A stretch of DNA of 48,609 bases from Acidimicrobiales bacterium (lineage in GTDB: Bacteria > Actinomycetota > Acidimicrobiia > Acidimicrobiales > SHLQ01). Below are positions 1 through 48,609 of this stretch, one piece after another (positions within the stretch are counted from its first letter, which is position 1; every line of letters starts with the position of its first letter). The stretch is taken from assembly GCA_020628865.1 (NCBI GenBank), contig JAHDEJ010000022.1:1-48609 (forward strand), read 5' to 3'. Both the position numbers and the translations under genes were made by a program. Under the pieces are notes generated by a model that was not told the DNA's origin, searched no databases, and saw only the letters and a program-made list of their open reading frames with translations.

Positions 1-1
1 G

Positions 2-50
2 GATCTGTGCAGCGCTGGGTGCCGTTGCGGCACCTCATCCTGCACAGATC
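2..50. terminator. Two-part hairpin downstream of the cyclase gene
   Basis: Arms of 11 bp (2-12 and 40-50, GATCTGTGCAG against its exact complement) enclose a second perfect 6-bp stem (18-23 GGTGCC with 29-34 GGCACC) around a GTTGC loop, with two 5-nt internal loops between the stems. It begins 5 nt beyond the stop of the minus-strand gene ending at 55, the position expected for a transcription terminator. There is no clear T tract, which is common in high-GC actinobacteria. It could equally be a bidirectional terminator or a dispersed structured repeat; the window edge hides the other side. Confidence 0.5.
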
Positions 51-54
51 GGGG

Positions 55-2655
55 TCAGCGGTTGAGTTCGGCCCTTAGTGCTTCGGTGGCTTCGGTGCGG
101 CCGTCGCCTTCGGCGGCGCGCACTTCGGCCGAGCGGGTGAGGAATGCATCCAGCTCGCCGATTTCGAGCGCGAGTTGGGCGGCGACTGCGAGCGTGTGCA
201 CGTTGCGCGGGAGGAGGGCGTCGAGCAGAACGCTGGCGGCACGATCGTGGTCACCCATGGCCGCCCGCAATCCCGCCCAGCCGACGAGCGCGTCGTTCGC
301 AGCCCGGCGCTGACGCCCGAGCAACGCATGCTCGCTCACCTCACGGAGCTGCGCTTCGGCGGCGGCGAATTCGCCACGGCGGGCGAGAAGCAGACCTCGG
401 AGCATCGCCGAGGTGTCCCACACCGACGTACCGGGCTGCTGGTCGAGGATGGCTTCGGCTCCGTCCAGGTCGCCGGCCATGATCGACGCGGCAGACCACC
501 CGCAATTGAGCATCACCTGCAGCATCGCCTGCGGGCCAGCGGTGTGCTGCAGCGAGGGCGCCATCGCCGCCGCCGCGCCGGCATGGTCGAGTCGGGCGAA
601 GTGACGGAAGCCGTCGATCACCTGAGGAAGCACGCCTGCGGTCGGCGACCGCTTGCTGGCCTCCAGGCTCGAGGTGACCAGCCGGTCGACATCGTCGGAT
701 CGATCGAACAGTGCGGGGACAGCGAGCAGACCGTTGGCGCCGGCGACGATGAATGGGTCGGTCGAATCGGTGAGATCGACGATCGCGTCGTGAGCAGTCG
801 CGAAATCGTCACTCTGCATCGCCGCAAGGCCGAGACCGATCTGGCAGCGAGCTCGCAGCTCCGGGGACCCAAGGTTGCGGTCGACCGAGGTGCGCAGGAT
901 CGACACGGCATCGTGGGGGCGCCCCACGTCGAGGAGCACGGCGGCACCATGGGTGGCCAGGCGCATCGCGGTGTCGTCTTCGCCGAGGTCGATGGCGTGG
1001 GTGTGCGCAGCGAGGAGGTTCGCCGCGTCTTCACCCAGCACGCCGTTGTGGTCTCGAGCCGCGCCGACGAACGGCTCTGCGCCGGTGTCGACCCGGGCCA
1101 GGAGCGCCCCCGCCATCGCGCGACGAGCATCGTCGAACCGCCCGCTCTCGAGCAGCTGCTCGTGGGCATACGCCCGCACGCTCTCGAGCATCCGATAGCG
1201 GGTCCGGGAGCCGATGCGGCCATGGATCGAGATGAGCGATTTGTCGACCAGGGACTCGAGCAGGTCGAGGGTGTCGATCGGATCGGTGCGCACCGTTGCA
1301 CCGAGCAGTTCGGCGTCGAAGCTGCCGTCGAAGACCGAAGCGGCAGCAAGCATCTCCCGCTCGTCGTCACCGAGGAGCTGCCAACTCCACTCGAGCATCG
1401 CCCGGAGCGTTCGGTCCTGTGGCGCTCGCCGCGGCGACAGCAGCGTGAGCCGGTCGTCGATGCGGTCGAGGATCTCCGACACGGAGAGGATGGACGTGCG
1501 TGCCGCCGCCAGCTCGATCGCGAGCGGCAGACCCTCGAGCCGGACGAGGAGTTCGGCGAGCGCAGCATCGTCGTCGACCTCGAAACCGGGATCGATCGAC
1601 AGCGCACGATCGACGAAGAGTTGGGCACAGTCGTCGACGCCGGTTGCTCCGGCCGAAAGCGGGTGCAGTCGGTACTGCTGCTCGCCGGGCACACCGAGAC
1701 GTTCACGAGTGGTGGCGAGCAGACGGCCCGGTCCACCACGTTGGAGCACGGCTGATGCGAACCGGCCGGTTTCGGCGAGGAGGTGTTCGCAGTTGTCGAG
1801 CACCAACAGCGCTCGGGCGTCGGCCACCTGCTCCACCGCCTGCTCCGCCAGATCGCCGGCAAGCAGTTCGAGCCGGATGGCCGCAGCGATCTGGCCGTAC
1901 ATCGAATCCTCGGAATCGGCGGCCCGGAGATCGGCGAAGTACACGCCGTCGGCGAACGACGGGGCCATCCGATGCGCGATCTCGACGGCGAGCCGGGTCT
2001 TGCCCATGCCGCCAACTCCCGAGAGTGTCACCAGACGGTGGGAATCGATCAGCGAGCGGATCTCGCCGACCTCGTCGTTGCGTCCGACAAGAACGTGAGC
2101 GGGCTCGGGCAGGGTGTCTCGGGTCGGATCGATGGCGCGGGGTGGAGGAAACTCGGCGTTGCCGATCTGGGACAACCCGAGCTTGTGACCGACGCCGCGC
2201 AGCTCGAAGTAGCCGAGATCGAAAAGCCCCACGCCGGTCCCGTTCGGGTCGAACAGCGCAACCGTGTCTTCCGTCAGTAGCACCTGTCCGCCGTGTGCGG
2301 CGTCGCACACACGTGCGGCGATGTTGACACTCTGACCGAACCAGTTGTTGTTCCGTTGTTGGGCGGTGCCGGCATGCATGCCGATGCGTACCTCGATGGG
2401 CTCGCCCCCGGGCCAGTCGTGCGCTTCGATGGCGGCGACCACCTGTCGGGCCGCGGCGACGGCGTTGTCGGCGTCCGGGAACGCCACGCCGAACCCGTCG
2501 CCACCGATGGAGAAGACCTCGCCGGCGTGCGCCTCGAACGCAGCTCGCAGGGACGCGTCGTGCTGCTCGAGGGCAGCGCGCATGCGATCCGGGTCGGCGG
2601 CCCAGTGCCGCATCGACCCAACGATGTCTGTGAAGAGAAAGATCACCAGTCCCAC
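55..2655 (-). CDS. Adenylate/guanylate cyclase-domain protein with STAND-type ATPase and TPR-like C-terminus
   Basis: An 866-residue signalling protein. Residues 1-170 form a class III nucleotide cyclase domain: FTDIVGS holds the first metal Asp (D10), GGDGFGVAF the second (D53), and NIAARV follows later. Next comes a P-loop NTPase of the STAND/NB-ARC kind, with an LVGR-type entry motif, Walker A GVGGMGKT and Walker B ALLVLDNCEHL. The remaining ~400 residues are helical, Ala/Leu/Asp-rich and TPR-like. I chose GTG at 2655 because the cyclase fold begins at once (VGLVIFLFTD). The open frame continues upstream to 2874, but that part is Arg-rich low-complexity and overlaps the methyltransferase gene. 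GTG at 2646 is an alternative. This architecture is common in actinobacteria. A conserved lysine/aspartate substrate pair was not checked, so ATP or GTP preference and real cyclase activity are unknown. Confidence 0.85.
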   Translation of the reverse strand: MGLVIFLFTDIVGSMRHWAADPDRMRAALEQHDASLRAAFEAHAGEVFSIGGDGFGVAFPDADNAVAAARQVVAAIEAHDWPGGEPIEVRIGMHAGTAQQRNNNWFGQSVNIAARVCDAAHGGQVLLTEDTVALFDPNGTGVGLFDLGYFELRGVGHKLGLSQIGNAEFPPPRAIDPTRDTLPEPAHVLVGRNDEVGEIRSLIDSHRLVTLSGVGGMGKTRLAVEIAHRMAPSFADGVYFADLRAADSEDSMYGQIAAAIRLELLAGDLAEQAVEQVADARALLVLDNCEHLLAETGRFASAVLQRGGPGRLLATTRERLGVPGEQQYRLHPLSAGATGVDDCAQLFVDRALSIDPGFEVDDDAALAELLVRLEGLPLAIELAAARTSILSVSEILDRIDDRLTLLSPRRAPQDRTLRAMLEWSWQLLGDDEREMLAAASVFDGSFDAELLGATVRTDPIDTLDLLESLVDKSLISIHGRIGSRTRYRMLESVRAYAHEQLLESGRFDDARRAMAGALLARVDTGAEPFVGAARDHNGVLGEDAANLLAAHTHAIDLGEDDTAMRLATHGAAVLLDVGRPHDAVSILRTSVDRNLGSPELRARCQIGLGLAAMQSDDFATAHDAIVDLTDSTDPFIVAGANGLLAVPALFDRSDDVDRLVTSSLEASKRSPTAGVLPQVIDGFRHFARLDHAGAAAAMAPSLQHTAGPQAMLQVMLNCGWSAASIMAGDLDGAEAILDQQPGTSVWDTSAMLRGLLLARRGEFAAAEAQLREVSEHALLGRQRRAANDALVGWAGLRAAMGDHDRAASVLLDALLPRNVHTLAVAAQLALEIGELDAFLTRSAEVRAAEGDGRTEATEALRAELNR

Positions 2656-2732
2656 CTGACGTGACTCGGTGAGAGGGTAGCGGACGGCACGTGTCCGGCT
2701 CGGCTCCGGCGATGTGCCTGCGGTCGCAGGTT

Positions 2733-3734
2733 TCAGCGGACGGCGACGAGCACGTCCCGCGTGATGGACCGATCGACCACATGCTCGAACGACTCGGGAT
2801 ACCGGACCGGAGCGAAGCCGGCCGACCGAACGGCGTCGTCCACCTGCTCGCGCGGCAACGTGTGGAGGTTCCATGCCAGCCCCAGGGCACCCCCGGGTTC
2901 GAGAAGGCGGTGCCAGTCTGTAAGCGCCGCTTCGAGGAACTCGCGGGGAGACCGGACGGCCGCACCCCCTGCCTTCGCCTTGTGTTGCACGCCGTACGGC
3001 AGGTCACCGACGATCAGGTCGAAGCGCCGGCCGGGCAGCAGGGTGCGAGCCATTTCAGAGGACCCGCGAACGATGTGCACGGTGGGGCCGTCCCCGATCG
3101 AAACCGTGAAGCTCGATGATCCGGCCGCCGGACCCTTGCGCACACGCTCCCGGGCGTTCTGGTGCTTCATCCGCTTGTCCTTCAACCAGGTCGTGAGGAA
3201 CGTGCGGTAGTGGTCAACGTCGACGTCGTTCACCTCGATGCCGGTGACGTCCATGTCGTAGAGCAGTCCCCGGTTGAGGGTCGTTCCGCGACCGGCGACC
3301 GGGTCGAGCAGCCGCGCCCGCTCACCCCGGTGGATCCGATGGCGGGCCGGCGCCGACGCGGCCAGCGTCAGGTTCAACATCAGGTGGGTGAAGAGCTCGT
3401 TGGTCTTGCCCTGGTAGCGCTGGATGGTGACGAGATCGTTCGAGAACCGTTCGAACCGCTCCAACGCGAGCGGGAGAAACCTGCCGTCCTCCTCCACGTC
3501 GAAGAGCGCTCGCACACCGGACAGGTTGGAGAGGAGGAAACGGTCCTCGTCGCTCAATCCGTCGAGTTCGGCGACGACCCAATCGACATTTCCGAAGGTC
3601 TCCATCGAGCAGGACGTCAACGGTGAGGACAGCGCCGGAGCGATGGCCGCGAGCTCGGCCTGCAACAGCCGCTGGGCCTGATCGGCATAGACCCGGTTCG
3701 AAGACTCCTTGGTGAGGAGTGCAACGCGAACCAT
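2733..3734 (-). CDS. TRM11/UPF0020-like SAM-dependent RNA methyltransferase
   Basis: A 333-residue protein whose C-terminal half is a Rossmann methyltransferase. The SAM-binding motif I is LLDPVAGRGTTLNRG (near 145-160), motif II is VTGIEVN, and the catalytic motif IV reads DLPYGVQ, the D-L-P-Y variant of (D/N)PPY seen in the TRM11/THUMP tRNA-guanosine N2-methyltransferase group. The N-terminal half lacks an obvious THUMP domain but has a short conserved lead-in. The likely reaction is transfer of a methyl group to an exocyclic base amine of RNA; the substrate is not knowable here. ATG at 3734 is preferred over TTG at 3740. It lies 15 bp after the histidine kinase stop on the same strand, so it may be the last gene of that transcript. 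Confidence 0.75.
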   Translation of the reverse strand: MVRVALLTKESSNRVYADQAQRLLQAELAAIAPALSSPLTSCSMETFGNVDWVVAELDGLSDEDRFLLSNLSGVRALFDVEEDGRFLPLALERFERFSNDLVTIQRYQGKTNELFTHLMLNLTLAASAPARHRIHRGERARLLDPVAGRGTTLNRGLLYDMDVTGIEVNDVDVDHYRTFLTTWLKDKRMKHQNARERVRKGPAAGSSSFTVSIGDGPTVHIVRGSSEMARTLLPGRRFDLIVGDLPYGVQHKAKAGGAAVRSPREFLEAALTDWHRLLEPGGALGLAWNLHTLPREQVDDAVRSAGFAPVRYPESFEHVVDRSITRDVLVAVR

Positions 3735-3749
3735 GTTCAACCAGCGAGG

Positions 3750-5204
3750 TCAGGACACGACGTCGGAGACATCCTCCGAGAATATCGCCGCAGGAGCGTC
3801 CGTCTGGGGAAACCGAAGCTCGAATCTCGCCCCGCCGAGCGGGCTGTCGGTAACGGCCAGCGAGGCATCATGCTGCTCGGCGATGTTGGCGGCGATCGCA
3901 AGGCCGAGACCGGCGCCCCCGTCACCGACTCGACGCGAATCGTCCAGTCGGGTGAAGCGGCGGAACACCTCCTCACGTCGCTCGCGTGGAATCCCGGGAC
4001 CGTCATCATCGATACGGATCCTCGGTTCGCCCCGGATCGTGCTGCCCACACTGATCTCGACGCGAGCCTCGGCGTGGCGGGTGGCGTTGTCGACCAGGTT
4101 GGAGACGAGCCGCCGGAGCAGGCGCTCGCTTCCGGCCACGCGGCTGGCGGCACGAATCTGCACTGCGACTTCACAGGGGTGGTTGCGGGCAGCCTCTGCG
4201 ATGGCGAGCTCGTCGAGGTCGACCTCGTCGGATCGACGAACGCCCATCTCGTCGAGCTGCGCCAGGAGGAGGAGATCGTCGACCAGGCCGGCGAGCCGGT
4301 GCTGTTCCACGCCGATGGTCGCGGCAAGGGCCGGCCAATCCGCTTCGGAGCAGCGCTCGACGGACTCGATCGTGGCGAGGGTTGCCGTGATCGGGCTGCG
4401 CAGTTCGTGGGAGGCGTCGGAGATGAACTGGCGTTGTTGTTCTGCCGCCCGATCGAGACGATCGAGCATGTCGTTCATCGTTCCGGCGAGCCGGTCGACC
4501 TCGTCGTCGGTTCCCGTCTTCGGAACGCGGACATCGAGACGACCGAAGTCCGCCTGTTCGACCTGGAGGCGAATCGCCTCGACCGGACGGAGCGCCCGCG
4601 ACGTGGTCATCCAGGTGGCGGCGGCAACCAGCCCGGTCAGCAGCGGAAGGAAGGCCAAACCGGCGATGGTGATGGTGCGCACGGCGTCGTCGATGGGCCC
4701 GCGGGGCGACGAGAGTCCGACCGCGAGTTCGAGTTCGCCGATGGCGATCGGTGCGGCAACGGTGAGCGAGAACGGATCGACCTCGACGGGCATCGGGCTT
4801 CCCTGAACGGCCGTGAGCCCGGACCCCATCAGCGCAGCGATTTCAGCGGCCACGATCTCCTCGGCGATCTCCGGCGGAATTCGCGGACCGCCGAACATCA
4901 CGCCGTCGATTGCCTCGTCCGCTGGGAGGACCGGCGTCGATCGGATCAGCTCGTCGAACTCCTGCGCGGTGATCTGTTCTCCTTCGGCGTCGAAGAAGAC
5001 GAAGCTGCTGACGTCTGTCACCGGCGCTTCGGAGAGCGGGGCGAAGAGGATCTCCTCCAGCGCAGCTTCCGCGCGGGCCTGCACCTCCTGTTCGAGGGAC
5101 AGCTGCAGCCGATTCCGCACGATCGTGCCGGTGACCAGCAGGGTGACGGCGAACAGCACCGAGACGAAGACGGTGAGTCGGAAGCGAATCGAACGGTGAT
5201 TCAT
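3750..5204 (-). CDS. Sensor histidine kinase of a two-component system
   Basis: A 484-residue membrane kinase. There is a transmembrane helix at 9-29, an extracytoplasmic acidic sensor region of about 145 residues (30-175), a second helix at 177-199, and HAMP around 200-252. The HisKA phosphoacceptor H266 sits in SDASHELRSP. The HATPase_c domain shows an N box (NLVDNATRHA), G1 (DDDGPGIP) and G2 (GGAGLGLAI). The start ATG at 5204 overlaps the response-regulator stop by 4 bp (ATGA), so the two are translationally coupled. It would autophosphorylate and pass phosphate to D51 of the regulator. The sensor shows no recognisable ligand domain. The divergent efflux-like operon and the acidic lipoprotein beside it suggest an envelope or antimicrobial stress signal, as inference. 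Confidence 0.92.
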   Translation of the reverse strand: MNHRSIRFRLTVFVSVLFAVTLLVTGTIVRNRLQLSLEQEVQARAEAALEEILFAPLSEAPVTDVSSFVFFDAEGEQITAQEFDELIRSTPVLPADEAIDGVMFGGPRIPPEIAEEIVAAEIAALMGSGLTAVQGSPMPVEVDPFSLTVAAPIAIGELELAVGLSSPRGPIDDAVRTITIAGLAFLPLLTGLVAAATWMTTSRALRPVEAIRLQVEQADFGRLDVRVPKTGTDDEVDRLAGTMNDMLDRLDRAAEQQRQFISDASHELRSPITATLATIESVERCSEADWPALAATIGVEQHRLAGLVDDLLLLAQLDEMGVRRSDEVDLDELAIAEAARNHPCEVAVQIRAASRVAGSERLLRRLVSNLVDNATRHAEARVEISVGSTIRGEPRIRIDDDGPGIPRERREEVFRRFTRLDDSRRVGDGGAGLGLAIAANIAEQHDASLAVTDSPLGGARFELRFPQTDAPAAIFSEDVSDVVS

Positions 5205-5869
5205 CGGGCGAGCCGATAGCCGTGGCCGTGCACGGTGACGATGAGCGGCTCGTCCCGGCCGTTGTCGATCTTCTTGCGGAGATAGCCGATGTACACCTCG
5301 ACGATGTTCCTGCTGCCCTCGAAGTCCGGGCCCCACACCTGCTCGAGCAGGAACGACTTGCTGCAGGCCACACCGGGCTGGCGGGCCAGCACCTCGAGCA
5401 GCGTGAATTCCCGGTTGGTGAGCGCGACGTCCTCCCCCGCCCGGGTGCACGACCGGTGGTCGAAGTCGATCGCAAGGTCGCCAACCATCTGGACGACGGA
5501 CTGGCGCGGGCCGGAGCGCCGGAGCATGGCCCGGATGCGGGCGGCGAGCACGACGAACGAGAAGGGTTTGGTGAGGTAGTCGTCCGCCCCGGCGTCGAGC
5601 CCCTCGGCCTCGTCGAATTCTCCGGACTTCGCCGTGAGCATGAGGATCGGCGTCTCGACCCCATCGTGGCGGAGATCGGCGCACAGCTTGAACCCGTTGC
5701 GTCCGGGGAGCATCACGTCGAGCAGCAACGCCCCGTAGTCGGTCTCGGTCGCCATCCAGTAGCCGGTGTCGCCGTCCTCGGCGACGTCCACGTCGAAGCC
5801 CTCCGCTTGGAGGCCGCGGTGCAGTGCGGCGGCGACGGTGCTGTCGTCTTCGACCACGAGGATGCGCAT
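5201..5869 (-). CDS. OmpR/PhoB-family response regulator
   Basis: A 222-residue regulator. The receiver domain (1-115) has the acidic pair EDD at 7-9, phosphoacceptor D51 in LLLDVMLPG and the conserved Lys in YLTKPFSF. The C-terminal winged helix (about 125-220) ends in the typical YLRKKID...HGHGYRLAR motif. It is the first gene of the RR-HK pair and is transcribed away from the lipoprotein/ABC operon across a 126-bp gap. Phased TGAGA half-sites in that gap (5892-5950) are the obvious binding region, which would give autoregulation together with control of the divergent operon. Confidence 0.93.
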   Translation of the reverse strand: MRILVVEDDSTVAAALHRGLQAEGFDVDVAEDGDTGYWMATETDYGALLLDVMLPGRNGFKLCADLRHDGVETPILMLTAKSGEFDEAEGLDAGADDYLTKPFSFVVLAARIRAMLRRSGPRQSVVQMVGDLAIDFDHRSCTRAGEDVALTNREFTLLEVLARQPGVACSKSFLLEQVWGPDFEGSRNIVEVYIGYLRKKIDNGRDEPLIVTVHGHGYRLAR

Positions 5870-5891
5870 GGGCGAAGCGTGCCACGGGCTC

Positions 5892-5950
5892 CTGAGAACG
5901 ACCTGAGAGCGACTGAGATTGCGCCTCAGGCTGTCTCAGTCCGTTCTCAA
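5892..5950. promoter_or_regulatory. Phased TGAGA half-site array in divergent promoter
   Basis: Three copies of CTGAGA on the plus strand (5892, 5903, 5913; spacing 11 and 10 bp) are followed by three copies in the opposite orientation (CCTCAG 5924, TCTCAG 5934, TCTCAA 5945; spacing 10 and 11 bp). One-turn-spaced direct repeats are the usual binding sites of OmpR/PhoB-type regulators. The array lies between the start of such a regulator (5869) and the first gene of the divergent operon (5996). That it binds this regulator is inference. Confidence 0.7.
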
Positions 5951-5995
5951 TCCCGCCGCAGACCATGAGGGCTCCCCACACAAGGAGCCAATCCA

Positions 5996-6637
5996 ATGAC
6001 CCGTATTCGTACCCGCCTCCTGGCGCTGTGTTGTGCCGTTCTCCTCGTTGCCGCGGCGTGTTCATCCGGAGCTGAAACCACCACCGCCGAGCTTCCGACA
6101 CTCGCCGACACGACCTCGGAAACCACACCGGACGACGACGAGGCGACCGACGCGGCCCCCGAAGCGGAGGCCGATGACGCATCGGTCGACGAGTCAACCG
6201 AGGACGAGGAGGAGGTCGATCCGGAGATTGCCATGGCCGAGTACGAGAAGTGCATGGAGGAGCAGGGTGTGTCGATCTCCACGGCCATCGAAGGCGACGA
6301 GGGCGTCGGCTTCGAGACATTCGAGACCGACGGCGACGTCGGCGATACGGAGCTCTCCTCCGGCTCGTTCAACCCGGAGGACTTCGAGGCCGCAGCAGAG
6401 GCCTGCGATCCGATCCTCGAGGACGCGTTCGGCAGCTTCGAGATGACCCCGGAGCAGGAAGCCGAGATGGCGGACCAGATGCTCGAGCTGGAGAAGTGCA
6501 TGTCCGACCAGGGCTTCGACATCGACATGGGCGGCAACTCGTTCCAGATTGACGAAAGCATCGACTTCGAAGCGTTCGAAGCCGCCATGAGCGAGTGCGG
6601 CAATGGCATCTTCGAGCCCGTTGGGGTCGACGAATGA
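5996..6637 (+). CDS. Acidic lipoprotein with two Cys-pair repeats, first gene of efflux operon
   Basis: A 213-residue lipoprotein. The signal peptide ends in the lipobox VAAAC (Cys21), so the mature protein is lipid-anchored outside the membrane. A Glu/Asp/Thr-rich linker leads to two similar units. Each begins with E-(Y/L)-E-K-C-M-x-(E/D)-Q-G and has a second Cys 40-55 residues later (EACDP; SECGN), so two disulfides are plausible. A strong ribosome site (AAGGAG) lies upstream of ATG 5996. The stop overlaps the next start (ATGA). I know of KCM-x-x-(H/Q)-G lipoproteins beside peptidoglycan-binding adaptor/ABC operons in actinobacteria, but not of an established function. A role as extracytoplasmic partner or stress-signal component of the transporter is inference. 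Confidence 0.85.
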   Translation: MTRIRTRLLALCCAVLLVAAACSSGAETTTAELPTLADTTSETTPDDDEATDAAPEAEADDASVDESTEDEEEVDPEIAMAEYEKCMEEQGVSISTAIEGDEGVGFETFETDGDVGDTELSSGSFNPEDFEAAAEACDPILEDAFGSFEMTPEQEAEMADQMLELEKCMSDQGFDIDMGGNSFQIDESIDFEAFEAAMSECGNGIFEPVGVDE

Positions 6638-7704
6638 GCGGGCGAATTCGAGTTGCCGTCGGCCTGGCACTGGTGCTGGCCGCAACGGCTGCCGGCATCC
6701 TGCTCTGGCCGGACGCCAATGGTGCAGAGGTCGAGACCAGTGCTACGGCCCGAACCGCGATGGTTCCCACCGAGACCATCGAGGTGACACGCCGCGACCT
6801 TTCCGAAGAGGTCAAGCTCACCGGAACGGTGAGCCACGGCGAGGCGAACAGCCTGCCGATCGATGCCGACGGCCTCGTCACCAGCGCCCCGTCACAGGAC
6901 GACATCGTCCAACCGGGCGACGAGCTCATTCGCATCGACGACCGTCCGGTCACCCTTGCGGAAGGCTCGGTGCCGCTGTACCGCGAGCTGCGCCGCATCG
7001 GGCGCTACGAGGTCGATGAGGCCGGCGACAGGCTCGGCTTGCAGGAAGGTGAGGACGTGGCCCAGTTGCAGCGATTCCTGCTTTCGAAGGGTTTCGACGA
7101 TGAGGAGCGCCTGGAGGCCGATGGCATCTTCGGGATCACGACCGAGCGTGCGGTCAAGGCATGGCAGAAGGACCTCGGCGTTCCTGCGACCGGGAAGGTC
7201 GACCGATCGCAGCTCGTGTTCGTCGACGGCCCACGCCGTGTCGACGCTGCGCCGGAGGTCGGCATGCGCTTCGACCAGGTGACGGTTGGTGCCGTGACGC
7301 CGTCGATCCAGCTGGAGGTCAGCAGCCGGCAGCGGCCCTTCTTCACGGAAGGAACGAGCGTCTCCATCGAGTCCGATGCGGGCGAAGCTCCCGGCATCGT
7401 GACCGAGCTCAAGCGGACCACGGGAGCGGACGGTTCCACCCGTCATGCGGTGACGGTGGAATTCGTCGCCGACGCACCGGCCGGCCTGGAGACGACGGAC
7501 GTCGTCTCCACCCGGATCCTCGCGGAGAACGTGACCACCGTGCCGGTTCGGGCCTTGGTGGCATTGGCCGAGGGCGGCTGGGCCGTTCAGGTCGAAACGG
7601 ATGATCGACTCCAGCTGACTGCGGTCGATCTTGGAACGGTGGTCGACGGCATGGCCGAGATCGATGGTCTCGACGAAGGCACGCTCGTGGTGGTGCCGGC
7701 ATGA
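6634..7704 (+). CDS. Membrane-anchored adaptor protein with peptidoglycan-binding domain
   Basis: 356 residues. An N-terminal signal anchor (about 5-25) is followed by an HlyD/RND-adaptor-like beta-barrel and biotinyl-lipoyl-like region (near VTRRDLSEEVKLTGTVSHGE). A PG_binding_1 domain sits at about 130-190, around EGEDVAQLQRFLLSKGF and GIFGITTERAVKAWQ. A second beta domain follows, of the kind that links an inner-membrane pump to the envelope. ATG 6634 overlaps the lipoprotein stop; the frame is open upstream, but that segment lies inside the lipoprotein gene. The domain combination suggests an adaptor that tethers the downstream MacB-like ABC pump to the cell wall rather than to an outer membrane. 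Confidence 0.85.
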   Translation: MSGRIRVAVGLALVLAATAAGILLWPDANGAEVETSATARTAMVPTETIEVTRRDLSEEVKLTGTVSHGEANSLPIDADGLVTSAPSQDDIVQPGDELIRIDDRPVTLAEGSVPLYRELRRIGRYEVDEAGDRLGLQEGEDVAQLQRFLLSKGFDDEERLEADGIFGITTERAVKAWQKDLGVPATGKVDRSQLVFVDGPRRVDAAPEVGMRFDQVTVGAVTPSIQLEVSSRQRPFFTEGTSVSIESDAGEAPGIVTELKRTTGADGSTRHAVTVEFVADAPAGLETTDVVSTRILAENVTTVPVRALVALAEGGWAVQVETDDRLQLTAVDLGTVVDGMAEIDGLDEGTLVVVPA

Positions 7705-8411
7705 CCCCCGCACTCGAACTCCGCAACGTCACCCGCCTCTATCCGGGCGAGCCACCGATTCGTGCGCTCGACGGCGTCGATCTGCGAATCGACCCGGGCG
7801 AGATGATTGCGATCGTCGGCCCGTCAGGCAGTGGCAAGTCGACCCTGCTGAACATCATGGGCACCCTGGACCGGCCGACGAGTGGCGACGTGCTGATCGA
7901 CGGCATCGACACCGCATCGCTCGGTGATCGACAGCGCAGTGGCCTCCGGTCCGGTCGGCTCGGCTTCATCTTTCAGAGCTTTCATCTGCTCGAGGGGATG
8001 CGCGTCGTCGACAACGTGGCGAACGGACTGCTGTATCGGGGGATCGACCGGTCGACCCGACTGAAGCGGGCGCGCGAGGCGCTCGAGCTGGTCGGTCTGG
8101 CGGATCGTGCGGCGACCCGGCCGCCGAAGTTGTCGGGCGGTCAACGCCAGCGGGTGGCGATCGCCCGGGCGTTGGTCGGCGACCCTGCGTTGATTCTGGC
8201 CGACGAGCCGACGGGCAACCTGGACTCGCAGACCAGTGAGGACATCCTCGAACTGTTGGAGGATCTCAATGCGCACCACGGCGCGACGATCGCCATCATC
8301 ACCCACGATCTGGAGGTGGCCGAACGGATTCCCCGCCGCATCAACGTTCGTGATGGACGGGTGGAGGACACGGCCGCTCCCCCGCCGATCCCGGTGGAGG
8401 TACCGGCATGA
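7701..8411 (+). CDS. MacB/LolD-type ABC transporter ATP-binding protein
   Basis: 236 residues with a complete ABC ATPase motif set: Walker A GPSGSGKS (residues 35-42), Q-loop in FIFQSFHLL, signature LSGGQRQRVAIARAL, Walker B LILADEPTGNLD and switch His in IITHD. The LLEGMRVVDNV segment after the Q-loop is typical of the MacB/LolD/FtsE group, which powers mechanotransmission-type export or lipoprotein release rather than import. It is translationally coupled at both ends (ATGA overlaps at 7701 and 8408) to adaptor and permease. Confidence 0.93.
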   Translation: MTPALELRNVTRLYPGEPPIRALDGVDLRIDPGEMIAIVGPSGSGKSTLLNIMGTLDRPTSGDVLIDGIDTASLGDRQRSGLRSGRLGFIFQSFHLLEGMRVVDNVANGLLYRGIDRSTRLKRAREALELVGLADRAATRPPKLSGGQRQRVAIARALVGDPALILADEPTGNLDSQTSEDILELLEDLNAHHGATIAIITHDLEVAERIPRRINVRDGRVEDTAAPPPIPVEVPA

Positions 8412-9613
8412 GACGACCCACACGTTCCACCACACGAAGCCGCCTGCGGCTGCGCGATCGCTTCGGCACCGGCTTGAGCGGGCTTGGTTCGCGGCCCGGC
8501 CGAACACTGCTGACGGCACTCGGCATCGCACTGGGCATCGCTTCGATGGTCACCGTTGTCGGCATCTCCTCGTCATCCAAGGCGGACCTGCTGGCCGAGC
8601 TGGATGCGCTGGGCACCAACCTCCTGCAGGTCCGTCCCGGCCAGAGTCTCTTCGGTGACGAAGCGGTGCTGCCGACGGACGCCGCGACGATGTTGCGGGC
8701 CGTCCCGACCGTGCTCGACGCGGTCGGCGTGACGAGCATCTCCGGCGACGTGACCCGCAACGAGCACGACGACGACCCGTACGGGTTGTCGGTCGTCGCC
8801 ACCGACGGGCGTCTGGTTGACGTGTTGCAGCTGGAGCTTGCGTCCGGCCGGTCCATCGACGCGGAGACCCAGAGCCTGCCGGTGGCCGTGCTCGGCGCGG
8901 TTGCCGCCGAGCGGCTGGCGATCGCCGATGCGAGCGGCGGTCCGACGGTGACGATCGACAGCGTGAAGTTCCAGGTGATCGGCATTCTGAAGCCGCATGC
9001 GTTGCACCCCGACCTTGATCGGTCCGTACTGATCGGTGAGGCCCACGCTCGAGACGATCTGGGGATCGACCCGAACCACAGCGCGGTCTACGTACGAGTC
9101 GAACCGTCTCTGATCGAGGAGAGCCGACCGATTCTGGCTCGAACGGCCAACCCGGTGTCACCGAACGAAGTCGAGGTGTCCCGGCCGAGCGATGCGCTCG
9201 AAGCGCAGACCAAGGTGGATCAGAACCTCCAGAATCTGCTGCTTGCGCTCGGCGGAGTTGCGCTGCTGGTCGGTGGCGTGGGCATCGCCAACATCATGGT
9301 GATTTCGGTGATCGAGCGACGCAGCGAAATTGGTCTGCGGCGAGCGCTCGGTGCGACGCGGGGCCACATCAGCAGCCAGTTCGTGATCGAGGCAGCGGCG
9401 CTCTCCACGCTTGGCGGAGCGCTCGGCCTGGGCATGGGCGTCGCCGCGACGTGGATCTACGCAGACAGCCAGGGATGGAGTCTGGCCATTCCGGTGCAGG
9501 CGTTGCTGGCCGGTATCGCTGCTGCGCTCGCCATCGGAGCGTTCGCCGGGCTCTACCCGGCCACGAAGGCAGCCCGACTCGATCCAGCGGACGCCGTGCG
9601 ACCGCACGGCTGA
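8408..9613 (+). CDS. MacB-like ABC transporter permease (FtsX domain)
   Basis: 401 residues. The N-terminal helix (about 30-55, ALGIALGIASMVTVVGISS) is followed by a large periplasmic MacB_PCD domain (about 60-270). Three C-terminal helices form the FtsX core, including the signature ERRSEIGLRRALGATRGHI. The ending LYPATKAARLDPADAVRPHG is typical of the family. Such permeases do not move substrate through a channel in the classical way but couple ATP hydrolysis to an extracytoplasmic adaptor. It is the last gene of the lipoprotein-adaptor-ATPase-permease operon. The substrate is unknown; antimicrobial peptide or macrolide-like efflux or envelope maintenance are possibilities. Confidence 0.92.
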   Translation: MRRPTRSTTRSRLRLRDRFGTGLSGLGSRPGRTLLTALGIALGIASMVTVVGISSSSKADLLAELDALGTNLLQVRPGQSLFGDEAVLPTDAATMLRAVPTVLDAVGVTSISGDVTRNEHDDDPYGLSVVATDGRLVDVLQLELASGRSIDAETQSLPVAVLGAVAAERLAIADASGGPTVTIDSVKFQVIGILKPHALHPDLDRSVLIGEAHARDDLGIDPNHSAVYVRVEPSLIEESRPILARTANPVSPNEVEVSRPSDALEAQTKVDQNLQNLLLALGGVALLVGGVGIANIMVISVIERRSEIGLRRALGATRGHISSQFVIEAAALSTLGGALGLGMGVAATWIYADSQGWSLAIPVQALLAGIAAALAIGAFAGLYPATKAARLDPADAVRPHG

Positions 9614-9616
9614 GGC

Positions 9617-9925
9617 TCAGAGACGGTCGAGGATTTCCACTCGCTTGCGCTGGTATTCCTCGATCGTCACGAGCCCCTCGTTGTAGAGCGCCTCGAGCTG
9701 GAGGAGGGCCGACTTCACCGACTCCGCCGTCGTTCCGGGCCCGGGTACGGGTCCGTAGGAGCCTGGCGCGGCGGGGCCGAGGTCGCGGCGTTGTGGAGGC
9801 TGAGTGAGCAGGGGTGTTGCCGCCCGCTGGTAGCGGTTTCGCGCTTCCTGCTCGCGTTCGGTCGTGAGCTTTGCGATCGCCTTGCGCAGGAGGTCGACGT
9901 CGGTGCCGCGTTCGGGTTCAGTCAT
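9617..9925 (-). CDS. Small SHOCT-domain protein
   Basis: 102 residues. The N-terminal half is charged (LLRKAIAKLTTEREQEARNR, a likely short coiled coil), followed by a Pro/Gly-rich linker. The C-terminal ~30 residues match the SHOCT motif (LLQLEALYNEGLVTIEEYQRKRVEIL), a short helical hairpin usually found at protein ends and linked to oligomerisation. The ATG at 9925 overlaps the end of the ammonium transporter gene by 8 bp, so it is probably translated from the same message. Function unknown. Confidence 0.7.
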   Translation of the reverse strand: MTEPERGTDVDLLRKAIAKLTTEREQEARNRYQRAATPLLTQPPQRRDLGPAAPGSYGPVPGPGTTAESVKSALLQLEALYNEGLVTIEEYQRKRVEILDRL

Positions 9926-11315
9926 GGACCGTCTCCCCTGCGCGTTCCGCGAGCCAATCACCGGCCTGGGCGGCGATGACGTCGCCGTACTCGACGTTGT
10001 CACGCCCGTAGGCCACCGATGCGTGCTCGGCGATGTCCAGCCCGAGCATTTCCTCGGCGGCGGACACCCGTAGCCAACCGGCGATGCGAAGTCCGGCGAA
10101 GACGATTGTCGAGGCGATCGCGGCGAACGAGACGACCGCAACGATGCCGATGATCTGCGAAGCGACCTGTGACGCGTTGCCGTGGAAGAGGCCGGCAGGG
10201 CCGTTGCCGTCGAGTGACATGGTCGGGTCGGCGAAGAGGCCGACGGCGAGTGTTCCCCAGATGCCGGCGAAGAGGTGGACGGGTACGGCGCCGACCGGAT
10301 CGTCGATCTGGAAGCGATCCAGGAGGAGCACACCGTTCGCGGCGATCGCACCGCCCACGAAGCCGGCGACCATCGCACCGATGATGTTGAAGTGTGCGGC
10401 TCCTCCGGTGATGCCGACGAGGCCGCCGAGAAGACCGTTGCCGATGAGGGCGACGTCGGGAAGCTTCACGCGGAGCCAGCTGGTCACCAATCCGCCGAGG
10501 CCACCGAAGGCCGCACCGACAGCCGTGACGGCACCGATGGCTCCGAGTTGTGAGTTGACCGAGAGCATCGAACCGGCGTTGAAGCCGAACCACGTGATCA
10601 ACAGGATCAGCACGCCGTTGATGGCCATGGGAATGTTGTGGCCGTCGATCGGGGTCGAGGTCCCGTCGGCGGCGAACCGGCCGATTCGCGGACCGACGAC
10701 GACCGCTCCAACGAGGGCGGCGGTGCCGCCGACCGTGTGCACGACGGTCGAGCCGGCGAAGTCGACGAACCCGGCCACGGCCAGCCATCCGTCGGGATTC
10801 CAGATCCACCCGACGACCAACGGGTACATGAGCGCGCTGAGGAAGGCGGAGTAGATGAAGTACGCCCGGAAACGGATGCGCTCGGCCACGGCGCCGGACA
10901 CGATCGTGGCCGTTGCGGCGGCGAACGCCATTTGGAAGAAGAAGTGCACCGGCATCGACAGGTTGGGAGCAAATTGCGCCGGAGTCGCACCGCCCTCCCA
11001 CAGCCAGGAGAATCCAACGAAGGAGCTGCCGTTGAACGCAATGTGATAGCCGACGAGCGCGAACCCGACGGCACCGATGATGAAGTCGAGCACGTTCTTC
11101 AACATCATGTGCGCGGCGTTCTTGGCCCGGGTCAGGCCGGTCTCCAACAGGGCGAAGCCGCACTGCATGAAGATCACGAAGACTGCGCAGACGAAGACGA
11201 ACGCGTTGTCGATCGCCAGGCTCGGATCGCTCAGATCCACCTCTTGGGCGGCGGCGATCGAGGTGTCGGCGAGCACGGCAAAGCCGGCGATGCTCGCTCC
11301 AACACGCAGTTTCAC
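9918..11315 (-). CDS. amt: Ammonium transporter (Amt family)
   Basis: 465 residues, an 11-helix Amt/Rh channel preceded by a cleavable signal peptide (residues 1-24, ending IAAAQ). Pore features are visible: twin-His candidates in GFVDFAGSTVVHTVGG and VPVHLFAGIWGT, and the family signature GHNIPMAINGVLILLITWFGFNAGS. It conducts ammonium/ammonia across the membrane for nitrogen assimilation. The start is GTG at 11315 with an AGGAGG ribosome site at 11326-11331 (10-nt spacing). No glnK/glnB gene follows, unlike the usual amt-glnK pair; a SHOCT protein takes that place. A perfect 12-bp palindrome lies 42 bp upstream. Confidence 0.93.
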   Translation of the reverse strand: MKLRVGASIAGFAVLADTSIAAAQEVDLSDPSLAIDNAFVFVCAVFVIFMQCGFALLETGLTRAKNAAHMMLKNVLDFIIGAVGFALVGYHIAFNGSSFVGFSWLWEGGATPAQFAPNLSMPVHFFFQMAFAAATATIVSGAVAERIRFRAYFIYSAFLSALMYPLVVGWIWNPDGWLAVAGFVDFAGSTVVHTVGGTAALVGAVVVGPRIGRFAADGTSTPIDGHNIPMAINGVLILLITWFGFNAGSMLSVNSQLGAIGAVTAVGAAFGGLGGLVTSWLRVKLPDVALIGNGLLGGLVGITGGAAHFNIIGAMVAGFVGGAIAANGVLLLDRFQIDDPVGAVPVHLFAGIWGTLAVGLFADPTMSLDGNGPAGLFHGNASQVASQIIGIVAVVSFAAIASTIVFAGLRIAGWLRVSAAEEMLGLDIAEHASVAYGRDNVEYGDVIAAQAGDWLAERAGETVHD

Positions 11316-11356
11316 CGTCGATCAGCCTCCTGCAGCCAGATTTCGGCTGCCTCATC

Positions 11357-11368
11357 ACTCCATGGAGT
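11357..11368. promoter_or_regulatory. Palindrome upstream of the ammonium transporter
   Basis: ACTCCATGGAGT is a perfect 12-bp palindrome 42 bp upstream of the amt start, in the 111-bp gap between amt and the xylulokinase stop. It could be an operator for nitrogen control, but it does not resemble the GlnR box I know, and a 12-bp palindrome can arise by chance. No other strong signal was seen in this gap. Confidence 0.3.
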
Positions 11369-11426
11369 AATCGGAGGAAAGTTCCGTCAGCTGAACAGAA
11401 CGGGACGATCGGCCTTTACAGATGCG

Positions 11427-12902
11427 TTACGAATCAGACGCCAATGGGCGGCAGAGCCCATCATCCAACCCCATCGCATCGTCGTACCGGGCCGTGATCT
11501 CGTCGGCGTGGGTGTCTGGCCGCGGCGCGGTTGTGGTCGAGCCGGACAATCCCCACGAGTCTCGGAACGCATCGATGGAACGACCGCTCTGCACTGCGGC
11601 TGCCTGGACGGCCGCGCCAACGGCGACCGCCTCATCGTTTTCCGGGACGTGCACCTGGCGCCCGGACAGGTCGGCGAGGCGCTGCCGGTAGGCGGCCGAC
11701 CGGGCCCCTCCCCCGACCAGGAGGAGGCGACCGTCGACGACGGAGCCGCTTGCCTCGAGTGCTCGAAGGCCGTTGAGCAGGCCGCACAGAACCCCGTCGT
11801 GGGCGACCCGGGCGAGTTCCTCTCGGGACAGGTCGGTGTGGAGCCCGACGAGCGCACCGCGTGCGGCTGGACGGTTCGGGGTCCGCTCGCCGTCGAACCA
11901 CGGAACGAGACTGGCTTCGACCACGTCGGTTCCCGCAGCGAGTGCGAGCTCGGACAGGCCGGCGGCGTCCGTGCCGCACCAGGTGGCCACGGTGTCGGTC
12001 ACCTTGGTGGCGTTGAGCGTGCAGACGAGCGGCAGGTAGCCGCCGGTGGCGTCGGAGAACCCGGCGACCGCCCCGGTGGTGTCGTGGGCCCGCGTCGACG
12101 TGCGGGCGTAGACGGTTCCGGAGGTGCCGAGGGAGACGACGGCGTCGCCTTCGCCGAGACCGAGGCCGAGCGCGGCGCCCATGTTGTCGCCGGTGCCGGG
12201 ACCGACGACCACGTCTCCGGCCAGTCCGAGCTCTTCGGCGGCTTCGCCGAGGAGCGTGCCGGCTGCGTCCGTGGGTCCGAGGACGGTCGGCAACTTGCCG
12301 ACCCAGGTCTCTGCATCCAGGCCGAGTCGGGTGAATGGTTCGTGCAGCGCGAGGTCGTGGGTGGCGTCGTACCAGCCGGTGCCGGACGCGTCGCCGCGAT
12401 CGGTCACGTGGGCACCGCTCAGTCGCCACGTGAGCCAGTCGTGCGGGAGCATGACCTTGGCGGTGGCGGTGAGCGAGTCGGGTTCGGTCTGGGCCACCCA
12501 CGCCAGTTTGGAGATCGTGATGGCGGCCACGGGGACGACGCCGGCCCAGTCTGCCCACCATTCGGCGCCGAGCTCGCCGACGAGTTCGTCGGCCTGCGGA
12601 GCCGACTGGGTGTCGTTCCAGAGCTTTGCCGGGCGGACGACGCGACCGGCAGCGTCGACGAGGACGAGCCCGTGCTGCTGGCCGGCGACGGAGATGGACA
12701 CCGCATCCTTCCGAGCCTCGCCGAGGCCCCGTACCGCTTCGACGAGCGCTCCCCACCATGCGTTCGGATCCTGTTCGGAGATTGGCGGGGTGGTCGGCGG
12801 GTGCGTGCCGCGACCGGTGGCCACGAGCTCACCCGTCTCCAGGTCCCGGAGCTCAGCTTTGGTCGACTGCGTGGACGAGTCGACACCGATCACGAGGGGC
12901 AT
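11427..12902 (-). CDS. xylB: Xylulokinase (FGGY carbohydrate kinase)
   Basis: 491 residues, the usual length of XylB (about 480-500). The N-terminal ATPase-fold motif VIGVDSSTQSTKAEL and the C-terminal signature LLLVGGGARSAAYRQRLADL with GRQVHVPENDEAVAVGAA are both present, together with the catalytic Asp region SDATGGY. It phosphorylates D-xylulose to xylulose 5-phosphate for the pentose phosphate pathway. ATG 12902 starts directly at the first beta strand; the open frame upstream runs through the divergent Nudix gene and is not coding. No xylose isomerase or transporter is adjacent, so the exact pentulose substrate is an assignment by family. Confidence 0.88.
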   Translation of the reverse strand: MPLVIGVDSSTQSTKAELRDLETGELVATGRGTHPPTTPPISEQDPNAWWGALVEAVRGLGEARKDAVSISVAGQQHGLVLVDAAGRVVRPAKLWNDTQSAPQADELVGELGAEWWADWAGVVPVAAITISKLAWVAQTEPDSLTATAKVMLPHDWLTWRLSGAHVTDRGDASGTGWYDATHDLALHEPFTRLGLDAETWVGKLPTVLGPTDAAGTLLGEAAEELGLAGDVVVGPGTGDNMGAALGLGLGEGDAVVSLGTSGTVYARTSTRAHDTTGAVAGFSDATGGYLPLVCTLNATKVTDTVATWCGTDAAGLSELALAAGTDVVEASLVPWFDGERTPNRPAARGALVGLHTDLSREELARVAHDGVLCGLLNGLRALEASGSVVDGRLLLVGGGARSAAYRQRLADLSGRQVHVPENDEAVAVGAAVQAAAVQSGRSIDAFRDSWGLSGSTTTAPRPDTHADEITARYDDAMGLDDGLCRPLASDS

Positions 12903-12974
12903 GCCGTGTACCTCTTCTGCTTGGCCTGCGCCTCCCAGTCTGGCCGACCGGACCCTGGGATGTAGCGTTCGGAG

Positions 12975-13802
12975 ATGTCGTTCCAGCACAGCGAGTTCGC
13001 TCCGGATCCGCACGACGTGGAGATCCGGGATGCGGCGACGGTGATGATCGTCCGGGAGGGCGATGCCGGACCGGAAGTGTGCATGGTGCAGCGAGGCGCC
13101 CGGCTGGCGTTCGGAGCAAGGGCCTGGGTGTTTCCCGGCGGGCGCGTGGACACCACCGACCGCGTCAACCTCGATGCGGTCGGCGTAGGACTGACGGATG
13201 CGGAAGCATCGCAACGGCTCGACGTGCCGGAACACGGCCTGTCGTGGTGGCTGGCGGCCTGCCGGGAATCGTTGGAAGAAGCCGGACTGCTGCTTGCGGC
13301 TGAGGAGAACCGTCCGGCCGACGCCGGGCCGATGCGCGAGCGGGTCGAGGCCGACCCACAGTCGTTCGTACCGGCGCTGCTCGACGCCGGCGTGCGTTTG
13401 CGGTTCGACGCACTCCACGACGTGGCCCGATTCATCACACCCCTGGGGCCGCCGCGCCGATTCGACACCCGCTTCTTCCTGACGGAGGCGCCCGCTGGGC
13501 AGGAGGCGCTGCACGACGACGGCGAGATGGTCGACTCGTGCTGGATCTCGCCGGGTCTGGCCATCGACCGGTGGCGCGACGGAGACTTTCCGCTGATGTC
13601 GGTCACGCATCGGATGCTCGCCTGCCTCGACCGATTCGATTCGGTCGACGAGATGATGGCGCTTGCCGCGGAGCGGCCGGAGGAGCGCCGGGTCCGGGTC
13701 AACGATCCGGATGGCGACTACCTCGTGCTGCTGCCGGGTGAGCCGGGGTACGAACACGCGGAGCTCGAGGTGGAGCATGGCTGGGTGCGGCTCTGGCGAT
13801 GA
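12975..13802 (+). CDS. Nudix hydrolase with expanded Nudix box (NUDT19-like)
   Basis: 275 residues. The Nudix motif is split. WVFPGGRVDTTD (about 51-62) gives its first half, and RESLEEAGL (97-105) gives the catalytic helix. About 28-30 residues separate them beyond the normal spacing. An expanded Nudix box is the hallmark of the NUDT19 (RP2p) group, whose mammalian member hydrolyses CoA and CoA esters to 3',5'-ADP and 4'-phosphopantetheine. The ATGA overlap with the acyl-CoA synthetase downstream fits a CoA-linked role. Substrate assignment is inference; the canonical first Glu position is Asp here. The C-terminal region from 125 on carries a second conserved block (ARFITPLGPPRRFDTRFFL) typical of this group. 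Confidence 0.8.
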   Translation: MSFQHSEFAPDPHDVEIRDAATVMIVREGDAGPEVCMVQRGARLAFGARAWVFPGGRVDTTDRVNLDAVGVGLTDAEASQRLDVPEHGLSWWLAACRESLEEAGLLLAAEENRPADAGPMRERVEADPQSFVPALLDAGVRLRFDALHDVARFITPLGPPRRFDTRFFLTEAPAGQEALHDDGEMVDSCWISPGLAIDRWRDGDFPLMSVTHRMLACLDRFDSVDEMMALAAERPEERRVRVNDPDGDYLVLLPGEPGYEHAELEVEHGWVRLWR

Positions 13803-15262
13803 GCACCGTGCCCGCGTTCCTTGATGAGGTGGTGCGCCAGGCGCCGCCGGAGCGAACGGCGCTGATCGATGGCGACCGAACGATGACCTTTGGCGAGTTG
13901 GTTGACGCGGTCGATCGGGCTGCCCAGTGGCTCCGTGGGCAAACGGTGCCCGGCGATCGGGTGGCGCTGCTCGGTGCGAACTCGATCGACTTTGTGGTGT
14001 GGCTGTACGCGATTCCGGCCGCCGGCAGGATTGCGGTTCCGTTGAACGCGCGGTTGGCAGACCCCGAGCTCGCGCAGTTGCTGGAGGTGGCGGGAGCGTC
14101 GCTGCTGCTCCGGGATCGAGCGATGGAGGGGCGGTCGTTTCCGGTTCCGACGGAGGTGTTGGCAACGCCGGTCGCCGCGGAACCGATCGCCGGCGCCGGT
14201 ACCCAAGGCGATGAGCGGATCGAGGTTGCGTGGCTGATCTTCACGTCCGGCACGACGGGCCGCCCGAAGGGGGCGATGCTGACCCACGCAGGGTTGCTGG
14301 CCGCCAGCGCTGCCGGCAGCCAGGCCAGAGCGGTGGCCGAGGACGACGTGTACCTCTACCCCTTCCCGCTGTTCCACGTGGCCGCCTACAACGTCGTGAT
14401 GGTCCACCGCTCGGGTGGACCGGTCGTGCTGTTGCCCGGGTTCGATTCGGACGCGGTGTTCGATGCATGCCGCGACCATGGCGTGACCCAGATGTCGTTG
14501 GCGCCGACGATGCTGGCGATGCTGTTCGACCACCCGCGTTGGGATGCGGATGCGCTGGGCGGAACCCGGGTGGTCGGCTACGGGGCCTCGCCGATGCCCC
14601 CGCCGATTCTCGAGCGGGTCTTGGATGAGACGGAGGTCGGCCTGTCGCAGGGCTATGGAATGACGGAGCTGTCCGGCAACGCCGCCTACCTCGACGCCGA
14701 GGACCATCGACGGGCAGCCGGCGACGCTCCACACCTGTTGCGAGCAGCCGGACGGCCGGCCGGCGACAACGAGTTTCGCATCGCCGACGACGGCGAGATT
14801 CTCGTGCGGGGGCCGCAAGTGATGGCGGGCTATTGGAACCAGCCGGAGCTGACCGCGGAAGCGATCGTGGACGGGTGGCTGCACACCGGCGACATCGGCC
14901 GGATCGACGGGGACGGCGTGCTCCACGTGATCGACAGGAAGAAGGACATCATCATCACGGGCGGGGAGAACGTGGCCTCCCGGGAGGTTGAGGAGGCCTT
15001 GTTGTCCCATCCGGGTGTGCGGGCGGCCGCCGTCATCGGCGAGCCCGATGAACGCTGGGGCGAAGCCGTCGTTGGTGTCGTGGTGATGTCAGAACCCGGC
15101 GTGGTGGAAGGCGAGCTGGTCGCCCATGTCCGAGCGCAGCTTGCGGGGTACAAGACCCCGAAGCGGATCCGGTTCGTGGACGCCCTCCCGCTCAATGCGA
15201 GCGGCAAGGTGGACAAGACGCAGTTGCGCCGTGGAGCCGGTCAGCCGACCCGCAGGTCCTGA
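13799..15262 (+). CDS. Acyl-CoA synthetase (AMP-dependent ligase)
   Basis: 487 residues of the ANL superfamily. Adenylation motifs are present: P-loop IFTSGTTGRPKGAML (about 144-158), YGMTE, the hinge region DGWLHTGDIGRID and the C-terminal catalytic lysine in LPLNASGKVDKTQL. The enzyme activates a carboxylic acid as acyl-AMP and transfers it to CoA. Sequence alone does not give chain length; the HTGD...RKKDIIITGGENV region resembles fatty or aryl acid ligases of actinobacteria. It is shorter than most (about 500-550), mainly at the N-terminus. It is translationally coupled to the Nudix gene, and its 3' end overlaps the convergent phosphatase gene by 22 bp. Confidence 0.87.
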   Translation: MSTVPAFLDEVVRQAPPERTALIDGDRTMTFGELVDAVDRAAQWLRGQTVPGDRVALLGANSIDFVVWLYAIPAAGRIAVPLNARLADPELAQLLEVAGASLLLRDRAMEGRSFPVPTEVLATPVAAEPIAGAGTQGDERIEVAWLIFTSGTTGRPKGAMLTHAGLLAASAAGSQARAVAEDDVYLYPFPLFHVAAYNVVMVHRSGGPVVLLPGFDSDAVFDACRDHGVTQMSLAPTMLAMLFDHPRWDADALGGTRVVGYGASPMPPPILERVLDETEVGLSQGYGMTELSGNAAYLDAEDHRRAAGDAPHLLRAAGRPAGDNEFRIADDGEILVRGPQVMAGYWNQPELTAEAIVDGWLHTGDIGRIDGDGVLHVIDRKKDIIITGGENVASREVEEALLSHPGVRAAAVIGEPDERWGEAVVGVVVMSEPGVVEGELVAHVRAQLAGYKTPKRIRFVDALPLNASGKVDKTQLRRGAGQPTRRS

Positions 15263-16746
15263 GCGGCGTTCACGGTCGATCCCGGAACGGCGGGCAGGCC
15301 GAGAAGGTCGAGCGCCAGGTTGGCCATGTCGTGACCGCGAATGGGCTGCGCGCCGAAGTTCGTCGGCCGAGAGGTTCCCGGGTCGGTTCGCGTGGCCGGG
15401 TTCAGCGTGTACAGGTCGGCGCCGGCTTGGACGCCGGGGCCCCAGACGATGAAGGGCACGGTGTAGTTCGTGACCATCGAGGCGTCGTCGTGGAGCAGTC
15501 CGCTGTTCGGACCCCCGTGGTCGGAGGTGAGGATGACGGCAGTCGTGGCGTTGAGCGTGGCATCGCCTCGGACGCCGTCGAGCAACCGCCCGAGGATGGT
15601 GTCGGCGTCCCGAACCGCCTGGTCGTAGGCGCCACCGGCCCAACCTGACGCGTGCCCGGCGCTGTCGGGAAGCCGGATGTGATACGAGACGAAGACCGGA
15701 CCGTCGCCCGTGCGAAGTGCGGCCAGCGCATCGTTCACGAGGGCGGTGGGATCGCTGCGTCGGTACGTGTCGATGGCGTCGTTCCAGCTGCGGTGCAGGA
15801 AGTCGAACTTGCTCTTGCCGGCAAAGACCGCCGTGTGCCCGCCCCCGGTGTCGACGACGTCGAAGATGGACTCCACATGGGTCCCGGCGACATCGTGGAT
15901 CGTCTGCAGGTTGTCCTCGTTGAAATCGACCTGATGGCCCGCATCACCGCGAACGGTGCGGCCCGTGTACTGCGACGTGTGGTTCGGAAGCGTCTTCGTG
16001 AAGTCGCGGTCGGTTCGAGCGTTGAGCGTCGACGCGCCGGTGGCGATGAGTTCCGTCAGGTTCGGGGCCAACGCCGACGTGACATGGTCCGACCGGAGTG
16101 CGTCGATGCTGACGTGCAGCACGCGGTCGACCGTGGCGCCGATGGGTGGTGGGGCTGACGTCGTGGTCGTCGTCGGGCCTGGCCCGTCGACCTCGGTGCA
16201 GATGACGTCGGTCCGGTTGCCGCGCAGCCAGATTCGCAATTCGTAGGTGGAGCCGTCGGGAGCCGAGGTGTCGGTCCATCGATCGGTGCCTTCAACCGTC
16301 GCCATCCATCGGCCGTCGCGGCGGATCACGTGGCGGCCGCCCTCGTCGAGCCATCGAAGCTCCACGGTGGATCCGGCGACGGTCGCCGTGCAGCCGTCTT
16401 CCGGCACCGGGGCCGACGTGCTCGTGGGCGTGCTGGTGGTCGTGGCGACCGGGCCCTCGCTGCAGGCGACATCGACGCGGACGCCGGCGTTCCAGGTTCG
16501 GAGCTCGTAGGTGGCACCAGCGGGAGCGTTGGCGTCCACGTGGGAGTTGGCGCCGACGCCAGGCGTCGCCAGCCAGCTGCCGTTTCGACGGATGATGTGC
16601 TTGCCGCCGTCGTCCGGCCACGACAGCGTCACTGTGGCCCCGCTGCGCTCGGCGGTGCACGCGGCTGCGACCGGACCGCCGGGGGCGGCGGCGAGCAGCG
16701 ACGCCAGCAGCGCAGCGGCAAGAAGGACGTTTCGGACTCGGGGCAT
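15241..16746 (-). CDS. Secreted alkaline-phosphatase-superfamily enzyme with two N-terminal Cys-bounded modules
   Basis: 501 residues with a signal peptide (1-29). Two similar modules follow, at 30-95 and 119-183. Each starts and ends with Cys and carries a VxLxW...IRRxGxW...TYELR...RxDVxC pattern. Thr/Ser/Pro-rich linkers stand after each (98-117, 189-202). The catalytic domain from 206 has the two-metal set of type I phosphodiesterases/NPPs: D215 (VSIDALRSD), nucleophile T252 (TKTLPNHTS), D361 and H365 (LPDSAGH), D409-H410 (TSDHGG) and H472 (GHDMA). It should hydrolyse phosphate mono- or diesters outside the cell. The same module occurs three times at the end of the GH16 glucanase in this window. 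A good ribosome site (GGAG) precedes ATG 16746. Confidence 0.85.
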   Translation of the reverse strand: MPRVRNVLLAAALLASLLAAAPGGPVAAACTAERSGATVTLSWPDDGGKHIIRRNGSWLATPGVGANSHVDANAPAGATYELRTWNAGVRVDVACSEGPVATTTSTPTSTSAPVPEDGCTATVAGSTVELRWLDEGGRHVIRRDGRWMATVEGTDRWTDTSAPDGSTYELRIWLRGNRTDVICTEVDGPGPTTTTTSAPPPIGATVDRVLHVSIDALRSDHVTSALAPNLTELIATGASTLNARTDRDFTKTLPNHTSQYTGRTVRGDAGHQVDFNEDNLQTIHDVAGTHVESIFDVVDTGGGHTAVFAGKSKFDFLHRSWNDAIDTYRRSDPTALVNDALAALRTGDGPVFVSYHIRLPDSAGHASGWAGGAYDQAVRDADTILGRLLDGVRGDATLNATTAVILTSDHGGPNSGLLHDDASMVTNYTVPFIVWGPGVQAGADLYTLNPATRTDPGTSRPTNFGAQPIRGHDMANLALDLLGLPAVPGSTVNAAQDLRVG

Positions 16747-16876
16747 GACGGGCTCCAGATTCAGCGCGCGATGCGCGCGCCGATGGCTTCAGCCCAGCCG
16801 CCGCAGGTGAACCCACGGTGACGCCCCGCCGACCATTTGATCAACCCGGACGGAATCTGTCGAAAACGCGGAACGA

Positions 16877-16902
16877 GCCCGCCTCGTCGAAACGAGGCGG
16901 GC
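16877..16902 (-). terminator. Hairpin terminator of the 5'-nucleotidase gene
   Basis: Perfect 11-bp arms (GCCCGCCTCGT at 16877-16887 and its complement at 16892-16902) close a 4-nt loop that reads UUCG in the minus-strand transcript. A T-rich stretch (CGTTTTCG) follows on that strand. It starts 22 nt after the nucleotidase stop, so it is most likely its terminator. Nothing else is evident in the 178-bp gap except the phosphatase ribosome site. Confidence 0.8.
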
Positions 16903-16924
16903 CCGAGCCGGGAAGTCCTGTCGG

Positions 16925-19267
16925 TTACTCCGCTGGCAGACCGACGAAGCTCTGCGTCGAGTACTCGTCGACGGGAAGCTTGCCGATGGTGCCACCCGCG
17001 TCTTCTTCGACGTAGTCGATGAAGGTCTTCGCGTAGTCGAGGAACGTGTCGGTGACCCGACCCTCGTCGCTCACGGTTCCGAAGGTGAGGTAGCCGTCTC
17101 GGCCGCCGGAGATGAAGTCGTTCGTGGCGACCACGTAGGTGGCTTCCAGATCGAACGGCACCCACGTCTCGGCGTCACGGGCCATGAACTCCAGGTTGCT
17201 GAGGCGGCTGCCTTCAGCGGCGGTGAGGTCCATGTCCCAACGGAGACCGGCAGCGTACGGGTACGCACCGCTCGAGCCTTCGGGGTCGATGGCGAAGGCC
17301 ACGGCCTCTTCGAGCACCTGCTTGATCTCGGCGCCGGTCATCTCCATCTCCACGATCGTGTTGGCGAACGGGAGGAGGGTGTAGGCGTCGGCGATCGTGA
17401 GGTCGCCGGCCGGGATGTCGATGCGGACACCGCCGGCATTCTGGATCGCGATGTCGGAGGTGAAGCTCCGGCTGCGGAACGCCTCGGCCACCAGCTGCTG
17501 GATGTCGCCACCATTGACGGCGGTGTCTTCGACGTCGCAGATGTTGCTGCGGCCCTGGCCGGGAATGCGCTCGAGGCAGAGATCCTCGGTCACGGTGCCG
17601 ATGACCTCGAGCGTGAGCTCGTCCACCTGGCCGGAGAATCCGTCGAGGATCTCCTGGGCCGCGGCGTCCGGCGTCACGATCGACAGTTCGTCGATCGCAG
17701 CGATGTCGGCGAGGACGGCGTCACGGAGGTCGCCTTCCAGCTCCACACGGCCTTCGTCCTCGACGAGTTCACGTTCGAACGTGTCGTTGAGGAGGAGGTG
17801 CGGCGTGCCGTCGCACGAGGTGACGTTGCCGCTGCCGTCCCAGCTCACGTTGAGCTCGCCAACGATGGCCGAGTACTGCCAGGCGTGCACGATGCAGACC
17901 GGGTTGCCGGCGGCATCGGTCGTGTTGACCGGGTAGCTGTCGACCGGGTTGAGTCCGAGGTCTTCGAAGTCGCCGAGCAGCGAGTGGCTGTCGCCGCCGA
18001 CGATGACGTCGACGCCGGTGACCATCGAGGCGAGGTTCACGTCGTTCGCCAGCTGGATGTGGGTGACGAGCACGATCTTGTTGATGCCGACTGCGGCAAG
18101 CGCATCGATGCTGTTCTGAGCAGACTCGATCTCGTCGAGGAACACGGTCGTCTCGAGCGGGCTCGACGAATTCTGCGTCTTGTTCGCGATGTCGATACCG
18201 ACGAAGCCGACGAGCTGGCCGCCGTAGTCGATGACCTCGAACGGCTCGATGAGGGACTCGCCCTCCACCGGCTCGAGCGGGGTGCCGACCTCGGGAACGA
18301 CGTTCGCCGCGATGACGGTCGTGCCGCACGGGTCGTCGGCCAGGAAGCCGAGGAACTGGGCAAGGCCCTCGTCGCTGTCGTCGAACTCATGGTTGCCGAG
18401 CGCGAACACGTCGAAGCAGGCCTGGTTCATCATGGCGGCGTCTGCTTCGCCTCCGAAGAGGCTGTAGAAGAGCGTGCCCGTGATGGCATCGCCGGCGTGC
18501 ACCTTTGCGACGTAGCCGTCGGCTGCGTCGGTGAGCTCGTTCATCTTGGCGACGACGTTCGGGAAGCCGCCGATGCTCACGCGGGTCTCTTCGCCACCAA
18601 GCATCAGGTCGGCCGAGTCGGGGTCGAGGTGCGAGTGGTGGTCGTTGATGTGCAGGATCGTCAGGTCGAGCGAGCCGGCGGAGCCGCCCTCGCAGCCACG
18701 GTGACGGGTCGTGCCCTGCTCGTCGTTGCAGGTGTCGACGCCCTTGCCTCCGATGAGGAGGTCGTTGCGGCCGTTGTTGCCGATGAGTGTGTCGTTGCCG
18801 GCACCGCCGACGATGCGGTCGTTGCCCCTGCCTCCGTCGAGGAGGTCGGCGCCACGGAAGCCGAAGATGAAGTCGCGGTTGTCGCCACCCTGGATCGTGT
18901 CGGCCTGGCTGCCACCGGTGAGCAGGTCGGAGCCGGCGCCACCCTGGATCATGTCGCGGCCGCCTTCGCCGGCGATGATGTCGTTGCCGATGCCGCCGCG
19001 GAGGAGGTCGTTGCCGCCGCCACCGCAGATGAGGTCGGAGCCACCCTTGCCGTTGATGACGTCGGCGCCGTCGGTTCCGACGATGACGTCGGGTCCGGAG
19101 GTTCCCTCAACGGGGACCCCGGGTTCTGCGACGATGGTCGCTTCGAATCCTCCGCACGTCAGCACTTCGTCCTGGGCGGCGACCGGCGTTGCAGCCACCG
19201 TCGCTCCCAGAATTGCGATCGCACCGAGGAGCGCTGTCCAGCGCTTCTGCAGTCGTCCCTTGCTCAT
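16925..19267 (-). CDS. Secreted 5'-nucleotidase with N-terminal RTX-type calcium-binding repeats
   Basis: 780 residues. The signal peptide (1-31, ending VAAQ) is followed by about 13 GGxGxDxxx-like nonapeptides at 57-178, the calcium-binding beta-roll known from RTX proteins. From 200 there is a calcineurin-like metallophosphatase domain (LTILHINDHHSH, GNHEFDDSD, VIVGGDSHSLLGD). A 5'-nucleotidase C-terminal domain covers roughly 520-745 and includes the substrate-stacking region near NAGGVRIDIPAGD. It would release phosphate and nucleosides from extracellular nucleotides. RTX repeats usually sit C-terminally as type I secretion signals; here they are N-terminal behind a Sec signal, so they more likely give calcium-dependent folding or surface retention. 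ATG 19267 has a GGGAGG ribosome site. Confidence 0.88.
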   Translation of the reverse strand: MSKGRLQKRWTALLGAIAILGATVAATPVAAQDEVLTCGGFEATIVAEPGVPVEGTSGPDVIVGTDGADVINGKGGSDLICGGGGNDLLRGGIGNDIIAGEGGRDMIQGGAGSDLLTGGSQADTIQGGDNRDFIFGFRGADLLDGGRGNDRIVGGAGNDTLIGNNGRNDLLIGGKGVDTCNDEQGTTRHRGCEGGSAGSLDLTILHINDHHSHLDPDSADLMLGGEETRVSIGGFPNVVAKMNELTDAADGYVAKVHAGDAITGTLFYSLFGGEADAAMMNQACFDVFALGNHEFDDSDEGLAQFLGFLADDPCGTTVIAANVVPEVGTPLEPVEGESLIEPFEVIDYGGQLVGFVGIDIANKTQNSSSPLETTVFLDEIESAQNSIDALAAVGINKIVLVTHIQLANDVNLASMVTGVDVIVGGDSHSLLGDFEDLGLNPVDSYPVNTTDAAGNPVCIVHAWQYSAIVGELNVSWDGSGNVTSCDGTPHLLLNDTFERELVEDEGRVELEGDLRDAVLADIAAIDELSIVTPDAAAQEILDGFSGQVDELTLEVIGTVTEDLCLERIPGQGRSNICDVEDTAVNGGDIQQLVAEAFRSRSFTSDIAIQNAGGVRIDIPAGDLTIADAYTLLPFANTIVEMEMTGAEIKQVLEEAVAFAIDPEGSSGAYPYAAGLRWDMDLTAAEGSRLSNLEFMARDAETWVPFDLEATYVVATNDFISGGRDGYLTFGTVSDEGRVTDTFLDYAKTFIDYVEEDAGGTIGKLPVDEYSTQSFVGLPAE

Positions 19268-19398
19268 ACTTTCTGCCTCCCTTTGGCTTCCACCCGGCAA
19301 CCTATGTGCTCGCAGTCTGTCAAAAGGAAGCGGAGCGTGACGGAAAAGTGAACATCTTGTTGCGCGGGGTGGCGACGGAGGGCTGCTACGTTGCCGCG

Positions 19399-19794
19399 AT
19401 GCATGAAGAAGAGGACGCTCCGACGGCACTTCGACGGGTCTTCATGGGTCTCCATCCCGAGGTGACGATCGATGGGTTGCACGGTGCGGCGACCTTCCAG
19501 CCCGAACGTGAGCACCGCGGGGCGCCTGGCTGGGTGCACGGCGGTTTGGCGGCAACCGTGCTCGATCACTTCTGTGCGCGGATCGCCAGCGCAGCGCTGG
19601 ACTCCAAGGTGGCCACGGGCACGCTCGATCTCCGCTACCGCCAGCCGGTCCTGCTCGACGGCGGCCCCTATCGGGTCGAGGGTTCCGCGGAACCGCCCGG
19701 CTCACGGTCCGTCCGAGTGAAGGCGGCGATCCTCTCCCCCGAGGGCCGTCCGCTGACCGAAGCCAGCGGACTCTTCGTCGCCGTTCAGCGTTAA
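19399..19794 (+). CDS. PaaI-type hotdog thioesterase
   Basis: 131 residues with a hotdog-fold thioesterase pattern. PGWVHGGLAATVLDHFCA is the typical HGG(x)...D active-site segment of the PaaI/YbgC-like 4HBT group, followed by TGTLDLRYRQPV and a C-terminal strand. It would hydrolyse an acyl-CoA or aryl-CoA thioester. ATG 19399 is the first start consistent with the domain. The gene is divergent from the nucleotidase across 131 bp, in which I see no clear operator. The acyl chain specificity is unknown. Confidence 0.75.
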   Translation: MHEEEDAPTALRRVFMGLHPEVTIDGLHGAATFQPEREHRGAPGWVHGGLAATVLDHFCARIASAALDSKVATGTLDLRYRQPVLLDGGPYRVEGSAEPPGSRSVRVKAAILSPEGRPLTEASGLFVAVQR

Positions 19795-19930
19795 GCCTTC
19801 GCCACAGCCTGCGTTGAGAACTCGCTGTCGACGTCGGCCGTCGACGATCTTCAACCGCGTCATAGCGACAATGTCGACCGCACCGGATCCAGAGCGACGC
19901 GACCCGCAGAAGCAGATGCGATCATGAACC

Positions 19931-21421
19931 ATGGACGTTGCCCTCCCCTCACCTTCGCTCGTCGTTCTGGTGGGGCCACCGGCGTCGGGGAAGAGCTCGT
20001 GGGCTGCCGAGAACTTCCGGCCCGAGCAGGTGCTGTGCGCCGACACACTGCGAGGCGTGGTCGGCGAGCACGAGCTCGATCTGGCGGCGAGCGACGACGC
20101 ATTCGAGATCCTCGACCGCGTGCTGGCCATGCGAATCGGCCGGAAGCTGACCACCGTCGTCGACACGACCGGGCTCGACGATGCCCGCCGGCGGACTTAC
20201 CTCGACCTCGCACAATCGAGTGGCGTCGCTGCGGTTGCCGTGTCGTTCTCGACCTCGGGGGCGGAGTGCAAGCGTCGCAACCGCGAGCGGGCTCATCCGG
20301 TGCCGGCGAAGGCGATGGACACGATGCTGAAGCGCTACCGGGAGGCGGCGCCGACCCTCGATGCGGAAGGGTGGGATCAGATCATCGAGCCGACGCCGGT
20401 GCGGATGGTGACCCCGAAACTCCAGGTGACGGCGACCGAGCCTGAGGCCGACGAGGGCCCGAATCTGCCGAGCGGGTTGCGCTTCGGTCTGCACATCTCC
20501 GATTTCGAGTGGATTCCCGATGGCATGCCGACCGCTGAAGCGCTGGCCGAGCTGGCGCAGCGGGCCGAGGCGGCCGGGTTCGAGAGCCTGTGGGTGATGG
20601 ACCACCTGATCCAGATCCCGCAGGTGGGCCGGGAGTGGCATGCGATGTTGGAGCCGTTCACGACGCTTGCCCAGCTCGCCGCGGCAACCGAGCGGTGCCG
20701 GCTTGGCGTGTTGGTGAGCCCGGTGACCACCAGGCATGTCGGGGTCCTGGCGAAGGCGGTCGCCACGCTCGATGTGTTGAGCGGTGGACGAGCGGTGTGC
20801 GGACTGGGTGCAGGGTCTTCGGCCGCCGAGCACGAGGCCTACGGCATTCCGTTCGGCTCGCCGTCGGAACGACTCGATCTTCTCGAGGAAACGATCGGTG
20901 CACTGCGAGTGATCTGGGGTTCGGGCGTGAAAGCGTTTCATGGCGCCACGATTGCCATCGACCGCGCGGTGGGCTACCCGCGGCCGCTCCAGGATCCGAT
21001 GCCCATCATCGTGGGCGGCTCGGGTGAGCGGACGCTTGGCATCGCCGCCCGACACGCGGACGGCTGCAACGTGTTCGGCGATGTCCCCACGGCGACTCGG
21101 CGGATCGAGCTGGTGCGACGGCTGCTCGCCGACGCCGACCGCTCCCCCGACGACTTCGAGATCAGCCATCTCGGCAACCTGCTCGTTGGCCGGTCGGCGG
21201 CTGAGCTCCGATGCTTCATCGATGCCCTCCGGCCACCCAACATGGGCCCCGACCGGTTCGCCGCCCGGGCCAACGCCGGCACCGTCGCCGACCATGCGGC
21301 GGCCTTCCGCACGCTCGCCGCGGCGGGGCTGACCACGGCGATCGTGTCCACCGCCGGGCTCGCAGATTCGGCGACCACCGATGCGCTCGGCGAGTTGATC
21401 GCGGCCGTCAACGAGGGTTGA
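19931..21421 (+). CDS. Fusion of P-loop kinase (AAA_33/PNK-like) and LLM F420-dependent oxidoreductase
   Basis: 496 residues. Residues 1-165 are a polynucleotide-kinase/zeta-toxin-like P-loop domain, with Walker A GPPASGKSS (15-23), Asp in VVDTTGLDD and the Arg-rich lid region CKRRNRERAHPVP. After a short acidic linker (about 166-178), residues 180-490 form a luciferase-like TIM barrel of the F420-dependent class (LRFGLHISDFEW, AGFESLWVMDH, LGVLVSPVTTRHVGVLAKAVATLDVLSGGR, PIIVGGSGERT). No stop or frameshift separates them, so it is a true single reading frame. The kinase half could phosphorylate a nucleotide or small metabolite and the other half oxidise or reduce via F420 or FMN; whether the two act on one pathway is unknown. 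Confidence 0.82.
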   Translation: MDVALPSPSLVVLVGPPASGKSSWAAENFRPEQVLCADTLRGVVGEHELDLAASDDAFEILDRVLAMRIGRKLTTVVDTTGLDDARRRTYLDLAQSSGVAAVAVSFSTSGAECKRRNRERAHPVPAKAMDTMLKRYREAAPTLDAEGWDQIIEPTPVRMVTPKLQVTATEPEADEGPNLPSGLRFGLHISDFEWIPDGMPTAEALAELAQRAEAAGFESLWVMDHLIQIPQVGREWHAMLEPFTTLAQLAAATERCRLGVLVSPVTTRHVGVLAKAVATLDVLSGGRAVCGLGAGSSAAEHEAYGIPFGSPSERLDLLEETIGALRVIWGSGVKAFHGATIAIDRAVGYPRPLQDPMPIIVGGSGERTLGIAARHADGCNVFGDVPTATRRIELVRRLLADADRSPDDFEISHLGNLLVGRSAAELRCFIDALRPPNMGPDRFAARANAGTVADHAAAFRTLAAAGLTTAIVSTAGLADSATTDALGELIAAVNEG

Positions 21422-21482
21422 ACTCCTCAGGCCAACCGTCTCGATGGACTGCCGCGATTGCGGTGTCTCATACACTGCCGGC

Positions 21483-22042
21483 ATGGCGAAACAACTGGCG
21501 GCAGCGGCGGGAATCCTCACTGTGGTCGCACTCGGCTGGCTACTGCTCGGTGACCGCACGAGCGTTGACGTGTCCGTGGTGTTTGATGCGCAGCCAGTCC
21601 GCTGCGATGGCACAACGATTCGGCTGGACGAACAGGAGGACGGCTTTCGTCAACACGTCGTCGAACTCCGACCTGAAATGGACTGCCGCCTTCGCTTCTT
21701 CGTTGCGAACAACGGTTCTGACAGCATCACCATCGAACGGATCGACTTTCCGTTTCTCGGCCCGGACGCAGGCTCAGGTGCCATCGCTCGTGCGTTGAAC
21801 CCGACCTACAACTCGGCGGACCGCGCGCCTCCTCACTCGACGCAGGGTGGATTGTCAACGACGTGATCGAGGCCGAGCAGCGCATCTTCTACGAGGCGTT
21901 CGTCGTACACGATCCGAACGACTGTCAATCCGCCGGCGTTCTCTCCTTCGATTTCCCAATCGTCACGCTCGCTGATGGCACCGCGCTCAGCGAACCACCG
22001 CGAATCGTCGGCTTCGCCGGAGTTGGATTCAACGACTGCTGA
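21483..22042 (+). pseudogene. Membrane-anchored hypothetical protein split by a frameshift
   Basis: ATG 21483 (MAKQLAAAAG) opens a protein with one N-terminal transmembrane helix and a soluble domain that runs to a stop at 21866. Convincing coding sequence then continues in another frame (…SSLDAGWIVNDVIEAEQ, ending AGVGFNDC) to a stop at 22042. The switch lies near 21824-21839. It is equivalent to a one-base loss, so the intact product would be about 186 residues. The downstream piece has no start of its own. It could be a real recent mutation or a sequencing/assembly error. No known family recognised. Confidence 0.6.
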
Positions 22043-22102
22043 CAAAGGCAGCGGCCAGCCAAGATCGCAGAGCGAATCAAAGCGCTCGCTGCTGAACGCG
22101 GA

Positions 22103-22131
22103 GCACCCCGGGCGCAATGCGTCCGGGGTGC
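22103..22131. terminator. Bidirectional hairpin between convergent genes
   Basis: Nine-base arms (GCACCCCGG at 22103-22111, complement at 22123-22131) are extended inward by a G-T pair and CGC/GCG, giving a stem of about 13 bp with an AAT loop. It lies 61 nt after the plus-strand stop at 22042 and 33 nt beyond the glucanase stop on the minus strand, so it can terminate both. The surrounding 121-bp gap shows nothing else. Confidence 0.75.
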
Positions 22132-22163
22132 CGAGGTTCCGCCGCTCGTTCAGTGAGAACCGG

Positions 22164-25100
22164 CTACTGCGCCATCACCTGACACTCGATGTCGACGCGG
22201 GTCCGCTCGTTGCTCCGAATGACATACGTCGCACCGACAATCGGCCTCGTGTCGATCCAGCTGAGCTCGCCATCGGCCGGCACGCCGGCCCGCCATTTGC
22301 CGTTCACCCGCACCTGGTACCGATCATCCTCGCCATTGAACGCGGTCCATGTGAGGCGGACGGTGCCATCGTCGAGCGGTGCAACCATGCATCCGTCGAA
22401 CGGAGGAACTCCACCGTCGACCGCGCACGCAACGTCGACCCGGGTCCGCTCGTTGCTCCGAACGGTATACGTGGCATCCGGCAGCGGATTGGCGTCAACC
22501 CACTCGAGCGCACCGTCGGCGCTCACGCCAACGGCCCACTTGCCGTTCACCCGCACTTGGTAGCGATCATCCTCGCCATTGAATGCAGTCCACGTGACGA
22601 GCACGGAACCGTCCTCCTGCAGCGTGGCCATGCACTCGCCGGGCGGCGGCACGACGCCGTCGACCTGGCACTCCTGATCAACCCGGATGCGCTCGTTGCT
22701 CCGAATGACATACGTCGCCCCATCGAGCGGATTGGCGTCCACCCAACTCAGCTCGCCGTCGGCCGGAACACCCGCAGCCCACTTGCCGTTCACCCGCACC
22801 TGATAGCGATCATCCTCGCCATTGAACGCACGCCAAGTGACCAGCACCGAGCCATCGTCCTGCAGCGTGGCCACACATGCGTCGTCCGGAGGAGGCGGTT
22901 GCACCGCAGTCACCTCGAAGGCGCCGGCGTCGCACGCCGCACCGCGAGTCTCGCCTCGCTGGTCGACGGTCGGGCACTCGGCCGCCTGGGCAAAGTCGAT
23001 CGCCGGGCTGCCCTCGCCGAGTGCGTGCGTCTGCGTCGGCCCACCGTTGTCGGCGAGGGACTCGAGGATCGCATCGGTGAAGGCGAGATCGCCCACCTCG
23101 TCCGGGCTGCACGAACCGTCGCCGATGACGTTGCCGCCAGCCGACGTGATCGTGACCGCACCCTCGGTGGCACAGGCGAACGCAACGAGCTCGCCGTCGG
23201 TGCTGTAGCCCTCGAGCACGTTGTTCGTGAGAACGGCGCTCGCCGGGGCCCCGAAGGACAACACCGCAATACCAGAGCCGGTACCGGCCGGAGCCACGTT
23301 CTCGGCGAACGTCGAGTTGGTCACCGTCAACACGCCGTCGGTGTGGAAGACACCACCGCCGTGCCAGGCGGTCGAGGTGTTGCCACTCACCGTCGAGTTC
23401 GTGATGTTGGTCGTGCCGAGCGAACGAATGCCGCCCGCGACATCTCCGGACACGTTGCCGCTCACGGTGCTGCGAACGATGTTGATGGTCGAACCGAAGA
23501 AGCCATAGATGCCGCCGCCGGGCTGCGCGAGGCTGACGTTGTCGGCCACCGTGCTGTCGATCAGATTCAGCGTGGCGTCGGCACCGTTGTAGATGCCGCC
23601 ACCGCCGAACTCGAAGTTGGCGGGGCCAGCGGTGTCCACCGTGTTCCCGACCACAGCGGCTCGCTCGAGCGTGAGCGCGCCGTAGTTGAGGACGCCACCA
23701 CCCTGGGGTCCGGCGACACCGTCGGTGATCACCATGTCGTCGATCTCGACGGTCGTTCCAGCGGCCATCTGGAAGACTCGGCGTGCGTTGTCCCCCGACA
23801 CGGTGACCGCTGCGGCATCGGGCCCGTCGATGGTCAGCGAGCGGTCGATCGTGATCTGGTCGGTCGAAAGCGTGATCGTCGAGCCGGCCAAGGCTGGATC
23901 GAAGGTGATCGTGCCACCGTCGGCAACCGCACCGACGGCCTCGCGTAGCGAGCCTTCACCGCTGTCGGCGGTGCTGGTGACGACGTAGGTCGTCGGCAGC
24001 GGTGCCTCGGTCAGGCGAACGAAGTCGACCCGGGCCTCACCATCGGCGGTGCCGTTCGGCCAGGCGAATTCGACACCCCACACGTCGTCGAGGCCGAGGC
24101 CATCGTCGGGGGCGCCGGCCGGCTGGACGTCGCTGCGCTCGAACGACGTCACCGGCACGGTGATCTCCTGCCAGCCGCTGAAGTCATCGGTGAAGGTCGT
24201 CTCGAACCGCTCGGCCGTGTCCGGCCCCTGGTACACCCGGACGTAGTCGACCAGATACTCCTGCGGGTACGTGTTGTTCGGGTCGATCGCGCCTCCGAAG
24301 TTGCCGCCGATCGCGAAGTTCAGCAGGAGGAAGAACGGCTTGTCGAACACCCAGGGTCCCGGCAAATCGTCGGGGGTGACTCGGTGATATTCGATGCCAT
24401 CCACGTACCAGACGATCAGATTCGGTTCCCATTCGACCGTGAACGTGTGGAAGTCATCGGCGACCGGGCCGCCGAAGTCGTAGATGTCGCCGATGCTCGC
24501 TCCGCCGGCATAGCCGGGACCGTGCACGGTGCCGAAGATCTCGTTCGGCAGGCGGCTCACGTACTCCATGAAGTCGATCTCGCCGGCGCCCGGCCACGGG
24601 TTGGACGGGATGTCGGTGCCGAGGCTCCAGAACGCTGGCCACAGACCGTCGCCGCCGTCCGGGACCCTGAGCCGGGACTCGATCTTGCCGTAGGCGAACT
24701 CGACCTTGTTCTGGGTGAGCAGTCGCGCCGACTCGAACTCGCACGGGCCGTAGTAGCACTCCTGTGTTCCGTCAGCTTCGTCGAGCGTGATCACGAGATT
24801 GCCGGCGCCGTCCGTCACCGCATTGTCGTCGGTGTAGTACTGCAGCTCCTCGTTGCCCCAGCCGTTCTTTCCGTCGGGCGTGGTGTCGCCGATCTCGAAC
24901 GTCCAGTTGTCGGCATCGGGCGCTGCGCCGGCGCCACCGTTGAACTCGTCGGACCAGACCATGCTCCAGCCGTCGGGACCGGGATCGACGGCGCGGTTGT
25001 CCTTCAGGGTCACCGCGACGTCGTTGCCGCTGTTGGAGCCGTAATACCAGAAGCTCACCGCTTCGGCGTCGCTCCAGTCCTGACCGAGGGGGAAGTCGCG

Positions 25101-27533
25101 CACGAGCGCCGCATCGGACGCACCGTCGAGCCCGGTGACGACGGCGACGCTCTCGACGGCGTCCTGACCCGGACGGGCATCGGCGGCACCGGCCGCCGAG
25201 CTCTGCACGGACAGCGACGCCGGACCCGCGGTGTCCCAGAGGAACCCACCGGTCTCGAAATCGCCGATGATGTTCGGGTTCACCGGATCGTTGTCGTCGA
25301 TCAGGGCAGAGCCCTGGAAGATGGCACCGCGCTCGGCGCCGACTGCGTTGGTCAACCGAATGACGATCTGCTCATCGCCCTCGAACTTCGAGTCGTCGAA
25401 GGTCTCGATGGCGAAGGTCTGCTCGGTCGGGCCGCCCTTGGCGAACGTGAGCGTGCCCGAGGTGGGCGTGTACTCCTGACCGGCGATCGCATAGGAGCGC
25501 TCGGTGGCGTAGTCAACGGTCACCTCGTCCGGGTCGTCGGGTCCGAGGGCCCGGTTCAGTTTCACTGCGATCTGTCCGGTGGTGCCTTCCTCGATGAACG
25601 TGTTCTGCTGGGCGAACTGCACGGCCGGTGCGGGCGGGGTCGCCTCTCCATAGAGCGAGACCTGATCCAGGTAGAGGATCGTCGGCCCACCGGTGTCGAG
25701 TGTGCCGAAGGCGAACCCATGGATCTCGAAGAGGCCGAACCCGTCGTTGGGGGCGCCGTTCCCGATCTCCTTGCGACTGAACGACGTGAACGGGAACTCC
25801 TTCAGCTCCCATCCCGTGAAGTCGTCGACGAGGCTCACCGAGAACCGCTCCGCGTCGTCGACGGTGGAGTTGGGGTTCCGGTTGTCGAGCAGGTCGAGGA
25901 ACATCTCGGTACCCGATCCCGTGCCGTGGATCCAGAGCGAAATGCCTTCTCGGGTCGACCAGTCCTGCGGTGCCGGTTCTCCGTCCTCGTCCTGGAAACC
26001 GTTGATGAAGCCGGCGAACGCGGTGACATCGAGGTCGAGCTGAAGGACGTTGTTCGGCGTCCCGATCGCCGGCAGCTCGGGTGCCGGGGGCGTTGCCGCC
26101 GTGGCGATGGCGACGGTGCTCGCTGCGTCATTGAAGGTGCAGAATCCGACCGTCGGAGTGTTCGGCGGGCACGGGGCACCCGCACCGATACCGCCCTCGA
26201 AGTCTTCGATGACGTCACCGTCGACCGGAGGTTCGGGAGGCGTGAAGCTCTGGGCCTCGGTCGTGAAGGTCCAGTGGTCGGTCACGAAGTTGGCGTCGGT
26301 GGCGACGCCGCCGTTGTCCGTACCGATGATCGTCATCACGACGCTGACGAGTTCACCGTTGCCACCGTTCGCGGGCGAGATCGGGTCGAAGATGCCGTTG
26401 CCGTTCGAGAAGAAGCTGTTGTCATCGAAGAAGTCGGCGAGCGGGATGGAGACGAGCTGCCAACCGCCACCGGCCACGGCACACGGACCATCGGCGTCGA
26501 CCTTGCAGTTGAACTGGAACTCGTCGTCGTTCTGATCGTTGGCCGCGGCGCCGTTCGAGTCGTCGTCCTCCTGGAGGTTGATCTCGAGCATGTAGTCCTG
26601 GCCTGCGAGCGGGTTGATCCAGAAGTTGAAGTGTTCTGCGCCGGAGAGGTCGACCGGAGCGGTCCGGCCGAAGCCACCGTAGAAACCGGGCACGCCACCC
26701 GAGCCCCAGCCGGTCTCGAGCGCAAAGGAGCCGCCGTCAGCGGGGGGAAGGTCGGCCGACTGGGCGTTGATTCCGCCGCCGCCCACGGCGCCACCGAACG
26801 AAACCCACCCGTTGGCGCCCGGATCGCCGTGTTCGAGATCGTCGAACACGATCTCGGCCTGTGCCGCCGGGCCACCCGACGTGAAGGTGATCTCGTCGAA
26901 GTCGACCTCGATCACGGTGTCGGCGCCGCCGGTGACGCCACCGAAGACGATGACCATTTCATCGACGTTGCCATCGAAGACGCCGTTGCCGCCGGTGCCG
27001 CGATCGAACCAACCGGTGAGCGGTGCGCTGACCAGCGTCCAGTCATCATCGAAATCTGCGGCCGCAAACGACGTGTTGAGTCCGATGGAGTCCTCGCTGC
27101 CGTCGGTCCAACCGTTGCCGTCGGTGTCTTCGCGCAGGGTGAGCTCGAGGACGTAGCCGTCCACGGTGGTGGCGCTCTCCTGGTACACCCACAGGTTGAA
27201 CCAGGGATCGGCCGGCAAGGTCACCTGGGCGTCGTCGGCGAGATTGCGGAACGCTCCACCGTAGAAACCCGACTCAGTGCCCTGTCCGCCCCATCCGGTC
27301 GAGAAGTAGCCAGCGCCCGCCTTCGGCCGGTCGGCTGCGGGTCCCCCGCCGCCGCCGGCGGCATTGCCGCCAAAGAACGACCAGTCGGCGGTATCGCCGT
27401 CGTCGAAATTGTCGAACGCTGAGCCGGCTATTGGAGCGACTGCCCCACCCGGTGCAGCGAGCGTCGTGAGCACCGACGCCACCATGGCCAACACAACGAG
27501 TACCCGCGTGGCGGGCCGAATCATCGCGAACAT
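22164..27533 (-). CDS. Giant secreted multidomain GH16 beta-glucanase (laminarinase-like)
   Basis: 1789 residues with a signal peptide (to about 33). Domains in order: two related beta-sandwich, CBM-like domains (about 38-215 and 222-425), a CBM11/CIA30-like domain (about 430-632), a Calx-beta domain (638-735), and a second CBM11/CIA30-like domain (about 753-1180). This last is interrupted by a GH16 catalytic domain at 856-1106. Next come a CSLREA-type beta-helix domain (1184-1545) and three 70-residue Cys-bounded modules (1553-1622, 1634-1703, 1715-1784). The GH16 motif EIDFMEY supplies nucleophile E985, D987 and acid/base E990. The fold cleaves internal beta-1,3 or beta-1,3/1,4 glucan bonds; laminarin is the likely substrate. 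ATG 27533 has a GGGGAG ribosome site, and a CelR-type operator lies just upstream. Confidence 0.88.
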   Translation of the reverse strand: MFAMIRPATRVLVVLAMVASVLTTLAAPGGAVAPIAGSAFDNFDDGDTADWSFFGGNAAGGGGGPAADRPKAGAGYFSTGWGGQGTESGFYGGAFRNLADDAQVTLPADPWFNLWVYQESATTVDGYVLELTLREDTDGNGWTDGSEDSIGLNTSFAAADFDDDWTLVSAPLTGWFDRGTGGNGVFDGNVDEMVIVFGGVTGGADTVIEVDFDEITFTSGGPAAQAEIVFDDLEHGDPGANGWVSFGGAVGGGGINAQSADLPPADGGSFALETGWGSGGVPGFYGGFGRTAPVDLSGAEHFNFWINPLAGQDYMLEINLQEDDDSNGAAANDQNDDEFQFNCKVDADGPCAVAGGGWQLVSIPLADFFDDNSFFSNGNGIFDPISPANGGNGELVSVVMTIIGTDNGGVATDANFVTDHWTFTTEAQSFTPPEPPVDGDVIEDFEGGIGAGAPCPPNTPTVGFCTFNDAASTVAIATAATPPAPELPAIGTPNNVLQLDLDVTAFAGFINGFQDEDGEPAPQDWSTREGISLWIHGTGSGTEMFLDLLDNRNPNSTVDDAERFSVSLVDDFTGWELKEFPFTSFSRKEIGNGAPNDGFGLFEIHGFAFGTLDTGGPTILYLDQVSLYGEATPPAPAVQFAQQNTFIEEGTTGQIAVKLNRALGPDDPDEVTVDYATERSYAIAGQEYTPTSGTLTFAKGGPTEQTFAIETFDDSKFEGDEQIVIRLTNAVGAERGAIFQGSALIDDNDPVNPNIIGDFETGGFLWDTAGPASLSVQSSAAGAADARPGQDAVESVAVVTGLDGASDAALVRDFPLGQDWSDAEAVSFWYYGSNSGNDVAVTLKDNRAVDPGPDGWSMVWSDEFNGGAGAAPDADNWTFEIGDTTPDGKNGWGNEELQYYTDDNAVTDGAGNLVITLDEADGTQECYYGPCEFESARLLTQNKVEFAYGKIESRLRVPDGGDGLWPAFWSLGTDIPSNPWPGAGEIDFMEYVSRLPNEIFGTVHGPGYAGGASIGDIYDFGGPVADDFHTFTVEWEPNLIVWYVDGIEYHRVTPDDLPGPWVFDKPFFLLLNFAIGGNFGGAIDPNNTYPQEYLVDYVRVYQGPDTAERFETTFTDDFSGWQEITVPVTSFERSDVQPAGAPDDGLGLDDVWGVEFAWPNGTADGEARVDFVRLTEAPLPTTYVVTSTADSGEGSLREAVGAVADGGTITFDPALAGSTITLSTDQITIDRSLTIDGPDAAAVTVSGDNARRVFQMAAGTTVEIDDMVITDGVAGPQGGGVLNYGALTLERAAVVGNTVDTAGPANFEFGGGGIYNGADATLNLIDSTVADNVSLAQPGGGIYGFFGSTINIVRSTVSGNVSGDVAGGIRSLGTTNITNSTVSGNTSTAWHGGGVFHTDGVLTVTNSTFAENVAPAGTGSGIAVLSFGAPASAVLTNNVLEGYSTDGELVAFACATEGAVTITSAGGNVIGDGSCSPDEVGDLAFTDAILESLADNGGPTQTHALGEGSPAIDFAQAAECPTVDQRGETRGAACDAGAFEVTAVQPPPPDDACVATLQDDGSVLVTWRAFNGEDDRYQVRVNGKWAAGVPADGELSWVDANPLDGATYVIRSNERIRVDQECQVDGVVPPPGECMATLQEDGSVLVTWTAFNGEDDRYQVRVNGKWAVGVSADGALEWVDANPLPDATYTVRSNERTRVDVACAVDGGVPPFDGCMVAPLDDGTVRLTWTAFNGEDDRYQVRVNGKWRAGVPADGELSWIDTRPIVGATYVIRSNERTRVDIECQVMAQ
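22182..22877 (-). repeat. Three tandem 243-bp coding repeats (70-residue Cys-bounded module plus linker)
   Basis: Units at 22182-22391, 22425-22634 and 22668-22877 repeat with an exact 243-bp period (70-residue module plus 11-residue linker). They are highly similar at DNA level around FNGEDDRYQVRVNGKW. They encode the C-terminal modules of the glucanase; each begins and ends with Cys. The strong nucleotide similarity suggests recent duplication or gene conversion. Confidence 0.9.
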
Positions 27534-27550
27534 ATTTCTCCCCTGGACTG

Positions 27551-27568
27551 ACTGGGAGCGCTCCCAGT
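27551..27568. promoter_or_regulatory. CelR/CebR-type operator of the glucanase gene
   Basis: An 18-bp perfect palindrome whose 14-bp core TGGGAGCGCTCCCA (27553-27566) equals the operator described for the LacI-family regulators CelR of Thermobifida and CebR of Streptomyces, which repress cellulase/beta-glucan genes until an oligosaccharide inducer binds. It ends 17 nt upstream of the glucanase start, where bound protein would block transcription or the leader. No LacI-type regulator is encoded in the window, so it would act in trans. Confidence 0.85.
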
Positions 27569-27740
27569 ACGCTCCGCCGTTGAACGTACCGAGAGGATCA
27601 CACTCCGTCAATATCCGATCCAAAGTTTCGACCGGTGAACGCGAAAAGCAGTTCACTGGCAGGAGAGATCGACACCCATGCGGCGTTCGACGGGACGCCG
27701 AAATGGCCGCCAAGACTGCAGTCGCGCCTGATGTGGCCGG

Positions 27741-27778
27741 TTGACACACCCAACCGAAACTGTATGGTTGCATACAGT
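27741..27778 (+). promoter_or_regulatory. Promoter and palindromic operator of the marR-thiolase operon
   Basis: TTGACA (27741-27746) and TATGGT (27763-27768) are spaced 16 bp, a good sigma-70-type promoter. A perfect inverted repeat, ACTGTATG-GTTG-CATACAGT (27759-27778), covers the -10 and start region and ends one base before the marR ATG. This is an ideal self-repression site. The predicted transcript start is within a few bases of the ATG, so the mRNA is probably leaderless. The rest of the 246-bp gap to the glucanase start holds only the CelR-type site. Confidence 0.7.
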
Positions 27779-27779
27779 C

Positions 27780-28292
27780 ATGAGCGCTACGAATTTGCAC
27801 GAGCTCGATGCGCCGCCATGGCGTCGTCTGGATTCGACCATCATCAGCGTGGCGGCAGACATCCGGTCGCTCTACGACGAGAAGTTCGCCCCGCTGGACC
27901 TCTCGCTCAGCCTTGCGTCCCTCCTCGCCTACCTGGGCGACTTCGGGCCCGTCAGCCAGACCCGCGCCGCCGATCACCTGAAGCAGGGCCGGGCCGTGAC
28001 CGGCACGCAGATCGACCGACTGGAAAAGCGCGGACTGCTCGAGCGCCTTCCCGACCCGTCGGACCGCCGGGTGTGGCTCGTGCAGCTCACCGACGCCGGC
28101 CACGAACTCGTCAAGAAGATCATCGAGATCGACGAACACGTGCGGGGCGAACTCCGCACCGACGTGAGCCGTGAAGAACGCCAACTGCTCGCCAGCCTCC
28201 TACTGCGCCTGCAATCCAACATCGCCACCGCCCGAATGGGCGGGACCGAACCCGACCAATCCCACCCAATCAACGGAGACACCAATGCATGA
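27780..28292 (+). CDS. MarR-family transcriptional regulator
   Basis: 170 residues with the MarR winged helix-turn-helix: LSLASLLAYLGDFGPVSQTRAADHL, then RAVTGTQIDRLEKRGLLERLPDPSDRRVWLVQLTDAG, containing the wing motif DxRxxxVxLT-like. It likely dimerises on the palindrome at 27759-27778 and senses a CoA ester or related ligand. ATG 27780 was chosen because it follows the operator; the open frame reaches 27741 but would start inside the promoter. The end overlaps the thiolase start by 8 bp, so regulator and enzymes form one operon. Confidence 0.88.
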   Translation: MSATNLHELDAPPWRRLDSTIISVAADIRSLYDEKFAPLDLSLSLASLLAYLGDFGPVSQTRAADHLKQGRAVTGTQIDRLEKRGLLERLPDPSDRRVWLVQLTDAGHELVKKIIEIDEHVRGELRTDVSREERQLLASLLLRLQSNIATARMGGTEPDQSHPINGDTNA

Positions 28293-29454
28293 AGCAGTGA
28301 TCGTCGACGCCGTACGCACGCCGGCAGGCAAGCGCAACGGCATGCTGAGCGACTGGCACCCGGCGGACCTCGCCGGCCACGTCCTCAAGGCCCTCGAAGA
28401 GCGCAACAACCTCGACCCGGCCGTCGTCGACGATGTCGTCATGGGTTGTGTGATGCAGGTCGGCGAACAGTCGCTGAACATCGGTCGCAACGCCGTCCTC
28501 GCCGCCGGTTGGCCCGAGAGCGTGCCCTCCACCACCGTCGATCGTCAATGCGGCTCGAGCCAGCAGGCCCTGCACTTCGCCGCCCAGGGCGTGATGGCCG
28601 GAGCGTACGACGTTGTCGTCGCCGCCGGCGTCGAGGTCATGACCCGCACGCCGATGGGGGCAAGCGTCGTCAAGGACCTCGGCTTCCCGTTCCCGAAGTC
28701 GATGATGGACCGCTACAGCGAATCCGGCCTTCCGCCGCAGGGCATCGGCGCCCAGATGATCGCCGAGGAGTACGGCATCAGCCGTGAAGACCTCGACGAG
28801 TTCGCAGCTGAGAGCCAGCGCCGCGCCGCCCAGGCCACCGAAGAGGGCCGCTTCGAGAACGAGATCGTCCCCGTGCCGGTCACCATCGATGGCGAGACCG
28901 TCATGATGACCCGCGACGAGGGCATCCGCGAAGGCACCACCGCCGAGAAGCTCGGCAACCTCAAGCCCGCCTTCAACGAGGAGCACTACATCACGGCCGG
29001 CAACGCCAGCCAGATCTCCGACGGCGCCGCCGCCGTGCTCATCATGAGCCGCGAGAAGGCCGACGAGCTCGGCCTCAAGCCTCGCGCCGTGTTCCGCAAC
29101 TTCGCCCTCGCCGGCACCGACCCGGTCACCATGCTGAAGGGCCCGATCCCGGTCACCGAGAAGCTGTTCGCCAAGAGCGACGTGAACTTCGAAGACGTCG
29201 ACCTGTTCGAGATCAACGAGGCGTTCGCCTCGGTCGTCCTCGCCTGGCAGAAGGAAACCGGCGCCGACCTGGACAAGGTCAACGTCAACGGCGGCGCCAT
29301 CGCCCTCGGTCATCCGCTCGGCTGCTCCGGCGCCAAGCTCATGACCACGCTCGTCAACGAGCTCGAGCGCACCGACGGTCGCTATGGCTTCCAGGCCATG
29401 TGCGAAGGCGGCGGTCTCGCAAACGGAACACTGATTGAAAGGGTGGACGCCTGA
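28285..29454 (+). CDS. Acetyl-CoA acyltransferase (thiolase)
   Basis: 389 residues, typical of degradative thiolases. The nucleophilic Cys lies in DRQCGSSQQA (about residue 89), the C-terminal motifs are NEAFAS, the His-containing GGAIALGHPLGCSGAKLM and the second Cys in CEGGGLANG. It cleaves 3-oxoacyl-CoA with CoA to acetyl-CoA and a shortened acyl-CoA. ATG 28285 opens with the family start HEAVIVDAVRTPAGK. It overlaps the next gene by one base (TGATG). Together with the SDR and crotonase downstream it supplies three successive steps of beta-oxidation. Confidence 0.93.
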   Translation: MHEAVIVDAVRTPAGKRNGMLSDWHPADLAGHVLKALEERNNLDPAVVDDVVMGCVMQVGEQSLNIGRNAVLAAGWPESVPSTTVDRQCGSSQQALHFAAQGVMAGAYDVVVAAGVEVMTRTPMGASVVKDLGFPFPKSMMDRYSESGLPPQGIGAQMIAEEYGISREDLDEFAAESQRRAAQATEEGRFENEIVPVPVTIDGETVMMTRDEGIREGTTAEKLGNLKPAFNEEHYITAGNASQISDGAAAVLIMSREKADELGLKPRAVFRNFALAGTDPVTMLKGPIPVTEKLFAKSDVNFEDVDLFEINEAFASVVLAWQKETGADLDKVNVNGGAIALGHPLGCSGAKLMTTLVNELERTDGRYGFQAMCEGGGLANGTLIERVDA

Positions 29455-30233
29455 TGCCACGTTTGAACCTGGAGGGCTCCTCCTCCATCATCACCGGCGG
29501 TGCCTCCGGCATCGGCGAGGCTTCGGCCCGTCAGCTGGCGGCAGCCGGCAGCCGTGTGGTCATCGCTGACCTCAACGAGGAAAAGGGTCAGGCCGTTGCG
29601 TCTGAGCTCGGCGGCCTGTTCGTCAAGTGCGACGTGACGTCGCAGGAAGACGCCGACGCCGCCATCGGTGCTGCGTCCGAGATGGGGCCACTGCGGGCGC
29701 TCGTGAACTCGGCCGGCATCGGCTGGGCCGGTCGCACGGTCGATCGCAACGGCGAGCCGTTCAATCTCGACGCCTTCAAGAAGGTCATCGACATCAATCT
29801 CGTTGGCTCGTTCAACATGTTGAGCCGCTGCGCCGCCGCAATGGCAGCGACCGAGCCGCTCACCGAGGACGGCGACCGAGGTGCGATCGTCAACATGGCG
29901 TCCGTTGCTGCGTTCGACGGACAGATCGGCCAGTGCGCCTACTCGGCATCGAAGGGTGGCGTGGTCGGCATGACGTTGCCGATCGCCCGTGACCTCGCCG
30001 CCGTCGGCGTGCGTGTGAACACGGTCGCCCCCGGCCTGATCGACACGCCGATCTATGGCGAGGGCGAAGCGTCCGAAGCGTTCAAGGCCCAGCTCGGCCA
30101 GTCCGTGCTGTTCCCGAAGCGCCTGGGTTGGGGTGAGGAGCTCGCCTTCATGGTGATGGACCTCATCACCAACCCATACATGAACGCCGAAACCATCCGA
30201 GTCGACGGCGGCGCCCGCCTCCCACCCAAGTGA
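29454..30233 (+). CDS. SDR 3-hydroxyacyl-CoA dehydrogenase (type II, HSD10-like)
   Basis: 259 residues of the classical short-chain dehydrogenase family. The cofactor motif is TGGASGIGEA with an acidic residue after strand 2 (VIADLN), favouring NAD. NSAG, the catalytic Ser in NMASVAAFDG and the YSASK Tyr/Lys pair are present. The insertion around VDRNGEPFNLDAFKKVIDIN and the ending resemble 17beta-HSD10/type II 3-hydroxyacyl-CoA dehydrogenases, which oxidise 3-hydroxyacyl-CoA. Its place between thiolase and enoyl-CoA hydratase supports that role. Confidence 0.9.
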   Translation: MPRLNLEGSSSIITGGASGIGEASARQLAAAGSRVVIADLNEEKGQAVASELGGLFVKCDVTSQEDADAAIGAASEMGPLRALVNSAGIGWAGRTVDRNGEPFNLDAFKKVIDINLVGSFNMLSRCAAAMAATEPLTEDGDRGAIVNMASVAAFDGQIGQCAYSASKGGVVGMTLPIARDLAAVGVRVNTVAPGLIDTPIYGEGEASEAFKAQLGQSVLFPKRLGWGEELAFMVMDLITNPYMNAETIRVDGGARLPPK

Positions 30234-30288
30234 TGGGCCGATCGATGACGACCGCCGCGGATCTCCGCCGGAAGTGCGGAGCGAAACG

Positions 30289-31035
30289 ATGAGCGCCGTA
30301 CTGACCGAGCGTCGGGACCGCGTGATGTTGATCACGCTGAACCGGCCGGATGCGATGAACGCGATCAATGGCGAACTGTCTGAAGGACTGGTCGCGGCGA
30401 TCGAGGAACTCGACAACGACGATGGCCTCACCGCCGCGGTGCTGACGGGCAACGGCCGGGGCTTCTGCGCTGGCATGGACCTGAAGGCGTTCGCTGCCGG
30501 CGAGAACATCGGGCCGATGATGGAGTTCATCAAGAACGGTTCGAAGAAGCCGCTCATCGGGGCGCTGGAGGGCTTTGCGCTCGCCGGTGGCCTGGAGCTC
30601 GCCCTCACCTGCGACCTGTTGGTGGCAGCCAAGGGCGTGAAGATGGGCATCCCCGAGGTGAACGTCGGCCTGTTCGCTGCCGGCGGCGGCCTGCAGCGGC
30701 TTCCGAGCCGCGTGGGCTACGCCCGGGCGATGGAGATGGCGATCACCGCCGACCCGATCATGTCCGAGGAAGCCCACGAGGTGGGGCTGGTGTCCCGTCT
30801 AGTGGAGCAGGGCGAGGCCGTCGAGGCGGCGCTCGCGCTCGCCGAGCGGGTGAGCAAGAACGCTCCGCTCGCCGTGAGTGCATCGAAGCAGCTGATCAAG
30901 GCGGCCGTCGACCTGAGCGTCGACGACTTCTGGGAAAAGCAGAACAGCTTCATGAGCGTGTTCTTCTCGAACGACGCCAAGGAGGGGCCGAAGGCCTTCG
31001 CCGAGAAGCGTCCGCCGGAGTGGACGGGCACCTGA
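30289..31035 (+). CDS. Enoyl-CoA hydratase/isomerase (crotonase family)
   Basis: 248 residues. The crotonase oxyanion-hole segments GRGFCAGMDLKAF (about 53-65) and EGFALAGGLELALTCDLLVAA (about 94-114) are present. The second catalytic Glu region is altered (PEVNVGLFAAGGG), so hydratase versus isomerase activity cannot be fixed. ATG 30289 gives a normal N-terminus (MSAVLTERRDRVMLITLNRP); a GTG at 30274 is possible. It is the last gene of the marR operon, 55 nt after the SDR and followed by a strong terminator. Confidence 0.88.
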   Translation: MSAVLTERRDRVMLITLNRPDAMNAINGELSEGLVAAIEELDNDDGLTAAVLTGNGRGFCAGMDLKAFAAGENIGPMMEFIKNGSKKPLIGALEGFALAGGLELALTCDLLVAAKGVKMGIPEVNVGLFAAGGGLQRLPSRVGYARAMEMAITADPIMSEEAHEVGLVSRLVEQGEAVEAALALAERVSKNAPLAVSASKQLIKAAVDLSVDDFWEKQNSFMSVFFSNDAKEGPKAFAEKRPPEWTGT

Positions 31036-31059
31036 GCCGTCCCACATCTGAACCGATTC

Positions 31060-31097
31060 GTGGCCCGATCGCTCCGGCGGTCGGGCCACTGTCGTTT
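31060..31097 (+). terminator. Rho-independent terminator of the marR-thiolase operon
   Basis: Perfect 9-bp arms (GTGGCCCGA at 31060-31068, complement at 31081-31089) are extended inward by four more pairs to a TCCG loop. They are followed by TGTCGTTTT. It starts 25 nt after the crotonase stop. Confidence 0.8.
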
Positions 31098-31153
31098 TGT
31101 CGGAGCGGCTCGATTCGGAAGCACGGGTCGGCCCCGTGGGGTTGACTGTGGCC

Positions 31154-31750
31154 ATGGAGACACAGATCGTCGTCGTTCGTCACGGGGAAACCGAGTGGAG
31201 CCGCAGCGGCCACCACACCGGTCGCACCGACATCCCGCTCACGGATCAGGGACGGCGAGAAGCGTCGCTCGTCGGGCCGACGCTGGCGACTTGGAACTTC
31301 TCTGCCGTGTTCTCCTCGCCGCTGCAGCGGGCGCTCGAGACCGCTCGGCTGTCCGGCGTCGGCGGCGACATCACCATCGACGACAACCTGATGGAGTGGG
31401 ACTACGGCATCTATGAGGGCCGACGAACGGTCGACATCATGGAAGAGGAGCCCGGATGGTCGAAGTGGCATCAGGACATCGAGAACGGTGAGCACGTCGA
31501 CGAAGTGGGCGCCCGAGCGGATCAGGCGATCGAACGAGTCTCCGCTGCGGCCAGCCACGGACCGGCGATCGTCTTCGCCCACGGCCACTTCCTCTCCGTC
31601 TTCATCGCCCGTTGGCTCGGCCTCGACTCGGCCGATGGCCGTCGCTTCGTGCTCGAAACCGGGACGGTTTCGGTGCTCGGAGTGAAGCGAAACGACCGGG
31701 TCCTCCGGGTCTTCAACCAGCACTGCGGCCAGACCGCAATCGCCCACTGA
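31154..31750 (+). CDS. Histidine phosphatase superfamily protein
   Basis: 198 residues. It has the phosphoglycerate-mutase-like core: VVVRHGETEWS with catalytic His (about 9), the Arg/Ser region FSSPLQRALETA, the acid in MEWDYGIYEG, and the second His in IVFAHGHFLSVF. Members remove phosphate from diverse small molecules. The EWDYGxYEG pattern resembles phosphatases of the GpmB/CobC-like branch. ATG 31154 matches the family start. It stands alone between the beta-oxidation terminator and the ole operon; the 114-bp gap to oleA shows no clear promoter that I can assign. Confidence 0.85.
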   Translation: METQIVVVRHGETEWSRSGHHTGRTDIPLTDQGRREASLVGPTLATWNFSAVFSSPLQRALETARLSGVGGDITIDDNLMEWDYGIYEGRRTVDIMEEEPGWSKWHQDIENGEHVDEVGARADQAIERVSAAASHGPAIVFAHGHFLSVFIARWLGLDSADGRRFVLETGTVSVLGVKRNDRVLRVFNQHCGQTAIAH

Positions 31751-31864
31751 ACATGGCGAACGTGAGGGTTTCTTCAATTGCGCGCCCGTGGACCCCTCCA
31801 TCGCGCCTCGTTGCGCCTAACCTCAATGCATTCGGATGCGCTGTCCATCCATCGCAAGGACCTC

Positions 31865-32887
31865 ATGACCGGTAACGCCAACTTCACTTTCAACGATGTC
31901 GCCATCCTTTCCGTCGAGGCGATCACCGCTCCGGAGGTCGTCACATCGGCCGACATCGACGAACGTTTGGCACCGTTCTATGAACGCACGGGCGCGCAGC
32001 CCGGCCTTCTGCAGTCGCTCGCCGGTATCACCGAGCGACGCCAGTGGCAGGAAGGCATCTCGTTCATGGACGCCGCCGCCATGGCCGGCGAGAAGGCAAT
32101 CCAGTCCTCGGGGATCGACCGGTCTCGCATCGGCATCATCGTGGATTCCAGCGTGTGCCGCGAGCGGCTCGAGCCGTCCAGCGCCGTCGACGTGCACGAC
32201 CAGCTCGGCCTGCCGTCCACCTGCATGAACTTCGACATCGGCAACGCCTGCCTCGGCTTCCTCAACGGCATGCACCTGGCCGGTTCCATGCTCGAGTCCG
32301 GCCAGATCGACTACGCCCTCATCGTCGACGGCGAGGGCACCCGGGAGATCCACGAGAACACGATCAACCGGATTCTCCAGCCCGACTCCACGATCGACGA
32401 CCTCTTCTACAACTTCGCGTCGCTGACGCTCGGTTCCGGCTCGGCCGCCATGGTGCTCGGCCGCCACTCCGAGAACCCCGGCAGCCACCCGATGACCGGC
32501 GGTTTCTTCCGGGCGGCCACCGTGCACAACAACCTGTGCGTCGGTTCGCTCGAGGGCATGCGGACCGACACCCGTGGCCTGCTCGAAGCCGGTACCGAGG
32601 TGGCGAAGCTCGCCTGGGAAGACGCAGGTGAGAAGGAGGGCTGGTACGACATGAAGTACTACGTCCTCCACCAGATTTCGAAGGTGCACACGCAGGCGGT
32701 CATCGACACCCTTGGTATCGATGGTGATCGTGTGCCCCGGAGTTTCCCGGTGCTCGGCAACATCGGTCCAGCGGCGATTCCCATCACTCTGGCCGGCGTG
32801 CAGGACACGCTCGAGCCTGGCGATGGGGTGATGCTCCAGGGCATGGGCTCGGGCATCAACGCGGCGATCGTCAACCTGGTCTGGTGA
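31865..32887 (+). CDS. oleA: OleA, thiolase-fold acyl-CoA head-to-head condensing enzyme
   Basis: 340 residues, close to Xanthomonas OleA (338). Residues equivalent to its catalytic set are visible with matching spacing: E103 (RLEPSSA), nucleophile C129 (GNACLGF; E-to-C 26 residues as in OleA E117/C143), H269 (VLHQISK) and N299 (GNIGPAA; H-to-N 30 residues as in H285/N315). OleA joins two fatty acyl-CoAs by non-decarboxylative Claisen condensation to a 2-alkyl-3-ketoacid. ATG 31865 has AAGGA four bases upstream; an earlier ATG at 31826 lacks this. The stop overlaps the GTG start of oleBC. Confidence 0.92.
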   Translation: MTGNANFTFNDVAILSVEAITAPEVVTSADIDERLAPFYERTGAQPGLLQSLAGITERRQWQEGISFMDAAAMAGEKAIQSSGIDRSRIGIIVDSSVCRERLEPSSAVDVHDQLGLPSTCMNFDIGNACLGFLNGMHLAGSMLESGQIDYALIVDGEGTREIHENTINRILQPDSTIDDLFYNFASLTLGSGSAAMVLGRHSENPGSHPMTGGFFRAATVHNNLCVGSLEGMRTDTRGLLEAGTEVAKLAWEDAGEKEGWYDMKYYVLHQISKVHTQAVIDTLGIDGDRVPRSFPVLGNIGPAAIPITLAGVQDTLEPGDGVMLQGMGSGINAAIVNLVW

Positions 32888-35418
32888 CCTCCGAACCCGC
32901 TCGGCTTCCGCCCGCCGGCCTCGACGGCCTGGATCCGAGCTGGTCCCGACTGGTCACCGTCGACTCGCTCGACAACGGCCGCACCTTTCATGTCTTGGAC
33001 AACGGGGTCGCCGACCCGGCACTCACGCTGTTGTGTGTGCACGGCAACCCGTCGTGGTCCTATTTGTGGCGCCATGTGGTCGCCGCTGCGCCGGCCGACG
33101 TTCGCGTCGTCGCCGTCGACCATCTCGACATGGGCTTCTCGGAGCGAACGGGCGAGTTCCGGCGCTTGGCCACACGCATCGATGACCTGGCTGCGCTGAC
33201 CGACGCCATGGGCATCGCCGGGCCCGTCGTCACGGTTGCCCACGATTGGGGCGGGCCGATCTCGCTCGGTTGGGTCGCCCGCAATCGGGACCTGGTGAAG
33301 GGTGTCGTCCTGCTGAACACGGCCGTCCATCAGCCAGAGGGGTCGCCGGCACCTCGGGTCATTCGGGCGGTTCGGACGCGAGGCGTGCTCGGCCGGGCAA
33401 CGGTCGACACCACGGCGTTCATCCGGGGTGCGTTCGAGATGTCCGACCCGAAGCCGACGCAGGAGGTGCGGGCCGGGTTCCTCGCTCCATACGGTTCGGC
33501 CGAACGGCGGAAGGCAATCGGCCAGTTCGTCGAAGACATCCCGCTCGATCCGAGCCACCCGAGCGCCACCGCGCTCGATGCTGTGGCCGACAGCCTCACC
33601 GAACTCGCCGACACACCGACGCTGCTGATCTGGGGCGCGAACGACAAGGTGTTCAGCGACCTGTACCTGCACGACCTCGAGGACCGGCTCCCCCACGCCG
33701 ACGTCCACCGTCATCCCAAGGCCGGCCACTTCGTGTCCGAAGATGTGGATGCAGCCGGCACGATCATGGACTGGGTCGGCTCGCTGGATGCTCCGCCCGC
33801 CGATGAGCTGCAGATCGACCATCTCGATTCGCTCGCCGATTCGTTGGCCGAACCGTCGATCGCCGAGCTCGCCGCGGTGATGGAGATGGGCGAGTCGTTC
33901 GATTCGATCGACTTCGGCCCGCTCGCCGACCGGATCGAGCAGACGGCCCGAGGCCTGCTCGCGACCGGCGTTGCCCCCGGTGACCGGGTGGCCCTCATGG
34001 TGCCACCCAGCATCGATCTCGTGGTCGCTCTGTACGCGTGCTGGCGGATGCGAGCCGTTGCCGTCTTGGTGGACTCCGGCCTCGGCCCGAAGGGCATGAG
34101 CGCCGCCATGCGATCGGCGGCGCCCGATCATCTCATCGGCATTCCGAAGGCGCTCGCCGCCGCTCGTGCACTCGGCTGGCCGGGCCGGCCGATCTCGACC
34201 GTGCCGCTCTCGAAGGTGCAGCAGCGGGTGTTGGGCTCATCGGTCGACCTGCCGTCGATCCGCTCCGAGCTCGCCACACCCCTGCCCGAGCCGACCATCG
34301 ACGATCCGGCCGCCGTCGTCTTCACGTCCGGGTCCACCGGCCCCTCGAAGGGCGTGTTGTACACGCACGGCCGCATCGACGCCCAGAAGCGGGCGATCAT
34401 GGAACTCTTCGACATCACGTCGGACGACCGCCTCGTGGCCGCGTTCGCGCCCTTCGCCCTCTATGGCCCGGCGATGGGCATCACCTCCGTCGTACCCGAC
34501 ATGGATGTCACCGCACCAGCGACGCTCACAGCCGTTGCCCTGGCCGACGCAGCCGTGGCTGCCGACGCCACCATGGTGTTCGCATCACCCTCGGCGCTGA
34601 CCAACGTGTTGCGCACCAAAGACGAGCTCTCGGCATCGCACCGCCTCGCCTTTGCCGACGTCCGGTTGGTGATGAGCGCCGGCGCTCCCGTGCGCCCGTC
34701 GCTCCTCCACGAGGTCGGCGAGCTCTTCCCGAACGCGAAGGTGCACACGCCATACGGCATGACCGAGGCACTCCCAGTGGCAAGCATCGAGCGGCATGAC
34801 GTGGCCGCAGCGACCGGCGGCGACGGGGTCTGCGTCGGTCAACCGTTGGCGGGCGTCGAGGTTCGCATCCGTCCGCTCGATGCCGATCCGGGCGACATCG
34901 TGGACACTCCAGGAGTCATCGGCGAGGTCGTGGTCCGAGCCGCCCATGCTCGCAACGGCTACGACCGCCTGTGGCACACGACCCACAAGGCGAGTCAGCC
35001 GGCCGGCTGGCATGCCACCGGCGATGTCGGCCACCTGGACCCCGAGGGTCGCCTGTGGATCGGCGGACGCCTCGGGCACGTGATCGATGCGCCGTCGGGT
35101 CCAGTCACGCCGGTCGCTCCGGAGCAGCAGCTCGAGGATCTGCCGGGTGTCACCATGGCCGCCGTCGTCGGCGTCGGTCCGACCGGTGTCCAGCAGTTGG
35201 TTGCGGTGTTGCAGGTCGACGATGCCGACAAGGCCCCTCGCTTGGCTTCGATCGAGCGCATCGACGCCGCTCGCGCCGCGGTCGATCACGACCTGGTTGC
35301 CGTGTTCGAAGTCCCGAAACTCCCGGTCGACCAGCGGCACAACGCAAAGATCGATCGAGCGGCCGTTGCGGCGTGGGCTGCGGCGGCGCTCTCCGGCGGA
35401 AAGGTCGGGTCGCTGTGA
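32884..35418 (+). CDS. oleBC: OleBC fusion: beta-lactone decarboxylase plus beta-lactone synthetase
   Basis: 844 residues in one frame. Residues 1-305 are the OleB alpha/beta-hydrolase, haloalkane-dehalogenase-like: HGNPSWSY (53-60), nucleophile D121 in AHDWGGP, acid D254 region and H282 in KAGHFV. From about 320 there is the OleC ANL domain with AMP-binding loop VFTSGSTGPSKG (479-490) and YGMTE. OleC closes the 2-alkyl-3-hydroxyacid to a cis beta-lactone using ATP; OleB removes CO2 to yield the cis-olefin. OleBC fusions are known in actinobacteria such as Micrococcus. GTG 32884 and the terminal GTGA overlap couple it to oleA and oleD. Confidence 0.92.
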   Translation: MTSEPARLPPAGLDGLDPSWSRLVTVDSLDNGRTFHVLDNGVADPALTLLCVHGNPSWSYLWRHVVAAAPADVRVVAVDHLDMGFSERTGEFRRLATRIDDLAALTDAMGIAGPVVTVAHDWGGPISLGWVARNRDLVKGVVLLNTAVHQPEGSPAPRVIRAVRTRGVLGRATVDTTAFIRGAFEMSDPKPTQEVRAGFLAPYGSAERRKAIGQFVEDIPLDPSHPSATALDAVADSLTELADTPTLLIWGANDKVFSDLYLHDLEDRLPHADVHRHPKAGHFVSEDVDAAGTIMDWVGSLDAPPADELQIDHLDSLADSLAEPSIAELAAVMEMGESFDSIDFGPLADRIEQTARGLLATGVAPGDRVALMVPPSIDLVVALYACWRMRAVAVLVDSGLGPKGMSAAMRSAAPDHLIGIPKALAAARALGWPGRPISTVPLSKVQQRVLGSSVDLPSIRSELATPLPEPTIDDPAAVVFTSGSTGPSKGVLYTHGRIDAQKRAIMELFDITSDDRLVAAFAPFALYGPAMGITSVVPDMDVTAPATLTAVALADAAVAADATMVFASPSALTNVLRTKDELSASHRLAFADVRLVMSAGAPVRPSLLHEVGELFPNAKVHTPYGMTEALPVASIERHDVAAATGGDGVCVGQPLAGVEVRIRPLDADPGDIVDTPGVIGEVVVRAAHARNGYDRLWHTTHKASQPAGWHATGDVGHLDPEGRLWIGGRLGHVIDAPSGPVTPVAPEQQLEDLPGVTMAAVVGVGPTGVQQLVAVLQVDDADKAPRLASIERIDAARAAVDHDLVAVFEVPKLPVDQRHNAKIDRAAVAAWAAAALSGGKVGSL

Positions 35419-36386
35419 AAGTCCTCGTGACGGGCGGAACGAGCATGATCGGCCGTGCCGTGATCGAGGCGCTCGTGCAGCGCGGCGACGACGTGACCTC
35501 GCTGCAGCGGGGCGATGCAGATCTGCCGGGCACGATGCTTCGCGGGTCGATCACCGATGCAGACGTGGTGGCTGCGGCCGTCGCCGGCCAGGACGCCATC
35601 GTCCACCTTGCGGCTCGGGTGGGCGTGACCGGCCCGTGGGACGAGTACGAGTCGATCAACGTCGGCGGAACCCGAACCCTCATCGCAGCGGCTCAGGCTG
35701 CTGGCGTCTCCCGGTTCGTCCACGTGTCGTCACCGTCGGTCGCGCACACGGGGGCATCGATCGTCGGGGATGGCGCCACCCCAGCCACGCCCGATGCGGC
35801 CACGAGCCACTACTCGCGCAGCAAGGCGATGGCCGAGGTCGAAGCGCTTGCTTCCTCGAGCGATGCCATGCCGATCGTCGCCATCCGCCCGCATCTCGTG
35901 ATCGGCCCGGGAGACACCCAACTCATCGAGCGCATCGTGGATCGTGCCCGATCCGGTCGGCTCCCACTCATCGGCTCCGGCCTGGCCCTCGTCGACGTCA
36001 CGTGGATCGACAATGCCGCTGGGGCCCTGGTCGCCGCCGTCGATGCAGCCCCCGACCTCGGTGGCCGGGCGCTCGTGGTCACCAACAACGAACCGCGCAC
36101 CGTCCACGAGCTCTTCGCCCGGATCGCGGCTGCGGCAGGTGTTGACTGGTCGCCTCGCAACGTTCCGGCCGCGGTCGCCATCGCCGGTGGTGGTGTGGCG
36201 GAGAAGGTGTGGGAACGCACCGGCCGCACGGACGACCCGCCGATGACGGCGTTCGGCGCCGAGCAGCTTTCGACCGCCCACTGGTTCGACCAGAAGGAAA
36301 CCCACGAGGCGCTCGGCTGGATGCCGACCGTGAGCCTTGCAGACGGTTGGGATCAGCTGGGCAACTGGTTCCGCAACCAGTCCTGA
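35415..36386 (+). CDS. oleD: OleD, NAD(P)H-dependent 2-alkyl-3-ketoacid reductase
   Basis: 323 residues, an extended SDR/epimerase-fold protein. The Rossmann motif is VLVTGGTSMIGRAV, with an Asp-containing IVHLAARVG, catalytic Ser region VHVSSPSVAH and the YSRSK Tyr/Lys pair. OleD reduces the OleA product to the 2-alkyl-3-hydroxyacid that OleC lactonises. Its position directly after oleBC, with a 4-bp GTGA overlap, supports the assignment over a sugar epimerase or 3-beta-HSD. The end overlaps the convergent DUF3179 gene by 34 bp. Confidence 0.9.
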   Translation: MKVLVTGGTSMIGRAVIEALVQRGDDVTSLQRGDADLPGTMLRGSITDADVVAAAVAGQDAIVHLAARVGVTGPWDEYESINVGGTRTLIAAAQAAGVSRFVHVSSPSVAHTGASIVGDGATPATPDAATSHYSRSKAMAEVEALASSSDAMPIVAIRPHLVIGPGDTQLIERIVDRARSGRLPLIGSGLALVDVTWIDNAAGALVAAVDAAPDLGGRALVVTNNEPRTVHELFARIAAAAGVDWSPRNVPAAVAIAGGGVAEKVWERTGRTDDPPMTAFGAEQLSTAHWFDQKETHEALGWMPTVSLADGWDQLGNWFRNQS

Positions 36387-37447
36387 TACGACTCGACCGG
36401 GGACCGTAGACCCCAGGCCCCCTCCAGGAAGTCCGCATCCTGCAAGCTCTCGGCGGGCTGGAAACCGCCGTCGGTCCAGATCCGTCCATCCGGGAAGATC
36501 TCGATGTAGTCCGACGGGAAGGACGAGAACGCCGGAAGGCGGTCGAGCGGCCCGGACCCATCGGTGGCGGTGCCGCGAAGCAGCTCGAACGTCCGGCCCG
36601 ATGCAATGTCCACGAGCGCACCGTTGCGCACCTCGAGCTCGATCGTCTCGCCGTCGAAGATGCGGGAGTAGACGACCCACTGCTCGGTGTCCGGGTCGAC
36701 GACGATCGCAAGCGGTTCGCCACCCACGATCGCCTGCACGATCCCGACCTCGACCAGGTCCCGGATCGGGACAGCGAGCGAGTCGTCGCCGACGGCGGCA
36801 ACCACCGCCGTGGAACCGACCTCGAAACCACGAGGCACCGAACCGACGTTCAGCGCCCGGGTGTCAGGATGCAGGGTTCGCCAGTCGTCCCAGGTGGACA
36901 GCGTGGAGGGCAGCAGATCGAGTCGCTCACCGGTGAGCGGGCCCATGATGGCTTCACCGGTGGGTTGGCTCCAGACGCTGCCGGTGTCGTGGTCGAACCA
37001 GGTCATGGCGTTGTGCCACAGGTCGCCCTGATTGCCGAACACCACCGGCTCTCCGTCGATCTCTCGGCGATGCACCATCGCCGTTGCGCACAACGGTCAC
37101 CAGGTGACGAGTGTGGGTATGCCCCGATGGTTGTCGATCACCATCTCCCGCCGCGTCAGGAACCCGACCGGGTAGGCGCGAGCCTCCCCGTCGATGTCCA
37201 CGCCGATCACCAGCTCGTCGCCCGGCCAGTCCACGCCGTCGGCCGTGGTGAACGAGGGTTCGTAGACGGGGTTGATCGCGTCACGCGGCAGCGACTCGCG
37301 GTAGTTGTCCGGCGGGTCCTCGGTGTCCGTGGGGTCGGGCAGGTCGGGGAACAGCCCGCCGCGCGCGCCGGTCGACAGGTCGTTGCCGCACGCGGTGGCG
37401 AACAGGGCCAGAACGAGCAGGACGATGAGTGCCGGACGGATGCGCAC
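36353..37447 (-). CDS. DUF3179 lipoprotein with in-frame TGA at the CPLC motif (candidate selenoprotein)
   Basis: Read through one TGA (37097-37099), the frame gives 364 residues. A lipoprotein signal (FATAC, Cys20) is followed by a DUF3179 domain: RAYPVGFLTRREMVIDN, then IPTLVTW-[TGA]-PLCATAMVHRREIDG and VFGNQGDLWHNAM..VWSQ. Family members read VTYCPLCG at this point, so the TGA replaces the first Cys and would give U117-P-L-C120, a UxxC redox motif. Reading frame and homology are continuous on both sides and there is no indel. A hairpin directly follows the TGA. Alternatives: a nonsense mutation in a dying gene, or a sequence error (TGC to TGA). DUF3179 has no assigned biochemistry. GTG 37447 is the best start but lacks a clear ribosome site. 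Confidence 0.7.
37065..37099 (-). promoter_or_regulatory. SECIS-like hairpin directly after the in-frame TGA
   Basis: Downstream of TGA 37099-37097, nucleotides +14 to +21 (CGGCGATG) pair perfectly with +25 to +32 (CATCGCCG): an 8-bp stem with loop GTG, or 7 bp with loop GGTGC. Bacterial SECIS elements lie inside the coding region just after the UGA and need a G among the first two apical-loop bases about 16-37 nt downstream; here it is at +21/+22. A competing small hairpin pairs +1 to +6 (CCGTTG) with +11 to +16 (CAACGG). Structure is seen; recognition by SelB is inference. Confidence 0.55.
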
Positions 37448-37484
37448 GGTGCGGAAACCCGACCCCGGGAGCCCACATTCCCCA

Positions 37485-37512
37485 GAATCCCCCAGGGAAC
37501 TTTGGGGGATTC
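37485..37512. promoter_or_regulatory. Inverted repeat in the divergent DUF3179/desaturase promoter
   Basis: GAATCCCCCA (37485-37494) and its exact complement (37503-37512) flank an 8-bp spacer. They lie between the DUF3179 start (37447) and the desaturase start (37554), 41 bp before the latter. Outer CCCC/CCCC context does not extend the symmetry. The position fits a dimeric repressor or activator site serving one or both genes; the binding protein is unknown. Nothing else is evident in this 106-bp gap. Confidence 0.55.
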
Positions 37513-37553
37513 CCCGTCTGCCCGAACGCACCGTTCCTTGCGATCTTCAGAGC

Positions 37554-39038
37554 ATGACCTCCTCCCTCCTCTCCTGGTACCTCGAGCACGCCGGCCTGCT
37601 GTTCGGCATCTGCATCGTCACGGCCGTCGTCGGCGAGAAGCTCGCTCGGTGGGCGGCCGGCGCCGACCTCGAGCTGCGCAGCACCGCCACATCCATTATC
37701 TCGGGCGGCACCTTCCTCGTGGTGAAGACGGTGTTGGGCAAGGTGCTGTTCCTCGGCGCAACGCTCTGGATCTACGAGAACCATCGCCTGTTCACGCTCG
37801 ACCTCGGCAATCCGCTGGTGTGGCTGGGCGTCTTCTTGATGCGCGACGCCGTCTACTACTGGGTGCATCGGGCCGAGCACACGTTCAACGTGCTGTGGGC
37901 GTCGCACCTCGTGCACCACTCCCCCGAGACGATCGGCATGGCCACGGCGGTTCGGGTCCCGTGGATGGAGGCGATCTACAAGCCATTCTTCAGCCTGTGG
38001 CTTCCGCTGGTCGGCTTCAACCCGCTCGCTGCGGTCGGCATGGATGTGTTCGCCGCCACGCTCAGCCAACTCCAGCACACCGAGCGGTTCCGCAACGGCT
38101 CGACAAGCCTCATCGGCAAGGTCTTCGTGACCCCGTCCACCCATCGGGTCCACCACGGCTACAACGCCGAGTATCTCGACAAGAACTTCGGTGCCGTCCT
38201 CATCATCTGGGATCGCATGTTCGGCACGTACGAGCCCGAGGTTGCCGAGGTGAAGTTCGGTGTCGGCGAGGACGACCGCGTCGTCACCGGTGCCGATGCA
38301 CTGAAGGGCGGCTACCCCCGCCTGTTCGCTGCCGTCGCTGCCACGAGCGGGTTCCGCAACCGCATGGCGATCCTGTTCGGCCGGCCGGGCACCCTGCCGA
38401 AGTCGGCGTCAGCCGCCGGCGAGATGATCCCGAATGTGGTTCCGGTTCACGCGGAACTCGGCGTCGATCTCCTGGATTTCGAGGGACCATGCGATGACGA
38501 GCGGACTGTCCTCCTCGGCGAAACGGGCCTCGGCGGCGTCGAGCACGGCGGCGATGACCCGCTGTTTGGTCTCGGCGTCCCGACCGGGACCGAACCGAGC
38601 GATCATGGCCACGTAGGCGAGGTTCTCGCTTCCGTCGGCGATCCGGTATTCGTCCTGGCGAATGCCGCGGATGCGCACACCGGGAACCGGGGCGACGTCC
38701 AGCTCGAGAATCGTCTGATGAACGACGTCGAGCAGCGCCTCGATGTCGTGATGTTCGGCGACGTTGGCGGAGTACTCCACGATCATGTGCGGCATGCATG
38801 CAGGATAGGTTGGTCGCCACACACCACCCATCACTGCAAGGAGCATCATGCGCGCCCTTCTCTCCACCGATCCCGGCGGACCCGAGACCCTGACCATCGA
38901 GGATCTTCCGGAGCCGGAGGCGACCGAGGGGCACGTGGTGGTCGATGTGAAGGCCGTGAGTGTGAACTTCCCCGATGTGCTGATCATTCAGGACATGTAT
39001 CAGGTGAAGCCGCCCCGCCCGTTCTCGCCCGGGTCTGA
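37554..39038 (+). CDS. Sterol desaturase/fatty acid hydroxylase-family membrane protein, 3' end abnormal
   Basis: The conserved part is residues 1-283 (to about 38400). It has several membrane helices and the di-iron histidine clusters HRAEH (105-109), HLVHH (118-122) and HRVHH (197-201) of the ERG3/FAH family, which use O2 to hydroxylate or desaturate lipid chains or sterols. No stop occurs in frame until 39038; the last ~210 residues have no family character and run antisense through the isomerase gene and into the oxidoreductase gene. The normal end should be near 38400-38430 (a stop exists at 38425 in the next frame), so a small indel or lost stop is likely. Exact substrate unknown. Confidence 0.75.
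   Translation: MTSSLLSWYLEHAGLLFGICIVTAVVGEKLARWAAGADLELRSTATSIISGGTFLVVKTVLGKVLFLGATLWIYENHRLFTLDLGNPLVWLGVFLMRDAVYYWVHRAEHTFNVLWASHLVHHSPETIGMATAVRVPWMEAIYKPFFSLWLPLVGFNPLAAVGMDVFAATLSQLQHTERFRNGSTSLIGKVFVTPSTHRVHHGYNAEYLDKNFGAVLIIWDRMFGTYEPEVAEVKFGVGEDDRVVTGADALKGGYPRLFAAVAATSGFRNRMAILFGRPGTLPKSASAAGEMIPNVVPVHAELGVDLLDFEGPCDDERTVLLGETGLGGVEHGGDDPLFGLGVPTGTEPSDHGHVGEVLASVGDPVFVLANAADAHTGNRGDVQLENRLMNDVEQRLDVVMFGDVGGVLHDHVRHACRIGWSPHTTHHCKEHHARPSLHRSRRTRDPDHRGSSGAGGDRGARGGRCEGRECELPRCADHSGHVSGEAAPPVLARV
38409..38795 (-). CDS. 5-carboxymethyl-2-hydroxymuconate isomerase-like protein (tautomerase fold)
   Basis: 128 residues. It begins MPHMIVEYSANV, the family start in which Pro2 becomes the catalytic N-terminal proline after Met removal. 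The rest (IRGIRQDEYRIADG, VAMIARFGPGRDAETKQRVIAAVLDA) fits the CHMI/HpaF tautomerase family, which isomerises a ring-cleavage product in homoprotocatechuate degradation. No other pathway gene is adjacent, so the natural substrate may differ. ATG 38795 is fixed by the Pro-1 requirement. It is divergent from the oxidoreductase (52 bp) and convergent with the desaturase. Confidence 0.82.
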   Translation of the reverse strand: MPHMIVEYSANVAEHHDIEALLDVVHQTILELDVAPVPGVRIRGIRQDEYRIADGSENLAYVAMIARFGPGRDAETKQRVIAAVLDAAEARFAEEDSPLVIAWSLEIQEIDAEFRVNRNHIRDHLAGG

Positions 39039-39840
39039 GCTGGCCGGCGTCGTGTCGGCGGTCGGCGACGGCGTCGACGGCCTTGCTGTCGGCGATCGGG
39101 TCTTGGCGGTTCCCGGCCACGGTGCCATGGCCGAGAAGGCGCTGGTCCACGCTTCGCTCGTCCGGCCGATCCCGGACGCGATGAGCTTCGAGGACGCTGC
39201 TTCGTTCCTGCTCACCTACGGCACCAGCCACTACGCGCTCAAGCAGCGGGGTCGGGCGAAGGAGGGCGAGTCACTCTTCATCATGGGCGCCGCCGGTGGA
39301 GTCGGCCTGGCGGCGGTGCAGCTCGGCAAGGCGATGGGCCTGAAGGTCATCGCCGGGTGTTCGTCGCAGGAGAAGGTGGACATCTGCCTGGCGCAGGGTG
39401 CCGATGCCGGCATCGTCTACCCGCGCCAGCCGCTGGATCGCGATCAGCAGAAGGCGCTGTCGAATCAGATCAAAGAGGCGGGCGGAGGTGGCGTCGATCT
39501 GGTGTACGACGCCGTCGGCGGCGACTACGCCGAGCCGGCCGTGCGGGCGCTCAACTGGGAGGGACGCTTCCTCGTCGTCGGGTTCCCGGCCGGCATTCCG
39601 AAGCTCCCCCTGAACCTCACGCTCCTCAAATCCGCGGATGTGGTCGGCGTGTTCTGGGGTGCGTTCACCGTGATGCAGCCCGACGTGCACGAGGCCAACG
39701 TCGCCGAGCTCCTCGAGTGGTACGAGGCCGGCAAGATCAAGCCGTTCATCACCGACACCTATTCGTTGGAAGATGGTGCCGCTGCGATCGCGGCGCTCGG
39801 CGAACGCAAGGCCAAGGGAAAGGTCGTGGTGCGGCCATGA
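38848..39840 (+). CDS. Zinc-free MDR NADPH:quinone oxidoreductase
   Basis: 330 residues of the medium-chain dehydrogenase/reductase superfamily, quinone oxidoreductase branch. It has a GroES-like N-terminal domain (PGSELAGVVSAVGDGVDG), a Rossmann domain with IMGAAGGVGLAAVQLGKAMG (about 144-163) and a C-terminal NADPH-binding strand. No zinc-ligand Cys cluster is seen. It would reduce quinones or enoyl-type substrates with NADPH. An AAGGAG-type ribosome site (GCAAGGAGCATC) precedes ATG 38848. The ATGA overlap couples it to the crotonase downstream. Confidence 0.9.
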   Translation: MRALLSTDPGGPETLTIEDLPEPEATEGHVVVDVKAVSVNFPDVLIIQDMYQVKPPRPFSPGSELAGVVSAVGDGVDGLAVGDRVLAVPGHGAMAEKALVHASLVRPIPDAMSFEDAASFLLTYGTSHYALKQRGRAKEGESLFIMGAAGGVGLAAVQLGKAMGLKVIAGCSSQEKVDICLAQGADAGIVYPRQPLDRDQQKALSNQIKEAGGGGVDLVYDAVGGDYAEPAVRALNWEGRFLVVGFPAGIPKLPLNLTLLKSADVVGVFWGAFTVMQPDVHEANVAELLEWYEAGKIKPFITDTYSLEDGAAAIAALGERKAKGKVVVRP

Positions 39841-40646
39841 GCGAAGATCGAGTCACGATCAGCATCGACGGCGGCGTCGCCGACGTCCGTCTGAACCGCC
39901 CCGACAAGATGAACGCGCTGGACAGCGCCCAGTTCGCGGCACTCCATGCGGCCGCCGAGGAGCTGGCCGGCGACGCCAGCGTTCGAGCCGTGGTGCTCTC
40001 CGGCGAGGGTCGGGCATTCTGTGCCGGCCTCGACTTCTCCGGCTTCCAGTCCATGGCCGGGGAGGGCGACAGCGCCAGCCAGCTCGGCGATGTCGACGAG
40101 GGCCGGATCACGCACTACGCCCAGCAGGCGGTCTACGGCTTCTCCCAGCTTCGGGTACCCGTCATTGCGGCCATCACCGGCGTTGCCCTCGGCGCCGGCA
40201 TCCAGCTCGCCCTCGGCGCCGACATTCGCATCATCGCTCCGGACGCCAAGATGTCCGTGCTCGAGATCCGGTGGGGCATCGTGCCGGACATGACCGGCAC
40301 CCGCCGCCTCGCCGAACTCGTCGGCGTGGATGTGGCCAAGGAGCTCGTCTGGACGGGCCGGATGGTCGAAGGCCCCGAAGCCGTGCAGCTCGGCCTCGCC
40401 ACGAAGCTGGCGGACGATCCGCACGCTGCGGCCATGGAGCTCGCCGGGGAGATCGCGTCGAAGTCGCCGCACGCCATTCAGGCGGGCAAGCGGCTCATGA
40501 ACGGCGCCCGACTGCTGGACGATGCCGCCGGGTTTGCGGTCGAACGTGCGGAAATCGGTGCGCTGGTCGGTTCACCCAACCAGGTCGAGTCGATCACCGC
40601 CTACTTCGAACAGCGCGCACCGGAGTACACCGACCCCGAGCTCTGA
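39837..40646 (+). CDS. Enoyl-CoA hydratase/isomerase (crotonase family)
   Basis: 269 residues. Oxyanion-hole segments GRAFCAGLDFSGF (about 60-72) and TGVALGAGIQLALGADIRI (about 113-131) are present. The catalytic Glu region reads EIRWGIVPDMTGTRRL, typical of hydratase-like members that often lack the second canonical Glu. ATG 39837 overlaps the oxidoreductase stop by 4 bp; the longer open frame upstream lies inside that gene. The pair may act on one CoA-ester substrate, but no pathway can be named. Confidence 0.88.
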   Translation: MSEDRVTISIDGGVADVRLNRPDKMNALDSAQFAALHAAAEELAGDASVRAVVLSGEGRAFCAGLDFSGFQSMAGEGDSASQLGDVDEGRITHYAQQAVYGFSQLRVPVIAAITGVALGAGIQLALGADIRIIAPDAKMSVLEIRWGIVPDMTGTRRLAELVGVDVAKELVWTGRMVEGPEAVQLGLATKLADDPHAAAMELAGEIASKSPHAIQAGKRLMNGARLLDDAAGFAVERAEIGALVGSPNQVESITAYFEQRAPEYTDPEL

Positions 40647-40711
40647 GCGGGTGAGCGCCCGTATCGAGCGCCGATGCTCATGGATCAGCGTCAGGCGTCG
40701 ATGTTTTCGGT

Positions 40712-41413
40712 ATGACGAAGTTCGTAATCCCCGTATGCGCGTTCCTTGCCGTCACCTCCATCGTCACGCAACGCCCGAACCTCCTGACGATTGCAGTGGT
40801 GGGATTCGTCGGATGGTCCATCCTGCGAGGGTTCATCGAACCATCGGACAACAACCTGGCGATTCGCGAGTTCAACGAGAAGTGGGTGAACGCCGCTGAA
40901 ACACTCGGGTTCGACGTCCGAGCCGGGCGTCGCAATCGACCCGCGTCGATGTTCGGCATGATCGACGGACATCGCGCGAACGTCGTGAGCCGCGTCGGGG
41001 CCGAACCCGAAATCGAGGTTCGTTTCGAGTCGGGGTTCCGATCGCTCGACATCGATCGCCGCCGCGAAGGAACCAAGATCATCGGCAACGCCGCCGAACT
41101 GTCCACTGGCGACAGTGCCTTCGACGACCTCTATCGAATCAGCGAGCATCAGGACAGCAAGGAGCTGCGGAGTTGGCTGACCGCCGAACGTCGAGACGTG
41201 TTGGTGACGCTCGGGGAGACCCTCAACGTTCGCGAGATCGAAGAGGATGAGCTCGAGGTCAAGCTTGGCTCGACGCGCTGGGCCGCGAACGACCTCGTCG
41301 ACGCCGTCCGTCTGTGTGTGCTCGTCGCCGGAGTTCTCGACGCGTCCTACCGACCGCCGACGATTCAGGACGCCGTCATCCAGGACGCGGTCCTCGATCC
41401 CGGCGACCGATAG
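40712..41413 (+). CDS. Membrane-anchored hypothetical protein
   Basis: 233 residues. Two closely spaced hydrophobic segments (about 3-18 and 24-42) are followed by a soluble domain of about 190 residues with mixed alpha/beta character (IEVRFESGFRSLDIDRRREG, VREIEEDELEVKLGSTRWAANDLVDAVRLCVLVAGVLDA). I do not recognise a family; the layout resembles actinobacterial membrane proteins with a cytoplasmic DUF-type domain. The gene stands alone, with a convergent neighbour 3 bp after its stop. Confidence 0.65.
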   Translation: MTKFVIPVCAFLAVTSIVTQRPNLLTIAVVGFVGWSILRGFIEPSDNNLAIREFNEKWVNAAETLGFDVRAGRRNRPASMFGMIDGHRANVVSRVGAEPEIEVRFESGFRSLDIDRRREGTKIIGNAAELSTGDSAFDDLYRISEHQDSKELRSWLTAERRDVLVTLGETLNVREIEEDELEVKLGSTRWAANDLVDAVRLCVLVAGVLDASYRPPTIQDAVIQDAVLDPGDR

Positions 41414-41416
41414 CGC

Positions 41417-42106
41417 TCAGTACGTTTGGAGCTCGCCGGTGAGGTGAGCGGTCTCGTTGGTGCTCTGCACCACCATGCGGCCTGGCCGCGCGCGAAGACG
41501 CTGGACCGAGCAGTGCGCCGGCATGAACCAGAAATCGGCGTCGATACCGAGTTCGGCGGCCACCAACGCATTGATGACCCCGGCGTGGCAGGCCACGACC
41601 ACCCGGCCGGCTGGATGGGCGGCGCGGATGCTGTCGATGGCGTTCACGATGCGACCGCGGAAGTCGGCGCTCGGCTCGCAGAAGGGAAAGTCGTCCCAAC
41701 GGCGTCCGGCCTGGAAGGCGGCTTTGGCATCCGTCCACGCGGCTTCGCCGAGCAGTTCCGGCAACGGCGTGTCGCTCGGGCGGTCCCGTCCGAGTTCGAT
41801 CTCGCGTAGGTCTTCGAGGACGGTGGGCTCGAGGCCGTGGCGGCCGGCGATGGCGATGCCGGTCTGGTGGGCTCGTTGCAGGTTGCTGCAGTAAACGGCG
41901 TCGACCGGCTCGGGAGCGAGCACGCCGGCAACCGCTTCCTTCTGCCGGAGTCCGAGTTCGGTCAGCGGTGGATCACGTTGCTCGCGAACGGTGCCGCCGG
42001 GCACCGGCGGAGTTTGCTGGCCGTGCCGGACGAGGACGAGGTCCAATGTGGGGCTGTCGTCCAGGTGGACGGCGACTCGAATCGGGTCGGGACCGTGGCT
42101 GCTCAC
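41417..42106 (-). CDS. Histidine phosphatase superfamily protein
   Basis: 229 residues. LVLVRHGQQTPP (catalytic His about 28), YCSNLQRAHQTG (Arg) and the second His in VVVACHAGVINAL define the phosphoglycerate-mutase-like fold. An insert near DRPSDTPLPELLGEAAW separates the usual acid region. Substrate unknown. ATG 42106 is 83 bp from the divergent azoreductase, so the operator pair there may affect both. Confidence 0.83.
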   Translation of the reverse strand: MSSHGPDPIRVAVHLDDSPTLDLVLVRHGQQTPPVPGGTVREQRDPPLTELGLRQKEAVAGVLAPEPVDAVYCSNLQRAHQTGIAIAGRHGLEPTVLEDLREIELGRDRPSDTPLPELLGEAAWTDAKAAFQAGRRWDDFPFCEPSADFRGRIVNAIDSIRAAHPAGRVVVACHAGVINALVAAELGIDADFWFMPAHCSVQRLRARPGRMVVQSTNETAHLTGELQTY

Positions 42107-42155
42107 AGGCGGCAGAGTAGCGGGGCGTCGGGCAACTCGATCGATTGTCGGGTTG

Positions 42156-42189
42156 CTTACTTATTGTAAGTTGCTTACACTTCGTAAGC
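42156..42189. promoter_or_regulatory. Tandem CTTAC-N5-GTAAG operators before azoR
   Basis: CTTAC-TTATT-GTAAG (42156-42170) and GCTTAC-ACTTC-GTAAGC (42173-42189) are two inverted repeats with centres 18 bp apart; the octamer TTGCTTAC recurs with the same 18-bp period. The second site ends immediately before the azoreductase ATG. HxlR-family proteins, one of which is encoded two genes on, bind such short palindromes in azoreductase promoters (YodB-type control in Bacillus), so it is the likely ligand. Confidence 0.7.
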
Positions 42190-42792
42190 ATGAACATCCT
42201 CCGCATCGACAGCTCCGCCCGCTACACCGACTCCGTCGGCCGAGATCTCGCCTCTCGACTCATCGACCGACTGGACCCCACCGGCACCGCCACCGTCGTC
42301 GAGCGCGACCTCGGCGCCGGCCTCTCCCTCCTCGACGAGCCGACACTCGGCGCGGCCTTCACGCCGCCCGAGGCCCGCACCGCCGACCAGACACAGCTGC
42401 TGGCCGAGGGTCAGGAGATGATCGACGAGATCGTCGCCGCTGACGCGATCGTCATCGCCATGCCGATCTACAACTTCTCCGCCCCCGCATCCCTCAAGGC
42501 GTGGGCCGACCAGGTCGCCCGGGCCGGCGTCACCTTCCAGTACACACCGAACGGACCCGAGGGCCTGCTGGCCGACCGTCCCGCGTACGTGATCGTCACC
42601 TCCGGCGGCGTGCCCATCGATTCCCCGGCCGACTGGGCCACCGGTTGGATTCGCCAGTTCCTCGGCTTCATCGGCATCTCCTCGGTGACCGTCGTGGAGG
42701 CCGGCCAGCTCAACACAGATCCCGAGGCCGCGGTGACCGCCGCCCGCGAGTCCGTCGCCAACCTGGAGCTGGCAACGGCCGGAAGCGCCTAG
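42190..42792 (+). CDS. azoR: FMN-dependent NADH-azoreductase
   Basis: 200 residues with a flavodoxin-like fold. The phosphate-binding start ILRIDSSARYTDSVGRDLA, the FMN-contacting MPIYNFSAPASLKAWADQVARAG and the second FMN loop VTSGGVP are the family pattern. It reduces quinones and azo compounds by two-electron transfer. ATG 42190 directly follows the operator; the open frame upstream would start within it. The pairing with an HxlR regulator mirrors known quinone/diamide stress units. Confidence 0.9.
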   Translation: MNILRIDSSARYTDSVGRDLASRLIDRLDPTGTATVVERDLGAGLSLLDEPTLGAAFTPPEARTADQTQLLAEGQEMIDEIVAADAIVIAMPIYNFSAPASLKAWADQVARAGVTFQYTPNGPEGLLADRPAYVIVTSGGVPIDSPADWATGWIRQFLGFIGISSVTVVEAGQLNTDPEAAVTAARESVANLELATAGSA

Positions 42793-42796
42793 TCTC

Positions 42797-43132
42797 ATGG
42801 ACATGGCCAGGGACGAGGCGTGCGGCTACTGCCCCCACTTCCATCGGGCGATCGAACTGATCGGCCGACGATGGACCGGCGCGATCCTGCAGTCCCTGCT
42901 CGACGGAACGACCCGCTTCAGCGACATCCGTGACTCCGTTCCCGGGCTCTCGGACCGCCTCCTCACCGAGCGGCTCCGGGAGCTCGAGGAGCTCGGGGTG
43001 GTGGAACGCAACACCGATGCGCGTGACGTGCAGTACCGCCTCACCGAGGTGGGAGAAGGGATCGAGCCCGTGCTGGATTCCGTCGGCGATTGGGCCCGGC
43101 AACTCTCGGCGGTCACTCCCCTCAGGGATTGA
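42797..43132 (+). CDS. HxlR-family (DUF24) winged-helix regulator
   Basis: 111 residues, with HxlR signature segments AIELIGRRWTGAILQSLLDG, TRFSDIRDSVPGLSDRLLTERLRELEELGVVER and the wing VQYRLTEVGE. Cys9 and Cys12 precede the domain (CGYC). N-terminal Cys residues act as thiol switches in the quinone-sensing members YodB and QorR, so redox sensing is plausible. It starts 4 bp after azoR in the same orientation and is the probable regulator of the promoter at 42156-42189. Confidence 0.88.
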   Translation: MDMARDEACGYCPHFHRAIELIGRRWTGAILQSLLDGTTRFSDIRDSVPGLSDRLLTERLRELEELGVVERNTDARDVQYRLTEVGEGIEPVLDSVGDWARQLSAVTPLRD

Positions 43133-43192
43133 CGTTTTGGCAGAGGTGAGGTGGCACACTGGGGCCAACCTCCGCTCGATCAAGGACGCTCG

Positions 43193-44419
43193 ATGCCAAA
43201 CACGTTTCTGCACCCGTTCACGAATCCCAGTTGGGGTCAGGAAGACCTGATCAACGTCGTGAAGGCCAAGGGTTCGATCCTTTGGGACGACAAGGGCAAG
43301 GACTACGTCGACGGCCTCGCCAGCCTCTGGTACTGCCACGTGGGTCACGACGAGAAGCGCATCATCAACGCCGTCACGGACCAGATGAACACGCTTGCCA
43401 CCTACAACACGTTCGCCCCGTTCACGAACGACGTCGCCGTCCGCGCGGCAGATGCGGTGGCCGAGGTGTCGCCCCATCCTGACGGTCGGGTGTTCTTCGC
43501 CTCCTCGGGTTCCGAGTCGATCGACACCGCCCTCAAGATCAGTCGCCTGGTCCAGCAGCGACGCGGCCACGCCGACAAGCAGATCGTCGTGAAGCGCACC
43601 CGCGGCTATCACGGCGTGAACTTCGGCGGTACGAGTGCGCAGGGCATCGAGACGAACCGCACCGGCTGGGGCGACCTCGTCCCCCACTTCATGGAGGCTC
43701 CGGCCGACGACATCGAAGCGATGGCGAGCATCTTCGCCCAGCACGGCGCCAACATCGCCGCGGTCCTGACCGAACCGCTGCAGGGCGCCGGCGGCGTCTT
43801 CCCTCCCCCGGAGGGATACCTCGAGGGCCTGCGCCGTCTGTGCGACGACCACGATGCGCTCATGATCCACGATGAGGTCATCTGCGGCTTCGGCCGGACG
43901 GGCAGCTGGTTCGGTTCGCAGACGTTCGGGGTCACCCCAGACCTGATCACGTTCGCCAAGGGCGTCACCTCCGGATACCAGCCGGTGTCCGGCGTCATCA
44001 TGAGCAAGCAGGTCGGCGAAGAACTCGAGACACTCAACGACCTCCTGCGCCACGGCTACACCTACTCCGGACATCCCGCCGGCATGGCCGCGGTGATGGC
44101 CAACATCCAGGTCATCAAGGACGACGGCCTGGTTGAACGGGCGAACTACGTGGGCGAGAAGATCTCGGCCGGGCTGCAGGCGCTGCAGGACGACGGCATG
44201 ATCGAGAGCTTCGACGGGGTCGGGGCGATCTGGGGTGCCGAGCTCGGCCGGAACGCTGTGCCGGTACGGGATCACATGCTGCACGTGAATGGCGTGGTGG
44301 TTCGACCGGTGTACACGCGGATCGCCATGTGTCCGCCGCTGATCCTGACGGACGACGAGATCGCCCGCCTCCTCGACTCGCTGGCCGAGGGCCTCACCGT
44401 CACACCGGTCGACGCATAG
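43193..44419 (+). CDS. Class III PLP-dependent aminotransferase
   Basis: 408 residues. Cofactor features are GSESIDTALKISR, the Asp of MIHDEVICGFGRTG and the Schiff-base Lys in DLITFAKGVTSGYQP. It belongs with the omega-amino acid:pyruvate / taurine-pyruvate / BioA-like group, which moves an amino group from a terminal amine to pyruvate or an oxo acid. The substrate cannot be set from sequence alone. ATG 43193 has an AAGGA site. It is shorter than many group members (about 440-460). It precedes the choline sulfatase by 50 bp, so both may serve organosulfur or quaternary amine use. Confidence 0.88.
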   Translation: MPNTFLHPFTNPSWGQEDLINVVKAKGSILWDDKGKDYVDGLASLWYCHVGHDEKRIINAVTDQMNTLATYNTFAPFTNDVAVRAADAVAEVSPHPDGRVFFASSGSESIDTALKISRLVQQRRGHADKQIVVKRTRGYHGVNFGGTSAQGIETNRTGWGDLVPHFMEAPADDIEAMASIFAQHGANIAAVLTEPLQGAGGVFPPPEGYLEGLRRLCDDHDALMIHDEVICGFGRTGSWFGSQTFGVTPDLITFAKGVTSGYQPVSGVIMSKQVGEELETLNDLLRHGYTYSGHPAGMAAVMANIQVIKDDGLVERANYVGEKISAGLQALQDDGMIESFDGVGAIWGAELGRNAVPVRDHMLHVNGVVVRPVYTRIAMCPPLILTDDEIARLLDSLAEGLTVTPVDA

Positions 44420-44469
44420 ACCCGCAGCTGCGGCTGGACACTCGTTCAGCTCAGGTTCATACTCGGCGA

Positions 44470-45981
44470 ATGACGCAGCCGAACATTCTTCTCGTGATGG
44501 CCGACCAGCTGGCCCCGCACTTCACGAGCACCTACGGCCATCCGGTCGTGAAGACACCTGCCCTCGATGCGCTGGCCGAGCGGGGCATGCGCTTCGATGC
44601 CACCTACAGCCACTCGCCCCTGTGCGCCCCCGCCCGCTTCTCCTTTTTGTCGGGTCAGCCGATCTCGGCAATCAAGGCGTGGGACAACGCGTCGGAGTTT
44701 CCGGCTTCGGTCCCAACCCTGGCGCACTACCTGCGCCTGCTCGGCTACCGGACGTCGCTCTCCGGCAAGATGCACTTCGTCGGCCCGGATCAGTTGCACG
44801 GGTTCGAGGAGCGGCTGACGACCGACATCTACCCGGCCGACTTCGCGTGGACCCCGAACTGGGACTCCACCGAGCGGATCGACAAGTGGTATCACGGCAT
44901 GGACACGCTGCGGGAGGCCGGCGAGGCCAACATCACCTACCAGATCGAGTACGACGAAGAGGTCGGGTTTGCGGCCAAGCGGCGGCTGTTCGACTTCGCC
45001 CGTGACGCCGACGAGCGACCGTTCTTCCTGTGCGCATCGTTCATCCATCCGCACGACCCGTACGTGGCTCGTCCGGAATGGTGGGACCTCTACGACCACG
45101 ACGAGATCGACATGCCGGACGTTCCGGACCTCGACACGTTGGATCCACACAGCAAGCGCATTCGTTACAACATCCAGGCGGACACCGTTGGCTACACCGA
45201 CGAGCAGGTGCGCAACTCGCGGCACGGCTACTACGCGAACACCAGCTACTTCGACGACTGGATCGGCCAGCTCGTCAGCACGCTCGAGGAAACCCACCAG
45301 CTCGACAACACCGTGATCATCGTGACCTCTGATCACGGCGACATGCTCGGCGACCGCGGCACCTGGTTCAAGATGTCGTTCCACGAGCGCTCGGCCCGCG
45401 TGCCATTCGTGATGGCCGGACCGGGCGTGGCGCAGGGAACGGCGTCGAACGTGAACTCGCACCTCGACGTGCTGCCAACGGTGCTGGACATCGCGACCGA
45501 CGGCGGAGCCTGGCCCGAGCTCGGCGTCGAACTCGATGGACGAAGCCTGTGGGAGTTGGCCACCGGCGGCTCCGACGAGGTCGACGAGACGTTCGGTGAG
45601 TACACGGGCGAGATGCTGACGCATCCGATGTTCATGATCCGCCGGGGCAAGTGGAAGTGGATCCACTGCGATTCGGATCCCGCCCAGCTCTACGACGTGG
45701 AGGCCGACCCGCTCGAGCGGACCAATCTGGCCGAAGACCCGGCACACGCCGAGCTCGCCGCCGCCTTCGCCGCCGAGGTGCAGCAGCGCTGGAACAGCGA
45801 CGCCATCCGTGACGAGGTGCTGGCATCCCAACGTTCCCGCCGCGTGCTGCACGCGGCGATGGACGCCGGCCCGCTCACGTCGTGGGACTTCTCCCCCAGC
45901 CGGGATTCGGCCAACGAATACGTGCGCAACCACATGGACTGGTTCGACGCCGGCCCCCGCACCAGGTTCCCCCGCCTGTAA
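44470..45981 (+). CDS. betC: Choline sulfatase (arylsulfatase family)
   Basis: 503 residues. The sulfatase signature LCAPARFSFLSG supplies the Cys that is converted to formylglycine (C-x-P-x-R). Metal-binding residues lie in LLVMADQ and TSDHGDMLGDRG. The C-terminal extension ASQRSRRVLHAAM...WDFSP and YVRNHMD is the choline-sulfatase C-terminal domain. The enzyme releases choline and sulfate from choline-O-sulfate, a common algal and marine osmolyte. No signal peptide is present, so it is cytoplasmic as expected for BetC. No betaine-synthesis gene follows. Confidence 0.92.
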   Translation: MTQPNILLVMADQLAPHFTSTYGHPVVKTPALDALAERGMRFDATYSHSPLCAPARFSFLSGQPISAIKAWDNASEFPASVPTLAHYLRLLGYRTSLSGKMHFVGPDQLHGFEERLTTDIYPADFAWTPNWDSTERIDKWYHGMDTLREAGEANITYQIEYDEEVGFAAKRRLFDFARDADERPFFLCASFIHPHDPYVARPEWWDLYDHDEIDMPDVPDLDTLDPHSKRIRYNIQADTVGYTDEQVRNSRHGYYANTSYFDDWIGQLVSTLEETHQLDNTVIIVTSDHGDMLGDRGTWFKMSFHERSARVPFVMAGPGVAQGTASNVNSHLDVLPTVLDIATDGGAWPELGVELDGRSLWELATGGSDEVDETFGEYTGEMLTHPMFMIRRGKWKWIHCDSDPAQLYDVEADPLERTNLAEDPAHAELAAAFAAEVQQRWNSDAIRDEVLASQRSRRVLHAAMDAGPLTSWDFSPSRDSANEYVRNHMDWFDAGPRTRFPRL

Positions 45982-46086
45982 GACGCGGAGTCTCGCTCGG
46001 CACTGCCGGCCGAGAATCGCGGAAGCTCGGCGCGCCACCACAGCGACCGCCACCGATCGCACCGCGTTGCGCGGGCCACCGCCACC

Positions 46087-46133
46087 GGCCATCGGCCATC
46101 GGCCATCGGCCATCGGCCATCGGCCATCGGCCA
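46087..46133. repeat. Heptanucleotide tandem repeat
   Basis: Six complete GGCCATC units (46087-46128) plus a partial one stand head to tail in the 346-bp gap between sulfatase and MMPL gene. Not multiples of three, no coding role. Such arrays vary by slippage. About 40 bp on, TGGGGG (46174-46179) and CCCCCA (46184-46189) form a short hairpin that may end the sulfatase transcript. Confidence 0.9.
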
Positions 46134-46244
46134 CATCGAGCTCCGCCACGTTCCGCGCGCCATCCGCCACATCTGGGGGGCTGCCCCCACTTGTCGCGGA
46201 GTGGCCACTGTGCGTGATTTCTCGATTTCGTGGCAAGAAACCAC

Positions 46245-46297
46245 TTGACACTTACGCCGTAAGCCCGTACGACTTACGTAATAAGTTTACGTCGTAA
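46245..46297 (+). promoter_or_regulatory. MMPL promoter with TTACG palindrome array
   Basis: TTGACA (46245-46250) and TACGAC (46268-46273), spaced 17 bp, form a likely promoter. Three palindromes with the same half-site overlie or follow it: CTTACG-C-CGTAAG (46251-46263), TTACGTAA (46274-46281) and TTACG-T-CGTAA (46287-46297). The first lies in the spacer, an ideal repressor position. TetR-type repressors commonly control MMPL pumps through such sites, but none is encoded in the window. Confidence 0.7.
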
Positions 46298-46327
46298 GTC
46301 ACGGCGTTCCAAGGCAGGTGTTCTTCG

Positions 46328-48496
46328 ATGTTCTCTCGGTACGCAACCTTTGCAATCCGTCGCCCAAAGGCGGCGCTCGGCGTGTGGGCCGGCTTTCTGG
46401 TTCTCGCCATCGTGCTGGGTGCCGGAGCCGTCGATCGACTGTCCACGGTTCCCGTGGGCGACACGAGCACCGAATCCGCATTCGTCGAGGACACCCTCGT
46501 CGAACTCGGCGCCAGCTCGGCCGACGTCGTTGCGCTCTACGACGACATCGACCTCACCAACCCCACCCTCGCACAGGAGGTGCGATCCCTCGATGAACGA
46601 CTTTCACTCACTCCTCACGTTGCCAACGTCAGCCACACCTGGGACCCGGATGTCGGCGAACAGGCACCACTCTTCTCCTCGACCGATGGGCGCGCGACGT
46701 TGGTCGCTGTCGTCCTCGATCGTTCGCTTCCCGAAGCCGAATTCGACGAACTCGTCGAAGCGGTCGAAGCGGAACTCCGGACCGTCGACGCTCCGACCAC
46801 GCTGGTCGGCGGCGTAGCCGTCCTCGACCGGGAGTCGGTCGAGCAGACCGAGCGCGACCTCCAACGCGCCGAGCTCATCACCCTCCCGGTCGTCCTCGTC
46901 GCCGCCGTCTTCGTGTTCGGCGGCCTGCTGGCTGCATCGCTGCCACTGGCGATCGCGCTCGTCGCCATCCCCGGGTCGCTGTTCATCCTCTGGCTGCTGA
47001 CCCTCGTCACCGAGGTCCAGCTGTTCGCACTGAACGCGGCGACGATGCTCGGCCTCGGTCTGGCGATCGATTACGCCCTCCTGATCGTCTACCGGTTCCG
47101 GGAGGAGCGTGCTCGGGGCCTCGACGTGCCGATTGCGTTGGAGCGCACCGTTCGGACCGCTGGGGTCACCGTGCTCTTCTCGGGCGTAACCGTCGCCCTT
47201 GCGCTCGGCGGCTTCCTCATGATGAGCGGCAACGTGTTCCCGTCGATCGGCATGGGCAGCATCGGCGTCGTCATCCTCGCCATGCTCGCCGCCACCTCGT
47301 TGCTGCCGGCGATGCTCCGGCTCGTCGGACACCGCATTCGCCCGATGAAGAACGCCGCAGACTCCGGCGCCGTGTTCGGCCGCGTGGCCGAAATGGTGCA
47401 GCGCCGAGCCGGCATCGTCGCCGTGGTGATCGCCGGCGGTCTCATCGTTCTTGCGGCTCCGTTTGCCGGTGTGCGTCTCCAGATCCCGGGCGCCGAGTCG
47501 CTGCCCGAATCGCTCGAGACCCGACAGATCCTCGACATCCGAGACGAACGCTTCCCCACCGGCGGCGAAGACCCGATCACGATCGTCGCCCAGACCACCG
47601 GCGACGTCGGCCCGCTGCTCGAGACGATCGTCGCCGTGCCGAACGTGACCGGAGCGCAGGTTCGATTCGTCACTCCGGACGCAACGATCATCGACGTCCT
47701 CCCCGAAGGCACCGCTCAAGGCGAACGTGCCGAGGCCGTCGTGCAGGAGCTGCGCAGGGACCTCGACCCGGGCTACGAGATCGCTGTCGGCGGTCCGGCG
47801 GCCGAGCTCATCGACCAGCGGGACGCGCTGTTCAGCCGGGTGCCGTGGGCGCTCGCATTCGTCGCCGGCTCGACGCTGATTCTGCTGTTCCTCCTCACCG
47901 GATCCGTGATCATGCCGTTCAAGGCGATGGCCATGAACCTGCTGTCGCTCACCGCCACCTTCGGCTTGCTGGTGTGGGGCTTCCAGGACGGCAACCTCTC
48001 CGGGCTGCTCGGCTTCGAATCCCCAGGCTTCATCGGCCTGTGGAATCCGTTCCTCGTGTTCTTCCTCGCCTTCGGCCTGTCGATGGACTACGAGGTGTTC
48101 CTGCTCTCCCGGATCAAGGAACTGCACGACCAGACCGGCGACAACGACCTCGCCGTCACCATCGGCCTGCAGAAGACCGGCCGGGTGATCACGTCCGCAG
48201 CGCTACTCATCGCCCTCGTGTTCGGTGCGTTCGCCACCGGCGAGTCGATCGACATGAAGGTCCTCGGCGTGGGCCTCGCGGCAGCCATCCTCATCGACGC
48301 ATCCATCGTTCGAATGCTGTTCGTCCCGGCGGCCATGAAGCTGATGGGCGAGTGGAACTGGTGGGCACCCGCTCCCCTGCGGCGCTTCCACGACCGCTTC
48401 GGCCTCAGCGAACCAGGCGACGACGACCTCGTCGTGCTGGACCCGGCCGACGACGAACTCGTGGTGGACGACAACCGGGAGCCATCCCTGGTTTGA
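46328..48496 (+). CDS. MMPL/RND-family transporter
   Basis: 722 residues with two homologous halves. Each has a first helix (about 15-37 and 360-382), an extracytoplasmic domain, then five or six helices (for example LITLPVVLVAAVFVFGGLLAASLPL and ALAFVAGSTLILLFLLTGSV). The sequence GLGLAIDYALLIVYRFREE and its counterpart FGLSMDYEVFLLSRIKELH hold the conserved D-Y pairs of proton relay. It exports lipids or hydrophobic drugs using the proton gradient. The tail is acidic and cytoplasmic. It is probably induced through the TTACG operators upstream. Confidence 0.92.
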   Translation: MFSRYATFAIRRPKAALGVWAGFLVLAIVLGAGAVDRLSTVPVGDTSTESAFVEDTLVELGASSADVVALYDDIDLTNPTLAQEVRSLDERLSLTPHVANVSHTWDPDVGEQAPLFSSTDGRATLVAVVLDRSLPEAEFDELVEAVEAELRTVDAPTTLVGGVAVLDRESVEQTERDLQRAELITLPVVLVAAVFVFGGLLAASLPLAIALVAIPGSLFILWLLTLVTEVQLFALNAATMLGLGLAIDYALLIVYRFREERARGLDVPIALERTVRTAGVTVLFSGVTVALALGGFLMMSGNVFPSIGMGSIGVVILAMLAATSLLPAMLRLVGHRIRPMKNAADSGAVFGRVAEMVQRRAGIVAVVIAGGLIVLAAPFAGVRLQIPGAESLPESLETRQILDIRDERFPTGGEDPITIVAQTTGDVGPLLETIVAVPNVTGAQVRFVTPDATIIDVLPEGTAQGERAEAVVQELRRDLDPGYEIAVGGPAAELIDQRDALFSRVPWALAFVAGSTLILLFLLTGSVIMPFKAMAMNLLSLTATFGLLVWGFQDGNLSGLLGFESPGFIGLWNPFLVFFLAFGLSMDYEVFLLSRIKELHDQTGDNDLAVTIGLQKTGRVITSAALLIALVFGAFATGESIDMKVLGVGLAAAILIDASIVRMLFVPAAMKLMGEWNWWAPAPLRRFHDRFGLSEPGDDDLVVLDPADDELVVDDNREPSLV

Positions 48497-48570
48497 GCAA
48501 GTTCGACGGATGCGGCGGTGCGTGGCGTCGGTCGGGGCAACAGTCCCGGCCGGCGCCGTTCGCTTCGCTG

Positions 48571-48609
48571 CTACTTCCAGCCTTTGGCGGCGAGCTCTTG
48601 TTCGAAGCC
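48571..48609 (-). CDS. C-terminal end of a minus-strand gene cut by the window
   Basis: Read on the minus strand, the last 39 bases encode GFEQELAAKGWK followed by TAG. It converges with the MMPL gene, leaving a 74-bp gap, and codon use fits a gene end, but too little is present to identify a family. Confidence 0.4.
   Translation of the reverse strand, partial: GFEQELAAKGWK

Follow-up and report, generated by a model that had tools for sequence, protein, structure and literature searches.

A predicted selenoprotein clade of the DUF3179 family in Acidimicrobiia and Chloroflexota, with a possible extracytoplasmic redox function

DUF3179 (PF11376), with the motif UxxC/T, is listed among the prokaryotic selenoproteins (PMC9312934, PMC13188914). 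The reviews trace this listing to the work of Zhang and Gladyshev 2007 on the Delta 1 symbiont of Olavius algarvensis (PMC9312934, PMC13188914). An earlier note on the DNA described here had regarded DUF3179 as a family not known to include a selenoprotein. Since the reviews list it with UxxC/T, this kind of selenoprotein was already known. For selenoproteins of Acidimicrobiia nothing was found in the open-licence literature, and an earlier mention elsewhere is possible.

The window, i.e. the whole stretch of 48,609 nucleotides that was analysed (contig JAHDEJ010000022.1 of an Acidimicrobiales bacterium), contains on its minus strand (37447-36353) a frame of 365 codons with a single internal TGA at codon 117. 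The features of the gene are the following (all on the minus strand).

36353..37447, minus strand: predicted Sec-containing DUF3179 gene, GTG start, 364 residues including Sec117
37388..37447, minus strand: signal peptide with lipobox-like LFATAC (Cys20), recognized in the sequence
36827..37294, minus strand: first domain, holding UxxC, Rieske-like fold predicted by the structure model
37097..37099, minus strand: in-frame UGA, predicted selenocysteine (residue 117), from translation and homologue alignment
37088..37090, minus strand: TGC coding for Cys120 of the U-P-L-C motif, invariant in alignments
37065..37083, minus strand: bacterial SECIS hairpin with 8 bp stem and apical loop GUG (37073-37075), from conservation and the published model
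36500..36859, minus strand: second, homologous domain lacking Cys, Rieske-like fold predicted by the structure model
36353..36355, minus strand: true TGA stop of the gene, from translation

When the TGA was read as Cys, the protein matched Pfam DUF3179 (PF11376) with 168.9 bits (gathering cut-off 27). The match spans both sides of the TGA, and in the whole-genome search it was reported with '1 TGA' inside. Translation and alignment to homologues confirmed that the TGA takes the position of the first Cys in C-P-L-C and that the second Cys is retained, giving UxxC. The lipoprotein N-terminus proposed together with this motif was also found, as the lipobox-like stretch listed above; in some other DUF3179 members the N-terminal hydrophobic helix lacks the lipobox Cys. 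The source genome has two further DUF3179 genes (L001 and L002), both with plain Cys (CPLC). On the plus strand the gene is flanked by a convergent olefin biosynthesis-like cluster (31778-36386) encoding an OleA-like synthase (ACP_syn_III), a fused hydrolase/AMP-binding protein as in OleBC and an OleD-like 3Beta_HSD dehydrogenase, and by a divergent fatty acid hydroxylase (PF04116) gene (37554-39035).

Scanning public genome contigs with the single protein found no relative, but scanning them with a DUF3179 alignment yielded 80 loci. In the aligned homologues from these contigs the codon corresponding to the TGA of the window was TGA in 70 cases, TGC in 12 and TGT in six, and no other codon occurred. 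One of the scan patterns lay away from the TGA site and the other was written for Cys, so the majority of TGA is not a sampling effect. Among 297 genomes of the same order, nearly all of the nearest relatives (44-55% identity) have an internal TGA, and among the matches listed three genomes carry two TGA-bearing copies each. In all extracted TGA-bearing copies the TGA occupies the identical residue, and in none of the 59 members that have the peptide TAMVHRR does the core contain a Cys besides that of UxxC. The occurrence of TGA at this codon is far beyond chance. TGA differs from a Cys codon by one base. The earlier note had named a point nonsense mutation as the main alternative, and a sequencing error in an ordinary Cys-type gene belongs with it. 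However, the TGA is common to 70 sequences from many assemblies whose proteins are 39-57% identical and whose downstream coding sequence is conserved. Its presence in all these homologues excludes a nonsense mutation and its recurrence in independent assemblies a read error, which leaves this explanation with practically no probability.

Searches for selA, selB, selC and selD found all four in the source genome. It encodes a tRNA-Sec with the anticodon TCA, and selA is directly followed by selB. The selD gene (L083, 1501-2424) carries a TGA in its active site (GAG-TGA-GCK), so that SelD of this genome is predicted, from its sequence, to be a selenoprotein itself. SelA was present in 13 of 13 TGA-carrying relatives checked. 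SelB was found in 163 of the 297 genomes of the order (threshold E 1e-70) and, among the matches listed, in 14 of 14 TGA carriers, the source genome included. The probability of finding SelB in all 14 carriers by chance is about 2e-4 if the genomes are taken as independent, although they are related. The frame is open on either side of the TGA, as it would also be if the source genome used TGA as a codon for Trp or another amino acid. But the gene itself ends with TGA, as do several of its relatives, the site alternates with Cys codons only and never with Trp, and the TCA anticodon is borne by tRNA-Sec. Reassignment is refuted by the gene's own TGA stop and thus vanishingly improbable.

Downstream of the UGA a hairpin was found in which columns 17-24, counted from the UGA, pair with columns 28-35 around a G-U-N loop. 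In the window the hairpin has 8 bp and the loop GUG, lies 21 nt from the UGA and has a stability of -11.7 kcal/mol. It satisfies all constraints of the bacterial SECIS model quoted in PMC13188914, from which we took them. By itself the sequence of the window is weak evidence, since 2.5% (25/1000) of synonymous recodings of this gene gave an equally stable hairpin; the case rests on conservation. Over 66 sequences 99.4% of the stem cells were paired (14-57% in slid controls), with compensatory changes on both sides in two stem pairs. In L129 the stem is kept by compensatory changes that alter the protein from TAMVHRR to TGMVHSR. The codons ACG, GCG and CAT for the peptide TAMVHRR were used in 59 of 59 cases, while their frequencies elsewhere in the same genes were 0.30, 0.28 and 0.32. 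The strict published model was passed by 67 of 74 Sec members; of the remaining seven, L112, L113 and L158 have one stem mismatch and four are Chloroflexota sequences with a different hairpin. Of the five Chloroflexota members whose hairpin is of the CCGGUC type, four break the strict loop rule. An Rfam search of the region returned only two sub-threshold chance matches. The SECIS prediction suggested in the earlier note thus gave a hairpin that fits the published model and is under selection.

The shared TGA, the Sec machinery and the conserved hairpin together strongly support the selenoprotein reading, and we estimate a probability of roughly 0.93 that the gene product is a secreted selenoprotein of the DUF3179 family, anchored in the membrane. 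SelB with Sec-tRNA would decode the internal UGA, aided by the hairpin just downstream, and the read-through product would carry U-P-L-C in the first copy of a duplicated Rieske-like domain. In known bacteria Sec insertion competes with termination, and the UGA could therefore serve mainly as a conditional stop, the main product being a short lipoprotein and the Sec read-through form being made in small, regulated amounts. The second domain is, however, conserved in all members, indicating that the full-length product is under selection, and such a role of the UGA appears very improbable. Standard gene callers truncate the gene at its internal UGA, and mis-annotation is therefore likely throughout this clade of secreted proteins.

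The history of the Sec site was followed on a quick, unrooted FastTree tree that was built from 138 DUF3179 sequences after this site had been masked. At least seven changes between Sec and Cys were required, six of them forced by well-supported branches. One clade comprises 65 Sec and three Cys members; it is acidimicrobial and occurs also in Chloroflexota. Records labelled Acidobacteria or Spirochaetaceae that are nested in it may be mis-binned. Sec lineages outside this clade comprise Chloroflexota sequences and two distant subfamilies (L090/L091 and L089), with hairpins of their own. In these subfamilies TGA stands at the same site (L089 3305-3307, L090 3276-3278, L091 3270-3272; motifs YUTLC and YU[VG]VC). 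In L125 (about 4827-7157) a Cys and a Sec copy lie in tandem and the Cys copy has retained the SECIS hairpin, which suggests a recent change from Sec to Cys. The Sec clade thus supplies Sec/Cys pairs for comparison, including this tandem pair.

By hhalign the two protein halves are homologous to each other (99.4%, E 3e-21). Structure models were confident (pLDDT 85 for the whole protein, 96 for the first domain). With these predicted models the VIA-align matches listed for either half were Rieske-type proteins (best Z 9.8 for the whole model and the second half, 8.5 for the first half), and the best Foldseek E value was 4.6e-3. The models thus suggest a duplicated Rieske-like domain for DUF3179, the first copy holding UxxC. 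A sequence search of the PDB gave nothing significant, and in profile comparison of both DUF3179 domains with the Rieske domains of the source genome hhalign probabilities were 1.2% and 6%, which are not significant. We therefore make no claim of homology to Rieske proteins and, for the same reason, gave up mapping UPLC to the cluster loops of Rieske domains. In the alignments the CxH and CxxH cluster ligands are absent, and the only conserved Cys/Sec residues are U117 and C120, with no second Cys pair.

Within 5 kb flanks no universal neighbour gene was found. TlpA-like and DsbD_TM genes occur near seven members, and in 15 loci (L158 5681-6442 and 14 others) a membrane protein without Pfam match is encoded near the Sec gene, mostly directly downstream. 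From the Rieske-like models without ligands, the core with Sec and one Cys, and the TlpA/DsbD_TM neighbours we infer an extracytoplasmic selenenylsulfide site. The Sec117 selenol and Cys120 would form an extracytoplasmic selenenylsulfide/selenol-thiol couple, which in some relatives a TlpA/CcdA-type thiol relay would reduce, and the Cys form of DUF3179 would substitute for the Sec form. This scheme stands at about even odds, and the redox role that it implies draws on a few neighbourhoods.

Cys/Sec pairs also bind soft metals. The UxxC of the selenoprotein might then bind metals or metalloids, for example Hg or Cu, rather than cycle through a selenenylsulfide, and many metal-linked selenoproteins are noted in a review. 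Inspection by eye of the 25 recurrent neighbour clusters listed showed no metal-resistance gene, and thiol-relay genes are present at seven loci, so that we consider metal binding unlikely. The wider proposal, in which DUF3179 acts outside the cytoplasm as a selenol/thiol redox enzyme and consists of two duplicated Rieske-like domains that lack the cluster, with Cys and Sec swapped several times at the reactive site in the members from Acidimicrobiia and Chloroflexota, is put forward tentatively, the odds being somewhat against it as a whole. With its Sec residue, DUF3179 shows where its reactive atom is likely to lie, and the function of the family thereby becomes testable.

In the models both DUF3179 halves resemble the Rieske [2Fe-2S] domain (PF00355) in predicted fold, but significant profile similarity and the CxH...CxxH ligands are lacking. 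The Cys-type proteins, such as the two CPLC proteins of the source genome, have the same domain and the CxxC position; they differ in that Cys replaces Sec, and the hairpin is mostly absent in the Cys forms listed. The closest described system is the listed DUF3179 selenoprotein, which belongs to the same Pfam family, has Sec in UxxC/T and is likewise a computational prediction. The deltaproteobacterial proteins MBW1804167.1 and MDJ0986319.1 are named for it in the reviews. The locus described here belongs to a clade of Acidimicrobiia in which 65 members have Sec and a conserved SECIS of their own. This large clade, also represented in Chloroflexota, with its SECIS, the two further Sec lineages, the repeated change between Sec and Cys and the predicted duplicated Rieske-like fold seem to extend what the reviews list.

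Follow-up and report, generated by a model that had tools for sequence, protein, structure and literature searches.

The window, a stretch of 48,609 nucleotides from an Acidimicrobiales genome of 5.36 Mb that is 95.9% complete, carries on its minus strand a gene of the DUF3179 family that is interrupted by an in-frame TGA. The read-through translation matches PF11376 over residues 83–228 (E 3e-49; 168.5 bits, the cut-off being 27), and in a PF11376 search of the whole genome the DUF3179 match spans one TGA. With selenocysteine (Sec, U) at this codon, the translation reads ...LVTWUPLCATAMVHRRE..., Sec being residue 145. The probable start is GTG 37447, the terminal TGA lies at 36355–36353, and no further stop occurs between the internal and the terminal TGA. 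The N-terminus that begins at this GTG contains a lipobox-like LFATAC, several homologues have a similar N-terminus, and the protein is probably an exported lipoprotein. NCBIfam holds no family for it, and a sequence search of the PDB returned no relative. It carries a C-terminal extension absent from the homologues compared, and at window positions 36353–36386 the 3′ end of the gene overlaps a convergent plus-strand epimerase-family gene by 34 nt. That gene is the second of a plus-strand pair (32884–36386) in which a hydrolase/AMP-binding fusion precedes the epimerase/3-beta-HSD family gene, an order that we take to resemble OleBC-OleD of olefin biosynthesis.

In bacteria, the Sec signal is a small RNA hairpin located just 3′ of the in-frame TGA, which makes the ribosome insert selenocysteine. 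The features of the putative signal (SECIS) and of the gene that contains it are as follows.

36353..37447, minus strand: DUF3179 selenoprotein gene (predicted), its internal TGA read through; from translation and PF11376
37097..37099, minus strand: TGA, very probably read as selenocysteine (W-U-P-L-C, a UxxC motif); the same alignment column holds TGA in 82 of the 112 unique matches with TGA, TGC or TGT
37084..37096, minus strand: spacer of 13 nt between UGA and stem, of equal length in every row of a gap-free 69-row alignment
37076..37083, minus strand: 5′ arm of the putative SECIS stem, CGGCGATG, codons T-A-M; from folding, alignment and covariation (ACG 66/66, GCG 64/64)
37073..37075, minus strand: apical loop GTG, a Val codon, G first; G at the first loop base in 82/82 TGA rows
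37065..37072, minus strand: 3′ arm of the putative SECIS stem, CATCGCCG, codons H-R-R; from folding, alignment and covariation (CAT 65/65, CGC/CGT 65/65)

Counting the first base after the TGA as +1, CGGCGATG (+14 to +21) pairs with CATCGCCG (+25 to +32) in eight base pairs with zero mismatches. A perfect 8-bp hairpin with loop GTG after the TGA was the core of the preliminary description, and direct reading of minus-strand positions 37083–37065 bears it out, as it does the placing of the arms within the codons for T-A-M, V and H-R-R. The loop G is +22, and the UGA-to-loop distance is 21 nt. The eight stem pairs have pair probabilities of 0.76–1.00 in contexts of 60 to 180 nt, and the energy of the hairpin stretch is −12.8 kcal/mol (row L004). 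The loop G, which had also been put forward as agreeing with the bacterial rule, does agree with it, but it offers no independent evidence because it opens a Val codon that is conserved at the protein level. A lower stem beneath the hairpin (six pairs, positions 4–9 with 42–47 from the U of UGA, in the window fold) has all its pairs in just 4 of 82 TGA rows, which places it outside the conserved element. The hairpin has no match in Rfam at gathering thresholds, and a SECIS model searched across the same genome gave no second site below E = 1.

Taken alone, the window hairpin is weak evidence, a 1–2% event. The 60-nt fold has a z of −1.29, and 23 of 200 shuffles folded equally well or better. 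Under a rule that is wider than the DUF3179 site's own spacing and loop size (a Watson–Crick stem of at least 8 pairs, a loop of 3–9 nt, G in the first two loop bases, 16–37 nt downstream), a comparable hairpin follows 10 of the window's 1103 TGA triplets (both strands), the DUF3179 site being counted among the 10, and 53 of 10,000 random positions. Synonymous recoding of the window peptide reaches the stability of the hairpin in about 2% of draws (p = 0.0185). The significance of the hairpin therefore rests on its homologues.

Homologues were sought in the family (19 genomes), in the class (395 genomes) and in a named genome collection, where a single-protein query gave no matches and an alignment query did; the relatives named there are for the most part metagenome assemblies of Acidimicrobiia. 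Dropping identical 135-nt stretches and those with fewer than 60 nt downstream reduced 178 matches to 130, of which 18 have neither TGA nor TGC/TGT at the Sec column and were excluded. Among the 112 that remain, the Sec column is TGA in 82 and a Cys codon in 30 non-identical homologues, the TGA group being spread over Acidimicrobiia and Chloroflexi. Beyond this clade, the same column is Cys in most of the DUF3179 proteins encountered, which would fit a TGA that arose as a nonsense mutation or a sequencing error in a Cys gene, that is, a pseudogene. The chance of this is vanishingly small: TGA stands in the same column of 82 non-identical homologues from two phyla, no other stop precedes the terminal TGA, and reading frame and protein sequence, including the peptide T-A-M-V-H-R-R, are conserved on both sides of it.

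The stem is complete (8/8 pairs) in 66 of the 82 TGA rows and has 7/8 pairs in three (L097, L098 and L140), which are weak folds. The remaining 13 rows, from Chloroflexi, have just 4–5 pairs in the 8-bp register and possess their own 6-bp stem, CCGGUC/GACCGG, one base over and with an 8-nt loop; it was counted in 12 rows, and in L148 it was recognised by eye and includes one G-U pair. In these rows (L144, L146, L148, L150, L151, L153, L154, L156, L157 and L159–L162), the stem lies within 40 nt after the TGA, and the first G of the loop is at base 2 or 3, most of them missing the rule of a G in the first two bases unless a U-U pair closes the loop. One TGA copy, L208 (G355:C43), has an altered motif, SYUHACGTAMVHRR, in which the residues after Sec differ and the stem is unaltered.

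Covariation was scored on the 69 TGA rows that share the 8-bp register, the other 13 of the 82 being aligned separately. In these 69 rows, 99.5% of the stem cells are paired. Pairs 20–32 and 21–31, counted from the U of UGA, are changed on both sides in three sequences each (six cells): in L118 from C-G to G-C and from G-C to A-U, and in L149 and L155 from C-G to G-U and from G-C to C-G. The covariation score was reached by none of 500 shuffles, and no slid register gets to 60% paired. Since the stem is near-invariant in Acidimicrobiia, the double changes rest on these three sequences. Comparing the 60-nt fold with homologues for compensatory changes, the course suggested in the preliminary description, has thus turned up double changes in three of them.

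Codon choice points the same way. For this comparison, 12 Chloroflexi-type rows out of 78 were excluded, which left 66 TGA genes with 72 conserved degenerate codon columns. Synonymous entropy is lowest at the four codons of the stem: Thr is ACG in 66/66, Ala GCG in 64/64, His CAT in 65/65, and Arg CGC in 58 and CGT in 7 of 65, CGT still pairing as G-U. The median column, by comparison, retains 90% of its expected synonymous entropy, and the His that is always CAT in the stem is CAC in 58/64 genes at another conserved His column. When the peptides are recoded synonymously, the native fold stands out at p < 0.05 in 77/82 TGA rows versus 4/30 Cys rows. Judged by codon use, selection acts on the synonymous positions of the stem.

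The stem is absent in 11 of the 12 full-length Cys homologues, some of which have an identical or near-identical peptide. With the peptide TGMVHSR, L118 (UGA) forms 8/8 pairs and L145 (Cys) 5/8; L192, a Cys homologue with TAMVHRRELDG, has 5/8 pairs through the synonymous codons ACC, GCA and CAC. With the Chloroflexi peptide TGLVHDR, the full 6-bp stem accompanies UGA and is found in 0/4 Cys copies, and two of these contigs carry both a UGA and a Cys copy. These pairs bear on the simplest objection, namely that the hairpin is a by-product of a conserved protein sequence and of G+C-rich codon use. It is a fair objection to the window alone, where p is 0.0185, where Val fixes the loop G and where T-A-M-V-H-R-R is itself conserved. 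We nevertheless regard it as very unlikely, given that none of the other columns among the 72 is as low in synonymous entropy as the four of the stem, that double compensatory changes occur, and that Cys homologues with the same peptide use different synonymous codons and no longer form the stem. Hence, the earlier contention that the hairpin is a support independent of protein conservation holds for the synonymous constraint seen in homologues and is weaker than stated for the loop G, which is tied to Val.

The one exception is L062, a Cys copy with the same peptide and 8/8 pairs whose contig also carries a TGA copy some 1.1 kb away, and because of it the link between stem and Sec is imperfect. 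A hairpin just as strong in Cys relatives, the finding that had been named beforehand as adverse, is therefore absent from 11 of 12 and present once, in this tandem neighbor. Of the tandem DUF3179 genes, which lie on the reverse strand of L199 (identical with L062) at positions 662 and 1814, one has TGA and the other TGC; the hairpin is intact in both, and they probably represent a recent Sec-to-Cys change.

The association was followed on a tree of 97 proteins, from which rows shorter than 200 aa were excluded and to which six further non-identical rows were added; the 12 codons from the Sec codon onward were removed because the hairpin must not shape the tree. The stem is present in 82/85 Sec rows and missing in 11/12 Cys rows. 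TGA homologues without a conserved stem, also named in advance as counting against the proposal, did not appear, apart from the 3/85 with 7/8 pairs. The Sec/Cys label changes nine times, five of the changes being forced by well-supported branches. In five independent Sec/Cys pairs, stem and Sec are concordant in 4.6 on average and opposite in none (median sign-test p 0.0625), and five pairs are too few for significance alone. Could the hairpin have a separate role, in mRNA stability, pausing or regulation, and lie near the UGA by accident? The Cys copy that retains it (L062) would agree with such a role. However, the stem tracks UGA over the tree and the spacing is fixed, so that we find an accidental neighbor extremely improbable.

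The genome also encodes what Sec insertion would call for. It has a tRNA-Sec (65.1 bits, anticodon UCA), SelA, a SelB that starts inside the last bases of selA and carries the PF09107 winged helix (the SECIS-binding wing), and a SelD with its own in-frame TGA. Across the 395 class genomes, SelA is found in 36/38 genomes with a TGA-containing DUF3179 gene versus 231/357 others (Fisher p 4e-5), and the two such genomes that lack it are 56% and 75% complete. In the selD of the same genome (L022, 1531–1580), the in-frame TGA is followed by two adjacent hairpins, the second of which has a GUG loop like that of DUF3179, 33 nt after the UGA. A TGA-containing SelD occurs in nine family relatives; 7/9 were located by motif, and the same hairpin pair folds in 6/7.

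Sec incorporation is here deduced from sequence, and one may ask whether the UGA is instead read through without Sec, by near-cognate suppression or by recoding to Trp or Cys, the hairpin then acting as a non-specific signal for read-through or pausing. This seems highly unlikely in view of the complete Sec machinery and the association with SelA, of the UxxC position, which aligns with a conserved Cys, and of a hairpin that lies within all four published constraints for bacterial SECIS (bSECIS) elements. The conserved and compensated stem, the codon constraint, the near-total loss of the stem in Cys versions and the Sec machinery together lead us to the reading that the hairpin is almost certainly a bSECIS directing Sec insertion at the UGA of an mRNA that probably encodes an exported DUF3179 lipoprotein. 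SelB, loaded with Sec-tRNA(Sec), would bind the hairpin 13 nt after the UGA through its C-terminal winged-helix domain and bring selenocysteine to the ribosome at that codon. The product would be a protein with a U-P-L-C motif, presumably of redox function, and we infer that it acts as an exported thiol/selenol redox protein.

The predicted structures have a pLDDT of 92.2 for the mature part and 92.9 for the N-half alone. Positions 36449–37255 of the window (minus strand) encode an internal duplication, the two halves being related at an hhalign E of 8.9e-20. Models of both halves resemble Rieske-type beta domains at a middling level, with VIA Z up to 9.7 for the C-half (rmsd 2.7, 90 aligned) and up to 8.0 for the N-half (rmsd 3.0, 94 aligned). 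Foldseek returned no match at E ≤ 0.001 for the DUF3179 models, and when profiles were compared with those of 19 Rieske domains from this genome, the probabilities came to 1–9%. A CPxH-like motif was the first hint that Sec might replace a Cys of the Rieske cluster. This idea was dropped because the aligned ranges, together with the C-half profile comparison, place the UxxC loop at a turn that precedes Rieske box I, and the protein has no C-x-H. The placement is an interpolation within the aligned ranges and uses what we take to be the ligand positions in solved Rieske chains. The Rieske ligand pattern C-x-H ... C-x-x-H is absent from the protein: past the lipobox Cys, its only Sec or Cys residues are U145 and C148. 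Sec thus appears, in these models, not to occupy a Rieske ligand position.

It is tempting to go further and to propose that Acidimicrobiia and Chloroflexi share a widespread exported Sec family made of two Rieske-like beta domains in tandem, both lacking Rieske ligands, in which Sec and Cys have been swapped at least five times, the hairpin comes with Sec, decays with Cys and fixes otherwise free codons, and the Cys tandem copy with an intact SECIS is a swap caught before decay. We consider this composite picture evenly balanced between right and wrong.

Gene callers that treat TGA as a stop would cut the DUF3179 protein at this codon, and reading it as Sec restores the full protein; the same misreading applies to 38 or more of the 395 genomes searched in the class. 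The family also shows an RNA element that limits codon choice inside a protein-coding stretch. Sec and Cys genes that encode one and the same peptide, some having the hairpin and others not, and sometimes lying on one contig, form a natural test of SECIS function, and the many relatives and natural Cys versions make this an unusually clear bSECIS example.

The kind of element and the protein family are already known, since the bSECIS model is published and DUF3179 is listed as a selenoprotein. In the account of the model given in PMC13188914, where the E. coli formate dehydrogenase genes stand as the best characterised case, a bSECIS has a loop of 3–9 nt whose first two bases include a G (mostly G[G|U]), an upper stem of 4–16 bp, an energy of at most −7.5 kcal/mol and 16–37 nt from UGA to loop. 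The DUF3179 hairpin is within these limits, with its 3-nt loop and 8 bp, its −12.8 kcal/mol and its 21 nt from UGA to loop, a spacing for which agreement with the bacterial rule had been rightly claimed at the outset; its GUG fits the G[U] rule, although, as part of a Val codon, not independently. Like known bSECIS elements, it sits within the coding frame immediately 3′ of the UGA, and its RNA structure is conserved among UGA homologues, while its stem sequence is peculiar to the DUF3179 gene family.

DUF3179 with UxxC/T appears among the selenoprotein families in the reviews PMC9312934 and PMC13188914, the former citing a 2007 study of an Olavius symbiont. The present protein shares with that entry the PF11376 family, the UxxC motif and the replacement of the first conserved Cys by Sec (WUPLC aligned with WCPLC/YCPLC of Cys homologues), in an organism with SelA, SelB, SelD and tRNA-Sec. 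The DUF3179 entry in the tables of the two reviews is one row, and that row gives no SECIS or distribution. A literature search on selenoproteins of Acidimicrobi- listed nothing on a DUF3179 Sec hairpin, and among the matches listed for Rieske and selenoprotein none concerns the DUF3179 Sec case by title. What is added here to the published model and family is the covariation and compensation of the SECIS, its spread in Acidimicrobiia and Chloroflexi, and the fate of the element across Sec/Cys exchanges.
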